NCBI GenBank assembly: GCA_902792005.1
Contig: CADAXW010000014.1
Location: forward strand, 1 to 53,673
Reading direction: 5' to 3'
DNA: 53,673 nt
DNA from: an uncultured Lachnospiraceae bacterium
GTDB taxonomy: Bacteria; Bacillota; Clostridia; Lachnospirales; Lachnospiraceae
Under the pieces are notes generated by a model. The model did no database searches, was not told the origin of the DNA, and saw nothing but the letters and a program-made list of their open reading frames with translations. Both the position numbers and the translations under genes were made by a program. The first letter of the stretch is position 1. Every line of letters starts with the position of its first letter. This document shows positions 1 through 53,673 of this stretch, piece by piece.

Positions 1-1983
1 GGTCAGTTCTTCTGCCGTCAGCGGACGGTTTGCCAGCACGGCCAGATCATAGAGCTGGCAGCATACCGTATCCGTCATCTCTCCTTCCGGATTCTCGAAG
101 ATGTACTTCACCAGACTGTTATTTGCATTCAGTACCAGTGTCTCGTCTGTCTTGTCCATTCCTCCCATGCCGATTCCCATTCCGGCCATGTTGTACATCT
201 TCATCATCTCAGCCATACGGCGGGACTCCTCAGACTGGATCAGCATGCTGGATACATTTTCATCCTTCAGGCTGTCCACCTTCACCTTCAGTTCCGGCAT
301 ATCCAGTGCCTTGCGGAAGGTCTCCGTCAGCTTATCCGTATATGCCTTCTCATCCTCCTCGGAGAGCTTCTCACCCTTCAGGGTATCGGACAGCTCCGCA
401 TCGATCCGGCGGAACTTCACCTTATCATCTCTTGCTTCCAGACTGGTGATGAAGGGATTATCGATATTGTGTGTCATATACAGCGCATCCAAGCCCTCTG
501 CCTTGAAGAGCTCAATATACTTCGCCTGAAGCTGTTCATCCGTCACATAGAATACCTGATTTTCGTGAGTCTCCTTTGCAGCCTCCAGATACTCAGCCAG
601 AGACACATACTTGCCCTCCAGGTTCTTGTAGATGATATAGTCCTTCATTTTCTCGTTGAACTTGTCATCACGCAGACATCCGAACTTTACAAAGGGTGAC
701 AGATCATCCCAAAGCTTCTCGTACTCGTCCCTGTGATTTTTGCACATGCCGATGAGCTTGTCTGCAACCTTCTTTGTGATATGATCGGAGATCTTACGAA
801 CAAAACCGTCGTTCTGCAGTGCGCTTCTGGATACGTTCAGCGGCAGATCCGGACAGTCGATCACGCCCTTCAGAACCAGAAGGAACTCGGGGATGACCTC
901 CTTGATATTATCCGCAACAAACACCTGATTGTTATAAAGCTTAACCTTACCCTCCAGCTGATCCATATTCGGATTGATCCGCGGGAAGTACAGGATACCC
1001 TTCAAATTAAAGGGATAATCCATATTCAGATGGATCCAGAACATGGGCTCCTTGAAATCATAGAACACCTTCTGATAGAAGTCCTTATACTCTTCATCCG
1101 TGCAGTCACCGGGGGTCTTCATCCAAAGAGGATGTGTATCGTTGATGGGTTCTTCCTTCTCTTCCGGCTCGTCAGCATCATCCGTCTCCACGATATCCTC
1201 ATGGCTGGTATCCTCTGTAACCTCTGCCGGTGTATCGCCGATCAGATCATCCTCATCCTTCTTTGCTTTCTTCTTGGCTGCTGCTTTCTTCTTCTCTTCT
1301 GCCTTCTTCTGCTCCGGAGCCTCGGCCTTTTCCTTTGCCTTATCCTCATTCACGAAGTAGATTTCTACCGGCATGAAGGAACAGTACTTTCCGATCACTT
1401 CCCGGCACTTAAACTCATTGCAGAATTCCAGACTGTCCTCAGCCATGTAAAGTGTGATCCGCGTTCCGCGGGACAGGCCGGAAACCTCGGACATGGTAAA
1501 CTCGGTTCCGCCGTCACACTCCCAGTGAACGCCCTTTGCGCCCTTCTGATAGGACATGGTCTCGATCTCCACCTTCTCGGCAACCATAAATGCGCTGTAG
1601 AATCCAAGTCCGAAATGTCCGATGATCTGGTCATTCTGATCCTTATCCTTGTATTTCTCCAGGAAGTCCGTTGCACCGGAGAATGCGATCTGGTTGATAT
1701 ACTTATCCACCTCTTCCGCTGTCATACCGATACCGTTATCCTCAAAGGTAAGGGTTTTGTCCTTGGGAGAAGCATAGACTGTCACCCGGAACTGCTCACC
1801 CTCTTCCAGCTCAGCCTCGCCGAGCGATGCCAGACGTTTCATCTTCGTTACCGCATCAACGCCATTGGAGATCAGCTCACGAATGAAGATATCGTGATCT
1901 GAATAAAGCCATTTCTTGATAATAGGGAAAATGTTCTCGCTGTTGATCGTAAGACTTCCCTTGTTTGTTTTCTTTGCTGCCAT
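1..1983 (-). CDS. htpG: Molecular chaperone HtpG (Hsp90), 3' end cut by window
   Basis: ATP-dependent cytosolic Hsp90 chaperone. The start ATG at 1983 follows an AGAAGGAG ribosome site, and 661 codons are present before the window edge, so only a short C-terminal piece is missing. The N-terminal GHKL ATPase shows the usual blocks: ELISNGVDAV, DNGIGM and GHFGLGFYSAF. The middle domain follows, with NVSRSALQ. Between them, about residues 212-280, lies a Lys/Ala-rich then Glu/Asp-rich linker of roughly 69 residues. Such a charged linker is typical of eukaryotic Hsp90 and is absent from E. coli HtpG. The gene appears monocistronic and has a vegetative promoter with a CIRCE operator just upstream. 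Confidence 0.97.
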   Translation of the reverse strand, partial: MAAKKTNKGSLTINSENIFPIIKKWLYSDHDIFIRELISNGVDAVTKMKRLASLGEAELEEGEQFRVTVYASPKDKTLTFEDNGIGMTAEEVDKYINQIAFSGATDFLEKYKDKDQNDQIIGHFGLGFYSAFMVAEKVEIETMSYQKGAKGVHWECDGGTEFTMSEVSGLSRGTRITLYMAEDSLEFCNEFKCREVIGKYCSFMPVEIYFVNEDKAKEKAEAPEQKKAEEKKKAAAKKKAKKDEDDLIGDTPAEVTEDTSHEDIVETDDADEPEEKEEPINDTHPLWMKTPGDCTDEEYKDFYQKVFYDFKEPMFWIHLNMDYPFNLKGILYFPRINPNMDQLEGKVKLYNNQVFVADNIKEVIPEFLLVLKGVIDCPDLPLNVSRSALQNDGFVRKISDHITKKVADKLIGMCKNHRDEYEKLWDDLSPFVKFGCLRDDKFNEKMKDYIIYKNLEGKYVSLAEYLEAAKETHENQVFYVTDEQLQAKYIELFKAEGLDALYMTHNIDNPFITSLEARDDKVKFRRIDAELSDTLKGEKLSEEDEKAYTDKLTETFRKALDMPELKVKVDSLKDENVSSMLIQSEESRRMAEMMKMYNMAGMGIGMGGMDKTDETLVLNANNSLVKYIFENPEGEMTDTVCCQLYDLAVLANRPLTAEELT

Positions 1984-2082
1984 ATCAATAACTCCTTCTT
2001 TATAATTTCGCCCAATTGTTCACTTCATCCAATCGAGCACATAATATTTGTTCAAAATATACGCAAAATGAACACCTTCTAT

Positions 2083-2111
2083 ATATTAGTCCCGAAGGTC
2101 GGAAAAGTCAA
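2083..2111 (-). promoter_or_regulatory. Sigma-70 type promoter of htpG
   Basis: On the minus strand, a -35 box TTGACT (2106-2111) and a -10 box TAATAT (2083-2088) are separated by 17 bases. This predicts a leader of about 90 bases before the htpG ATG at 1983. Confidence 0.85.
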
Positions 2112-2118
2112 GAAAAAA

Positions 2119-2145
2119 TTAGCACTCACTAAAACGGAGTGCTAA
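2119..2145. promoter_or_regulatory. CIRCE operator (HrcA binding site)
   Basis: A perfect inverted repeat TTAGCACTC, nine bases, GAGTGCTAA matches the CIRCE consensus bound by the heat-shock repressor HrcA. It sits 7 bases upstream of the htpG -35 box, not in the transcribed leader where CIRCE is often found. The inference is that htpG belongs to the HrcA regulon in this organism, unlike in Bacillus subtilis. Confidence 0.95.
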
Positions 2146-2214
2146 TTACGCGGGCAGAATCATGAGAATCCGCATAAAATATGGATCTGTACACATTTTC
2201 TTCACAAAATGAAA

Positions 2215-2242
2215 GATGCCGGACTTTGGGGAATCCGGCATC
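2215..2242 (-). terminator. Probable terminator after the 2353-4001 operon
   Basis: A 9-bp stem GATGCCGGA/TCCGGCATC with a 10-base loop is followed on the minus strand by an interrupted T stretch (TTTCATTTTG). It lies about 110 bases past the stop of the gene at 2353 and before the htpG regulatory region. Confidence 0.6.
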
Positions 2243-2352
2243 AAATTTGGTAAAGGATGGTTTTCTTAATATTTCTGTAATAAATATAACACATCCATTC
2301 GTGATTTTCAACAATTATTTTGATAAAAAGTGCACAAAGATTTGTCTGACAA

Positions 2353-2829
2353 TTAACCGATTTCCATCTTTTGGAAGACATTTTTCACAAACGCATCGAA
2401 TTCCTGCCCGATGGAGGGATCCGAAGGGAAGGATTTCATGGAAATCCCGGTGGTCACCGTGGTCTGTAAACGGGTATAGTTCACATTTAAAAACATGGAT
2501 GAAATGGCTGCCAGCCGGTCTGAGATCTGAAGCGCCATCGCATCCGGGATCCGAAATACGATCTTAAATCCCAGGGGCAGCGTGGTCCCCCGGATGGACT
2601 GGAAAAAGAGAGCCTTTTCTTCCTTCCAGCGGATGTACTCTCCCATCCCCTCTGCTTTCAGTTCTGCTTCCTGATCTGTATCAAAGAACTCCTTCCGAAG
2701 TCTTCCGTCCACCGTATGCACCACGGATGTGGTAAGCTCCAGCTGAACCAACTCCAGCCGGTCAAAGAATTCCGATGACAGAAGCTTTCCCATAAAGCCC
2801 TTGGTATCTTCTATAATAAACTGCTGCAT
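2353..2829 (-). CDS. Conserved hypothetical protein (DUF5721-like), 158 aa
   Basis: A soluble protein of 158 residues with no signal peptide or membrane segment. Its size and sequence resemble the small DUF5721-type family seen in Clostridia, but this is from memory and not a database match. No catalytic motif is visible. It starts 11 bases after the stop of the upstream transglutaminase-like gene, so the two are probably co-transcribed. Function unknown. Confidence 0.8.
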   Translation of the reverse strand: MQQFIIEDTKGFMGKLLSSEFFDRLELVQLELTTSVVHTVDGRLRKEFFDTDQEAELKAEGMGEYIRWKEEKALFFQSIRGTTLPLGFKIVFRIPDAMALQISDRLAAISSMFLNVNYTRLQTTVTTGISMKSFPSDPSIGQEFDAFVKNVFQKMEIG

Positions 2830-2840
2830 CTGCCTGCTCC

Positions 2841-4001
2841 TTAATTCACGTATAGCGTCACGACTGAAAAAGCGAAGTCTCCCACGGTGGAATAATACAC
2901 AGACCGGAGTCCCGGCACAGTGGACAGTCCCTGTAAGGTGGTATTGGTCAGCTCAAACTGGCCAAAGGCACATTCCATGGTGCCATAGGGTCTGGCCGAC
3001 ACCCTTCTTGTCACATATGCATCCAGATCCGAGGACCGCTCAAAGTAGGTCTGATTTCTGTAAAAATAATTCCAGCTCATATCCGGACAGGTCTCATACT
3101 TCTCCTCTGCCCAGGTATGATCTCTCCGCATCAGTTCGTCACTCAGGTTAAAATATGCATGAGACACAATGGGTGTCTCACCCACCGGGTCATCCCAGGT
3201 GGCATCCAGATTGTACCAGGTTCCGTTTACCTTCACCTGATTCCATGCGTGATTCTCCTTTTTATTGGTCGTAACAGTCCCTTCTGTTCCTTCCTGTTCC
3301 TGCTTCCTGACAGATCTGCTTCCGGAGGCTACTGTTCCAACCACATACCTGTTTTCCACATCTGCGCAGGAAAGCAGCAGCGCCATGGCCTCTGCATATC
3401 CGTTGCAGACCGCCTGACCTTCCACCAGCGCACCGTAAGCACGGTATTCATTATCATTTTTGTCACTTCCGAAGCTGTAGGTGCAGTTGTCCACCAGATA
3501 ATCATGAAGCGCAACCTCTTTCTGAAATTCCGTCATGATCTTTCTCCCGATCAAGGCATCGATGATGGCCTTCACCTTCTTATACAGCTTCTGTGCCTCC
3601 GGGCGGCTGTCCGGGATCGGCGTTCCGTTTTTATAGCAGTCCAGTACATAACTGTTATCCGAGCGGACGATCTTGAAATTGACTCTCCGCACGCCGAACA
3701 TTTTCATATATACCTGGAACGAGTCCACGCTTCCGTTCAGATTACTGAGGGTATAGTTGATATTCTTCAGATCCTCATCCGGGATATCCTTTATGAACAG
3801 GACCACATCTCCCTCTTTCCCGGCCTCCATCTCCTTTGCCAGAACTGATGCTACCTCGCTGATATCGGAAAGTGCTTCGCCACGCTTTCTGAGATTGTCC
3901 AGCGGATTCACGCCGGTCCACCATTCCACCAGCTTCAGCACCACAGCCAGGATCACCACAAGAGCGATCACTTCGATTGTTACTTTCTTCCACGTTTTCA
4001 T
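2841..4001 (-). CDS. Membrane-anchored transglutaminase-like protein
   Basis: About 386 residues. An N-terminal hydrophobic helix, about residues 8-26, anchors the protein and suggests that the rest is outside the cell. The C-terminal half has the transglutaminase-core triad: Cys in GQAVCNGYAEAM, His in ENHAWNQVKVNG and Asp in NLDATWDDP. Members of this superfamily act as cysteine proteases or cross-linking enzymes; the substrate here is unknown. The reading frame extends upstream to an ATG at 4043, but neither start has a strong ribosome site. I prefer 4001 because it places the anchor helix at the N-terminus. Confidence 0.85.
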   Translation of the reverse strand: MKTWKKVTIEVIALVVILAVVLKLVEWWTGVNPLDNLRKRGEALSDISEVASVLAKEMEAGKEGDVVLFIKDIPDEDLKNINYTLSNLNGSVDSFQVYMKMFGVRRVNFKIVRSDNSYVLDCYKNGTPIPDSRPEAQKLYKKVKAIIDALIGRKIMTEFQKEVALHDYLVDNCTYSFGSDKNDNEYRAYGALVEGQAVCNGYAEAMALLLSCADVENRYVVGTVASGSRSVRKQEQEGTEGTVTTNKKENHAWNQVKVNGTWYNLDATWDDPVGETPIVSHAYFNLSDELMRRDHTWAEEKYETCPDMSWNYFYRNQTYFERSSDLDAYVTRRVSARPYGTMECAFGQFELTNTTLQGLSTVPGLRSVYYSTVGDFAFSVVTLYVN

Positions 4002-4069
4002 TTCTCTATTCTCAATTCTATCTAAATCTATCTCATGGTTCACATTTTAGCACATGCCGGGTATTCTTT

Positions 4070-4107
4070 TTAATCTTTTTTTAATCTTTCTTCATTTTTT
4101 CTTAATC
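4070..4107 (+). promoter_or_regulatory. Phased TTAATC direct repeats upstream of ABC exporter
   Basis: TTAATC occurs at 4070, 4081 and 4102, spaced 11 and 21 bases apart, so all three lie on one face of the helix. The first two are part of an 11-base repeat TTTTTAATCTT. Direct repeats with this phasing are typical of OmpR/PhoB-family response-regulator sites. No strong -35/-10 pair is visible before the gene at 4188, which would fit an activator-dependent promoter. Confidence 0.45.
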
Positions 4108-4187
4108 TGAATCAAAAGATGAATTAATTTTATGCGTTTATGATAGCAAATGTACCGAACAAAATAAATCGTAGGAGGATACGAAAG

Positions 4188-6668
4188 GTGAAGGTTTTTC
4201 TAAAGTACATCTCACACAGTATGCTCGAGAAGAAAGGCAGATTCTTCATGATGCTCTTCTCGATCGCAGTCAGTGCCGCGTTGCTGGTCGCCAGCCTCGG
4301 CATGGTAGACGTAGTCATGGACAGTCTCAATGCTCCATATGAAGCGGGACATTTATCGGACCTGATGATCACTTCCAGAAAAGACGATCCGTACATGAAG
4401 GAAGGCGACATCAAGGACGAAGGCCTGAAAGACGTCGTTTATCTGTTACAGACAACCGGAGTCATTAACGAAAATGACAAGATCAAGTACGTTAGTCTCC
4501 AGGGCCGCAAGGCTTACGAAGGAAACATGATCGAAGGGAACACCGATTTCCTCGCAGAGAAAAAGGCTGCTGACCAGCCCTCCTGTATAATCTCGAAACG
4601 TATCGCCGACTCCCTGAATCTGGGTAAGGGTTCTACCATTTCCCTCTACCTTGCAGGGAATAAGGTAACGTTTCAGGTCACAGCCATCAGCGCGAATGAA
4701 AACCTGTTCTACGGCGACACGAAGGAGTCCTTCAATCTCCTGGTTCCTTATGAGTTCCTGAACGAAAAGATGCAGGCAGACGGCGGCTACAACGTAGCCC
4801 TGGCAAATGTAAAGGAAGGCGAAGCTTCCGCATTCGCAGACAGCTTCAATGAAGCAAACAAGGATTACAATGCGGTAGCACATTCCTCTTCAGTCATAGG
4901 AAATGACTCCATCACTCTTGGTCTCTACTTCATGATGGCAATCGTAGCCATCGTAAGCGCCATCATCATCCACGGAGTATTCAAGCTGATCCTGACAGAG
5001 CGGATGGCAACCATCGGAACATTTATGAGTCAGGGTGCTACAAAGAAAAAGGTTGAACGGATCATCCTCGGTGAAGGCTTCCTGTACGGTCTGTTTGGCG
5101 GTCTCGTAGGATGTGTCATAGGAGAAGTACTTCTCTTCTTCCTTGGCAGAATGGTTTCTCCGCTGGCAGAGTACGAGATCTACACTCCCTTCAAGATCAA
5201 CCCGGTTCACATCGCAGTCGGCATGATCTTCGCAGTGACCCTCTCCACCATCTCAGCTTACTTCCCGGTAAGATCCATCCGGAAGCTGCAGACAAAGGAT
5301 GTGATCCTGAACCGTGTGGATCACACAAGAAAGAATCGCATCGTAAAGCCTCTGATCGGCATCGTTCTCCTGGCTTTCTCGACGGTTGTTTTCTTCCTCT
5401 ATAAGGATATGCCTTCTTTCTTCGGAGCGATCGGTTTCGTTACAGCATACACAGGCATCATTCTTTTAACACCGGCAGCCGTAAAATACATTGCCGGCGC
5501 ACTCAGCAAGGTCGTAAGAGGCAACACAACCCTCTTCCTTACATTAAACAACATTCGAAGCTCAAAGCTTCTCAGAAATAACATCGTACTGATCGTTGTT
5601 TCCTTCTCTTCCGTTCTCATGATCGCTTCCTTCGGAAAGAGCATGACAGCACTGGTCGAGGACGCATATAAGAAAATGGACTACGACTTCAGCATCTCCA
5701 ACATCATGGAGATCGACCCGAATCATTCCACCACGGATATGATCCTTGAAAAGCTTGACTCCATCGAGGGAATCGAAAAGAACGATGTAGATCCGGTCTA
5801 CTATCTGGAAGGAACTGTAGATGGTGAAACCGCCATCGTAACCGGTATCAACCCGGATTCCTATGAAACAACACTGGATAAGTATTTCGGTTTCACAACC
5901 ACTTACAAAAAAGACTATCAGGCACTGAAGGACTCGGATGACTGCGCTGTCGTCCTTACAACAAAGGTAGCTGACAAGATCAACAAAAAGGTCGGCGATA
6001 CCGTAACCATGAAGGTTAATTCCATTGAAGTCCCCTTCCGGGTTGCCGGTATCTACGACGGATCTGTTTATAACAGCGGTATCTCCGTTCTGATCAAGGG
6101 CGAGATCCTGAAGAAGGAGTTCCACGCAAAGGAAGCCTCCGAGATTTATGTAAGAGCTTCCAAGCCGGAAGCTGCAGAAAAGGCATTCAAGTCCTATCTT
6201 GCATCCCTCGGATCCACGTACTCCACAAATGCCGAGGATATGAAGCTGAATGATGAGAATAATCAGATCATCGTTATGGTCATGTCCATCTTCTCTTACC
6301 TGGCTATGATCATTGCTTCCATCGGAGTCTTCAACAACATCGCGATCTGCTTCTTCCAGAGAAAGCGTGAATTTGCAGTCATGACTTCCCTGGGTATGGA
6401 TCGCAGCAAGAGAAGGAACCTTCTCTTCTCAGAAAGTCTGATGAGTGTGGTATTCAGCATCCTGATCTCAATACCCTTCACCATCCTGCTTTCCGGAATG
6501 ATGACAGCATTTACGATCTTCATCGGACTTCCGATGGTCATCGAATTCACCTGGGTCGAGATACCCAAGTATGCACTGATCATCACAGCCATCATCCTGG
6601 TAGCATCCGTTTCCAGCATGATGAAGAGCAAAAAGCTCAGTGTAGTACAGGAACTGAAGTACGAATAA
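4188..6668 (+). CDS. ABC transporter permease, FtsX/MacB type
   Basis: Integral membrane permease of 826 residues with two FtsX-type units. A transmembrane helix lies near residue 25, three helices span about 235-375, and a second set follows. The C-terminal group carries SLGMDRSKRRNLLFSE, a typical coupling loop. Two extracellular MacB-like domains sit between the helix groups. The start is taken as GTG at 4188, because AGGAGG (4173-4178) lies 9 bases upstream; the in-frame ATG at 4140 has no ribosome site. The ATPase gene follows after 68 bases. This architecture exports or releases lipoproteins, peptides or antibiotics, but the substrate cannot be told. Confidence 0.92.
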   Translation: MKVFLKYISHSMLEKKGRFFMMLFSIAVSAALLVASLGMVDVVMDSLNAPYEAGHLSDLMITSRKDDPYMKEGDIKDEGLKDVVYLLQTTGVINENDKIKYVSLQGRKAYEGNMIEGNTDFLAEKKAADQPSCIISKRIADSLNLGKGSTISLYLAGNKVTFQVTAISANENLFYGDTKESFNLLVPYEFLNEKMQADGGYNVALANVKEGEASAFADSFNEANKDYNAVAHSSSVIGNDSITLGLYFMMAIVAIVSAIIIHGVFKLILTERMATIGTFMSQGATKKKVERIILGEGFLYGLFGGLVGCVIGEVLLFFLGRMVSPLAEYEIYTPFKINPVHIAVGMIFAVTLSTISAYFPVRSIRKLQTKDVILNRVDHTRKNRIVKPLIGIVLLAFSTVVFFLYKDMPSFFGAIGFVTAYTGIILLTPAAVKYIAGALSKVVRGNTTLFLTLNNIRSSKLLRNNIVLIVVSFSSVLMIASFGKSMTALVEDAYKKMDYDFSISNIMEIDPNHSTTDMILEKLDSIEGIEKNDVDPVYYLEGTVDGETAIVTGINPDSYETTLDKYFGFTTTYKKDYQALKDSDDCAVVLTTKVADKINKKVGDTVTMKVNSIEVPFRVAGIYDGSVYNSGISVLIKGEILKKEFHAKEASEIYVRASKPEAAEKAFKSYLASLGSTYSTNAEDMKLNDENNQIIVMVMSIFSYLAMIIASIGVFNNIAICFFQRKREFAVMTSLGMDRSKRRNLLFSESLMSVVFSILISIPFTILLSGMMTAFTIFIGLPMVIEFTWVEIPKYALIITAIILVASVSSMMKSKKLSVVQELKYE

Positions 6669-6736
6669 ACCAGAAGTACGGAAACAAATATCAACATTTA
6701 AAAACACATTTCGATTGAATAATGGAGGAAAATAAA

Positions 6737-7438
6737 ATGAGTGCAATCACAGTAAAGAATGTAAACAGATCTTTCGTAAACGGAAAGCAGACAACCGAAG
6801 TATTAAAGAATATCAATTTCAAGGTGGAACATGGCGATTTCGTATCCATCATGGGGCCCTCCGGAAGCGGAAAGTCCACTCTGCTCTATCTTCTGGGCGG
6901 ACTGGACCAGCCCACATCCGGAACCGTATCCATCAACGGCACCGACCTCAGCACCCTGAGTGATAAGCAGCTCTGCCGTATGCGGAACCATGAGATCGGC
7001 TTCGTGTTCCAGTTCTATAACCTGGTACCGAACTTAAGTGTTGAGGACAATATCGCCCTTCCCTTAAGTCTGGCAGGCGAAAAGCTGAGCGCTCACAAGG
7101 ACCGCATCGATGAATGCCTGGAGCTCATCGGTCTGGAAAGCCGCAGAAAGCTGACTCCCCGGGAACTCTCCGGTGGTCAGCAGCAGCGTGTAGCCATCGC
7201 CCGTGCCCTGGTCTTTGATCCGGATATCCTCTTCCTGGACGAGCCCATCGGAAACCTGGACTCCAAGAACGGAACCAAGCTGATGGAGCTGTTCCAGAGG
7301 ATCAACCGTGAGTATAACAAGACCATCATCCAGGTAACCCACTCTGAGGAGTCTGCACGTTACGGAACCAAGCTGATCCGCATCGTGGACGGCGAGATCG
7401 CATCTCTCCGCTCCTTCTCCGACAAGAAGGCTGTCTGA
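6737..7438 (+). CDS. ABC transporter ATP-binding protein (LolD/MacB-like)
   Basis: Cytosolic ATPase of 233 residues for the permease encoded just upstream. It has Walker A GPSGSGKST, Q-loop near VFQFYNLVPNL, signature LSGGQQQR, Walker B ILFLDEP and switch His in VTHSEES. The start is set at ATG 6737, which follows GGAGG at 6724; an in-frame ATG at 6722 overlaps that ribosome site and is unlikely. One pair of these genes with no accessory membrane-fusion protein is normal for Firmicutes peptide-resistance or export systems. Confidence 0.95.
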   Translation: MSAITVKNVNRSFVNGKQTTEVLKNINFKVEHGDFVSIMGPSGSGKSTLLYLLGGLDQPTSGTVSINGTDLSTLSDKQLCRMRNHEIGFVFQFYNLVPNLSVEDNIALPLSLAGEKLSAHKDRIDECLELIGLESRRKLTPRELSGGQQQRVAIARALVFDPDILFLDEPIGNLDSKNGTKLMELFQRINREYNKTIIQVTHSEESARYGTKLIRIVDGEIASLRSFSDKKAV

Positions 7439-7538
7439 TGGCCTTAAGAGAAATGTGGTCAAATGAGGGATTTTAAAGTAGAGCAACTACCCTCACCTGA
7501 TCCTCTCCTCCGCCCCTGAAACCGGAGGAAGCAAATAT

Positions 7539-7919
7539 TCATCCCTCGGGGTGAAGCGATTCGTGCTCTGCTTTAATATGAATAAAGGCATAGGCAGCAG
7601 CCCAGTTCTGACTGGTCTCCGTCATCACAGCCTTCAGCGGGAATTTACACCTCGGGTATTGCTTTAAAGCATCAATAATAAGACCCAGTTTTCGGTCCTC
7701 AATCCCCGCAAAGATCAGCAGTGGTGTATCGAATTCCGGTCCGTCATAAGGAAGCGGAAGCTCCTTCATGGGCTGCAGGCCGGCCAGGGAAGCCAGCGTA
7801 CGATTGTACTGCTGGCTTTCGATATATTTGACGTACAGCTTCATGGGGGCCAGCAGATTCCTGATATCATTCCGAACCGATTTGTCCGGGATCGCAAACA
7901 TTAAGACCGTTTCTCTCAT
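7539..7919 (-). CDS. DUF3783-type protein, 126 aa
   Basis: A small soluble protein convergent with the ABC transporter and divergent from argH. The C-terminal half ([20 protein letters not shown] and [14 protein letters not shown]) matches my memory of the DUF3783 domain, which has no known biochemical role. ATG 7919 follows a GAGGTGG ribosome site. The frame stays open far upstream across argH, but that part is antisense to a real gene and not coding. Confidence 0.8.
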
Positions 7920-8003
7920 CTTCCACCTCGTTTCGTTGTCATTCCATACAGCCGCAATGGCCGCTTCGTTCATGCTATCACATTTTCCTGTTCTTTTCCA
8001 CCC

Positions 8004-8032
8004 TTGCCCCGTTCCCGAATATGTTTTATAAT
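8004..8032 (+). promoter_or_regulatory. Promoter of argH
   Basis: TTGCCC (8004-8009) and TATAAT (8027-8032) are separated by 17 bases. The leader contains a short hairpin GGGTC/GACCC at 8041-8055. No T-box or other known riboswitch was recognised. Confidence 0.7.
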
Positions 8033-8084
8033 GGGTTGCAGGGTCGACAGGACCCGAATTATAAACGTTTGTGAGGTAACTAAT

Positions 8085-9479
8085 ATGGCACAGCTTTGGG
8101 GCGGACGGTTCACCAAGGAAACCGACCAGCTGGTATATGATTTTAATGCATCCATCACCTTTGATCAGAGACTGCTTCCCCAGGATATCCGCGGAAGCAA
8201 GGCACATGCCACCATGCTGGCGGCTGTGGGCGTGATCACAGAAGCGGAACGGGATCAGATCCTGTCCGGTCTTGACGGGATCCTGAAGGATGTGGAAACC
8301 GGAGCACTGGAGATCACCACAAAGTATGAGGATGTTCACAGTTTTGTGGAGGCAAATCTCATCGACCGCATCGGCGATGCGGGAAAGAAACTGCACACAG
8401 GACGCAGCCGCAACGATCAGGTGGCTCTGGATATGCGTCTCTATGTCCGCGGCGAGGTATCCGAGCTGGAGGAACGGGTCCTTACTCTGATGAAGACCCT
8501 TCAGAAGCTGATGGAGGAGAATCTGGAGACCTATATGCCGGGCTTCACACATTTGCAGAAGGCTCAGCCGGTCAGCTTCTCTCATCACATCGGCGCTTAT
8601 ATGGAAATGTTCAAGCGGGATTTCAGCCGTCTGACTGATATCTATGCCCGTCTCAACTACTGCCCGCTGGGTGCAGGTGCCCTGGCAGGAACCACCTATC
8701 CTCTGGATCGGGAAATGACTGCGAAACTGCTGGGCTTTGCAGGGCCGACGCTGAATTCCATGGATTCCGTATCCGACCGGGATTACTGCATCGAGCTGCT
8801 CTCCGCATGTGCAACCATCATGATGCATCTCTCCCGCTTCTCGGAGGAGATCATCCTGTGGAATTCCAATGAATACGGTTTTATCGAGCTGGATGATGCT
8901 TACAGCACCGGAAGCTCCATCATGCCCCAGAAGAAGAATCCGGATATCGCCGAGCTTGTCCGTGGAAAGACCGGACGGGTGTATGGCGCTCTCACCTCTC
9001 TTCTTACAACCATGAAGGGTATCCCCCTTGCTTATAATAAGGATATGCAGGAGGACAAAGAACTTACCTTCGATGCTCTGGATACTACAAAGGGATGTCT
9101 CACCCTGTTTAACGGCATGATCGCAACCATGCAGCTGCATAAGGATACCATGGCTGTCAGCGCCATGCGAGGCTTCACCAATGCTACGGATGCTGCAGAT
9201 TATCTGGTGAAGAAGGGTGTTCCCTTCCGTGATGCTCACGGTATCATCGGACGTCTGGTCCTCTTCTGTCTGGATAAGGGCTGCGCCATCGATGACTTAA
9301 GTCTTGAGGAGCTTCGAACAATCGACGCACATTTCGAAGAGGATATCTTCGATGCCATCTCCCTGAAAACCTGTGTGGAGGCCAGAAATACCATTGGCGC
9401 TCCGGGGCCGGCACCCATGAAGGATGTCATCGCAAAAAATGCGGAACTCCTCCAGTCACTGACTGTGGATCCCGCATAA
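8085..9479 (+). CDS. argH: Argininosuccinate lyase
   Basis: Last step of arginine synthesis: cleaves argininosuccinate to arginine and fumarate. The 464 residues match the normal family length. The fumarase/aspartase signature is present as [12 protein letters not shown], with the conserved HTGRSRNDQ block near residue 106 and [10 protein letters not shown] later. Start ATG 8085 follows GAGGT; an upstream in-frame ATG at 8004 falls on the promoter. argG is not adjacent in the window. A 58-codon ORF follows after 32 bases. Confidence 0.97.
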
Positions 9480-9511
9480 ATTCTGAATAAATCAAAAGGA
9501 AGGTAACTGCT

Positions 9512-9688
9512 ATGAATAATACAACAAAGGCAAAGTACGATCTTGCAGCAAGAATGCTGAAGGGAAATATCCCCGTTGAGGAAGTGGTCCTCATGTCCGG
9601 GCTTACTGAGGAAGAAGTAAAGAAGCTTAAGTTTGAGCTTCGGGATGAGATTCAGGATAAGAGGGCTATGCTGGGGTTGGATGACTAG
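9512..9688 (+). CDS. Small conserved-looking protein, 58 aa
   Basis: An ORF of 58 residues starting at ATG 9512 behind AAGGAAGG, 32 bases after argH. The sequence has two amphipathic helices around PVEEVVLMSGLTEEEVKKL. This resembles the short helix-turn-helix tail found at the end of some PD-(D/E)XK transposase/Rpn-type proteins, so it could be a DNA-binding fragment or a free-standing small regulator. Good ribosome site, acidic/basic composition and position before a terminator support expression. Confidence 0.65.
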   Translation: MNNTTKAKYDLAARMLKGNIPVEEVVLMSGLTEEEVKKLKFELRDEIQDKRAMLGLDD

Positions 9689-9705
9689 AGGCCACGCCCC
9701 TCTCC

Positions 9706-9745
9706 GGATACTTCGTATCCGTCGAGGATGCGGCATTCGCCGCAT
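9706..9745. repeat. Two tandem hairpins with TTC-type loops
   Basis: GGATAC-TTC-GTATCC (9706-9720) is followed by ATGCGGC-ATTC-GCCGCAT (9728-9745). These lie between the stop of the small ORF and the long terminator hairpin. Similar tandem hairpins occur at 26483-26515 and 50974-51079. Confidence 0.7.
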
Positions 9746-9747
9746 AC

Positions 9748-9807
9748 AACAAAATAGAGATGGTCTTGTTTGTGAGTAAACTCACACAAGACCATCTCTA
9801 TTTTGTT
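9748..9807. terminator. Bidirectional terminator, very long perfect hairpin
   Basis: 22-bp perfect arms (9748-9769 and 9786-9807) enclose a further GTGAG/CTCAC stem with a 4-base loop. Both ends carry TATTTTGTT on their respective 3' sides. It separates the convergent argH unit and FHA gene and probably terminates both. Confidence 0.85.
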
Positions 9808-9822
9808 ATGCGTGGCTCATTG

Positions 9823-10746
9823 CTAACGCACCCAGTACTTAAACTCCTCATCTCCCAACCGGATATAATCATTATTTGCCAGCATGATCTCGAATTCTGG
9901 CTGGATCAGTTTTCCGTTGATGAAGGTATGATTGGTGGAGTTATGATCTCTCACGTAGCACTCTCCGTTGCTGATCCGGAAGGTTGCATGCTTCCGGCTG
10001 ACGCGACGGTTATCCGTGATCTGATAATCCGCATCCGGTGACTTTCCGATCAGGAATTCGGCCTTGATAATGGGGATCAGCTCGTTTGTCTTGATCCGTA
10101 CCAGGTACGGGATCGGATTGTTGTAATCTGACGATGTCGGACTGAGTACCGTGGTTGCAGCCTCGGCCGAGTCTGTATCCGGATTGTCCTCCAGGATCAT
10201 CTCTTCCTCCAGAGACAGCACGTAATGATAGAAATCATTCAGATCAAACATCAGCTTGCTGTCCAGATACTTGAGAAGCTTCTCCACTGTCTCAACGCAG
10301 GCCATGTTCGCGAAACGAACCTTGCTGATAAAGGTCTGAATAAACTCTGTGATGTTGCAGTCCGCGAACTTCTTTGTCACGGGCATGAAGATCAGCTGAA
10401 TGTCCAGCGTGGACAGCTCGATGTACATATAATGTACATTTAACAGAAGCTTGTTAAATGACATCAGATTCTCATCGAAATAGATCAGCTGCTTCAGAAT
10501 ATTCGAAAGGATGGACAGGAACTCTCCCTTGTACAGCTGCTTCTGCAAAAACTGCTCCAGGGGAAGGGTTGCCGGTATCTTGAACTGCAGTGCAAGCTGT
10601 TCATCAACCTCAACCACCTCACAGGTTGTTCTGTTTCCTACGAATTCATAATTAAATACGGTAAGTTCATGCTGATCGATCGGAACACCCTCTTCCAATC
10701 GGAAATTCAGTGTAAACTCATCATAACTGGTATTATTATCTGCCAT
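9823..10746 (-). CDS. FHA-domain protein with DUF6382-like N-terminus
   Basis: Cytosolic protein of 307 residues. The N-terminal 190 residues resemble the DUF6382-type domain often found before FHA modules in Clostridia (from memory). The C-terminal 100 residues are a forkhead-associated domain, with FLIGKSPDADYQI, RRVSRKHATF and NHTFINGK; FHA domains bind phosphothreonine. It presumably reads Ser/Thr kinase signals, but no such kinase is in the window. Start ATG 10746 follows GGGAGGT; the ATG 18 bases earlier is less well placed. A promoter lies just upstream. Confidence 0.88.
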   Translation of the reverse strand: MADNNTSYDEFTLNFRLEEGVPIDQHELTVFNYEFVGNRTTCEVVEVDEQLALQFKIPATLPLEQFLQKQLYKGEFLSILSNILKQLIYFDENLMSFNKLLLNVHYMYIELSTLDIQLIFMPVTKKFADCNITEFIQTFISKVRFANMACVETVEKLLKYLDSKLMFDLNDFYHYVLSLEEEMILEDNPDTDSAEAATTVLSPTSSDYNNPIPYLVRIKTNELIPIIKAEFLIGKSPDADYQITDNRRVSRKHATFRISNGECYVRDHNSTNHTFINGKLIQPEFEIMLANNDYIRLGDEEFKYWVR

Positions 10747-10773
10747 TGTTGTTACCTCCCACACATCTATTCT

Positions 10774-10802
10774 ATCATATCATCATTCGGGGATATGTTC
10801 AA
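10774..10802 (-). promoter_or_regulatory. Promoter of FHA-domain gene
   Basis: TTGAAC (10797-10802), 17-base spacer, TATGAT (10774-10779), with TGA before the -10 box giving an extended -10. The start codon lies about 28 bases downstream. Confidence 0.8.
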
Positions 10803-10865
10803 TAATTTTAAGTACTACGAATGATAGAAATGAAATGTGCAAATGTAACAACTCTGTTCTAAACT

Positions 10866-12314
10866 CTATTCAATATTCGTAGCTTCGGAAAGCAGCTTCT
10901 CCTTTGTCTCATACAGCTTCTTGGTGAGATCCAGATAATGGATATGGGGGTTTGCAAAACGCTGTTCCTCCTCCCAGACCTCTTCTTTCAACTGCTTCTG
11001 GACATAAGCCTGGATCTCCTTCAGGGACGGCTGTTCATAGACCAGCTCGCCGTCCTTAAATACAGTTACCTGCAGCGGACGTGCCGTGCTGTTCTTAAAA
11101 TGCATCTTCTTCCAGGGACGTGTGGGATCGATGAACCGATAGGGCTCTGTCACATCCACCTCTTCGCCGTCCAGTGCAAGAAGATCTGCATAACCGTAGC
11201 CCGTCTCATTACTGAAGATACGCCACAGGGTCTTCTTTCCGGGGTTGGTGATCTTCTCTACATTTTCGGAGACCTTGATCTTCGGAACGAACTCGTCTCC
11301 TTCCTTTACTGCAACCAGCTTATAGACACCGCCGAATACCGGATCGGACTTGGATGTGATCATACGCTCGCCGACACCGTAGGAATTGATGCATGCCTTC
11401 TGCTTGTTCAGGGAGTCGATCAGATACTCATCCACGCTGTTGGAAACCACGATGGAGCAATCCTGCATGCCCTCAGCATCCAGGATCTTCCGGATCTTCT
11501 TGGAGAAGTATGCAAGGTCGCCGCTGTCGATCCGGATTCCCTGCAGACGCTTGCCCATGGGTTCCAGAACCTCATGTGCAACACGGATGGCATTCGGAAG
11601 ACCGCTCTTCAGGATATCATAGGTGTCGATCAGAAGGACACATGCGTCCGGATAAATCTCAGCATATGCCTTGAAAGCTTCATACTCAGAGGAGAAGAAC
11701 TCGATCCAGCTGTGCGCCATGGTTCCGACAGCCTTGATACCGAACTTCTGATCTGCAAGTACCGTTGCCGTGGTGTTTACACCACCGATGTAGCAGGCTC
11801 TGGTTCCCCAGACTGCCGCATCCGGTCCCTGGGCACGACGCGCACCGAACTCCATAACGATGGCATTTCCGGCACCTGCCGCCCGCGCGATCCTGTTTGC
11901 CTTGGTTGCGATCAGCGACTGGAAGTTGATGCAGATCAGAAGCATGGTCTCCAGCAGCTGTGCCTCGATAATAGGCGCTGTTACCGTAACAATAGGGGTA
12001 TTCGGATATACGATGGTTCCCTCAGGAACTGCTTCGATGGTTCCGGTAAATCTGAAGTTTCTCAGATACTCCAGGAAGTCGTCGGCAAACATATTTCTGC
12101 CCTTCAGATACTCGATATCCTCATCTGTAAAATGTAGTCCTTTCACATAATCAATGAGCATACCCAGTCCCGCACTGACCACGAAACCGCCGCCATCCGG
12201 GTTATTCCGGTAAAACATATCAAATACTGCAACCTTGTCCTTGTTGCCTGTAACGAAGTAACCATTTGCCATGGTCAGCTCGTAGTAATCCATCAGCATC
12301 GTAAGATTTCTCAT
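10866..12314 (-). CDS. pncB: Nicotinate phosphoribosyltransferase
   Basis: Joins nicotinate and PRPP to give nicotinate mononucleotide for NAD salvage. The 482 residues match the longer Firmicutes-type enzyme. Recognisable blocks are LTMLMDYYELTMANGYF at the N-terminus, FGARRAQGPDAA, GTMAHSW (catalytic His region) and GIRIDSGDLAYFSKK. Start ATG 12314 has a purine-rich GGAAGGGGGAG site. It lies 40 bases behind typA and is probably co-transcribed with it. Confidence 0.96.
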   Translation of the reverse strand: MRNLTMLMDYYELTMANGYFVTGNKDKVAVFDMFYRNNPDGGGFVVSAGLGMLIDYVKGLHFTDEDIEYLKGRNMFADDFLEYLRNFRFTGTIEAVPEGTIVYPNTPIVTVTAPIIEAQLLETMLLICINFQSLIATKANRIARAAGAGNAIVMEFGARRAQGPDAAVWGTRACYIGGVNTTATVLADQKFGIKAVGTMAHSWIEFFSSEYEAFKAYAEIYPDACVLLIDTYDILKSGLPNAIRVAHEVLEPMGKRLQGIRIDSGDLAYFSKKIRKILDAEGMQDCSIVVSNSVDEYLIDSLNKQKACINSYGVGERMITSKSDPVFGGVYKLVAVKEGDEFVPKIKVSENVEKITNPGKKTLWRIFSNETGYGYADLLALDGEEVDVTEPYRFIDPTRPWKKMHFKNSTARPLQVTVFKDGELVYEQPSLKEIQAYVQKQLKEEVWEEEQRFANPHIHYLDLTKKLYETKEKLLSEATNIE

Positions 12315-12354
12315 TTTTCTCCCCCTTCCAGGATGAAATCGTTATCTTTATCTC

Positions 12355-14184
12355 TTAGCTCTGGTTTCTCCGGTTCTCACGCATACGAAGTCTGGAATCC
12401 AGGATCTTCTTACGGATCCTGAGGTTCTTCGGAGTGATCTCCAGAAGCTCATCATTGTCCAGGAAATCCAGTGACTGCTCCAGGGACAGCTGCTTCGGCG
12501 GAACCAGCTTCAGCGCCTCATCGGAACCGGATGCACGGGTGTTGGACAGATGCTTGGTCTTGCAGATATTTACCTCGATATCCTCTGCACGACCTGTCTC
12601 ACCAACCACCATTCCGGCATAAACCTCAACACCGGGGCCGATAAAGAGGGTTCCTCTCTCCTGCGCGTTGAACAGTCCGTAGGTAATGGAGGTTCCTGCT
12701 TCGAAGGCGATCAGAGATCCGTTTGCACGGTAATTCATGTCACCCTTGTAATCATCATAGCCATCGAAAATGGTATTGATCACACCATTTCCCTTTGTAG
12801 CCGTCATAAAGGGGCCGCGGAATCCGATAAGTCCTCTGGACGGGATCCGGAACTCAAGCCGGGTGGTACCGCTTTCCGAAGGCGACATACCGGACAGCTC
12901 ACCCTTACGAACGCTCATCATGTTGATGACGGTTCCGGAGAATTCGTCCGGAACATCGATCACTGCGATCTCATAGGGCTCTGTCCGCTTATTGCGCTCG
13001 TCATATTTATAAATAACCTCTGCCTTGGAGACTGCGAATTCGTAGCCTTCCCGGCGCATATTCTCGATCAAAACGGAGAGATGAAGCTCTCCACGGCCGG
13101 ATACCTTGAAGCAGTCCGTGGAGTCTGTATCCTCCACACGAAGGCTGACATCCGTATTCAGCTCCTTATAAAGACGATCCCGGATATGGCGGGAGGTGAT
13201 GAACTTACCCTCTTTTCCGGCCAGCGGGGAATCATTTACCATAAACTGCATGGAGATCGTAGGCTCTGTGATCTTCTGGAAGGGAATGGCTTCCGGATGA
13301 TCCGGTGAGCAGATGGTATCTCCGATCTTCAGATCTGCGATACCGGACACTGCAACAATGGAACCGATGGTTGCTTCGGAAACATCCACGCGGCCCAGGC
13401 CTTCATACTCATAAAGCTTTCCGATCTTTACCTTCTCGGAACGGTCCTTATCGTGATGGTTCACGATGAGGGCTTCCTGGTTCAGACGGACGGTACCGTT
13501 GTCGATCTTACCAACACCGATCCGGCCCACATATTCGTTATAATCAATGGTACTGATCAGGATCTGGACACCCGCCTCCGGATCACCCTCCGGTGCAGGA
13601 ATATGCTCCAGGATGGTCTCAAAGAGCGGCTTCATATCCGTACCCTTCTCCTCCGGGCTGTAGGATGCAACCCCCTCTCTTGCGGAAGCATAAACAAAGG
13701 GGCAGTCCAGCTGCGCATCCGTCGCATCAAGATCCATCAGAAGCTCCAGAACCTCTTCCTCAACCTCTGCCGGACGTGCATCCGGACGGTCGATCTTATT
13801 CACGCAGACAATGACGGAAAGATTCAGTGCCAGCGCCTTCTGAAGTACAAACCGTGTCTGTGGCATGGGGCCTTCAAATGCATCCACCACCAGAATAACG
13901 CCGTTAACCATCTTCAGGACACGCTCAACCTCTCCACCGAAATCAGCATGGCCCGGAGTATCGATGATGTTGATCTTCACTCCTTTGTAGGTAACTGCCG
14001 TGTTCTTGGACAGAATGGTGATACCGCGCTCCCGCTCGATATCATTGGAGTCCATGACACGCTCTGCCACCTCCTGATTCTCTCTGAAAATGCCGCTCTG
14101 CTGCAGCAAACCGTCTACAAGTGTCGTCTTTCCGTGATCGACGTGAGCAATGATCGCCACGTTACGGATATCCTCTCTCTTCAT
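12355..14184 (-). CDS. typA: Ribosome-associated GTPase TypA/BipA
   Basis: Translational GTPase of the EF-G family involved in ribosome assembly and stress adaptation. 609 residues, full length. G1 is [10 protein letters not shown], the switch II block is [18 protein letters not shown] is [13 protein letters not shown], and the C-terminal TypA domain ([12 protein letters not shown] and following) is complete. Start ATG 14184 follows GAGGTAGG. A 220-base structured leader separates it from guaB. Confidence 0.97.
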
Positions 14185-14280
14185 CCTACCTCAATCCTTT
14201 ATATTATTATTTTATAATCACATGACAAATGCGTGGTATATCCAAGGCGGCACATGCAAAGCATGAGATGGTTCCTTGAA

Positions 14281-14400
14281 TCAGCACGCAGAATACAGTA
14301 TACCGGCGCGGGCAGCGATGGGTGTGCGCCGGGCGGACCATTATCTGTGTCCGAACGGTGCACAGCCCGGAGCGTATACCCGCGCCGTCACATACTATAT
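14281..14400 (-). other. GC-rich, highly foldable intergenic segment (candidate structured RNA)
   Basis: On the minus strand, GGCGCGGG (14379-14386) can pair with CCCGCGCC (14305-14312). Inside these, CCGGGC can pair with GCCCGG and GGAC with GTCC, giving a nested or multi-stem fold between guaB and typA. No T tract follows directly, so a simple terminator is unlikely. It could be a typA leader element, a processing site or a small RNA. I cannot assign it to a known RNA family. Confidence 0.4.
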
Positions 14401-14405
14401 TACTC

Positions 14406-15875
<1,470 letters not shown>

Positions 15876-15926
15876 TCACTTTCCTGGCTGGGTTGATATA
15901 TTTCTTCTTAATGAATAATTACAAAA

Positions 15927-15955
15927 ATACTACCAAAGTATTACAGCGGTGTCAA
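15927..15955 (-). promoter_or_regulatory. Promoter of guaB
   Basis: Consensus TTGACA (15950-15955), 17-base spacer and TAGTAT (15927-15932) on the minus strand, about 60 bases before the guaB start. Confidence 0.88.
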
Positions 15956-15972
15956 CCAAAACCGAAGTCAAA

Positions 15973-16019
15973 AAAATGCCGAAAATCCACACTACTTTTG
16001 TGTGATTTTTCGGCATTTT
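15973..16019 (-). terminator. Second terminator after tRNA-Gly
   Basis: A long stem (AAAATGCCGAAAAT with its complement, inner ACAC/GTGT) is followed by seven T on the minus strand. It backs up the first terminator at 16034 and insulates the guaB promoter. Confidence 0.85.
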
Positions 16020-16033
16020 ACAGGCATGAAAAA

Positions 16034-16055
16034 AGGACTCTTTTTTAAGAGTCCT
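16034..16055 (-). terminator. Terminator of tRNA-Gly transcript
   Basis: A 9-bp stem AGGACTCTT/AAGAGTCCT with a 4-base loop starts 3 bases after the tRNA 3' end and is followed by a T run on the minus strand. Confidence 0.9.
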
Positions 16056-16058
16056 GAG

Positions 16059-16130
16059 AGCGCGAGACGGGAATCGAACCCGCGACCCTCTCCTTGGCAA
16101 GGAGATGCTCCACCGCTGAGCCACTCGCGC
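16059..16130 (-). tRNA. tRNA-Gly, anticodon GCC
   Basis: The cloverleaf is readable: acceptor GCGCGAG/CTCGCGC, anticodon stem TCTCC/GGAGA around loop TTGCCAA (anticodon GCC), T arm GCGGG-TTCGAAT-CCCGT and discriminator U, as usual for tRNA-Gly. CCA is not encoded. The gene has its own promoter at 16174-16202 and tandem terminators. Confidence 0.96.
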
Positions 16131-16173
16131 ATTTCCTGTTGCTATTCGACCGCTGTCGTCCGCAACAAGATGT

Positions 16174-16202
16174 ATATTATCACATGGTTTTCGTTCTGTC
16201 AA
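16174..16202 (-). promoter_or_regulatory. Promoter of tRNA-Gly, overlapping the birA stop codon
   Basis: TTGACA (16197-16202), 17-base spacer, TAATAT (16174-16179) with TGA before it. The birA stop codon TGA (16199-16201) is the central part of the -35 box. Confidence 0.9.
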
Positions 16203-17041
16203 CCGTTAATTTTCAAAAACTCCTTCACCTTTTCCGGATGCATGGAATATTCCATATATTCCCGGATATAATCATCATTGGTAAGATCCCGGTAAAGCTC
16301 CTCCAGGGAGTTTACGATACGTCCAACGATCTCATTTCGGCTGGGGCGTTCCAGTTCCAGAGACCCTGCGATCTCCCGAAGCTCCGGAGGAAAGTCCGCA
16401 GGACGCACATTTAAACCGATGCCAACAATGGCATGCTGGATGAGTCCGGTCTCCAGATCCGTGATCCCCTCGCTGAGGATCCCGCAAACCTTTAAGTCTT
16501 TATAGAAAATGTCGTTCACCCATTTCAGCCTGAGTTCCTCCGAAAGATAGGGCTGTACGGCGCGTACCACGGCCACCGCCGCTGCCAGGGTGATCCTCTC
16601 CGGCTGATAAAGCGGCATGGGAAGCTCTATACTGAGGGTCATATAGATCCCGGTATGCTCCGGCGAATAAAAGGTATGGCCGATCCGGCCTCTGCCGGCG
16701 GTCTGTTTATCTGCCACCAGAAGAAGATTCCGGCTTTCGCCGGCCCCCAGTCTCCGCTTCGCTTCGTTATTTGTGGAATCGATTTCAGAGTAAACCTCCA
16801 CCGAAAGCTCCGGTGACTGAAGATAGTTTCGGATCCCCGGCACAGAGAGGACATCCGAACTCTCTTCAAGGCAGTAGCCCTTTTTTCCGTCGGACCTGAT
16901 GCTGTGTCCCTCTTCCTTCAGCTGATTGATCACTTTCCAAACCGCATTTCTGGATACCCCGAACCGGTCTGCAAGCACCTGTCCGGATATGGGCTTTGCC
17001 CTCTCATCCTCCAGCACGCGTAATATCTCATCCTTTAACAT
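16199..17041 (-). CDS. birA: Biotin-protein ligase/biotin repressor BirA, C-terminally short
   Basis: Attaches biotin to acceptor proteins and, through its HTH, represses biotin genes. 280 residues from ATG 17041, which overlaps the stop of the patatin gene. An N-terminal winged HTH (LADRFGVSRNAVWKVINQL) and the ligase core (GRGRIGHTFYSP, LKWVNDIF, VGIGLNVR) are present. The protein stops after YSMHPEKVKEFLKING, about where the C-terminal SH3-like domain begins in E. coli BirA, so around 40 residues seem missing. The stop lies inside the tRNA-Gly promoter. Neither other frame restores the domain. Confidence 0.9.
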   Translation of the reverse strand: MLKDEILRVLEDERAKPISGQVLADRFGVSRNAVWKVINQLKEEGHSIRSDGKKGYCLEESSDVLSVPGIRNYLQSPELSVEVYSEIDSTNNEAKRRLGAGESRNLLLVADKQTAGRGRIGHTFYSPEHTGIYMTLSIELPMPLYQPERITLAAAVAVVRAVQPYLSEELRLKWVNDIFYKDLKVCGILSEGITDLETGLIQHAIVGIGLNVRPADFPPELREIAGSLELERPSRNEIVGRIVNSLEELYRDLTNDDYIREYMEYSMHPEKVKEFLKING

Positions 17042-17909
17042 ATTCCAGTATCTCTTCCATTTTATTCCGGGCATCAAACCGGCCCAGTTTATATAAACGT
17101 TTCAGATTCTCGACCTTCTTCTCTGTCCGTCCCACACCCAGATCACGGCTGGGTCGGAGGATCAGTACGCTGCCGTTTTTCTCATACTCCGCAAGGCGCT
17201 CCAGCGTAGCATTATACTTCCGATAGCGTTCCTCCGCTGCCTTTATATACTCTGGATAGTCGGCATACTTCCACTTCATGAACGGGAGTGTCCGATCCGG
17301 CTTTTTCTGATAGCCTTCCGTCTGTGTCAGCACTACGATATTCCGCTGAAAACCTTTTTCCCGCATAAAATCAATGGGGATACTGTCAGCCGTTCCGCCA
17401 TCCAGAAGCTTCATCCCGTCATACTCCACGGTTTCCGATACCAGCGGCATGGAAGCAGAGGCGCGAAGGGCATCGATCTGCCGCTCCACGTCCAGAAGCC
17501 GTATGTACTCCGCCTTTCCGGTCTCCAGATTCGTCGCAGTCGAATATACCTCCAGATCCTTCGCATTCTTCACAAATGTACCGTTATCGAAGGGTGCAAG
17601 CACTTCCGGGATCTCGTGATAGCAGAACTCGGTCTCGCAGATATTTCCGGTCCGGATCAGGGACTGCAGGCTCATAAACCGCTTATTACTGCGAAGCTTT
17701 ACGAAATATCGGATATTTCTTCCCAGCTGTTCGGACACATAGGAAATACCGTGGAGGATGCCGGCGGACACGCCCACCAGGCCGTCCACCCGTACTCCGC
17801 GTTCCATAAACTCATCCAGAACTCCCGAGGTATAGATCCCTCGCATTCCGCCGCCCTCGAGAACCAGTCCCAGACGTTCCTTTTTTTCAGATACGCTCGA
17901 TGATTCCAT
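17028..17909 (-). CDS. Patatin-like phospholipase
   Basis: Predicted lipid acyl hydrolase, 293 residues. The Ser-Asp dyad motifs are clear: oxyanion loop EGGGMRG, nucleophile GVSAG near residue 47 and DGGTADSIP near residue 167. It resembles the YjjU/RssA-type bacterial patatins. It has no signal peptide, so it is probably cytosolic or membrane-peripheral. The gene lies between an Lrp-type regulator and birA, with a 14-base overlap with birA. Substrate unknown. Confidence 0.9.
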   Translation of the reverse strand: MESSSVSEKKERLGLVLEGGGMRGIYTSGVLDEFMERGVRVDGLVGVSAGILHGISYVSEQLGRNIRYFVKLRSNKRFMSLQSLIRTGNICETEFCYHEIPEVLAPFDNGTFVKNAKDLEVYSTATNLETGKAEYIRLLDVERQIDALRASASMPLVSETVEYDGMKLLDGGTADSIPIDFMREKGFQRNIVVLTQTEGYQKKPDRTLPFMKWKYADYPEYIKAAEERYRKYNATLERLAEYEKNGSVLILRPSRDLGVGRTEKKVENLKRLYKLGRFDARNKMEEILEYVKG

Positions 17910-17929
17910 CTCTTCGGTTACCTTTCTTT

Positions 17930-18382
17930 CTAATCGCCGTTCGGCAGGAGGGCCGTTTCCTCCTTGATGGTGCGAAGAACGATATGAGTCTCGGTCTTCT
18001 CCACCCCTTCATAGCTCTTGATATCCTTATATACCTCGTCCAGTCCGTCTGTGGTATCCGTTACGATCCGCAGTACGAAATCAAACTCACCGGTCTGATA
18101 ATAGCAGGAAGCGATACGATTGTTGTTTCTTACCAGCTCGACGAAGCCTTCATAGTAGTCCGGGTGCTTCAGAGATACATCCATCAGCGCCACCATCTTA
18201 TTGCCCAGCACCTCCTGGTCGATCTGAATGGTATAGCCCTTGATCAGTCCGCTGGACTCCAGCTTCTTGATCCTTTCTATCACCGCCGATACCGAGAGAC
18301 TGATCTCCTCGCTGATGGCAGACGCCGGCAGACGCGCATTTTTGCTGAGGCACTTTAAGATCCTCATATCAATACTATCCAT
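17930..18382 (-). CDS. Lrp/AsnC family transcriptional regulator
   Basis: 150 residues: an N-terminal AsnC-type HTH (MRILKCLSKNARLPASAISE then SVSAVIERIKKLESSGLI) and a C-terminal RAM ligand-binding/oligomerisation domain. This class responds to amino acids and controls amino-acid metabolism or transport. Start ATG 18382 follows AGGAAGGAAC; an upstream ATG at 18460 has no site. The target cannot be told; the neighbouring patatin gene lies 20 bases downstream and may be co-transcribed. Confidence 0.93.
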   Translation of the reverse strand: MDSIDMRILKCLSKNARLPASAISEEISLSVSAVIERIKKLESSGLIKGYTIQIDQEVLGNKMVALMDVSLKHPDYYEGFVELVRNNNRIASCYYQTGEFDFVLRIVTDTTDGLDEVYKDIKSYEGVEKTETHIVLRTIKEETALLPNGD

Positions 18383-18460
18383 ACTTTGTTCCTTCCTGAT
18401 TCTTCCGGTTTTATAAAACATGCAAAACGGCAAAGGTCTCCCCTTGCCGTAAGCTATCAT

Positions 18461-18610
18461 TTAGAATAAGATTTCCTTTCTGCTCTTCAGCAGCTTTCCT
18501 CCTGCTACGATATTCAGGATCCCAAAAGTGATTCCCAGCACGATCAGCAAAACGCCTACAGTGATATTTGCGGCACCTGCCTTCTTCATCTGCTTATATA
18601 CACGTTCCAT
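18461..18610 (-). CDS. Small single-pass membrane protein, 49 aa
   Basis: Starts at ATG 18610 behind GAGGAAGAAC, 14 bases after the pyrE stop, and ends at TAA 18461-18463. The sequence has a basic N-terminus, one hydrophobic helix (ANITVGVLLIVLGITFGILN) and a basic tail KLLKSRKEILF. Its spacing suggests co-transcription with pyrE. Function unknown; it may be a regulatory membrane peptide. Confidence 0.7.
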   Translation of the reverse strand: MERVYKQMKKAGAANITVGVLLIVLGITFGILNIVAGGKLLKSRKEILF

Positions 18611-18624
18611 GTTCTTCCTCCTTG

Positions 18625-19305
18625 TTACGCTTTCACACCGTACTGCTCATAATACTGATCGATGCGAGCCTTCATGGCGTCGTCAATGATCACCTGTCCC
18701 TTGTAGGGCTTATTATACAAATGTTCCACCACGTCAGCCATGGTTACAATGGCCGTCGTCTTCAGACCGAAGCTCTCTTCGATCTCCTGAAGTGCAGACT
18801 TTGTTTCTGTCTGTCCCTGCTCCATCCGGTCAACGGATACCACAAGGCCCAGCACATCTACCTTTCCTGCTGCCTGAAGAATGGGAAGTGTCTCACGGAT
18901 GGAGGTACCTGCCGTGGTCACATCCTCAATGATCACAACCTTATCTCCGTCGTTAATGGGACCGCCCAGCAGGATCCCGGTATCTCCGTGGTCCTTGATC
19001 TCCTTCCTGTTGGAGCAGTAACGGATCTCCTTGCCATACTCTCCTGCAATGGCAATACTGGTTGCTACGGAAAGGGGGATTCCCTTATAAGCCGGCCCGA
19101 ACAGCACATCAAAGTCCGTTCCGAAGGCATCACTGATCGCCTTGGCATAGTACTCGCCCAGACGCTTCAGCTGGCTTCCGCTCCGATAGAAGCCGGTGTT
19201 CACAAAGAACGGTGTCTTACGGCCGCTCTTGGTTACGAAATCACCGAACCGGAGAACATTGCAATCGATCATAAACTCTATAAATTCCTGCTTGTACGCT
19301 TCCAT
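18625..19305 (-). CDS. pyrE: Orotate phosphoribosyltransferase
   Basis: Makes OMP from orotate and PRPP in pyrimidine synthesis. 226 residues. The PRPP-binding motif is VVIIEDVTTAGTS, and the substrate loop region FGPAYKGIPL is present. The start at 19305 has an AGGAGG upstream. pyrE has its own promoter inside the end of coaBC. A 10-base direct repeat GTACGCTCAT is tandemly duplicated in its leader (about 19337-19356). Other pyr genes are not in the window. Confidence 0.96.
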   Translation of the reverse strand: MEAYKQEFIEFMIDCNVLRFGDFVTKSGRKTPFFVNTGFYRSGSQLKRLGEYYAKAISDAFGTDFDVLFGPAYKGIPLSVATSIAIAGEYGKEIRYCSNRKEIKDHGDTGILLGGPINDGDKVVIIEDVTTAGTSIRETLPILQAAGKVDVLGLVVSVDRMEQGQTETKSALQEIEESFGLKTTAIVTMADVVEHLYNKPYKGQVIIDDAMKARIDQYYEQYGVKA

Positions 19306-19393
19306 AATTCCTGTTTATCCTCCTTTGTACGCTCATGTACGCTCATCAAAGCGAATAAAGCGCGAGTCTGTCCCTCGGGCAGGCTCACGCCTT

Positions 19394-19422
19394 ATTCTAT
19401 CATAAATCAGCCTTTGTTTCAA
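19394..19422 (-). promoter_or_regulatory. Promoter of pyrE, overlapping the end of coaBC
   Basis: TTGAAA (19417-19422), 17-base spacer, TAGAAT (19394-19399). The coaBC stop TGA (19400-19402) directly precedes the -10 box and forms an extended -10 (TGn). Confidence 0.8.
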
Positions 19423-20536
19423 TGTGGTTTCTAATCGAGATATTCGTGTCCACCTGATAGCCTGCGCCCTCCTGTGTCAGGGAATTTGCGCAGATCATAT
19501 CCGCATTCTTCTTCGTCAGCTTCGCAGAGGAATTCTGAAGAAGGTTCTCCGTTTCCATGGAAAAGCCGCAGATGATCTGTCCTTCCTTCTTATTCTGTCC
19601 AAGGGAAAGAAGGATATCCTTTGTGCGCTTCAGCGGAATGGCCATATCGCCGTCCTTCTTTTTGATCTTCTGATCAGCCACCTCCGCCGGAGTATAGTCT
19701 GCCACTGCCGCTGCCATCACCACGATATCCGCAGTCTCAGCCGCAGCAGTCACCTCCCGGTACATATCCTCCGCCGTTTTGATCTTCTTTATCTCAACGC
19801 CAATGGGCGGCTCCAGCGCTGTAGGACCGGATACCAGGGTAACCTTAGCTCCGCGGTATGCCGCTGCCTTTGCCAGTGCATAGCCCATTTTCCCGGAGGA
19901 ATGATTGGTGATGACGCGGATGGGATCCAGAGGCTCCTCCGTAGGTCCGGCAGAAACCACCACATGCTTCCCTTCCATATCATGAGCATGGGCAACCTGC
20001 AGCAGGATCTCCTCCACCAGAAGCTCTTCCTTCGGAAGCTTTCCCTTTCCCTCATAGCCGCAGGCAAGATAGCCCTCGGAGGGTTCGATGATCTGATAGC
20101 CGAATCTCTTCAGCTTCGCGATATTATCCTGAACGATGGGGTTCTCCAGCATATATCCGTTCATGGAGGGGCATACCAGAATGGGGCAGCGTGCCGGCAG
20201 CACCGTGGTGGTCAGCATGTCGTCAGCGATGCCGTTCGCGATCTTGCCGATCACATCCGCTGTCGCCGGAGCGATGAGGATGCAGTCCGCACCGGTCCCC
20301 AGAGAGATATGAGGCACATGCGCCGCATCATCCGGGGTCTCATCAAAGGTATCCATATAAACTTTATTCTTGGTCAGCACCTCAAAGGTCTGTGGTGTAA
20401 TAAAATGCGCCGCATTCCGTGTCATAACCACATGCACCTCCGCATGCAGCTTCACAAGCATGCTTGCTACATTTGCCATCTTATATGCTGCAATGCCGCC
20501 GGTGACTCCCAGCAGTATCTTCTTTCCTTCCAGCAT
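19400..20536 (-). CDS. coaBC: Phosphopantothenoylcysteine synthetase/decarboxylase CoaBC, C-terminally short
   Basis: Bifunctional CoA-synthesis enzyme: CoaC decarboxylase (GVTGGIAAYKMA, catalytic His region AHVPHISL, PSMNGYM) at residues 1-180 and CoaB CTP-dependent synthetase (VSAGPTEEPLDPIRVITN, DQKIKKKDG) at 190-378. Family members run about 25-30 residues further, with a last strand and helix after the GAG.x.DTN motif. Here the protein reads GAGYQVDTNISIRNHIETK and stops. The divergent tail coincides with the pyrE promoter. It is the last gene of the pan operon, so pantothenate made upstream feeds directly into it. Confidence 0.92.
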   Translation of the reverse strand: MLEGKKILLGVTGGIAAYKMANVASMLVKLHAEVHVVMTRNAAHFITPQTFEVLTKNKVYMDTFDETPDDAAHVPHISLGTGADCILIAPATADVIGKIANGIADDMLTTTVLPARCPILVCPSMNGYMLENPIVQDNIAKLKRFGYQIIEPSEGYLACGYEGKGKLPKEELLVEEILLQVAHAHDMEGKHVVVSAGPTEEPLDPIRVITNHSSGKMGYALAKAAAYRGAKVTLVSGPTALEPPIGVEIKKIKTAEDMYREVTAAAETADIVVMAAAVADYTPAEVADQKIKKKDGDMAIPLKRTKDILLSLGQNKKEGQIICGFSMETENLLQNSSAKLTKKNADMICANSLTQEGAGYQVDTNISIRNHIETKADL

Positions 20537-20617
20537 ATCGCACCTCCTGTCCGTCCGTATATCCGAACGTCCGAAAATAACACGGCCGTCCGTTCATCCA
20601 CGTAGTGATCCGTCCGA

Positions 20618-21043
20618 TCACTCGTGGTTTCCGTCTGCTCCGTCATCCTCTGCCGGCATATCCTCCAGAAGTCCGTGCTTCTCATATCTGGTGGCACGGG
20701 TCACACGATTCCTGCAGTCCACAAATACGACTCTCGGAGGATTCTCCTTAAACTCTTCCGGTGTCATCAGCGCATAATTCATGATGATGACACGGTCACC
20801 GGTACAGGCATAGCGGGCTGCCGCACCGTTCAGACAGATCACGCCGGATCCCGGTTCCCCTGCGATAACGTAGGTCTCCAGTCTGGCGCCGTTATCCACA
20901 TTTGCGATCTGAACCTTCTCATACTCGATGAGTCCTGCCGCATCCATCAGGTCCTGATCGATGGTGATGCTGCCGACATAGTCCAGCTCTGCCTGGGTTA
21001 CGGTTGCTCTATGGATCTTACTCTTTAACACATTGATATACAT
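20618..21043 (-). CDS. panD: Aspartate 1-decarboxylase
   Basis: Makes beta-alanine for pantothenate. 141 residues. The pyruvoyl-forming Gly-Ser is in YVGSITID (residues 24-25), and [20 protein letters not shown] is the conserved core. The C-terminus has an acidic extension of about 15 residues. It follows panC by 40 bases. A hairpin (CCACG..GTGATC/GATCAC..CGTGG, 20598-20627) overlaps its stop codon. Confidence 0.97.
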
Positions 21044-21083
21044 GATATTTTCCTTCCTCTAACTCTTCTATACATTGGCTGTT

Positions 21084-21932
21084 CTATACACTTGCAATAA
21101 AATTATCGATGAGACGAACCTTGTTGTTGATCTTAACTGCAATGGCGCAGAGGATATCCCCCTTCAGCACATCCACAGACTCCATGGTCAGACCGTCCAC
21201 CAGCTCCACATAGTCGATCTCAGCCATGGGCTCGCTCTCGATCAGGGCAGTCATGGCACCCTTGATGGCTGCGGCATCCCTCTCGCCGTCCTTCACCATC
21301 TGCTCTCCGAGGCGGATGGACTGAGACAGGATCAGCGCTGCCTTCCGCTCTTCCTCGTTCATATAGGTATTCCGTGAGCTCATGGCCAGTCCGTCTGCTT
21401 CACGAACGATGGGGCATCCCACGATCTCCAGAGGCATGTTCAGATCCTTTACCATACGCTTCACAACCGCCAGCTGCTGCGCATCCTTCTGTCCGAAGTA
21501 TGCCCGGTCCGGCTGCACGATGTTGAACAGCTTGGAAACCACCGTACATACGCCCCGGAAATGTACCGGCCGGGACAGTCCGCACAGATGATTTGTCAGA
21601 CCGTTCATATCCACGAAGGAAACAAAGCCATCCGGATACATTTCCGACGGTTCCGGATGAAAGATCAGGTCTGCGCCGGTGCTCTCACAAAGAGCCGCGT
21701 CATGCTCCATATCTCTCGGATATGCCTCCAGGTCCTCGTTGGGTCCGAACTGGGTGGGGTTTACGAATACGCTGACAACGGTTCTGTCATTATTCGCAAC
21801 ACTGGCTGCGATGAGGCTCTGGTGTCCTGCATGCAGGAAGCCCATGGTAGGAACCAGTCCTACGGTAAGGCCTTCCTTTCTCCATCCCTTTACGATCTCT
21901 CTTACTTCATTTACTGTCGTTGCGATCTTCAT
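21084..21932 (-). CDS. panC: Pantothenate synthetase
   Basis: Condenses pantoate and beta-alanine with ATP. 282 residues. Conserved blocks include VPTMGFLHAGHQSLI, FVNPTQFGPNEDLEAYPRD, YFGQKDAQQL and MSSRN.YM (KMSKS-like loop). Start ATG 21932 follows AGGAGG. It lies between panB and panD in the pan operon. Confidence 0.98.
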   Translation of the reverse strand: MKIATTVNEVREIVKGWRKEGLTVGLVPTMGFLHAGHQSLIAASVANNDRTVVSVFVNPTQFGPNEDLEAYPRDMEHDAALCESTGADLIFHPEPSEMYPDGFVSFVDMNGLTNHLCGLSRPVHFRGVCTVVSKLFNIVQPDRAYFGQKDAQQLAVVKRMVKDLNMPLEIVGCPIVREADGLAMSSRNTYMNEEERKAALILSQSIRLGEQMVKDGERDAAAIKGAMTALIESEPMAEIDYVELVDGLTMESVDVLKGDILCAIAVKINNKVRLIDNFIASV

Positions 21933-21972
21933 TCTGTCATCCTCCTGACTGATCTAATAAATAATTCTATGC

Positions 21973-22005
21973 TCTGTTCTTTATCTGTTCTTTATCTATT
22001 CTTTG
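21973..22005. repeat. Three tandem 11-bp repeats between panB and panC
   Basis: Three 11-base units, TAAAGAACAGA with one variant, on the coding (minus) strand, right after the panB stop. A related triplet lies between sbcD and sbcC (45482-45514). Confidence 0.85.
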
Positions 22006-22010
22006 ATCAA

Positions 22011-22862
22011 TTACTTCATAAGTGTATCCACGTACTTCACGATCTCATCATAAACCGCATCCTGCATTGCATAGGTATGCTCCTCTGCGGGATAGGTTCC
22101 TGCCTTGACTTCCTTATCATACGCCTCGAAGCCTGCCTTCATGGCCGGTCCGATGTCTGCGAAATGCTTCACGAACTTGGGGCTGAAATCACTGAACATC
22201 GCCAGCATATCCGCATAAACCAGCACCTGTCCGTCGCAGCCGGCTCCTGCACCGATCCCGATGGTGGGAACCTTCAGAAGGTTGGATACGATGGTTGCCA
22301 GCTTTGCCGGAACGCATTCCAGCGTTACCGCAAAGGCACCTGCCTCTTCCACGGCCAGCGCATCCCGGATCAGCTTCTTTGCCGGCTCCAGCTCCTTCGC
22401 CTGGGACTTGAAGCCGCCGAACACGTTGATGGACTGAGGCGTCATTCCCAGGTGTGCTACCACCGGGATCCCCGCCTGGGTAATGGCCTTGATCTGAGGG
22501 CATACCTCAACTCCGCCTTCCAGCTTCACAGCCTGGCCCCTGCCCTCCTTCATCAGCCGTCCTGCATTGACCACTGCATCATAGACCGAGGTCTGATATG
22601 ACATAAAGGGCATATCGATGACCACCAGCGCATTTTCTGCGCCCCTGGATACGGCAGCTCCGTGATGGATCATATCCTCCATGGTAACGGAAATGGTATC
22701 CGGATAGCCAAGAACCACATTTCCGAGAGAGTCTCCCACCAGGATCGAATTCACGCCTGCGCTGTCGATCAGCTTTGCCGTGGAATAATCATACGCGGTC
22801 AGCATGGAGATCTTCTCGCCCTTTTTCTTCATTTCCTGAAATGTAATCACTGTATTCTTCAT
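22011..22862 (-). CDS. panB: 3-methyl-2-oxobutanoate hydroxymethyltransferase
   Basis: Transfers a hydroxymethyl group from methylene-THF to ketoisovalerate, giving ketopantoate. 283 residues with [26 protein letters not shown], catalytic Glu in ECVPAKLA and [14 protein letters not shown]. Start ATG 22862 is 8 bases after AGGAGG; the ATG two codons earlier is too close to that site. Its product is the substrate of the reductase encoded upstream. Confidence 0.97.
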
Positions 22863-22887
22863 ATGCATGCCCTCCTATTAGTCCAAC

Positions 22888-23724
22888 TTATTCGTCCAAC
22901 AGTTTTCTTACCGCACTGTAATCCCTGTCCGGGTTCTTACGCTCCGCCACCCGGAGCACCTGTCTGGAGAGGGAAATGTATGTTTCCCGATTCTCTCCTG
23001 TCAGCACATCCAGATGCTTTGCCACGGTTTCTGCATCTCCGCGTTCCGCAGGTCCTGTGAGCTGAAGCACCGGTCCCTTCGCAGCAATGCCGGAAGCGTT
23101 GTCCAGAAAGAGACCTGCCAGTGCCTGCTCTGCCTCCTCTTCGGTGAAGCCGCAGGCGGTGAGTTCCTCGGCTGCCATGGCATAAAGCCCGCACACCAGA
23201 TTGCTTGCCATCACTGCAGAAGCATGGTATCTCACCTTTTCCTCCGCAGAGATCTGCTTACATCTGAGTCCGCAGTCCTGCAGAAGCCGGATCCACGTAT
23301 CCAGATACTTTGGATCGCCCTCCACAGTAAAGAACGCTCTGTCCAGTGTCTGATAAGATGTTTCTCTGTTTGAAATTGCATATAGGGGATGAATCGAATA
23401 ACCATAAGCTCCGGTTCCGGTAAAGATTCCGGAGGAAAGCGCGCCGCTGGTGTGGCACAGGAGCTTACCCTTCAGTGATACGGCATTTTGTAATTCCCGG
23501 AGAACGGGAGCGATGGCCTGATCACTGACTGTAAGAAAGACTGCATCATTTTCCTCGACCAGAGAGTTAACTGACTCGTAAACGATAGTACCGGTCTTTT
23601 GTGCCGCATCCAAAGCCCGCTCTCCTGTCCGGTTATAATAGCCCGTGACCTGAGCTCCGTGCTCCTTCAGATACCGTCCCAGCGTACAGCCGACGCGGCC
23701 GGCACCGTAAAATCCAATCTTCAT
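22888..23724 (-). CDS. Rossmann/DUF2520 reductase, probable PanG-type ketopantoate reductase
   Basis: 278 residues. An N-terminal NAD(P)-binding Rossmann fold (KIGFYGAGRVGCTLGRYL) is followed by an all-helical DUF2520-type C-terminal domain (HASAVMASNLVCGLYAMAAE). It is the first gene of the panB-panC-panD-coaBC run. No panE is seen in the window, so the missing ketopantoate reductase step is best explained by this protein. PanG, an alternative ketopantoate reductase described in Francisella, belongs to this kind of family as I recall. Start ATG 23724 follows AGGAGGTGAT. Confidence 0.85.
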   Translation of the reverse strand: MKIGFYGAGRVGCTLGRYLKEHGAQVTGYYNRTGERALDAAQKTGTIVYESVNSLVEENDAVFLTVSDQAIAPVLRELQNAVSLKGKLLCHTSGALSSGIFTGTGAYGYSIHPLYAISNRETSYQTLDRAFFTVEGDPKYLDTWIRLLQDCGLRCKQISAEEKVRYHASAVMASNLVCGLYAMAAEELTACGFTEEEAEQALAGLFLDNASGIAAKGPVLQLTGPAERGDAETVAKHLDVLTGENRETYISLSRQVLRVAERKNPDRDYSAVRKLLDE

Positions 23725-23818
23725 ACGATCACCTCCTGTCCGTTTAAAAGTGAAATGTGAATACATACACCTGACATAGGCTCTGATCATCTGATGCTTG
23801 GTCCTTCATTCAATTGTC

Positions 23819-23876
23819 AAAGGGTACAGTTTCTTTCGAATACCATCCATGGAGAGTATACGAAACTGTACCCTTT
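23819..23876. terminator. Long bidirectional terminator hairpin
   Basis: 15-bp perfect arms (23819-23833 and 23862-23876: AAAGGGTACAGTTTC and complement) extend inward with an imperfect TTCGAATAC/GTATACGAA stem. The better T tract is on the plus strand; on the minus strand a TTGACA directly follows and may be the -35 of the pan operon. Confidence 0.7.
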
Positions 23877-23938
23877 TTGTAAATACTTTTTCGCTTTTTA
23901 AATTGTATAAAATTAAATACAAGGAACCGCCCGTTTTT

Positions 23939-26401
23939 TTAGTTCGGAACCGCCGGTGTCCAGTACTCTCTGCCGTAGATATCCGTCAGAAGATAGGTTA
24001 CCCGGATGCCGTCACCGATGGTCACGTAGGACAGCTTGATATCCTTGCTGTAGGTGATCTGCTCTCCCCACATGTAACTGTCATCATAGGTCTGATCGTA
24101 CTTATAGTAATCTGCAAGGAAGTCGATTTTCGTACCCTCGGGGATCTCCGTGATTCCCTTCGCGATGGTTTCCGTCTCACCGTCCTTATAGTCATAGCGC
24201 GCACCGGCGATATAGCCGTTTGTATGTTCGCTGTCAAAGACAATGATCAGATTGGCACGAACGCCGTCCAGAAGCACCGGAACACGTCCCTGGGTAACCA
24301 CCTTGCCGTTCTCGTCCTTCATTTCGGACTCGAAATAGTACGGCACTGCAAGACCGTCGATGGCAAACCAGGTTCCGTCGGTATCTCCCACCAGCTTTCC
24401 TTCATCATCAAACTCATACAGGTTGTCCAGACCCAGATCCACATAACCGGTTCCGTCATCATAGAAGACATTCACCTGCAGGTTTTCGATCATGGCCCAG
24501 TCCTCTTTCTTAATGGACATGGTATGGGTTCCGTCCGCCTCCGTATCCCACTTCAGAAGAGCCTGATCAAATTGATGTTCAGCGATGTAGCTTGCAGCCG
24601 CCTCTACATCCATATCCGACATATAATCTGCAGCGCCTGCATCTACCCCCGGTACGGAGCGTCCGCCCAGGAAGGCGCTCAGAAGTCCGCTGATCATATC
24701 CGAGCTTCCGCCGCTGCTGCTTCCGCCACCGCCCAGAAGGGATGTGATGGGACTGCCTGCACCGCCGGCTGCGATCTGTCCGGAGGTCTCCAGACTTGCA
24801 AAAGCCTTGATGCAGTCATTATATTCAGAGTTCACACCGATGCTGTTATTGTTGCTCACTGCGGTACTCACAGAGGAGGTCTTACGATACGGGAAGTAAA
24901 TGGATACGCCGTATGCGTTGGTCATGTTGGATGAAGTCCGATTGTACTTCACGCTGGCCTGAATGGCTTTGGACAGCTCCTTTGCCTCAGTGGTTCCCAC
25001 CTGCTCTGCAAAATGAACCAGATCCACCTGATCGATGCCTGATGTGGAGAACTCACGGGTACCTGCACGTGCCTCGGAAACCTGCTTATAGCTGTCACCC
25101 TTGATCATGCTGCTGGTATTCTTGGAAAATGCAGACAGCTTCGACGGGATGGTGGCAGAAAACTCTGCCAGGTCGATAACGGAAAGAGTTGTCTTCTGGC
25201 CGCCACATTTCCGTGCACACTCATCCACAAAGCCATCCACGATATTCTTTCCGATATCGATGGTTGCCATGGATGTATCCTTGGACAGAGCGTTCAGCCA
25301 GTCGGTGTAGTACCAGCCGATGCCCGGCTCCGTCTCCTCGGAGGCGATCATATAATCTGCATAATTGCTGCACATGATACCGGTTTCCAGCGTAGCCATG
25401 AGGCAGGCATCAAAACCGATAAAGTCAAATGTAACGCCGCCGTTCTTCAGTGCGGTGTTCATTCCGGCCAGGTCCATGGAGCCGCTCCGCTTGAAGCGCT
25501 CGTCATATCCGAAGCCGCTGATGGAGCCGCCGCCGTGATCCCAGAAGATCAGGTCATAACGGTCTGCCGGATAATTCTTTGCGGAAAACTGGATAAACTC
25601 TGTCAGAGTTGCAGGATCGGTCATGGCCTTGTTGCCAGCATCCGATACAAGCTGCGCCAGCTGTCCGTTCTGGATCTTATAGATCTGATTGGTGGAATTG
25701 GAGATGCCGCTGGTCCTCCATCCCGTACATCCGCCGGTGTAAAGGAGGATATTCACCTTGTCTGAAAGAGAGGCCGCTGCCATCTCCCGCATATCATTGG
25801 TAGCCATGCCGCTGCGGGACTCAAGATCCGTACCACACATATAGACCATGATGGTCACGGTATCCTGACCGTTACCCTTGATCTTAGTCCGCTTCGGTGC
25901 TGCTGCCGGATCCACCTCACGGTTCAGCTTGCCCGTGTTGCTCTGGTTATTAAACCAGGAAGCAGAATTCGTACTTCCGTTTCCGCCGAAGCCGCCAAGC
26001 AGACTGCTGATCACACTGCCTGCACCGCCGCCGGAGCTGCTTCCACCGGAGCTGTTTCCTCCGCTGCTGCTTCCGCCCGGAGTAACACTTCCGGAGGTAC
26101 TGGTTCCGTCATCACTGCCGCCGCCTGCCAGCATGGCTGTCAGTCCGCCGCCACCGCCCAGAAGAAGTGCGATGATCACAGCGATGATGGATGTCTTTCC
26201 ACCGCCAAACAGTCCGCCGCCTGCTCTCTGGCCTCCGCTTCCGGAGCCGGATGAGCCGCCTGAACTTCCTGAACTGCCGGTTCTTCCGGCATAGCCGTCT
26301 GCGCGTCCTACGGGACCGGTACCAAGGCCTTCCCCTCTTCGCTTCATGGGCTTGGATTCCCCTGTTACATTTTTGTCTCTTCTATTACTGTTCGGTTCCA
26401 T
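23939..26401 (-). CDS. Clostripain-family (C11) cysteine peptidase, membrane-anchored
   Basis: 820 residues from ATG 26401 behind AAAGGGA. The N-terminal 45 residues are polar. Ser/Gly-rich stretches flank one hydrophobic helix (TSIIAVIIALLLGGGGGLTA), so the peptidase is probably displayed outside the cell. The C11 domain has catalytic His in YDLIFWDHGGG and Cys in FIGFDACLMATLE; these enzymes cut after Arg or Lys. A second Gly/Ser-rich linker is followed by a beta-rich C-terminal domain. It has its own promoter. Confidence 0.9.
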   Translation of the reverse strand: MEPNSNRRDKNVTGESKPMKRRGEGLGTGPVGRADGYAGRTGSSGSSGGSSGSGSGGQRAGGGLFGGGKTSIIAVIIALLLGGGGGLTAMLAGGGSDDGTSTSGSVTPGGSSSGGNSSGGSSSGGGAGSVISSLLGGFGGNGSTNSASWFNNQSNTGKLNREVDPAAAPKRTKIKGNGQDTVTIMVYMCGTDLESRSGMATNDMREMAAASLSDKVNILLYTGGCTGWRTSGISNSTNQIYKIQNGQLAQLVSDAGNKAMTDPATLTEFIQFSAKNYPADRYDLIFWDHGGGSISGFGYDERFKRSGSMDLAGMNTALKNGGVTFDFIGFDACLMATLETGIMCSNYADYMIASEETEPGIGWYYTDWLNALSKDTSMATIDIGKNIVDGFVDECARKCGGQKTTLSVIDLAEFSATIPSKLSAFSKNTSSMIKGDSYKQVSEARAGTREFSTSGIDQVDLVHFAEQVGTTEAKELSKAIQASVKYNRTSSNMTNAYGVSIYFPYRKTSSVSTAVSNNNSIGVNSEYNDCIKAFASLETSGQIAAGGAGSPITSLLGGGGSSSGGSSDMISGLLSAFLGGRSVPGVDAGAADYMSDMDVEAAASYIAEHQFDQALLKWDTEADGTHTMSIKKEDWAMIENLQVNVFYDDGTGYVDLGLDNLYEFDDEGKLVGDTDGTWFAIDGLAVPYYFESEMKDENGKVVTQGRVPVLLDGVRANLIIVFDSEHTNGYIAGARYDYKDGETETIAKGITEIPEGTKIDFLADYYKYDQTYDDSYMWGEQITYSKDIKLSYVTIGDGIRVTYLLTDIYGREYWTPAVPN

Positions 26402-26438
26402 ATAGATCCCTTTCTGTGCTTGTCTATATTTCAGAGAC

Positions 26439-26467
26439 ATTGTAGCAAAAACCCACAAAAGAGACAA
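26439..26467 (-). promoter_or_regulatory. Promoter of the C11 peptidase gene
   Basis: TTGTCT (26462-26467), 17-base spacer, TACAAT (26439-26444) on the minus strand, about 30 bases before the RBS. Confidence 0.75.
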
Positions 26468-26482
26468 TAAAAATGTGTTCTC

Positions 26483-26515
26483 CTCCGGAGCGCCGTTCGG
26501 CGCATCATTCGATGC
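26483..26515. repeat. Tandem hairpins with TTC-type loops between divergent genes
   Basis: CTCCGGAG (26483-26490), GCGCC-GTTC-GGCGC (26490-26503) and GCATC-ATTC-GATGC (26502-26515) are adjacent or overlap by a base or two. They lie between the divergent promoters of the C11 peptidase and EAL genes. Confidence 0.65.
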
Positions 26516-26534
26516 CCCTTCCCGTTCGTATTTC

Positions 26535-26563
26535 TTGTGATTTCTCCTCTTTTCTGCTATAAT
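26535..26563 (+). promoter_or_regulatory. Promoter of the EAL gene
   Basis: TTGTGA (26535-26540), 17-base spacer, TATAAT (26558-26563); the RBS AAGGAGGTGA lies about 35 bases downstream. Confidence 0.75.
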
Positions 26564-26611
26564 TAAATATCTGAATATATTTTCAGAATATTTCCAGAAG
26601 GAGGTGACGAA

Positions 26612-28567
26612 ATGGGGCGTATCGTTTATTTTGACTTTGCGGCTTTTATTATTCTGTCCATCCTTCTGTTTTCTCTTTTCTTCCGGAAAATGACCCGGGG
26701 GCGTATCTTTAATACTTATATAGCCCTGCTTCTGATACTGCTCATCTCCACCTTTGCAGATGCACTTTCCACCAGTAAACTCGTTGCCGTCGGTGACATA
26801 GCCCTTCGAAACAAATACCGGATCGCCATCAGCACCGTTTATTTTATCTTCCGTGTCATGGCCGGTCCGATTTACATCGTATTCGTAGGACATCTCACCG
26901 GAACCTGGTACAAGCTGAAGAAAAACATGGCTGCCATGGTAGGCTTTGTTCTTCCGTATCTGCTGCTGATCATCCTGTTGATCTATAACTCGATCTCCCA
27001 CAGTGTATTCAGCTTTGATCCGGACGGAACCTACATCCGCGGCCCTCTGATGAGCATCATTTATGCCATCGGAATTTTCTACATGGTATATGCCATGCTG
27101 TATCTGATCCTCGCGCGAAAATACATGGATCGGGAAAAGCTGTTCACCATGCTGACCATCTTCCCCTTTACCGGCATAGCCATGCTGGTTCAGTTCCTCG
27201 TACCGAAATATCTACTGGAAATGTTCGCCTACTCCATCACCGCCATGCTGATCAATATCATCATCCTGCGGCCGGAGGAGACCTACGATGCCGTCAGCGG
27301 TTCCAAGTCTTACCGGGCATTTCATGAGGATATCCAGAAGTACTACCGTTCCTATACACCCTGCGATCTGATCTTTGTTCGTGTAAAGAACAGTACCGCA
27401 CTTCTTTCCATTCTGGGAAATGCCAAGCACCAGCTTCTGCAGCGTGAGATCGCCTCCATGCTCCGGGACACCGGAGTGAAGGTTCCGCGGAATCACTATC
27501 ATGATGTGTATTCCCTGTACAACGGGCTCTTCGTGGTGATGATCGACGGAAAAAAGCGGTCCGAACTTGTGATGCAGGAGTCTGAGCGGATCTTCGATAC
27601 CATGAAGCAGCCCTTCCACTTCAGTCATCTGGATCTGGACCTGGACATCAGCGTCTGCACGGTCAAGTGTCCCACTGATATCGATAATTACGAGGAGCTG
27701 AACGATTTTGCCAACTCCTTCCACTACAACATTCCGGATGACCGCGTGATCCATCTTTCGGATATCGCCCCGGAGAAACAGTATCAGATCAAGAAAAACA
27801 TCGATGACATCATCAGCCGCGGCATCATCAACCAAAGCTTTACCATGTATTATCAGCCCATCTATTCCGTGAAGGAGCAAAGATTTACCACCGCCGAGGC
27901 ACTGATCCGCCTCTTTGATGAAGAAAACGGCATGGTATCCCCTGCCATCTTCATCCCCTCCGCGGAAAAGAGCGGCGCCATCCATAAGATCGGTGAATTC
28001 GTAGTCGAGTCCGTATGCGGTTTCATTTCCGGGCAGGATATGGAGAAGCTGGGGCTGAAGTATGTGGAGATCAACCTCTCTGCTGTGCAGTGTATGCGGA
28101 ACAGTATCGTCACCAAGGTCAGCGACGTTCTGCAGGAGTACAAGGTAAAGCCCGCATATGTGAACTTCGAGATCACCGAGACAGCCTCCGATTTTGTACA
28201 TGATACCGTGAAGGCAAATGTATCCGCCATGCACGAAAACGGCCTGGAGTTTGCTCTGGATGATTACGGCACCGGCTACTCCAATCTGCAGCGTATGATA
28301 GACTTCCCCTTCAAGCTGATCAAACTGGACAAGCGGTTTGTGGATGAATGGGAGGATCCGACGATGCGCAGGGTCATTCAGAATACCATCCGTATGCTGA
28401 AGGATATCGGGAAAGAGATCGTGGTGGAAGGCGTGGAAACCGCCGAAGAGGCTGCATGGTTCTCTGAACAGAACTGCGATTACATTCAGGGCTTCTACTA
28501 TGCAAGGCCCATGCCGAAGGAAGACTTCCTGACCTTCATCCGGGAGAAGAACGGGCAGCCGGCCTGA
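26612..28567 (+). CDS. Membrane EAL-domain cyclic-di-GMP phosphodiesterase
   Basis: 651 residues. The N-terminal 225 residues form about seven hydrophobic helices, a likely sensor. Residues about 230-380 look like a GGDEF fold without the GGDEF signature, so it is unlikely to make c-di-GMP. The C-terminal EAL domain keeps the catalytic set: AEALIR, EINLSAVQ, EITE, LDDYGTGYSN, IKLDK, VEGVET and QGFYYARP. It is therefore predicted to hydrolyse c-di-GMP. The start follows AAGGAGGTGA. A bidirectional terminator follows the gene. Confidence 0.95.
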   Translation: MGRIVYFDFAAFIILSILLFSLFFRKMTRGRIFNTYIALLLILLISTFADALSTSKLVAVGDIALRNKYRIAISTVYFIFRVMAGPIYIVFVGHLTGTWYKLKKNMAAMVGFVLPYLLLIILLIYNSISHSVFSFDPDGTYIRGPLMSIIYAIGIFYMVYAMLYLILARKYMDREKLFTMLTIFPFTGIAMLVQFLVPKYLLEMFAYSITAMLINIIILRPEETYDAVSGSKSYRAFHEDIQKYYRSYTPCDLIFVRVKNSTALLSILGNAKHQLLQREIASMLRDTGVKVPRNHYHDVYSLYNGLFVVMIDGKKRSELVMQESERIFDTMKQPFHFSHLDLDLDISVCTVKCPTDIDNYEELNDFANSFHYNIPDDRVIHLSDIAPEKQYQIKKNIDDIISRGIINQSFTMYYQPIYSVKEQRFTTAEALIRLFDEENGMVSPAIFIPSAEKSGAIHKIGEFVVESVCGFISGQDMEKLGLKYVEINLSAVQCMRNSIVTKVSDVLQEYKVKPAYVNFEITETASDFVHDTVKANVSAMHENGLEFALDDYGTGYSNLQRMIDFPFKLIKLDKRFVDEWEDPTMRRVIQNTIRMLKDIGKEIVVEGVETAEEAAWFSEQNCDYIQGFYYARPMPKEDFLTFIREKNGQPA

Positions 28568-28597
28568 TCACCGGCCATGAACATATCCAAACATAAA

Positions 28598-28630
28598 AAA
28601 TCTCACCGAAGATACTCTCCGGTGAGATTT
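28598..28630. terminator. Bidirectional terminator between EAL gene and rubrerythrin
   Basis: An 11-bp stem AAATCTCACCG/CGGTGAGATTT with A and T tracts on both sides separates two convergent genes. Confidence 0.9.
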
Positions 28631-28665
28631 CTTTTATTTCTTTTATATCCTTATCATAAAACTCC

Positions 28666-29205
28666 TTATGAGAAATAACGGTCCAGAAGACCCTGGAAGC
28701 CCTTTCCGTGTCTTGCTTCATCTCTTGCGATCTCATGAACGATGTCATGGATAGCGTCCAGATTCAGCTCCTTTGCCTTTTTCGCCAGCTTAGCGCGGCC
28801 TTCGGTTGCACCGTACTCAGCATCTGCACGAAGCTCCAGATTCTTCTTGGTGGAGTCAGTAACCACCTCACCCAGAAGCTCAGCAAAATGTGCCGCATGC
28901 CATGCTTCCTCGATGGCAGCCTTCTCAAAGAAAGCTCCTACCTCAGGATAACCCTCGCGGATCGCTACACGGCTCATGGCAAGATACATACCAACCTCGG
29001 TACATTCTCCGTTGAACATCTCACGAAGGCCGTCCTTGATATCATCCGGAGCACTGTCAGCAACACCGACTACATGCTCAGCTGCCCATGCCTTTCCCTC
29101 ATCCATTGCCTTAAACTTGTCTGCAGGTGCATGACAAATGGGGCACTCAGCCGGGGCTGCATCACCTTCGTAAATATAACCGCATACTGTACATACAAAC
29201 TTCAT
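28666..29205 (-). CDS. Reverse-type rubrerythrin
   Basis: Non-haem iron peroxidase, 179 residues. A rubredoxin domain lies at the N-terminus ([10 protein letters not shown] and [11 protein letters not shown]), before the ferritin-like diiron domain ([41 protein letters not shown]). This reversed domain order is known from clostridial enzymes that remove peroxide and oxygen. It supports an anaerobic host. The RBS is GAAGGAGG, with a promoter at 29300-29329 and a leader hairpin. Confidence 0.95.
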
Positions 29206-29255
29206 TCCCTTGTAACCTCCTTCTCTTCATTAAAAATAGTTTTGAATATACGAAA

Positions 29256-29277
29256 GGCTGCAGCCCCCGCTGCAGCC
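29256..29277 (-). promoter_or_regulatory. Strong hairpin in rubrerythrin leader
   Basis: GGCTGCAGC and GCTGCAGCC pair perfectly around a 4-base loop, between the predicted promoter and the RBS. The minus strand then reads TTTCG, a weak T tract. It may be a terminator for the kinase operon, an attenuator or an mRNA-stabilising stem. Confidence 0.55.
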
Positions 29278-29299
29278 CTCCTGCTTAACGCTGTATTTT

Positions 29300-29329
29300 A
29301 TTTTATCACTTCACGCTTTGTCCCGTCAA
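29300..29329 (-). promoter_or_regulatory. Promoter of rubrerythrin, overlapping kinase stop codon
   Basis: TTGACG (29324-29329), 18-base spacer, TAAAAT (29300-29305) with a preceding TGA (extended -10). The kinase stop TGA (29326-29328) lies within the -35 box. Confidence 0.75.
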
Positions 29330-30897
29330 TCGTTTATTGTGCCCGAAGCATCCAGCTCATAGTAGAATACCACACCGTTTTCCTCATTGTATACGCCGTA
29401 ATCCTGGTTATGTGCCTTTTGGATCGCTTCAACGATGGAGAGGCCGATGCCTGAACCTCCATAGCTTCTGGTCCGTGCCGCATCCTCCTTGTAGAACTTG
29501 ACGAAAACCTTTTCAAGTGCCTCATCACTTAAAACAGATCCCTCATTATAGACGGACACACGAACGACTTCCTTAGGTGCAAAAGGATTCTTATCCCCCA
29601 CCAGCTCATCCGTCCTGCCCTCAGACTCCATGGGCTTTACTTCCCTAAGAAGCTTTTCCACGGTGACGCGGATCACACCGCCTTCTTTCACATAGTGGAT
29701 GGCATTGGACAGATAATTGGTAAATACCTCCGACATTTTAAAGGCATCCGCCCATACAAAGACCGGACCGCCCTCCGGCTTCTCCAGCTTCACCTGCTTC
29801 TGCTCCATCAGGATCTTGTTTGCCTGCAGGATTCCCTGAATCTGCTCCATAATGTCGAAACGGACAATATTCAGCATCTGATGACCGAATTCCAGCTCAT
29901 TCAGGTTCAGGAGCTGCATGATCAGCGTATTCATCTTGGAGGCTTCATCCGTTATGACATCACAGTAAAACTCTCTGCTCTCCGGATCGTCATTGACCGA
30001 GTCCTTTAAGCCCTCCGCATAGCCCTGGATCAGTGCCAGCGGTGTCTTCAGCTCATGGGATACATGGGACAGGAATTCGGAACGCATAGTCTCGATCCGT
30101 TCCTTCTCCTCGATATCCTGGGCCAGACTGGCGTTTGCAGACTTCAGTTCGGAGACCGTATTCTCCAGTTTTGAAGACAGCTCATTCATGCTGTGTCCCA
30201 GTTCTCCGATCTCATCATTCCGGTCCTCCGGAGCCTTGGCATCAAAGTCCAGCTTCGCCATACGTTTGGCCACATGGGACATTTTTATGATGGGCTTGGT
30301 CAGTGTACCTGAAATAAAAAGTACAAGGCTTGCCTCAAAGGAAAGGATCACAACGGCGACGATCACAAAGAGACGCGTGGAAAACAGGATACTGGAATTC
30401 AACTGCTCCAGCGGCCGCTCCATAATGATGATATTCCCGTTATCCAGAATTCCGATCAGATGAAAGGAGTCCTCATGACTCACAAACTTATACTTCTTAT
30501 CCGCATTCTCCAGCTCGGACAGATTGGAATTATCGATAAGCTCCTGAAGCTCCCTGGCGATATGATCCGTGATCACAACCGAGGAATAGATCTTACTGTT
30601 CGGGTAATCAACGATAAAGATCGTCGCATTGGACGGGTTATCTACTTTTTCATAGATCTCTCCTGCGGCGATCTCAACTCTTCTCGGCACCCCACGCGCA
30701 TCAACAAATAACTGATTACAAGAATCAAAGCTTGTGATCAGCTTGTTGCGTGCATCCAGGATGTAGAAGCTCTTGATTAAGTTGTTACTGATAAACCATG
30801 CTGCAATGATGGCGATCAGTGTGATCCCGCCAACCAGTCCCACAAGTCGAAAACGAAGGGATTGACGGAAATGGGATGCATCCCGGAACATTTTCAT
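29326..30897 (-). CDS. Sensor histidine kinase
   Basis: 523 residues with two membrane helices (about residues 18-37 and 180-202) around an extracellular sensor domain, then HAMP (about 203-255), HisKA with phospho-acceptor His in SHVSHELKTPLALIQGYAEG, and HATPase with N box VFTNYLSNAIHY and G boxes (GGSGIGLSIV). It overlaps the response regulator gene by 4 bases (ATGA), so the two are translationally coupled. The operon begins with a lipoprotein, which may be a co-sensor or target. Confidence 0.95.
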   Translation of the reverse strand: MKMFRDASHFRQSLRFRLVGLVGGITLIAIIAAWFISNNLIKSFYILDARNKLITSFDSCNQLFVDARGVPRRVEIAAGEIYEKVDNPSNATIFIVDYPNSKIYSSVVITDHIARELQELIDNSNLSELENADKKYKFVSHEDSFHLIGILDNGNIIIMERPLEQLNSSILFSTRLFVIVAVVILSFEASLVLFISGTLTKPIIKMSHVAKRMAKLDFDAKAPEDRNDEIGELGHSMNELSSKLENTVSELKSANASLAQDIEEKERIETMRSEFLSHVSHELKTPLALIQGYAEGLKDSVNDDPESREFYCDVITDEASKMNTLIMQLLNLNELEFGHQMLNIVRFDIMEQIQGILQANKILMEQKQVKLEKPEGGPVFVWADAFKMSEVFTNYLSNAIHYVKEGGVIRVTVEKLLREVKPMESEGRTDELVGDKNPFAPKEVVRVSVYNEGSVLSDEALEKVFVKFYKEDAARTRSYGGSGIGLSIVEAIQKAHNQDYGVYNEENGVVFYYELDASGTIND

Positions 30898-31577
30898 GAC
30901 TCTGTAACCTCGAATTTGTAACCCAGGGCCCAGATCGTCTTGATGTACTCACCCTTGGCTCCCAGCTTTGCACGCAGCTTCTTTACGTGAGTATCAATGG
31001 TCCTGGCATCACCGAAATAGTCATAATTCCATACACTGTTCAGGATCTTCTCTCTGGACAGGGCCACGCCCTGATTCTCCATGAAGTAGCTGAGCAGCTC
31101 GAACTCCTTGTAGGAAAGGTCGATCAGCTCTCCGTCCACAGTTACACTGTGCGCGGAAGTGTCCATCACGATACCTCCGGCGGAGCGGATCGTATCCTCC
31201 TCTTCCTGTGAGGTCCTTCGCAGGATCGCATTGACCCTGGCCACAAGGATCCTCGGACTGAAGGGTTTTGTGATATACTCATCCACCCCAAGGGAAAATC
31301 CTTTCAGCTCATCCTTCTCCTCCGACTTAGCTGTCAGAAGAATGATCGGAACCTGGGATATCTTCCGGATCTCCTCGCAGACCTCATAGCCGTCCATCTT
31401 CGGCATCATAACATCCATAACGATGAGTGAGATGTCCTTTGCCTGCATGAACAGATCGAGAGCCTCTTCTCCGTCTCCGGCCTCAACCACAAGGTATCCC
31501 TCTTTCACAAGGAAATCACGAACCAGCTTCCGCATCCTCGGTTCATCATCAACCACTAAGATTTTTGCATCACCCAT
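30894..31577 (-). CDS. OmpR-family response regulator
   Basis: 227 residues: receiver domain (ILVVDDEPRMRKLVRDFL, phospho-acceptor Asp in SLIVMDVMMPKMDGYE, LLTAKSEEKDE, conserved Lys in ITKPFSPR) and C-terminal winged-helix DNA-binding domain (LSYKEFELLSYFMENQGVAL, ARTIDTHVKKLRAKLG). Partner of the downstream kinase. It starts 18 bases after the lipoprotein stop. Confidence 0.97.
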   Translation of the reverse strand: MGDAKILVVDDEPRMRKLVRDFLVKEGYLVVEAGDGEEALDLFMQAKDISLIVMDVMMPKMDGYEVCEEIRKISQVPIILLTAKSEEKDELKGFSLGVDEYITKPFSPRILVARVNAILRRTSQEEEDTIRSAGGIVMDTSAHSVTVDGELIDLSYKEFELLSYFMENQGVALSREKILNSVWNYDYFGDARTIDTHVKKLRAKLGAKGEYIKTIWALGYKFEVTES

Positions 31578-31595
31578 ACAATTCCCCCTGCGGTC

Positions 31596-32234
31596 TTACT
31601 GTGCCGCTTCTGTTGCTGCCTGTGTTGCTGCCTCTGTTGCCGCCTGCGTTGCAGCTTCTGTCTCTCCTTTTCCGGCCTTATCACCGGAAGCAGTGTCGAT
31701 TCCCTCCAGGGAAATGTTGTTCTCTTCACAAAGCGCCTTCAGCTTCTTGTTATACTCATCCAGCTTTTTCTGAGACTGCTCCACCTTTTTCTGTGCGGAA
31801 TCCAGAAGTCTGCTGTCCACATTTGTGATCGCTTCGATCACATCCTTGATGGCTCCGCGCTGAAGCTCTGCACTGGCTGCGTAAAGATCCTTCAGCTCTC
31901 CTACCTCCGCATGTACGAAGGGAAGTCCCTTCAGGTTTTTGATGTAGGTATCATACTTCGGAAGCGCGTCATTCTGAAGGGTATTCATCCATTTTTCAGA
32001 ATCCTGATCATTTCCTGCCTTGAAGTAGGCATTATATATCTCAACCGCCTTGTCCCGGTCAGCAGCGATGGAAGGAAGGTCCGTTCCGACGAACTTCACG
32101 ATCTCCTGCTGAAGTGTCTGGCCTGCCTCCGTAGATCCGGTGATCTCCGTAGTTGCATCCTCTGATTTTCCGCAGGCTGCAGTACCCATAACCAGCGCCA
32201 GTCCAAGTGCCACGATCAATATTTTCTTCTTCAT
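31596..32234 (-). CDS. Predicted lipoprotein with Thr/Glu/Ala/Gln repeat tail
   Basis: 212 residues. The signal peptide MKKKILIVALGLALVMG is followed by TAAC, a loose lipobox with Cys near residue 21. The mature part is helical and charged, with coiled-coil propensity at VEQSQKKLDEYNKKLKAL. The last 20 residues repeat an 8-residue unit (TEAATQAA). Start ATG 32234 follows AAGGAG. First gene of the two-component operon; function unknown. Confidence 0.85.
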   Translation of the reverse strand: MKKKILIVALGLALVMGTAACGKSEDATTEITGSTEAGQTLQQEIVKFVGTDLPSIAADRDKAVEIYNAYFKAGNDQDSEKWMNTLQNDALPKYDTYIKNLKGLPFVHAEVGELKDLYAASAELQRGAIKDVIEAITNVDSRLLDSAQKKVEQSQKKLDEYNKKLKALCEENNISLEGIDTASGDKAGKGETEAATQAATEAATQAATEAAQ

Positions 32235-32283
32235 TTCAAAGATTCTCCTTTTTTCTGAGATGTGATCTCTGTCCACACGTCAC

Positions 32284-32312
32284 ATTATACCACCGCAGCG
32301 GTCATCTGTCAC
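32284..32312 (-). promoter_or_regulatory. Promoter of lipoprotein/two-component operon
   Basis: GTGACA (32307-32312), 17-base spacer, TATAAT (32284-32289) on the minus strand, starting about 20 bases past the last copy of the 13-bp repeat after trmD. Confidence 0.75.
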
Positions 32313-32337
32313 GCAGCGAAAGACAGAGCGCCCTCTT

Positions 32338-32376
32338 TATTTCCGTTTCTTATTTCCGTTTCTTATTTCCGTTTCT
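32338..32376. repeat. Three tandem 13-bp repeats across the trmD stop codon
   Basis: Three exact copies of a 13-base unit (AGAAACGGAAATA on the coding strand) span the last codons and the stop of trmD. As 13 is not a multiple of 3, copy-number change would alter frame, but each unit carries a possible stop. Confidence 0.9.
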
Positions 32377-33109
32377 TCATCTCCGGCTGGATCGGATGCT
32401 CCTCCCGATACAGGCGGTAAAGATCCGGTCGCCGTTCCTCCGTCAGCTTCTCTGCCTGCTCCAGGCGCCACTTCTCGATCAGCGCATGATTTCCGGACAG
32501 CAGTACCTCCGGCACCTTCAGCCCCTTATAGGTCTCAGGCCTGGTATACTGGGGGCATTCCAGAAGATTCTCATGAAAACTCTCATATACGGCACTGTCG
32601 TCATCGCCCAGAACTCCCGGAAGCAGTCTGGCCACAGCATCCACGATGATGGCCGCTCCCAGTTCTCCGCCGGTAAGGATAAAATCGCCGATGGAGATCT
32701 CCTCCGCATTCAGCAGCGTCAGTACCCGGTCATCGATCCCCTCATAGTGTCCGCAGAGCAGCACCATGGGGCGCTCCGTTTCCGAAGCAAAGCGCTGTGC
32801 ATGCTCCTGTTTAAATGTAACGCCCTTGGGTGATAGATAGATGGTCCTGGGACTCTCCTCGATCCCCCGGCTCCTCAGGTCCTCCAGGATCGCCTGGTAG
32901 CAGAGATCGATGGGCTCACACTGCATCAGCATCCCGGGTCCGGGACCGTATACATAATCGTCCACGTGACGGGAGGTATTCTGTGCGAAGTCCCGTATAT
33001 TCCAGGACTTCACTGTGATCCTTCCGGACTTCTGTGCCCGTCCGGTAATGCTTTCACCGAGAACGGTGTCCATCATGTCCGGGAACAGGGTCATGATATG
33101 AAACTCCAT
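32363..33109 (-). CDS. trmD: tRNA (guanine37-N1)-methyltransferase
   Basis: SPOUT methyltransferase that makes m1G37 and guards reading frame. 248 residues with the knot region LLCGHYEGIDDRVL and SIGDFILTGGELGA. The early glycine loop reads VDDYVYGPGPGMLM, where most relatives have YGGGPGM, a small deviation. The tail EEHPIQPEMKKRK ends inside a 13-bp triplicate. rplS, which commonly follows trmD, is absent; a two-component operon is found instead. Confidence 0.96.
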   Translation of the reverse strand: MEFHIMTLFPDMMDTVLGESITGRAQKSGRITVKSWNIRDFAQNTSRHVDDYVYGPGPGMLMQCEPIDLCYQAILEDLRSRGIEESPRTIYLSPKGVTFKQEHAQRFASETERPMVLLCGHYEGIDDRVLTLLNAEEISIGDFILTGGELGAAIIVDAVARLLPGVLGDDDSAVYESFHENLLECPQYTRPETYKGLKVPEVLLSGNHALIEKWRLEQAEKLTEERRPDLYRLYREEHPIQPEMKKRK

Positions 33110-33123
33110 AGCTATCCTCCTGT

Positions 33124-33630
33124 TCAGAATAAGCCCGGGATGGTGTGGATCACCATACGCTTCTCCTCCACATTTACCTCCCGGATAAACTCATCCACCG
33201 CGGGAACCAGAACGTCCTTCCCGTCCTCCGTGTGAATGATATAGATCAACTGGGCAGCGGACTCCAGATAGTCTGTCATGGTGCCCAGAACATTTCCATC
33301 TTCATCAACCGCGGTGCTTCCGATCACATCCACCAGATAGTACTCGCCTTCCTCCAGCGGGATCGCATGCTCGCGGTCTACATACAGCTCCTTCTGTTTC
33401 AGGAGCATGGCCTGATCGATATCCTCGATCTCCTTAAAGCCAAGGATCACAAGATTCTTGAAATATCGGCAGCCTGTAATGGTCAGAGGCTTATACTCTC
33501 CCCGGTCCAGGAGATAGCATACCTCCAGCTCTTCAAATCGATGAGGGTCTTCAGTGGTAGGATAAACCTTCACCTCGCCCTTCAGTCCATGTGTTGTTGT
33601 GATCACACCTATACGGAAATATGATTCCAT
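33124..33630 (-). CDS. rimM: Ribosome maturation factor RimM
   Basis: 16S rRNA processing factor for 30S assembly. 168 residues, with the N-terminal barrel (FRIGVITTTHGLKGEVKVYP) and the C-terminal PRC domain (YYLVDVIGSTAVDEDG, LVPAVDEFIREVN). Start ATG 33630 follows GAGAGGAG; the frame upstream is non-coding. It lies 14 bases before trmD and about 150 bases after khpA, with an apparent terminator between. Confidence 0.95.
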   Translation of the reverse strand: MESYFRIGVITTTHGLKGEVKVYPTTEDPHRFEELEVCYLLDRGEYKPLTITGCRYFKNLVILGFKEIEDIDQAMLLKQKELYVDREHAIPLEEGEYYLVDVIGSTAVDEDGNVLGTMTDYLESAAQLIYIIHTEDGKDVLVPAVDEFIREVNVEEKRMVIHTIPGLF

Positions 33631-33702
33631 GTGTATGACTCCTCTCAGCGAATATCGCCTCAGCATTTCTGTTCTTGGAACAATAGTGACAGTAGTGAAA
33701 AA

Positions 33703-33746
33703 GGGATGTTCCTCCCGGCCCCGTCCGGACCGGAAAGAGCCATCCC
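33703..33746 (-). terminator. Apparent internal terminator between khpA and rimM
   Basis: GGGATG (minus strand, 33741-33746) pairs with CATCCC (33703-33708) around a GC-rich inner stem, followed by five T. If active it would separate or attenuate rimM-trmD from the rpsP side. Confidence 0.6.
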
Positions 33747-33777
33747 ATTTCCGTACCATTGCACGACAAGATTGTCG

Positions 33778-34005
33778 TTACTTTATATCTACAATGACTT
33801 TTTTGTCGCCTTTTGACGCAGCGGCTTTCACAACCGTACGGATTGCCTTGGCAATACGTCCGCTTTTCCCGATCACCTTACCCATATCGTCGGGAGCCAC
33901 AGTAAGTTCGACAGTGATTGTATGCTCGTCCGTTGTCTCGGTTACAACAACCTGCTCCGGTGCGTCTACAAGAGATTTTGCAATGATTTCAACTAATTCC
34001 TTCAT
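33778..34005 (-). CDS. khpA: KH-domain RNA-binding protein KhpA (YlqC)
   Basis: 75-residue single KH domain with the RNA-binding GxxG loop in VIGKSGRIAKAI. In Firmicutes KhpA acts with KhpB in RNA binding and cell division or elongation control. Lies in the normal place after rpsP, 20 bases downstream. Confidence 0.95.
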   Translation of the reverse strand: MKELVEIIAKSLVDAPEQVVVTETTDEHTITVELTVAPDDMGKVIGKSGRIAKAIRTVVKAAASKGDKKVIVDIK

Positions 34006-34025
34006 TCTGCAATCCTCCCGTATCC

Positions 34026-34271
34026 TTATTTCTCGATTCCTGCCTGCTTGAACAGCTTAGCTACAGTCTCTGTCGGCTGTGCGCCATTACCGAGCCACTT
34101 CTTAGCGGCTTCAGCATCGATCTTAACAACGCTCGGCTCCTGATTCGGATCATAAGTTCCGATCTGGTCAATAACGCTGCCATCTCTCGGAGATCTGGAA
34201 TCTGCAACTACGACTCTATATACAGGGTGCTTCTTGTAGCCCAGTCTTCTTAATCTGATCTTTACTGCCAT
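34026..34271 (-). CDS. rpsP: 30S ribosomal protein S16
   Basis: 81 residues, beginning [20 protein letters not shown], with [15 protein letters not shown], standard for bS16. Start preceded by AAGGAGG. Located between ffh and khpA, the usual order. Confidence 0.99.
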
Positions 34272-34335
34272 TTTGGTTACCTCCTTAAAAATGTATATCT
34301 AGCGATCTCATGGAGACCGTGTTGATCTAAAGTTT

Positions 34336-35685
34336 TTACATCCCAAAGGGATTGCCGCCGAACCGGCGTCTCTTCTTGCCCTTGCCGCCCATCATTCCGG
34401 ACAGCTGCTTCATCATCTTCTTGGACTGCTCAAACTGCTTAATAAAGCGGTTGATCTCGGATATATCCAGGCCAGCGCCTCTGGCGATCCTCTGCTTCCG
34501 GCTCATGTTGATGATGTCCGGATTGGCGCGCTCCTCAGGCGTCATGGAAAGAATGATGGCTCTAGGATGCAGCGTCGCATTGTCGTCGATCTCCACACCC
34601 TTCATCTTGCTGCTCATTCCAGGCATCATGCCCATGATATCGGAAAGACTGCCGATCTTCTCCATCTGCTCCAGCTGTGAAAGGAAATCATTGAAGTCAA
34701 ATGTGGCCTTCCGGAGTTTCTTCTCCATCTCGATGGCCGCTTCTTCATCAATGGCTGCCTGTGCCTTCTCAATAAGGCTCTCCACATCTCCCATTCCAAG
34801 GATCCGGGATGCCATACGATCCGGATAAAAGGGCTCCAGATCCGTCAGCTTCTCGCCCATACCTGCATACAGGATCGGCTTTCCTGTTACGGAACGGATG
34901 GAAAGGGCTGCACCGCCACGGGTATCGCCATCCAGCTTTGTCAGGACCACGCCGTCAATTCCAAGCTCGTTATTGAAGGTGGTCGCCACATTTACGGCAT
35001 CCTGACCTGTCATGGAGTCCACGGTGAGAAGTGTGTAGTCCACGGTCACTGCTTCCTTGATGTCCCGAAGCTCCTGCATCAGTTCTTCATCGATGTGCAG
35101 ACGACCTGCAGTATCGATAAATACCAGCTGATAATCCTCTTTCTTTGCCAGTGCCAGGGCTGCCTTCACGATATCCACCGGACGATGATCCGTCCCCATG
35201 GAGAACACCTGCACGCCAACCTTGTCACCGTTGATCTGCAGCTGCTGGATCGCAGCCGGACGATAGATGTCGCAGGCTACCAGCAGACACTTTTTACCTT
35301 TATTCTTGAACTGGCCGGCAAGCTTTGCTACCGAAGTGGTCTTACCTGCACCCTGCAGACCGCACATCATGAACACCGTCTGTTCGTTGGAGGGGCGAAG
35401 CTTTACCTCTTCTCCTTCCCCGCCCATCAGGGCGACCAGCTCGTCCTTTACGATCTTGATGACCATCTGACCGGGGTTCAGGCCCTTCATGACCTCTTCA
35501 CCCACCGCACGCTCACTGACCGTACTGATAAACTGCTTTACAACCTTGAAGTTTACGTCCGCCTCAAGCAGCGCACGCTTAACCTCCTTCATTGCCTCCT
35601 TTACATCATCTTCCTTCAGAAGGCCCTTGCTTCGCAGCTTCTTGAATACATTTTGAAGTTTTTCACTCAAACTGTCGAATGCCAT
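34336..35685 (-). CDS. ffh: Signal recognition particle protein Ffh
   Basis: SRP54 GTPase that, with 4.5S RNA, targets nascent membrane proteins to FtsY and SecYEG. 449 residues: N domain, G domain (GLQGAGKTTSVAKLA, DTAGRLHIDEELM, TKLDGDTRGGAAL) and methionine-rich M domain (GMMPGMSSKMKG, SRKQRIARGAG, KMMKQLSGMMGGKGKKRR). Complete. Confidence 0.99.
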   Translation of the reverse strand: MAFDSLSEKLQNVFKKLRSKGLLKEDDVKEAMKEVKRALLEADVNFKVVKQFISTVSERAVGEEVMKGLNPGQMVIKIVKDELVALMGGEGEEVKLRPSNEQTVFMMCGLQGAGKTTSVAKLAGQFKNKGKKCLLVACDIYRPAAIQQLQINGDKVGVQVFSMGTDHRPVDIVKAALALAKKEDYQLVFIDTAGRLHIDEELMQELRDIKEAVTVDYTLLTVDSMTGQDAVNVATTFNNELGIDGVVLTKLDGDTRGGAALSIRSVTGKPILYAGMGEKLTDLEPFYPDRMASRILGMGDVESLIEKAQAAIDEEAAIEMEKKLRKATFDFNDFLSQLEQMEKIGSLSDIMGMMPGMSSKMKGVEIDDNATLHPRAIILSMTPEERANPDIINMSRKQRIARGAGLDISEINRFIKQFEQSKKMMKQLSGMMGGKGKKRRRFGGNPFGM

Positions 35686-35718
35686 ATATACCTCTCGATC
35701 CCGGCAAATGCCGTACCG

Positions 35719-36075
35719 TTACAGCTGTTCCAAAATATCTCCGGACTGCCTGCGGATCTGCTCCACCAGTTCCTTCGCCTTACCGTCCCCGGTGATCTCC
35801 TGCAGTTCCTTCGCAGTATCCTCGATCTCCTGTAACCGATCCTTGATCACAAGAAACCGTTCCACGAGCCGAAGCTTGGCTTCGTACTCCTCCAGCTGCT
35901 TATCACAGCGCCGGATCATATCGTAGGCTCCCTGCCTGGAAATGCCCTCCAGCCGGGCCAGCTCCGCGTAGGAAAGATCATTCATGACCACTTCCTCGTA
36001 AGCCTTACGCTGGTGTTCTGTCAGTAATTCGCCGTAAAAGTCATACAGCATGGTTTGCCGGACGATCCGTTCCAT
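35719..36075 (-). CDS. ylxM: YlxM-type DNA-binding/SRP-associated protein
   Basis: 118 residues with an HTH resembling sigma-factor region 4 (DLSYAELARLEGISRQGAYDMIRR) and a helical tail. YlxM proteins are encoded before ffh and have been linked to SRP function. First gene of the operon; a strong promoter lies about 50 bases upstream, overlapping the terminator of the previous unit. Confidence 0.93.
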   Translation of the reverse strand: MERIVRQTMLYDFYGELLTEHQRKAYEEVVMNDLSYAELARLEGISRQGAYDMIRRCDKQLEEYEAKLRLVERFLVIKDRLQEIEDTAKELQEITGDGKAKELVEQIRRQSGDILEQL

Positions 36076-36121
36076 AATACATTTCCTTAATTTCAGGCAT
36101 AGTTTCTCTACGACCTTGCCT

Positions 36122-36150
36122 ATGATACATCAAAAGAAAATGTGTGTCAA
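36122..36150 (-). promoter_or_regulatory. Promoter of ylxM-ffh operon inside preceding terminator
   Basis: TTGACA (36145-36150), 17-base spacer, TATCAT (36122-36127). The -35 box is part of the 3' arm of the terminator hairpin at 36139-36172. Confidence 0.82.
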
Positions 36151-36172
36151 GTATTTTTTCTTGACACACATT
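36139..36172 (-). terminator. Terminator of nuclease gene, abutting its stop codon
   Basis: A 13-bp stem AATGTGTGTCAAG/CTTGACACACATT with an 8-base loop and a TTTTCTTTT tail on the minus strand. It begins immediately after the TAG stop of the gene at 36173. Confidence 0.88.
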
Positions 36173-36850
36173 CTACTTCTTCTTAGTGCGAGTCTTCCTC
36201 CGTCCCACATAATGGGCAGTGTGGGCCCTGGCCCTGTCTCCTGCCACGGCGCGCTTCGCAGCCACAGCCCGCTTCCGGCGGACCTTCTTTTCCGAAACCG
36301 TGGGCTGATCCTCAAAGACCGTATAATCCCGTTCGAAGATCAGATCCGTCATCTGGGCTTTCAGCCGGACGTGCTCCACCCGCTCCAGAAGCTTTTCCGC
36401 TATGAACTTCCTGCTTTTTCCGGCATACTTCGGGCAGTCATTCATTTCCAGCAGCTGCTGTAGCTCCCGCTTCCACATGAGGGTGATCTGGTTCTCCAGG
36501 AGATGCTCCTCCGGATTGTCGTCCGCACCGCGGTCCATTTCAACACCGTCCTCCGTGACCACAAGGATCCCCCAGTGGTCCGGCACATGCTCCGCCACAT
36601 GCTTCCTATGGGATGCTCCCACAACGATGTAGCAGAAGTCGCAGAACCGGTCGTAGTCCTTCACCTGGGACTTCAGACGGGTGTAGGTATCCTGGTCCGA
36701 CTTGATCTCAAACCCAACAAAATAGCCATCCAGGACTCCCAGCACGTCGGCACGGGAGCCCCGGATGACTTTCTCTTCCAATATTCGGATCTTGCCGAAG
36801 TTCAGATCCAGATAATCGAACAACGGCTCGCGCATATCCTGATCCAGCAA
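36173..36850 (-). CDS. PD-(D/E)XK nuclease-like protein (sce7726/MmcB-like) with basic tail
   Basis: 225 residues. The core GSRADVLGVLDGYFVGFEIK fits the D...ExK active site of PD-(D/E)XK nucleases, followed by QVKDYDRFCDFCYIVVG and a later GILVV strand, as in sce7726/MmcB-like proteins (from memory). The last 40 residues are strongly Lys/Arg-rich (KKVRRKRAVAAKRAVAG and RRKTRTKKK), suggesting nucleic-acid contact. The start is TTG 36850, 6 bases after GAGGAG; the ATG five codons later has no site. Three bases separate it from the HPr-like gene, so the two form an operon. Role unknown. Confidence 0.75.
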   Translation of the reverse strand: MLDQDMREPLFDYLDLNFGKIRILEEKVIRGSRADVLGVLDGYFVGFEIKSDQDTYTRLKSQVKDYDRFCDFCYIVVGASHRKHVAEHVPDHWGILVVTEDGVEMDRGADDNPEEHLLENQITLMWKRELQQLLEMNDCPKYAGKSRKFIAEKLLERVEHVRLKAQMTDLIFERDYTVFEDQPTVSEKKVRRKRAVAAKRAVAGDRARAHTAHYVGRRKTRTKKK

Positions 36851-36853
36851 GGC

Positions 36854-37090
36854 TTACTCCTCTACAAGATAAGGCTTCAGAGCTGTCATGATCTCATCCA
36901 TGTTCTCTTCTGCATAGATGTTGAGGTCGATGGGCTTGGAGATATCCAGACTGAAGATACCCATGATAGACTTTGCATCGATCACATAACGTCCTGCAAC
37001 AAGATCAAAATCAGCCTGAAAACCGCTGATATCATTTACGAAAGCTTTTACTTTATCAATGGAACTAAGTGAAACTTTAACAGATGTCAT
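36854..37090 (-). CDS. HPr-family protein lacking His15 (Crh-like)
   Basis: 78 residues with the HPr fold pattern. The phosphocarrier region GLHARPA is replaced by SSIDKVKA, so it cannot carry PTS phosphate at His15. The regulatory serine region is kept as AKSIMGIFSL (Ser46 position). This matches Crh of Bacillus, which signals carbon status through Ser46-P only, by analogy and not proof. RBS is GGAGG. Co-transcribed with the nuclease-like gene. Confidence 0.85.
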   Translation of the reverse strand: MTSVKVSLSSIDKVKAFVNDISGFQADFDLVAGRYVIDAKSIMGIFSLDISKPIDLNIYAEENMDEIMTALKPYLVEE

Positions 37091-37176
37091 ATCGAAACCT
37101 CCAAATATTTCGTGTTATTTTTTATTACATATGCTATCATATCACATAGTGATTACAAAAGCAAAGAGGAAAACGA

Positions 37177-38490
37177 TTGAAAATGATAAGTACCCTTTCA
37201 GGCAAAAAAGTCCATATTCTGACCCTGGGCTGCAAGGTCAACCAGTATGAATCCGACGCCATGTATGAGGCGTTTTTTGCAGCCGGCGCGAAAATGTGCC
37301 GCGAATCGGAGGCGGATATCTGTATCATCAACACCTGCTCCGTCACCAATATCGCAGACCGGAAATCCCGTCAGATGATCAGCCGGCTCCGGAAGGAAAA
37401 TCCGGATGCACTGATCGTGGCAACCGGATGCTATGTCCAGGCTGCGGCAAACCGTGAGGAAGCTGACCGGATCGGAGCAGACCTGATCGTCGGAAACAAC
37501 CGGAAAAGGGATATAGTCCGTCTCGTGGAGGCACACCTCCTGGGGCAGCCCGTAACCGATAATATCATTGATATCGCAACTGATCCGGAATTCGAGGATC
37601 TTCGGATCCGGATGCCGGAAACCCATACACGCAGCTACCTGAAGATCCAGGATGGCTGCAACAGCTTCTGCACCTACTGCATCATTCCCTATGTCCGGGG
37701 ACGGATCCGGAACAAACCGATCCTCTCCATCCTGAACGAGGTAGAGACACTGGCAGCCTCCGGTGTAAAAGAGATCGTTCTGACAGGCATCAACCTCTCC
37801 TCCTTTGGAGATATCGGAGATCTTTCTCTGCTGGATGTGATCTGCCGGGTACATGAGATCCCCGGGATCGAGCGGATCCGCCTGGGTTCCCTGGAGCCCC
37901 GGATCATTACCGACGAATTCCTGAGCCGGCTGGTAACGCTTCCGAAGGTGTGCCCACATTTTCATCTCTCCCTGCAGAGCGGATGCGATTCCGTGCTGAA
38001 GCGGATGAACCGGCACTATACCACCGCAGACATCAGGGAAATTGTAGATCGGATCCGCAGGTACTACGACCGTCCTGCTCTTACCTCTGACATCATCGTG
38101 GGCTTCCCAGGGGAAACGGAGGACGAATTCATGACCACCTATCAGACCCTGGAGGCACTTGAACTCTATGAAATGCACGTCTTCCCCTACTCCAGACGGA
38201 AGGGAACAAATGCCGACAAAATGGACGGCCACCTTCCCGAGGCAGTAAAAAAAGACCGCGTCCGGAGGCTCCTGGAACTGAAGGAGCGTCAGATGGCGGC
38301 CTATCATGCACTGTTCCAAAAGGAACCCGTAAATGTACTGATCGAGGAGATCGTAAACCTAAATGGAAAAGACTGCTACCGCGGTCATACAGAGCGTTAT
38401 ATCCTGGTGGATATCCCCTGCGCTGCACTTGGAGACACGGCTCCGCAGAAGGACAGGATCAATACCACTGTCACCTATGAACAGGCCTGA
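37177..38490 (+). CDS. mtaB: tRNA t6A37 methylthiotransferase MtaB
   Basis: Radical-SAM enzyme that converts t6A to ms2t6A at position 37. 437 residues: UPF0004 domain with three Cys (TLGCKVNQYESD, NTCSVTNIADRKSR, ATGCYVQ), radical SAM CNSFCTYCIIPYVRGR, and C-terminal TRAM-like domain. Start TTG 37177 has better spacing (6 bases) to GAGGA than ATG 37183 (12 bases), but both are possible. Divergent from the HPr-like gene; ends in a bidirectional terminator. Confidence 0.95.
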   Translation: MKMISTLSGKKVHILTLGCKVNQYESDAMYEAFFAAGAKMCRESEADICIINTCSVTNIADRKSRQMISRLRKENPDALIVATGCYVQAAANREEADRIGADLIVGNNRKRDIVRLVEAHLLGQPVTDNIIDIATDPEFEDLRIRMPETHTRSYLKIQDGCNSFCTYCIIPYVRGRIRNKPILSILNEVETLAASGVKEIVLTGINLSSFGDIGDLSLLDVICRVHEIPGIERIRLGSLEPRIITDEFLSRLVTLPKVCPHFHLSLQSGCDSVLKRMNRHYTTADIREIVDRIRRYYDRPALTSDIIVGFPGETEDEFMTTYQTLEALELYEMHVFPYSRRKGTNADKMDGHLPEAVKKDRVRRLLELKERQMAAYHALFQKEPVNVLIEEIVNLNGKDCYRGHTERYILVDIPCAALGDTAPQKDRINTTVTYEQA

Positions 38491-38496
38491 CACAAA

Positions 38497-38525
38497 AAAA
38501 ACTCTTGCAGAGATGCAAGAGTTTT
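38497..38525. terminator. Bidirectional terminator between mtaB and tRNA-Glu
   Basis: A 12-bp stem AAAACTCTTGCA/TGCAAGAGTTTT with a 4-base loop and A/T tracts on both sides, between convergent units. Confidence 0.92.
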
Positions 38526-38533
38526 TTGATCAG

Positions 38534-38605
38534 TAGTCCGTAGGGGAATCGAACCCCTGTTTCCGCCGTGAGAGGGCGGCGTCTTAGCCGCTTGACCAAC
38601 GGACC
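38534..38605 (-). tRNA. tRNA-Glu, anticodon CTC
   Basis: Acceptor GGTCCGT/ACGGACT (G1-U72 wobble), anticodon stem CCGCC/GGCGG around CTCTCAC (anticodon CTC), T arm AGGGG-TTCGATT-CCCCT, discriminator A. CCA is not encoded. It decodes GAG. Its promoter is at 38625-38653. Confidence 0.93.
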
Positions 38606-38624
38606 ATGTCCTGACGACTTGCTT

Positions 38625-38653
38625 AGTATATCAGAACAGCTTGTGGAATGCAA
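38625..38653 (-). promoter_or_regulatory. Promoter of tRNA-Glu
   Basis: TTGCAT (38648-38653), 17-base spacer, TATACT (38625-38630) with TGA before it. It starts about 25 bases after the STAS gene stop. Confidence 0.85.
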
Positions 38654-38677
38654 GCACTTTTTTTATTTTTTTTGCTC

Positions 38678-38977
38678 CTACTCGAACACAAGTCTCTTAT
38701 CCAGGCCTGTGGTCTTCAGGATCCCCATGATATTGTCGGATACATTTCTGAAAACCAGTTTATTTCGAAGCTTCTTATAAGCAGCTACAAACTGGCGCAG
38801 TCCGGAGGAAGAGATATACTCCAGCTTCTCCAGATCCATTACCACCTTCTCCAGTGATGCTTCATCCAGCTCTTCCACTGCCGCCTCCAGCTCCGGTGCT
38901 GCCAGCGTATCCAGCCAGCCCACCAGCTGAAGTGTAATCTTCTTTGCTGCTGCCTCTTCTGTTTTGATGATCTCCAT
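38678..38977 (-). CDS. STAS-domain protein, anti-sigma-factor antagonist type
   Basis: 99-residue STAS domain with the phosphorylation site in LEYISSSGLRQFVAAYK, as in SpoIIAA/RsbV. These proteins are switched by Ser phosphorylation (anti-sigma kinase) and dephosphorylation (PP2C). The neighbouring gene encodes both a PP2C and a kinase-type ATPase domain, so this is its likely substrate. No sigma factor is nearby. Confidence 0.92.
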   Translation of the reverse strand: MEIIKTEEAAAKKITLQLVGWLDTLAAPELEAAVEELDEASLEKVVMDLEKLEYISSSGLRQFVAAYKKLRNKLVFRNVSDNIMGILKTTGLDKRLVFE

Positions 38978-39025
38978 AGTAACCTCCTGTATCTGATCGA
39001 TCCCTGTATTTTTTTGATGCTCCCA

Positions 39026-41017
39026 TCAGTCATCTGCTGTAAAATACATGGTCATCACATTCTTACCTTCTACTCTATTGTATTTTATCTCTTTCGTCAA
39101 GTCACGAATCATTTCGATCCCCATACCGCCGGTATCCAGTTCCTCAAAGTCCTTGGTGGACGGATCGTAGGAGGCAGGATCAAACGCCTTGCCGTCATCC
39201 GTAAATGTGACGTATACCCCATCCTCCATAGGGCGAAGGGAAAACTTGACCGACCTTGCGCCGGAATAGGAAATGATATTCACGAACCATTCCTCACAGG
39301 CAGACATGACCTTCATCCGAAGTTCCTCCTCGGGAATATCCCGCATCACCCATGCCTTGATCTCTTCCAGCTCCGTCAGCTTGCGTTTCAGATTGATCTC
39401 CTCCTGGGGTGCTCTGCAGAAGGCGATCAGGGTTACATCATCAAATGCTCTTCCCTCTCCTTCGTAGGCCCGCACATCGGAACTGATGGTCTTTACGATC
39501 TTCTCCGGAACAAACTCCATATCCCTGATTTCCGAAAGCAGACGGTCTTCACCGAAGGGTTTTTTCTCCGGATCCAGCGCCTCGGTCACTCCGTCCGTAT
39601 AGAGAAGGATTCCTTCGCCTTCGTCCAGGGTCAGGGTATCATCCAGAAATTCTGCATCATCAAAGAGTCCCAGCATGACGCCGGCATCCACGTCCATATA
39701 TTCTTTTGTCCTTCCGATGAGCAGCGGAGGGTTATGCCCTGCATTGGAATAAGTCATGGTATGCGTATTCGCATCCCAGACGCAGACAAATGCCGTGGCA
39801 AAGAAGTTCTCCGGGTTCTCCTGCAGAAGCGCATCATTTGTCATCTTCAGCGCCACTCTTGGCGGAATATCAAGCATCAGACGCTCCCGTAGGATACGAC
39901 GCGTCATCTCCATGAACATGGCGGCAGAAATACCCTTTCCGGAGATATCACCAATGACGAATACCACCTCTCCGTTGGTCTTTTCAAAGACATCATAGAA
40001 GTCTCCACCCACCTCACGGGCAGGATTCATGGTGGCAGATACCGCGAAATCTCTGGCCTTCAGTTCCTTATAGGGAGGAACCATTCCGCTCTGGATCCGC
40101 TTTGCAACCTGCAGCTGGACATCTGCCTCAACCTTCTCGGCAGTCAGCCGCCGAACGTCCTGCACATAGTTCTTCATTTCATTTGCCATGACATGGAAGG
40201 ATTTCTCCATGTCCGACACCTCATCATCCATATGGATCTTACGCTTCTTCACCTTCAGCTCGTGGCGGTCAATGAAGTGCTCCATTCCATCGGACAGTGC
40301 ACGGATGGGCCCCAGTACCCAGACCCTGAGAAAGATCATAAGAAGGAAGAAGGAAATTACGAACAGAACCAGGAACAGAACAATGATATAGACCGTATCC
40401 TGCGCAATCAGCTGCTCGATCTCCTCCATAGAGCAGTCCGCTCCCACCATGGCAAGCACCTCTCCATCGATCTTATAGGGAAGGAGGGCCACACATACAT
40501 TTCCGTATTCATTATTCTCGATAAAGTTGATACCGCTGTCGTCTCCAGCCCAGGCTCTGGCCTCCTCATCCGACAGAGGAACCGTGGAGACGCTCAGCGG
40601 AGGTGCCGACTCGTCGATCAGCTTCTGATCCTCCGGATCCGCGGCGACTGAAAGAAGATGAACCCGGTGATCATTATCATCCAGCAGATATACATAGAGA
40701 TATCTGAGATTCATGGACTTGCAGGTCTGCCTAAACAGATTATTCTGGTTAAGATATTCCAGAAATTCAAGTGACTGACAATATTCATCTCTGGGATCAA
40801 AGTAATAACCCTTCAGGATATCGATGGCGATACGGCAGCCTCCGAGAGATGTTCTGGAAGCCTCCTCTACGGCTCTCTTTTCCCGGAAAGAGGCGGAAAG
40901 GACCATAAGGATCGCACCTGCACAGAAGAAAGCGATCAGAAACAGGATGGAGATACGCATAAGAAGCGGCAACCTCAGCCTGCGGACTTTTTTTGTATTC
41001 GTTTTCTTCTCGCCCAT
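39026..41017 (-). CDS. SpoIIE/RsbU-type PP2C phosphatase with HAMP and C-terminal anti-sigma kinase-like ATPase
   Basis: 663 residues. Two membrane helices (about 20-40 and 208-232) enclose an extracellular sensor. HAMP follows, then a PP2C/SpoIIE domain (REVGGDFYDVFE, VIGDISGKGISAAMFM, YSNAGHNPPLL, YTDGVTEALD, DDVTLIAF). A C-terminal HATPase of RsbW type is present, with N box ACEEWFVNIISYS, DDGKAFDP and GGMGIEMI. Thus both opposing enzymes of a partner switch are on one chain. ATG 41017 follows GAGGTGG; a GTG at 41029 overlapping the previous stop is an alternative. Confidence 0.93.
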   Translation of the reverse strand: MGEKKTNTKKVRRLRLPLLMRISILFLIAFFCAGAILMVLSASFREKRAVEEASRTSLGGCRIAIDILKGYYFDPRDEYCQSLEFLEYLNQNNLFRQTCKSMNLRYLYVYLLDDNDHRVHLLSVAADPEDQKLIDESAPPLSVSTVPLSDEEARAWAGDDSGINFIENNEYGNVCVALLPYKIDGEVLAMVGADCSMEEIEQLIAQDTVYIIVLFLVLFVISFFLLMIFLRVWVLGPIRALSDGMEHFIDRHELKVKKRKIHMDDEVSDMEKSFHVMANEMKNYVQDVRRLTAEKVEADVQLQVAKRIQSGMVPPYKELKARDFAVSATMNPAREVGGDFYDVFEKTNGEVVFVIGDISGKGISAAMFMEMTRRILRERLMLDIPPRVALKMTNDALLQENPENFFATAFVCVWDANTHTMTYSNAGHNPPLLIGRTKEYMDVDAGVMLGLFDDAEFLDDTLTLDEGEGILLYTDGVTEALDPEKKPFGEDRLLSEIRDMEFVPEKIVKTISSDVRAYEGEGRAFDDVTLIAFCRAPQEEINLKRKLTELEEIKAWVMRDIPEEELRMKVMSACEEWFVNIISYSGARSVKFSLRPMEDGVYVTFTDDGKAFDPASYDPSTKDFEELDTGGMGIEMIRDLTKEIKYNRVEGKNVMTMYFTADD

Positions 41018-41025
41018 AGGCCACC

Positions 41026-42183
41026 TCACATTCCTTCTTTCACAAGCTTAACGATCCGGCTGGTGCCCAGTCTGTCAGCTCCCAGCGCAAGGAATCGCTC
41101 TGCATCCTCCATGGAGGAGATGCCTCCGGCCGCCTTGATCTTCACGCCGGGACCTACATGCTTTTTAAACAACTCGATATCCGAAAATGTTGCACCTGCC
41201 GTGCTGAACCCGGTTGAGGTCTTGATAAAGTCCGCACCCGATTCGGTCACGAGCTGGCACATTTTTATCTTCTCATCCTCTGTCAGAAGACAGGTTTCAA
41301 TGATCACCTTCAGGATATGATCTCCGCAGGCCGCCTTGATCTCCCGGATCTCCGACAGCACAGCATCATAGTCTCCTGCCTTCAGGCTTCCGATATGGAT
41401 CACCATATCGATCTCATCTGCCCCGTTCGCTATGGCGTCCCGGGTCTCGAACACCTTTGCCGCAGTGCTCTGGGTTCCGTTCGGAAAGCCAATGACGGTA
41501 CAGATCTTCACCGCATCTCCCACATACTCCTTGGCCCGCTTCACAAAGCAGGGCGATATGCAGGCCGATGCCGTGGAAAAACGCTTTGTATCATCCAGGA
41601 TCTGACGCACATCTTCCCAGACAGCCTCCTGGCGAAGCAGCGTATGGTCACAGGCTGCAAGTATCTTCTTTGTATCCATGTTCACGATCTCCCTCATCCG
41701 ATCCAGTGTTTTTTCTTTGTTCTCATATAAGATCCCTGTTCCACCCATGGCTTCCCAGGCCTCGATGTTAACTGAATAATCATCGATCAGGATGCAGTCC
41801 TTCCCGCTGCAATACTGCGGCTTCTCTCTTCGAAGAACCGTATGTACCACAACCTCCGGATCAAGAATCCGGTGAACCCACCGAACCTTGTCCTCTGCTG
41901 CAGACTCGACCCCTCTTTTCGGCTTCGGGATTCCGGTCAGGATCTCACATCGATCTCCGAAGCACGTATAGAGAGAGCGGAACAGAGCTTCTCCCTCCGG
42001 GATCGTCTCCAGCTTATCATAAAAATGTTCCACGCTCCGGATCCTCTCCCACATAAGATCATCATATCCCGGATCATCGTCTCTGTTTACGGAGCGGGAC
42101 TCCATCCCGCACAGCTCCCGAACCCCACGTTCAAAGTCTGCCAGCACTCCGTCCATATCAAAATAGATCTTTTTTATCTCCAT
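41026..42183 (-). CDS. Fusion of HAD 5'-nucleotidase-like phosphatase and deoxyribose-phosphate aldolase
   Basis: 385 residues from ATG 42183 behind AGAAGG. Residues 1-165 are a HAD domain: motif [15 protein letters not shown], acidic motif [15 protein letters not shown], similar to 5'(3')-nucleotidases (NT5C). Residues about 169-385 are a full Deo[22 protein letters not shown], Schiff-base Lys in [20 protein letters not shown]. DeoC splits deoxyribose-5-phosphate into acetaldehyde and glyceraldehyde-3-phosphate. An internal ATG (41677-41679) sits 9 bases after GGGAG at the domain border, so DeoC may also be made alone (217 aa). Coupled to the phosphatase gene downstream. Confidence 0.9.
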
Positions 42184-42240
42184 AGTACACCTTCTCTCAT
42201 GACAGTATTTTACTATATGCTGCGCCAATAGTAAACGAAA

Positions 42241-42274
42241 ACAAGGCTGGCCGAACGCTGCCGGTCAACCTTGT
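42241..42274 (-). terminator. Terminator of sbcDC operon
   Basis: A stem of about 13 bp with one mismatch (ACAAGG..CCTTGT outermost), followed by TTTTCGTTT on the minus strand, about 20 bases after the sbcC stop. Confidence 0.75.
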
Positions 42275-42293
42275 CGATACGCATTCCATACCC

Positions 42294-45200
42294 CTACTCA
42301 TCCGCCAGATGTACACCGGGGCCTGACAGAAATGTCTGGTTTTTCAGCTTTTTTGCTTCCAACTTCAGACTGAACTCATCGATAACGGTTTGTACATGGG
42401 TAATGATTCCAAGAAGCATTCCCGAGCTTCCCATCTGCTTAAGGGAATCAATGGCATCTCTAAGGGGTTCTCCGCTCAGGGAACCGAAGCCCTCATCCAG
42501 GAACAGTGCCCCGACCTTGCCCTTCTTCCCGGCCAGCTCGGACATGGCCATGGCAAGTGCGAGACTGATCAGGAATGACTCACCACCGCTGGTGTTGGAG
42601 ATGGGACGGACCACATCATCCTCACTGATCTCTATGTTCATGGTCCCCGGCTCCACCACCAGTTTGTAGTTCGGCTGAAGAGACTCCATATACTTATTCG
42701 CCGTGATGATCAGATTATTCATCGCAATGGTCTGGACAAATGTCTCGAAATCCGATCCATCCTGTTTTCCTACCATTTTCTGGATATTATCATACAGCTC
42801 CTTCTTCTCCAGGGAATCCTTCAGACTAACACTCAGCGCATCTTTCTTCTTTTTCTGTTCCTCATTGGCCGTCAGCTTATTTCGGATCTCTCCGGTTTTC
42901 TCAGATGCATCCTTGAAGCGTTTCTGAGCGTCATCTTTTTCGGTTTCCAGTTCTGTAAGCTGCTTCTCCGTACGGACTTCCTCCTGATCCGTTTTTGCCC
43001 GTTTTTCTTCCGCAGCTTTTACCTTTTCACCACAGGTCAGGAGGGCATCGTCGATCTCCTTCCGTCTCGCCCGACCGGAGGCAATCTTTTCCTCATCCCT
43101 GTGCGCTGCAAGATACTCCTGCTCGGTGGCAAAACCATTTTTCTGAAGCATATCGAGGAGCCGCTTCTCTGCTTCTTCCATCTCCGTTTTTCTCTGTTCG
43201 ATCCGCTTCTCTGTAAGTTCCTTCTTTGTCTTCTGATCGCGGAGATCTCCAGCTGCCTTTGTTTCTGACTGACGCGCATTGTCCAGCGCCTCCTGCGCCG
43301 CCTTCAGTTCCGTTTCAAGCGCCCTCTCCGCAGCATCGACCTTCTGATCACCAAACAGTTTCTTTCTCTGACTTCGCAGGCTGGAAAGACTTGCACTTGC
43401 TACATCGCAGGCTTTCTCTGTGGATCTTACTTCCGACTCAGCCCCGTCCAGATTGACACCTGCACGCGTCGCCTTTGCACTCTCCAGTGCCTTCTCATCT
43501 TCTGCCAGACTCTCCTTTGTCTTACTATAACTATCTGCCTTTTCCTGAAGACTTTCGATGATCTTATCCGCTGAATCATCCAGCCCTTCCGAAGACGTAT
43601 CCAGCGCGAGGCTCCAGGGCTCCACTGCCTCGTTGATGTCCCCGGTCAGCTTGTTCTTCTTTTCCCCTTCACTCTTTGCAGTTTCCTCTGCATCCTGAAT
43701 ATCCTTTTCAAGCTGAACGACTTTATTCAGAGCGTCCTGATGCTGCTTTTCAGCCTCCTTGATCTCGGCGCTGATAGATGCCACATTGATGGAGACTTCC
43801 TTCTTCTCCTCCGTATTCTCTTCGGATGAAATCGCATCATGATCATGCTCCTCTTTTCCACCGGAAGGAGTCTCATCATGAACATGCTCATCTGACTGAT
43901 CCACATGATACACCTTACCGCAAACCGGACAGGAGCACCCGTCCGTAAGGCCTTCACTGAGTATTCCTGCGATTATAGCATGATTCTGATCTACCAGCTG
44001 ATGGAGTTTCCCGTAAAGCTCACGGATCCGGTCCTCATGCTCTTTCTGTTCTGTCCTGGCTTTTTCAAGATCGACCTTACCGGCTGCAGCCAGGTCAAGT
44101 GCCTTCTTCTCCTTCTCGACTGCCTCCTTCAGCAGATCCAGATTCACCTTCAGAACAGAGATCTTGGAGCCAAGATCCGCATCCTTTGCATTGTCCCTGA
44201 TGTAGTCCCGGGCCGTTTTAACCTTACCCGTCAGATCCGAGATCTTCTGATCCAGTTGTCTGATCTGCTCTTTCTTCTGATCAAGCTGGGCACGTGCTTT
44301 TTCTACGAACAACGCTTTTTCCTTTACCGCGTTTTCGCCCCCTTCAATTCTCAGATCCAGTTCACTGACCTGCTTCAAAAGGCTTCGCTTCTCCGTCCCC
44401 TGCTTTTTTGTCTCTTCCAGATCCTTCTGGCAGGTTTTCACAAGCTCCTCAGCATCGCGTTTTGCCTTCTCCAGCTCCGGGATAGCCTCCTCAGCCTCTC
44501 CCAGGTCCTTTTTGTCCGTCGCATCGCTTTGCTTCAGCGTCTCCAGCTTCCCGTAGGCTTCATTGCAGCGCTCCGCCTTCTCCGCCTTTTCCAGAACCTC
44601 CCGTTCCGCGGCAAAGTTCTTCTCTTCTTCCTCTGCCACCTTCAGGTCATTCTTTGCCTTCGTAAGCTCCTGATCCACCTCATCGGATCTCTTTCTCCAG
44701 TCGATCTTCGTCTGCAGGTCTGTAATATCCTTCCCGGCAGCCTCCACATCCTTCGTCAGAGTGTCCAGCTCTGCATTAGCGGACGCAACATCCTCAGGAG
44801 ACAGCACCTCGATCCCTTCGAACTGCTGATTCAGAAGCTCATAATCCTTCGAAACCTGATCACACAGTTCTCTTATGTTTTCACCGATCTTCTTATAGTG
44901 CTCGGTTCCACTGACCTTTGCAAGAATGGCCGCCTTTTCCCGGTCATCACTTTTCAGAAACAGTGTAAATGCACCCTGAGGGATCAGAACGGCACGAATA
45001 AACTGCTCGTAGCTGAGACCGATGTGTTCCTCATTCTTCGCCGCCATATCCTTAGCGTTGGACCCCTTCTGGATCACGTTCCTGGTATTCTCGTCAATGA
45101 TCTCAATGATCTCGCAGTCCGGACTTTGAAGAGCCCCCTTTGGAGACTTGTTTGCTCTATGCTGATAAAACCTGCTCGTATATACCCCGCTGTCACAGGA

Positions 45201-45458
45201 ATAGGTAATGGCAGCACTGCAGAAGCCACAGTTCCTGTTCATTACTTCATTATCAGTTCCTTTCATTGTCTCCTGGCGTGGAGTTTTTCCGTAAAGTGCC
45301 AGCGTGATCACATCCAGAATGGTAGTCTTTCCGGCCGCCGTCTCACCACAGATCACAAACTGATTATTGTTGTCATCAAATTCGGGATCCGTAAAATCCA
45401 GTACATAGTGCTTTTTATATGCATTGATATTCTCAAATTCAAGCTTAAGGATCTTCAT
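42294..45458 (-). CDS. sbcC: Exonuclease SbcC (Rad50-like ATPase)
   Basis: SMC-like ATPase subunit of the SbcCD nuclease, which opens DNA hairpins and processes breaks. 1054 residues from ATG 45458 behind AGGAGG. Walker A CGETAAGKTTILD, long coiled-coil arms, zinc hook CPVC near residue 510, signature NTSGGESFLISLALAMAM and Walker B ALFLDEGFGSL. After the hook there is an unusual His/Asp/Glu-rich stretch (VYHVDQSDEHVHDE.. and EEHDHD). Co-transcribed with sbcD upstream. Confidence 0.96.
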   Translation of the reverse strand: MKILKLEFENINAYKKHYVLDFTDPEFDDNNNQFVICGETAAGKTTILDVITLALYGKTPRQETMKGTDNEVMNRNCGFCSAAITYSCDSGVYTSRFYQHRANKSPKGALQSPDCEIIEIIDENTRNVIQKGSNAKDMAAKNEEHIGLSYEQFIRAVLIPQGAFTLFLKSDDREKAAILAKVSGTEHYKKIGENIRELCDQVSKDYELLNQQFEGIEVLSPEDVASANAELDTLTKDVEAAGKDITDLQTKIDWRKRSDEVDQELTKAKNDLKVAEEEEKNFAAEREVLEKAEKAERCNEAYGKLETLKQSDATDKKDLGEAEEAIPELEKAKRDAEELVKTCQKDLEETKKQGTEKRSLLKQVSELDLRIEGGENAVKEKALFVEKARAQLDQKKEQIRQLDQKISDLTGKVKTARDYIRDNAKDADLGSKISVLKVNLDLLKEAVEKEKKALDLAAAGKVDLEKARTEQKEHEDRIRELYGKLHQLVDQNHAIIAGILSEGLTDGCSCPVCGKVYHVDQSDEHVHDETPSGGKEEHDHDAISSEENTEEKKEVSINVASISAEIKEAEKQHQDALNKVVQLEKDIQDAEETAKSEGEKKNKLTGDINEAVEPWSLALDTSSEGLDDSADKIIESLQEKADSYSKTKESLAEDEKALESAKATRAGVNLDGAESEVRSTEKACDVASASLSSLRSQRKKLFGDQKVDAAERALETELKAAQEALDNARQSETKAAGDLRDQKTKKELTEKRIEQRKTEMEEAEKRLLDMLQKNGFATEQEYLAAHRDEEKIASGRARRKEIDDALLTCGEKVKAAEEKRAKTDQEEVRTEKQLTELETEKDDAQKRFKDASEKTGEIRNKLTANEEQKKKKDALSVSLKDSLEKKELYDNIQKMVGKQDGSDFETFVQTIAMNNLIITANKYMESLQPNYKLVVEPGTMNIEISEDDVVRPISNTSGGESFLISLALAMAMSELAGKKGKVGALFLDEGFGSLSGEPLRDAIDSLKQMGSSGMLLGIITHVQTVIDEFSLKLEAKKLKNQTFLSGPGVHLADE

Positions 45459-45481
45459 GTCTGATATCCTCCTGTTCAATA

Positions 45482-45514
45482 TCTGTTCTATATCTATTCT
45501 ATATCTATTCTATG
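45482..45514. repeat. Three tandem 11-bp repeats between sbcD and sbcC
   Basis: Three 11-base units (TATAGAATAGA and variants on the coding strand) run from the sbcD stop towards the sbcC RBS; GAACAGGAGG continues the pattern into the ribosome site. Confidence 0.85.
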
Positions 45515-46999
45515 CTATTCCTTCTGATTCTTTACATCATCCTCCGCCTGTCGGAAGATGGGAAGGATTTTTTCGCTGAGTTCCTTCAGATATGCATTAT
45601 GCTTTTCTCTTTCCTGCTCCAGCTCCTGTTTCATCTGCTGTTCCAGCTGCTCCAGCTTTTCCTTCTTTTCCTGCTCCAGCGCCTCTTTTTCTTCTTTGGT
45701 CAGCTTTTGATCTGCAGGCTTTGCCTTTTCCTTATACTCTCTCTTCAGATTGTCCATGGCCTTCTTATAATTCTTCTGAATGGGCTCGGCTTTAACAGAG
45801 AACGGAAATGTCTTCTCAGCCAGAGTCCTTACGATCTCATCCATTTCGATCTTCTTCATTTCCTCCATGGAATAATCCTTATCAAGTCCTACATGGGAAT
45901 TCTCGGTTCCCTTCAGGGATTTCCAGCTTACGATCTGGATATGATCCGGAATGGTCAGCTCATCCACGGCAGCCCTCAGAGCCGTAGAATCCTCTGAACG
46001 GTAACGAAGTTCAATGAAGGTCTTTCTTTTTTCCTCTGTATTGCTGATGATTTCCCGGAGATCATCCAGGATCTTTTCTTTCGTTCCCTCCAGAAGGCGG
46101 AACAATACATTTTCCGGAGTCCGGATGGGTTTCACCCGTGGTTCAAATCCCCCATCCTCTTCCTGCTCTTCAAAATCAACCTGAAGGATGTGATGCTTTG
46201 TTCTTGCCTCGTCAAAGCCCATAACGAAGGGAGAACCGGAATAGCGGATCCTGTTTTCTCCACCAACTCTGGTGGAATAATGGATATGCCCCAGAGCCAC
46301 GTAGGTAAACTCCTTCGGGAACACATGGGAGTGAACCTTTCCCAGCTTTCCCACATAGTCAAGGGTCTTGATACCGTCATCTGTCTTAAGCTCCGCCTCG
46401 TCATCACCCGCTTCTCCGTAACGGCCTTCCAGACCTGCAGCATACAGATGCCCGGTAAGGATCACCGGTACCTCCCGGCCGGTTTCCTGTTTCACCTGCT
46501 GCTTTCTCTTTTCCACCTCTGCAAGGATGGTCTGATAATATGCAGCATATGCAATATCCGAGAAGGTCTTATCGTCACAGTCTTCGGTATAAAAATTGTG
46601 AAGCTCCATGTCGCTCAGAAAAGGTACCGCTGCCAGAATGGCACCGCACTCCCCATTCTGATCCTTCAGCATAAAGATCATCTCCTCAGGGGTTCTGTTT
46701 TCAATGCTTCCCACCACGTGAATGTTCAGCGGCTCCGCCAGCTCCCTGGCAACATCCAGAAGATCTCCGGAATCATGATTCCCTCCGACCACAACCACAT
46801 TTCTGCAGTCCGTTTTCAGAAGAGATGCAAGGAAGGAATAATACAGTTTTTTTGCTATGATGGATGGTCTCTTCGTATCAAAGATATCTCCGGAAACCAC
46901 CAGAGCGTCTGCCCCTGTTTCACTGATCTTGTTCCGTTTTTTTTCTCTTTTTTGCTGAGGACAGATGTCCCTGAGTTTACCCTGATTTAAGGATAACAA
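45515..46999 (-). CDS. sbcD: SbcD nuclease subunit (Mre11-like) with degraded N-terminus, possible pseudogene
   Basis: Manganese phosphoesterase partner of SbcC. Motifs II-IV are present: VVSGDIFD, VVGGNHDSGD, LTGHLYAAG and ALGHIHYS. The C-terminus has a long Lys/Glu coiled-coil tail. The family start with motif I (SDLHxGK) is missing: the frame begins with a TTG at 46999 lacking a ribosome site and reads LSLNQGKLRDI then a Lys/Arg-rich stretch. Without the DxH metal ligands the nuclease should be inactive. Either the 5' end was damaged by a rearrangement near 46960-47110 or the sequence has errors there. Confidence 0.75.
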   Translation of the reverse strand: MLSLNQGKLRDICPQQKREKKRNKISETGADALVVSGDIFDTKRPSIIAKKLYYSFLASLLKTDCRNVVVVGGNHDSGDLLDVARELAEPLNIHVVGSIENRTPEEMIFMLKDQNGECGAILAAVPFLSDMELHNFYTEDCDDKTFSDIAYAAYYQTILAEVEKRKQQVKQETGREVPVILTGHLYAAGLEGRYGEAGDDEAELKTDDGIKTLDYVGKLGKVHSHVFPKEFTYVALGHIHYSTRVGGENRIRYSGSPFVMGFDEARTKHHILQVDFEEQEEDGGFEPRVKPIRTPENVLFRLLEGTKEKILDDLREIISNTEEKRKTFIELRYRSEDSTALRAAVDELTIPDHIQIVSWKSLKGTENSHVGLDKDYSMEEMKKIEMDEIVRTLAEKTFPFSVKAEPIQKNYKKAMDNLKREYKEKAKPADQKLTKEEKEALEQEKKEKLEQLEQQMKQELEQEREKHNAYLKELSEKILPIFRQAEDDVKNQKE

Positions 47000-47046
47000 A
47001 AGGGATGTGTAAAAAATGAAACACCACCAAAAAAATGTTTCGATTA

Positions 47047-47075
47047 TTTACCAAACCGCAGGAACATGATATAAT
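47047..47075 (+). promoter_or_regulatory. Promoter of the gene at 47112
   Basis: TTTACC (47047-47052), 17-base spacer, TATAAT (47070-47075) on the plus strand, about 20 bases before an AGAGGAGGGGG ribosome site. Confidence 0.7.
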
Positions 47076-47111
47076 CATCTTACCTAAATCTATGAGAGGA
47101 GGGGGATACAT

Positions 47112-47444
47112 TTGAAATATCTTGATTTAGTCGATCTGACAAAATGCCTGTCCAAAGAAACCGGATGCAGTCTGGACGCAGCCGATAAGTTTGTTCGGAT
47201 TCAGAATCTCTATTTTGACAAAACCGGTGTAAATGTGGATCCGGATGCCGTATTTCTGACATCGCCGGAACCGGCAGTCGTTGATGATGCGGAAATGATC
47301 CAGTTCATCGTTGAAAACGCCGGAATGACGGAGCCCTTTGTCCGTCGACTGGCCGATGCCGAGCTGGAATACATGAAGAAAAACGGTTTTATCAATAACC
47401 GTGGTGAGTTCATTCCTTTCCTGAAGGGAAGAAATAAAAAGTAG
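47112..47444 (+). CDS. Hypothetical protein, 110 aa
   Basis: Starts with TTG 47112, 7 bases after a very strong GAGGAGGGGG site. 110 residues, mixed alpha, acidic middle, no membrane segment. Its sequence (KYLDLVDLTKCLSKETGCSL at the start) is not recognised. It is transcribed away from sbcD and ends 3 bases from the converging methyltransferase gene. Function unknown. Confidence 0.75.
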   Translation: MKYLDLVDLTKCLSKETGCSLDAADKFVRIQNLYFDKTGVNVDPDAVFLTSPEPAVVDDAEMIQFIVENAGMTEPFVRRLADAELEYMKKNGFINNRGEFIPFLKGRNKK

Positions 47445-47447
47445 TGT

Positions 47448-48908
47448 TTAGTTCTTATAGAAGCTCTGTGAGAATGCTTTTTCCGTTTCCGAAACAGCAT
47501 ACTCCGGAGCTTCTATTTCGTCCATATTCACATACGTCTGACCTGCTTCTTTCACTTCAAAATAGACAAATGTTCCGCCGCCTGCGTTCTCCTGCTCCTG
47601 AAGAGCATCCTTCTCTTCTCCCCGGATCACAGCCTTCAGACGGGCGCACGTAATATCCCTGATATAATCCATCTGTTCACAGAGAATAAACCGCCGATTC
47701 CGCTTCAGGGCAACTGCGCCTGTGGTTCCGGAGCCTGCAAATGCATCCAGGACCAGGTCACCTTCTTCCGTAAAGATCTCCATCAGATATGCCATCAGAT
47801 CCTCCGGCTTCTTTCCATTCCGAAACTCAACCATCCCCTCATGATTAACGGTGTTGTAGCTCTGAACGAAATCAAGAAAGTTCGGATAGGGCTTATAGGT
47901 CACCTTGGAGGAAACGGGCATCCCCTGCAGGTATGCACCGTTCTTATTACCTATGGGCGGCAGATAGAAATATCTAAAGTCGTACATGTCATCCCCGATA
48001 TTTTCCACCTTAAAAAGAGTCTTCGGAGGATAGTCCTTCTCCAGAGGCTTCAGGTATTTTACATAGAACCGGCCCGAGGATACCTTCTCCTTAATGGTTC
48101 CCCGGATGGTCATGATTTTAAAGTTTTCCTCAGACGGCGCGGTTTTCTTCAGCTCATACTCTCCCGGCTCGAAGACCCATGCCTTCCGCCCGTCGAACTC
48201 CATTTCCCTGCCGCCGGTCAGCTCCTCAACCACCCATTCATAATCATCCATTGTTTTTTCCACGGCGATCTTCGGCATTTTAAAGGATGGGGACTTGGAA
48301 TAAACCAGAATATACTCCACTACATCATTATATTCCTTATCCGCCGTCAGTGTCCGATCCGGATGCCGCACCAGCACATGGAAGGTCATGACATAGTTCC
48401 CGACGATCTCGTCCAGCAGGACCTTCAGATAGGCATAGTGATGACCGCTGCACTGGATCAGCAGAACACCGTCCACCGGATCCAGCAGCGGCAGCACCTG
48501 CTCCACTCTGTTTTTCATAAAGACCAGCCAGGTACTCCTGGAGAACCTGTCATTATACTGAAAACTGTCTGATCCCGTATTATAGGGAACGTCCCAGTAC
48601 GACATTTTCACTTTATTCTCATATCTTGGTCTCATGGAGGAAAGCGCGATGAGATTGTTTCCCTTCACCAGGATATTATCATCGTCATCTATGGAATTGA
48701 CCGGAGTTTCCCCCTCCGGCGTGAAACGGATTGCATTCGTCAGCACCTTAGGCTGGAACATCCGGCGGATCTCCTCCGTTTCCAGCGCCGGATCGATAAA
48801 CCGTTCCTCAGTGCCCTGCTCCTCCTTTGTCTGCCCACCCACAAGGACACAGTCCTTATGGGGGAAGGAAAGAACCACCTCTTCTGATCCATTATGATTT
48901 TCTGACAT
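47448..48908 (-). CDS. Type III Mod-like DNA methyltransferase homologue with DVPY motif
   Basis: 486 residues in the order of beta-class N6-adenine or N4-cytosine methyltransferases: catalytic region near residue 104 (YWDVPYNTGSDSFQYND, FSRSTWLVFMKNR), target-recognition region, then SAM-binding DAFAGSGTTGAVALKRNRRF near residue 393. The catalytic motif reads DVPY instead of DPPY, and the following strand LIQCSGHHY replaces the usual IQxDDNE. It may be inactive, altered in specificity or purely DNA-binding. No Res subunit is present. The start has only a weak RBS and overlaps a small ORF. Confidence 0.85.
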   Translation of the reverse strand: MSENHNGSEEVVLSFPHKDCVLVGGQTKEEQGTEERFIDPALETEEIRRMFQPKVLTNAIRFTPEGETPVNSIDDDDNILVKGNNLIALSSMRPRYENKVKMSYWDVPYNTGSDSFQYNDRFSRSTWLVFMKNRVEQVLPLLDPVDGVLLIQCSGHHYAYLKVLLDEIVGNYVMTFHVLVRHPDRTLTADKEYNDVVEYILVYSKSPSFKMPKIAVEKTMDDYEWVVEELTGGREMEFDGRKAWVFEPGEYELKKTAPSEENFKIMTIRGTIKEKVSSGRFYVKYLKPLEKDYPPKTLFKVENIGDDMYDFRYFYLPPIGNKNGAYLQGMPVSSKVTYKPYPNFLDFVQSYNTVNHEGMVEFRNGKKPEDLMAYLMEIFTEEGDLVLDAFAGSGTTGAVALKRNRRFILCEQMDYIRDITCARLKAVIRGEEKDALQEQENAGGGTFVYFEVKEAGQTYVNMDEIEAPEYAVSETEKAFSQSFYKN

Positions 48909-49038
48909 TTTCCCACTCTTCCCTTGTCATGGCATTCACGTAGCCGGTCCTTGTTTCATGCATCAGAGGTACATCAACCTCCTCGGATCTCCACTGGAAC
49001 CGGAAGGTTTTCCTCTTTCTATTCAGCGTTCTTCTCAC
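48892..49038 (-). CDS. Possible small protein, 48 aa, overlapping both neighbours
   Basis: From GTG 49038 to TAA 48892, overlapping the end of the HTH-like gene by 20 bases and the methyltransferase start by 17 bases. The sequence is basic at the N-terminus (RRTLNRKRKTFRFQWRSEEV) and ends TREEWENVRKS. It fills an otherwise empty 110-base gap and could couple translation to the methyltransferase. RBS is weak; shorter starts exist. Tentative. Confidence 0.4.
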   Translation of the reverse strand: MRRTLNRKRKTFRFQWRSEEVDVPLMHETRTGYVNAMTREEWENVRKS

Positions 49039-49522
49039 GTTTTATGTCCAGCGCCTGCAGGATCCGTTCCAGCCTTTCGTCCTTCACATGCCATACCGGT
49101 TCCAGCGGCCAGGGCAGATCCCGTACATACTCCAGATCCTCTTTCGGCAGTCCCTCCAGCCTGCGAAAGAAGCCGTCTTTATCCTTGTAGATCTCCCTGC
49201 CGAAATGACACTCTGCATACGCATCCCCCGTGGCCGGAATCTCTTCCACCACCTGTCGCATGCTGCTTCGCCCATAGAGCCCCTGCTCCCGGACATAGGT
49301 CACCTTCCTCCGGGGTTTGTCCGTCGGTTCCTCCAGACGGATCCGTCCGGTGTCCAGATAGTGCTTCCACACCATTTCCGTCACCAGCTCCTTTTTGGTG
49401 GGAAACTGCAGCTTTCCGCAGATCTCCGTTACCGTAAGGCCCTGGTCTGCCAGATGGCACACCGCATCCCGGCTGGCAAAGTCATTCATGAAGTTTGTAA
49501 GTGCCGATTGAAACGTTTTCAT
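49019..49522 (-). CDS. Hypothetical protein with possible HTH, 167 aa
   Basis: Overlaps the stop of the AMMECR1 fusion by 4 bases (ATGA), so it is translationally coupled to the AmmeMemoRadiSam genes. The N-terminal part (CHLADQGLTVTEICGKLQFP, then KKELVTEMVWKHYLDTGRI) reads like a winged helix-turn-helix. The C-terminal half is charged and not recognised. It may be a dedicated regulator or partner of the system. Confidence 0.7.
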   Translation of the reverse strand: MKTFQSALTNFMNDFASRDAVCHLADQGLTVTEICGKLQFPTKKELVTEMVWKHYLDTGRIRLEEPTDKPRRKVTYVREQGLYGRSSMRQVVEEIPATGDAYAECHFGREIYKDKDGFFRRLEGLPKEDLEYVRDLPWPLEPVWHVKDERLERILQALDIKREKNAE

Positions 49523-50904
49523 TTATGTCTGATCACCTCAAACCGCTGCAGCTTCACTTCCTCATCTTCATCGATCCCGGCCTTCCGTTTGGCGATATCG
49601 ATCTGCTCCTCCACCGTGTCAACGCCCTCCAGATCCGGAAGGAGAAGTCCTCTTCTCCGCCCCCGGGTGACGATGACGCCGTACCGCTTCACATCCAGCT
49701 GGTCCGGAGAATCTATATCCTCCGGTTCTCCCAGCACGTCCACATTGATCTCCAGCAGAGGCAGTTCCTCCGGGCGGATGGGATCAAAACGGGGATCCCG
49801 GGTGGATGCGCTGATGGCATTCTGTATGATCTCCATGGCCACGGACTCCTCCGTGGGCAAGATGGTCCCGATGCAGCCCCGCAGCCGTCCCTCCTTATGA
49901 ATGGACACAAAGGCTCCCGCCCTGTTGCGGTACATTTCCGGGGGAAGTCCCTCCGGAACATGTATGGTTTCCCGTCGCAGGATATAGCTTTCCAGAGACG
50001 CTCTGGCCAGCCGCACGTAGGCATCCGCGCTCTCCATGCCTGATCGGGCCTTCTCCTCCTGCTCCCTTAGATAGGCCTCCCGGAAATGTCGTCCCGGATC
50101 CTTTTCTCCCGGGTAGAAGGAACAGATTCCGTATCCCACGCCGGTCACGTCCTGATGGGAGTAGACCCTGGTGCTGACCGATACTCCGTCCAGCGCTCCC
50201 GCCATCATGACAAAGGAACGATGGCCGCACTCCGCAGCCCTGTCGCAGAAGTTCTCGTCGAAGCGCAACATTTCATCAAATGCGCCTCTTCCCGCCGTAT
50301 CCATGATCCTCTGATCATACTCCGGGCCCTCCGGAGCAAAGCCGTAGGGGCCGTAATCCTGAAGCTTGTGGGACAGATCGCCGCTGGCCACATAGACCAC
50401 GCGCCGTCCCGATTCCTCCACTGCCTGCCGGATCATCTCTCCCAGGCGGTAATGATCCGCAAGCCCCAGTCCCGAAAGACCGATGCGGATCAGCTTAAAG
50501 TCCGTGTATTTTTGCCGGATGAAGTAGAGGGGAACCATGGTGCCGTGATCCAGGGCAGGCTTCCTCTCCCCCAGGATGCCGGCGGGAAAGTCCGCCTCCT
50601 CTGCCAGCTGGCAGATCCTCTCACGGAGGGACACATCATACTTCACATCAAAGCTGACCTGACGTGCGCCGAAATCACCGAAGTTTCCCTTTGCAGTGTA
50701 GCCGGGCGAAATATGGAAATAATCCGAATACATGGTTGCATGGGGACTGGAAATGATGATGGTCTCCGGCCGTGCCTTGGCGATCTCCTCCGCCACGGCC
50801 AGATAGGAATCGATGGTTTCCCGAACCTCCTCTTCACGTCCCTGCCCCACTGCAGGGATGATGAGGGGTGGATGCGGAACCATAAATGCAGCAACGATCG
50901 ACAT
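49519..50904 (-). CDS. AmmeMemoRadiSam protein: extradiol-dioxygenase (LigB/Memo-like) fused to AMMECR1
   Basis: 461 residues from ATG 50904 behind AAGGAGGAGG. Residues 1-265 are a class III extradiol-dioxygenase/Memo-like domain with metal-type His positions in MVPHPPLIIP, ISSPHATMYSDY, ALDHGTMVPL and SGDLSHKLQDY. Residues about 285-455 are an AMMECR1 domain (GAFVSIHKEGRLRGCIGTI, STRDPRFDPI, VTRGRRRGLLLPDLEGVDT). The conserved trio Memo, AMMECR1 and a radical-SAM enzyme defines the AmmeMemoRadiSam system of unknown function. Upstream lies the radical-SAM gene, separated by a hairpin array. Confidence 0.93.
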   Translation of the reverse strand: MSIVAAFMVPHPPLIIPAVGQGREEEVRETIDSYLAVAEEIAKARPETIIISSPHATMYSDYFHISPGYTAKGNFGDFGARQVSFDVKYDVSLRERICQLAEEADFPAGILGERKPALDHGTMVPLYFIRQKYTDFKLIRIGLSGLGLADHYRLGEMIRQAVEESGRRVVYVASGDLSHKLQDYGPYGFAPEGPEYDQRIMDTAGRGAFDEMLRFDENFCDRAAECGHRSFVMMAGALDGVSVSTRVYSHQDVTGVGYGICSFYPGEKDPGRHFREAYLREQEEKARSGMESADAYVRLARASLESYILRRETIHVPEGLPPEMYRNRAGAFVSIHKEGRLRGCIGTILPTEESVAMEIIQNAISASTRDPRFDPIRPEELPLLEINVDVLGEPEDIDSPDQLDVKRYGVIVTRGRRRGLLLPDLEGVDTVEEQIDIAKRKAGIDEDEEVKLQRFEVIRHK

Positions 50905-50973
50905 AGATAAATACCTCCTCCTTGATAACGAACCACCGTTTTCATATCAGCCTGCGCTGTCCCCAGCTGTGCA

Positions 50974-51079
50974 CAAAACTGCTTCGCAGTTTTGCCCGGT
51001 TGCTTCGCAACCGCGTCGCCGCTTCGCGGCGGCATCCCTCGCTTCGCTCGGGACCGCGATTTTGCTTCGCAAAATCGCG
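50974..51079. repeat. Array of five tandem hairpins, each with a GCTTCGC centre
   Basis: Five palindromes in 106 bases: 50974-50994 (9-bp arms), 50997-51013 (7), 51017-51031 (6), 51035-51053 (8, two mismatches) and 51055-51079 (11). Every centre reads GC-TTC-GC, i.e. GCGAAGC on the transcribed sense of the operon. The stem sequences all differ. d(GCGAAGC) is known as an exceptionally stable mini-hairpin. It lies inside the AmmeMemoRadiSam operon. Confidence 0.9.
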
Positions 51080-51091
51080 ACTTGTGGCGAT

Positions 51092-51952
51092 TCAGCAATT
51101 TCCGGTATATACATATTTCAGGTGCTTCTCCGCGATTTCCTTCAGCCGGTAGATCAGCTTAACGGAGGTGGCATCCCGGTCTGTCATTTTGAACCTTGGA
51201 AAGAATCTGGAGATATGAAGAGGAATCTCCTGTCCGATGCGGTTTCCCTCTCCGTCCTTCAGTTCACTGATCCAGGCGCTAAGTGCATCCATTTCCGTTG
51301 TCGTATCATTTTCCCCCGGAATGATCAGCGTGGTGAGCTCCACGTGACAGTGCTTTACCGCTTCCCGGATGAAGTCCATCACCATGGGGCGGTTCCCCTG
51401 AAGGAGATCCCGATAGTACCCGTCTGTAAAGCCCTTCAGATCGATATTCATGGCATGGATGTAGGGGATGATCTCCTCCAGAACGGACAGCTCCGCCATG
51501 CCGTTGGAAACCAGAACATTTTTCATACCCCGCTCTGCCACCAGTTTCGCCGTGTCCCGGACAAATTCGTAGCACACCAGTGGTTCGTTGTAGGTAAAGG
51601 CGACGCCGATATTTCCGCGGCTCCGGTAGAATTCCGCCGCATCTGCCACCGTCTCCGGCGTCATATACTCGGAGTCCTCCTTCCGGTCCCTTACCTCCTC
51701 GGACCAGGAGATCTCATAATTCTGACAGAAGGGACAGCGCAGATTGCAGCCATAACTCCCGACGGAAAGGATGTAGGAGCCGGGATGGAACCGATGCAGC
51801 GGCTTCTTCTCGATGGGATCCAGCGCAAGTGCGGTAACACGCCCATAGTTTTCCGGCACAACAAAACCGTCCCTGCAGGTTCTGACCCCGCAGAAACCAT
51901 ATCCGCCCTCAGGTATATTACAGTGCCGATAGCACACCTTGCATTCCGCCAT
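51092..51952 (-). CDS. amrS: AmmeMemoRadiSam system radical-SAM enzyme
   Basis: 286 residues from ATG 51952 behind GGGAGGTGAT. N-terminal Cys motif ECKVCYRHCNIPEGGYGFCG, radical-SAM cluster motif YGCNLRCPFCQNYEISW (CxxxCxxC), then VAFTYNEPLVCYEF and HAMNIDLKGF, typical of the pyruvate-formate-lyase-activase-like AmrS family. First gene of the operon with the dioxygenase/AMMECR1 fusion. A longer frame upstream runs through a palindromic repeat and is not coding. Confidence 0.95.
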   Translation of the reverse strand: MAECKVCYRHCNIPEGGYGFCGVRTCRDGFVVPENYGRVTALALDPIEKKPLHRFHPGSYILSVGSYGCNLRCPFCQNYEISWSEEVRDRKEDSEYMTPETVADAAEFYRSRGNIGVAFTYNEPLVCYEFVRDTAKLVAERGMKNVLVSNGMAELSVLEEIIPYIHAMNIDLKGFTDGYYRDLLQGNRPMVMDFIREAVKHCHVELTTLIIPGENDTTTEMDALSAWISELKDGEGNRIGQEIPLHISRFFPRFKMTDRDATSVKLIYRLKEIAEKHLKYVYTGNC

Positions 51953-51986
51953 AGGATCACCTCCCGATAGCTGCAGTTTCCCTTTT

Positions 51987-52064
51987 GCGTGACAACGGGG
52001 ACAGTCCCCATTGTCACGAAATCCTGGGAAAACGTGACAATGGGGACTGTCCCCGTTGTCACGC
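51987..52064. repeat. 78-bp palindromic element, copy A (REPIN/MITE-like)
   Basis: 32-bp arms (51987-52018 and 52033-52064), perfect reverse complements, around a 14-base spacer. Each arm is itself a near palindrome, GTGACAA.GGGGAC.GTCCCC..TTGTCAC. It lies in the predicted 5' leader of amrS. Copy B is at 53506-53583. Confidence 0.93.
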
Positions 52065-52084
52065 CCGCCGTCACTCGCCTTATA

Positions 52085-52114
52085 ATTATACCATTGTTTG
52101 AATGAAGGCGACAA
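52085..52114 (-). promoter_or_regulatory. Promoter of the AmmeMemoRadiSam operon
   Basis: TTGTCG (52109-52114), 18-base spacer, TATAAT (52085-52090) on the minus strand. Transcription from it would include palindromic copy A before the amrS RBS. Confidence 0.75.
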
Positions 52115-52129
52115 GGATATCATGGCATA

Positions 52130-52163
52130 ACAAAAGCGCACTGATAATTCAGTGCGCTTTTGT
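52130..52163 (-). terminator. Terminator of the cell-wall-binding repeat gene
   Basis: A perfect 14-bp stem ACAAAAGCGCACTG/CAGTGCGCTTTTGT with a 6-base loop, 15 bases after the stop at 52178, ending in TTTTGTT on the minus strand. Confidence 0.92.
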
Positions 52164-52177
52164 GTCACCTGCGTCCT

Positions 52178-53392
52178 TTACTGAAGTACGCCTGTGCTAT
52201 AGCTAAAGAAATAATACTTTCCTTTGATGTAATGACCACCGGTATACATTTCCTTTGTACTCGGATCAAAGTAATACCACTTGCCGCTGATCTTCTGCCA
52301 GCCCTTCAGTGCAGCACCTGTCTTCTTATCGAAGTAGTACTTGCTTCCACTGATCTTTCTAAAGCCCTTCAGCATCGCACCCGATGCGCCAAAGCAATAC
52401 TTCTTACCCTTGATCACCTTGAGTCCGGTCACTCTGGCACCACTTGCTGCGAGATAATACTTCTTACCGTTCAATGTGAGCCAGCCTGTCTTCATGATAC
52501 CATTCTTCTTGAAATAGTACCACTTGCCGTTGATCTTCTTCCAGGTATTCTTGATGTACTTGCCGTACTGATCAACATACATTTTGCCCTTGGCAGTTTT
52601 CTTCCATGTGTAGATGGAAGGATAGGTAGCCTTCATCTTGAAGTTATAGATCCCACTGTTTTCTTTGGAGATACGTAATTTGTAGGTTCCCTTTGCCAGC
52701 GTAAATGTGGTCTTTCCATTTTCCAGCTGATTGGATGCCGAGTCAGCCACAACTCTTCCATTTGCGGTGGTCAGCATATACTTTAAGCCGATATCCGGAG
52801 TCTTCTCAGAAAGCGAAAAAGTAAGCTTTCCTTTGTTCTTCATTGTGAACTTATACCAATCATAATCATCATTGGTACTGAACATTCCGGTCCACTTTGC
52901 ACCGGTCAGTTTATCGGCTGTGATCACGGTCGGTGTATCCTCAGAGTCATTATTCTTTGTGAATCCGTCTGCAAATGTCTCGTTTGCATCATACCAGTAG
53001 AATACACATTCACAATCATCCCAACCACGGGCACGAACGGAATATTTTCCTGCTCTCAGATACTTGCGCTTTCCTTCACCGCCGCCATACCACCGGACAT
53101 CATACACTGCATTGTTATCTTCATCCCGAATCTCCAAAGCATCAAGACTGTTCGTAACACAATGGATCTCAAAGTAACCGGACTTTTTGATATTCATCGT
53201 GTAGTAAGAATCCTTACCACCATTATTACTATCATCCTTGATTACCATTACCTTATTAAAGACAAATGTTCCTCCCTGTCCGATCGGTAATGTGGACGCT
53301 TCGACACCCTTTGTCGGTATTGAAGCCACTGCGCTCAGCGCCATAGCACCTGCAAGCAGAATACTCTTCCAGCTCTTCAAGCTCTTCTTCAT
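52178..53392 (-). CDS. Secreted protein with cell-wall-binding (choline-binding-like) repeats
   Basis: 404 residues. Sec signal peptide (KSLKSWKSILLAGAMALSAV, cleavage near EAS). Two beta-rich domains follow, resembling bacterial pre-peptidase C-terminal-type modules (about residues 45-130 and 150-255). From about residue 260 to the end are five or more aromatic/glycine repeats of about 20 residues (WKKINGKWYYFKKNGIMKTG type), as in clostridial and streptococcal surface proteins that bind cell-wall polymers. No catalytic domain is recognised, so it may be an adhesin or accessory wall protein. It has its own promoter and terminator. Confidence 0.88.
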   Translation of the reverse strand: MKKSLKSWKSILLAGAMALSAVASIPTKGVEASTLPIGQGGTFVFNKVMVIKDDSNNGGKDSYYTMNIKKSGYFEIHCVTNSLDALEIRDEDNNAVYDVRWYGGGEGKRKYLRAGKYSVRARGWDDCECVFYWYDANETFADGFTKNNDSEDTPTVITADKLTGAKWTGMFSTNDDYDWYKFTMKNKGKLTFSLSEKTPDIGLKYMLTTANGRVVADSASNQLENGKTTFTLAKGTYKLRISKENSGIYNFKMKATYPSIYTWKKTAKGKMYVDQYGKYIKNTWKKINGKWYYFKKNGIMKTGWLTLNGKKYYLAASGARVTGLKVIKGKKYCFGASGAMLKGFRKISGSKYYFDKKTGAALKGWQKISGKWYYFDPSTKEMYTGGHYIKGKYYFFSYSTGVLQ

Positions 53393-53469
53393 TTCCCTCT
53401 CCTTTCGCGTTCCTCTTTCACAAGTTATTATTGACGGTCATTTTCTCTAAAAAAACCAAGACCAAATAT

Positions 53470-53498
53470 AGTATAGATTTTGCAAACCCTTCTGTCAA
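53470..53498 (-). promoter_or_regulatory. Promoter of the cell-wall-binding repeat gene
   Basis: Consensus TTGACA (53493-53498), 17-base spacer, TATACT (53470-53475) on the minus strand; leader about 70 bases, with GGAGAGGG before the ATG. Confidence 0.88.
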
Positions 53499-53505
53499 TC
53501 AAAAA

Positions 53506-53583
53506 GCGTGACAACGGGGACAGTCCCTTTTGTCACGTTTTCCCGGGAAAACGTGACAATGGGGACTGTCCCCGTTGTCACGT
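53506..53583. repeat. 78-bp palindromic element, copy B (REPIN/MITE-like)
   Basis: Same plan as copy A: 32-bp arms (53506-53537 and 53552-53583) around a 14-base spacer, here TTTTCCCGGGAAAA, itself a perfect palindrome. A few arm bases differ from perfect pairing. It begins one base past the stop of the upstream partial gene and ends just before the next promoter. Confidence 0.93.
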
Positions 53584-53584
53584 T

Positions 53585-53673
53585 TCACTCCGAACTGATC
53601 TTTTCGAAGCGGTATTCCTGTTTGATCTCAGGATACTTTTCTTTATCCACGGGGCTCATGAACATGGCATAGG
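53585..53673 (-). CDS. C-terminal end of an unidentified gene, cut by window
   Basis: 28 codons of a minus-strand frame running in from the right edge, ending EKYPEIKQEYRFEKISSE then TGA (53585-53587). Too short to identify. The frame is inferred from being open to the edge and from the adjoining palindromic element, which starts right after its stop. Confidence 0.5.
   Translation of the reverse strand, partial: YAMFMSPVDKEKYPEIKQEYRFEKISSE

Follow-up and report, generated by a model that had tools for sequence, protein, structure and literature searches.

A hairpin array between amrS-like and AMMECR1 genes is one copy of a dispersed C(GNA)G hairpin element in a rumen Lachnospiraceae genus

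Why should five short hairpins with one constant loop be packed between two genes of an uncultured Lachnospiraceae bacterium, and do they belong to those genes at all? The array lies in a stretch of 53,673 nucleotides, here called the window, and a sequence-only reading had described it as five palindromes centred on GCTTCGC. All five cores are present, starting at 50981, 51002, 51021, 51041, and 51064, and the outer limits of the array (50974–51079) are exact, but only four of the stems are perfect (arms of 9, 7, 6, and 11 bp, with a TTC triloop on the plus strand and GAA on the minus strand, the mRNA-sense strand). The fourth core in plus-strand order, at 51035–51053, departs from a perfect palindrome: its hairpin, which RNA folding recovers, is interrupted by a tandem G·A/A·G mismatch. 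The same mismatched design is found in the 86 aligned matches discussed below. The features are collected in Table 1.

Table 1. Hairpins of the array and the genes on either side, in window coordinates
Feature	Position	Strand	Sequence or domains	Remarks
H1, first hairpin in mRNA sense	51055..51079	−	CGCGATTTTGC-GAA-GCAAAATCGCG	Arms 11 bp
H2	51035..51053	−	TCCC-GA-GC-GAA-GC-GA-GGGA	Tandem G·A mismatch within stem; from sequence and fold
H3	51017..51031	−	CGCCGC-GAA-GCGGCG	Arms 6 bp; covaries in relatives
H4	50997..51013	−	CGGTTGC-GAA-GCAACCG	Arms 7 bp; covaries in relatives
H5	50974..50994	−	CAAAACTGC-GAA-GCAGTTTTG	Arms 9 bp; missing from C72 copy
Core H2-H3-H4	50994..51055	−		Used for model R1; window copy is in the training set, so it scores 93.1 bits by construction
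Spacer	51080..51091	−		12 nt from amrS stop codon to H1; no −10-like hexamer, unlike many other copies
Radical-SAM protein (AmrS-like), upstream gene	51092..51952	−	Pfam PF04055	
LigB/Memo-AMMECR1 fusion, downstream gene	49519..50904	−	Pfam PF02900 + PF01871	Start 70 nt behind H5

Putative co-transcription of the radical-SAM and LigB/Memo-AMMECR1 genes is plausible. The array between them is more than a chance arrangement, as seen from its folding against dinucleotide shuffles (z = −4.0 as RNA and −5.6 as DNA for a 151-nt region), from the concentration of triloop hairpins with arms of at least 6 bp (26 in the 53.7-kb window, four of them within the array), and from the excess of GCTTCGC-N5-30-GCTTCGC in the 2.30-Mb genome (19 sites vs 2 for the reversed control; some of the 19 are coding and not all are hairpin arrays). 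The opposite strand folds about equally well, and RNA and DNA folding energies favour neither strand. Upstream of amrS, at window positions ~51985–52065, two palindromes GTGACAAYGGGGACWGTCCCCRTTGTCAC stand as a pair and form a REPIN-like repeat, and long palindromes of comparable style also occur near two Y1 transposase loci (L178, L181). miRNA matches in L008 and L020 were set aside, as they belong to another palindrome, near window position 52000.

The array is a single copy of an element that is dispersed in a rumen Lachnospiraceae genus, unannotated, and ~130–140 bp long in its complete form. Two further copies in the same genome, C72 and C42, have the whole layout; C72 lies between tRNA genes and is 94% identical to the window array over 99 bases. 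Homologues in two other genomes (G036 and G002) show 84% identity. The pattern GCGAAGC-N8-30-GCGAAGC has 348 matches vs 88 for the control in 37 genomes of the genus, this one included, and 56 vs 37 in 24 genomes from elsewhere in the order. R1, a covariance model built from nine copies of the core H2-H4, matches 44 of 61 genus genomes (E up to 0.01). In a family sample of 250 genomes (E up to 1e-4), only the two that belong to the genus match, and none of the 248 from other genera do so under these strict filters, which may miss weak relatives. Because the window copy sits in the training set of R1, its own membership rests on the DNA matches. Proteins related to AMMECR1 are carried on contigs mostly from rumen Lachnospiraceae, the nearest (89% identity) from an uncultured Lachnospiraceae MAG. 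In 20-kb samples, a census of triloops proved weak, with one genome (G000) partly masked by N. A literature search, with full text for open-licence papers only, returned no title or abstract describing the repeat.

This distribution bears on two claims of the sequence-only reading. It had staked its case on finding GCTTCGC-centred arrays elsewhere, and more of them are found both in the same genome and in the genus. It had also argued that a constant loop on differing stems speaks against duplication; this holds for the five hairpins, which are not copies of one another, but not for the array as a whole, which is a copied and dispersed unit.

The stems of this unit covary strongly in relatives, which was the other point on which the earlier proposal had been made to depend. 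In alignment A4, which was fitted to the model and counts sequences rather than events (73 loci with 86 matches, of which 78 are distinct), 96.7% of cells are paired vs 71.9% in shuffles, both sides change at 19 of 19 pairs (379 cells vs 114.8), and the covariation score is 0.671 vs 0.229. Sliding the partners out of register leaves only 19–47% pairing. The nine seed copies agree: 97.1% of their cells pair and 8 of 19 pairs are changed on both sides, values reached in none of 500 shuffles, while one measure, further pair types, falls below the shuffles. At one pair of H3 (A4 columns 45 and 70) an A·G mismatch recurs, 17 of 77 distinct lettered rows having no standard pair there.

The hairpins also follow a strict loop rule. 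Across 84 distinct regions read on the sense strand, 232 triloop hairpins with arms of at least 5 bp were counted, 185 of which carry GNA loops (GAA 156, GTA 12, GCA 9, GGA 8) and 204 a C-G closing pair; GAA occurs 156 times on this strand and TTC twice. The element consists of about five such modules, with C(GNA)G loops all on one strand. Pairing within the GNA hairpins is nearly pure, with 1541 Watson-Crick pairs against interior exceptions of AG/GA (31), GG (4), GT/TG (2), CA (1), and AA (1), and single-sided transitions are almost absent. G·U accounts for 25 of 1398 pairs in the model alignment, where 47 mismatch cells are mostly A·G, vs 258 of 3246 (7.9%) in 152 tRNAs from the collected loci, a 4-fold rarity (Fisher p 9e-19, with cells that are not independent). 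GCGAAGC is much less stable in its RNA form. PMC4686876 gives the rule for extraordinarily stable DNA mini-hairpins as a GNA loop closed by two or more G-C pairs, with a Tm of 78 °C for GCGAAGC. The element shares this rule, and what is a chemical motif in that text is here the unit of a genomic repeat. We read the stems as being kept perfect mainly at the DNA level. Both the C(GNA)G rule and the scarcity of G·U give indirect backing to the earlier idea that single-stranded DNA is where the constant loop matters.

Presence of the element varies at orthologous sites. The spacer behind tRNA-Arg, compared in 29 genomes of the genus (tRNA-His is next in 27), is at most 60 nt long in 16 and 83 nt in one; it holds 150–269 nt of other sequence, largely hairpins, in seven, and R1 elements in five. 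A second hairpin family was seen in tRNA spacers (L109, L110, L113, L331, L341, L344), of the form GTAGGAAAA..GCGAAGC..CGTAGGTGAGTTCGACGGCC..GAACGAACC and similar; it adjoins or replaces the R1 element and has no Rfam match in L109, L110, and L113. In genome G003, 23 matches to a 138-nt unit were found, many of them at contig ends. At 13 left junctions in this genome the identity inside the element averages 98.6% (minimum 93.9%) and that of the flanks is 30.7%. Many contigs of this MAG start or stop inside the element, so that it fragments assemblies and its copy number in G003 is probably underestimated.

No exact empty site was seen. Nor was a mobilising enzyme found: PF01797 has no match in the window's own genome, Y1 transposase matches occur in 18 of 37 genomes, and 20 Y1 loci with ~1.5-kb flanks contain no GNA hairpins of the kind searched. 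One strict pattern hit no viral contigs, and comparison by eye in G002 gave no clear replication-strand bias. At four loci (L247, L249, L289, L291) a partial second unit behind the element ends within ~5 nt of the H1 apex. Upstream of uvrB (L012/L022), and at L116, a nested repeat type carries a Shine-Dalgarno-like AAGGAGG, so that the uvrB ribosome site appears to lie in the repeat. The sequence GGTTAAAGGAGGG, repeated at uvrB, was considered as a target duplication and dropped, since L116 has the same kind within its nested repeat unit.

In the main subtype, defined by an H1 with GGGATnGCC and chosen after its junction pattern was seen, a TATAAT-like hexamer (at most one mismatch) lies 1–2 nt before the element at 22 of 32 host-side left junctions. 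The offset is 1 nt in 20 of these and 2 nt in the other two, TGn precedes the hexamer in 19 of the 22, and each other offset among the 50 examined has 0–3 hexamers. With the frequency of the hexamer in 400 kb of G002 as background, P is about 8e-38 for this count and about 1e-27 for the 12 of 13 junctions in G003. With all subtypes and automatic boundaries, 18 of the 60 flanks on the host side have the hexamer at 0–4 nt, and the five 5-nt bins that follow contain 0, 2, 1, 4, and 5; outside the main subtype it is found in 8 of 45. The G003 junctions read TATAAT (seven), TACAAT (three), then TAAAAT, TATACT, and TTGTAT, and because they vary while the element is near-constant, the hexamer belongs to the host. 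TRTG precedes it at 8 of 13 G003 junctions; stabilisation of the open complex is a known role of the TRTGn motif. Compared with shuffles, there is no excess of −35 boxes.

The main subtype ends on the right with CATGGTACA, and AT comes next in 10 of the 11 right ends read in G003; together with the left hexamer, this places a −10-like box at both junctions of this subtype. Head-to-tail joints read GGTACAATAGCC. Where both hexamers are visible the right does not follow the left (C266 in G003 has TATACT on the left and TACAAT on the right), and a target-site duplication of the hexamer, such as would go with the terminal inverted repeats of a classical MITE, is unsupported. The window copy stands 12 nt behind the amrS stop codon and has no −10 box; what the junctions show therefore holds for the family and not for the window site. 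Orientation is biased as well. A downstream feature could be scored for 80 of the 84 distinct copies, and it is in sense for 61 and antisense for 19 (p 3e-6, with copies that are not independent); both neighbours are in sense in 37 copies and antisense in 10. All ten upstream tRNAs are in sense, and at 10 of the 11 right ends tested in G003, sense frames of 80 codons or more begin 6–130 nt downstream (two are doubtful, and one end was unrecognised).

Homologous copies thus occur at unrelated places and vary in presence, are near-identical in G003, form head-to-tail arrays, and have covarying stems. We consider it probable that the array in the window represents, in diverged form, a small mobile element that is non-autonomous, confined to the genus, and prefers extended −10 boxes. 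This preference would come from a sequence-specific insertion reaction whose core is TAYAAT-like, and tandem arrays could grow as elements insert into their own right end with its terminal −10. The stems may stay perfect because a single folded DNA strand would be the substrate of mobilisation. A consequence of insertion behind −10 boxes would be sense transcription of the element, within operon spacers and 5' leaders. Effects on host genes, if there are any, have more probably been tolerated than selected for, and the window copy, in an operon spacer, looks like an old or atypical insertion. A bolder version, which we offer tentatively, is that the element enters the single-stranded transcription bubble as a GNA-folded DNA strand. 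With a complete −10 on each side, the host promoter would survive, its transcripts would begin with the hairpins of the element, and tandem growth would proceed via the terminal −10.

Covariation and sense orientation would also fit a role in RNA. The element could be a portable piece of RNA structure, serving as a 5' leader or operon spacer, where it would protect or insulate the mRNA and its hairpins would be selected as RNA. The orientation counts given above, with the sense frames behind G003 right ends, are consistent with this, as is a site directly behind −10 boxes, from whose spacing transcripts would be predicted to start at or in H1. However, insertion behind −10 boxes alone accounts for the orientation, and G·U, rare compared with tRNAs, is nearly absent inside the GNA stems. 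What marks a cis-regulatory structured RNA is there in part: covarying structure is present, while a constant tie to one gene or pathway is absent, the neighbours being tRNAs, uvrB, AMMECR1, and varied other coding genes. We consider selection on RNA unlikely as the main explanation. A narrower proposal, that the array regulates the amrS/AMMECR1 ratio, agrees with its place between two same-strand genes. Among 30 loci of the genus examined, however, a significant R1 match at this junction is found in the window's own genome only; one other locus reaches 18.2 bits (E 0.1), and G036, G023, and G061 have the same gene order without the element. As homologous copies adjoin unrelated genes besides, the earlier idea that the array sets the ratio of the two proteins is largely refuted and an operon-specific regulator is highly improbable.

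Covariation could also arise without selection. If the stable GNA core let a nascent strand fold back, template switching would rewrite one arm from the other, and such mutational correction of palindromes would agree with the near absence of single-sided transitions. Copies separated by 5–8 differences show 60 two-sided vs 20 one-sided changes, and, within the hairpins compared, C14 is separated from C72 by one loop base and by two pair changes that are both fully matched. At 1–4 differences, though, one-sided changes are the majority (15 vs 6), and the A·G mismatch in H3 persists in many copies. This process leaves dispersal and the −10 junctions unexplained, and could at most be a partner of mobility; by itself it is rather improbable.

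The mobile hairpin element that we favour shares features with several known systems and differs from each. In IS200/IS605-type insertion the hairpins are strand-specific, and the fixed host sequence on the 5' side of the element is matched by a similar one at its right end. The present element likewise has strand-specific hairpins, and a host sequence resembling its right end often stands 5' of it in the main subtype (22 of 32 junctions), less often over all subtypes (18 of 60). In contrast, the aligned IS605-like elements have other ends and TTTA-type left flanks, and no transposase is linked to the hairpin element. An IS605-like partner was rejected on part of the Y1 loci, where five aligned pairs have other ends and a sixth gave no alignment. 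The bcr1 repeat of the Gram-positive Bacillus cereus group is also a small, structured, dispersed, and group-specific repeat with features of a mobile element; judged by its description, it differs in sequence. We know of no C(GNA)G rule or −10 junctions in bcr1.

REP/REPIN sequences with their RAYT transposases are, according to PMC3116915 and PMC3733652, small extragenic palindromic repeats that are non-autonomous, clustered, partly genus- or species-specific, and thought to move as folded single strands. These traits are shared. However, no RAYT lies near the element and none was found in its own genome, the hairpins here point one way and form no inverted pairs, and the junctions lie at −10 boxes. 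Identity with RAYT/REPIN was rejected on the missing PF01797 match and the lack of GNA hairpins at the 20 Y1 loci. Clostridiales-1 RNA (RF01699), a family of multi-hairpin repeats of gut Clostridiales (PMC2864571), is similar in kind, and two other arrays of the same genome match it weakly: L004 (1324–1494) with 41.6 bits and L014 (1430–1545) with 25.7 bits, against an Rfam cut-off of 48. A whole-genome search with RF01699 listed a single 15.9-bit hit and neither L004 nor L014. GCGAAGC hairpins lie in or near the variable parts of the match in L004 and L014. The window array itself matches neither RF01699 nor any other Rfam family (E up to 5; in a second scan, E up to 0.5).

Here the C(GNA)G rule of DNA mini-hairpins underlies a naturally occurring repeat, whose RNA-like covariation, almost without G·U, is a warning for RNA discovery from covariation alone. 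If the −10 junctions reflect targeting, the element lives on promoters and leaves them intact, many transcripts in one genus would have their 5' ends rewritten, and the enzyme that mobilises it becomes a concrete question.
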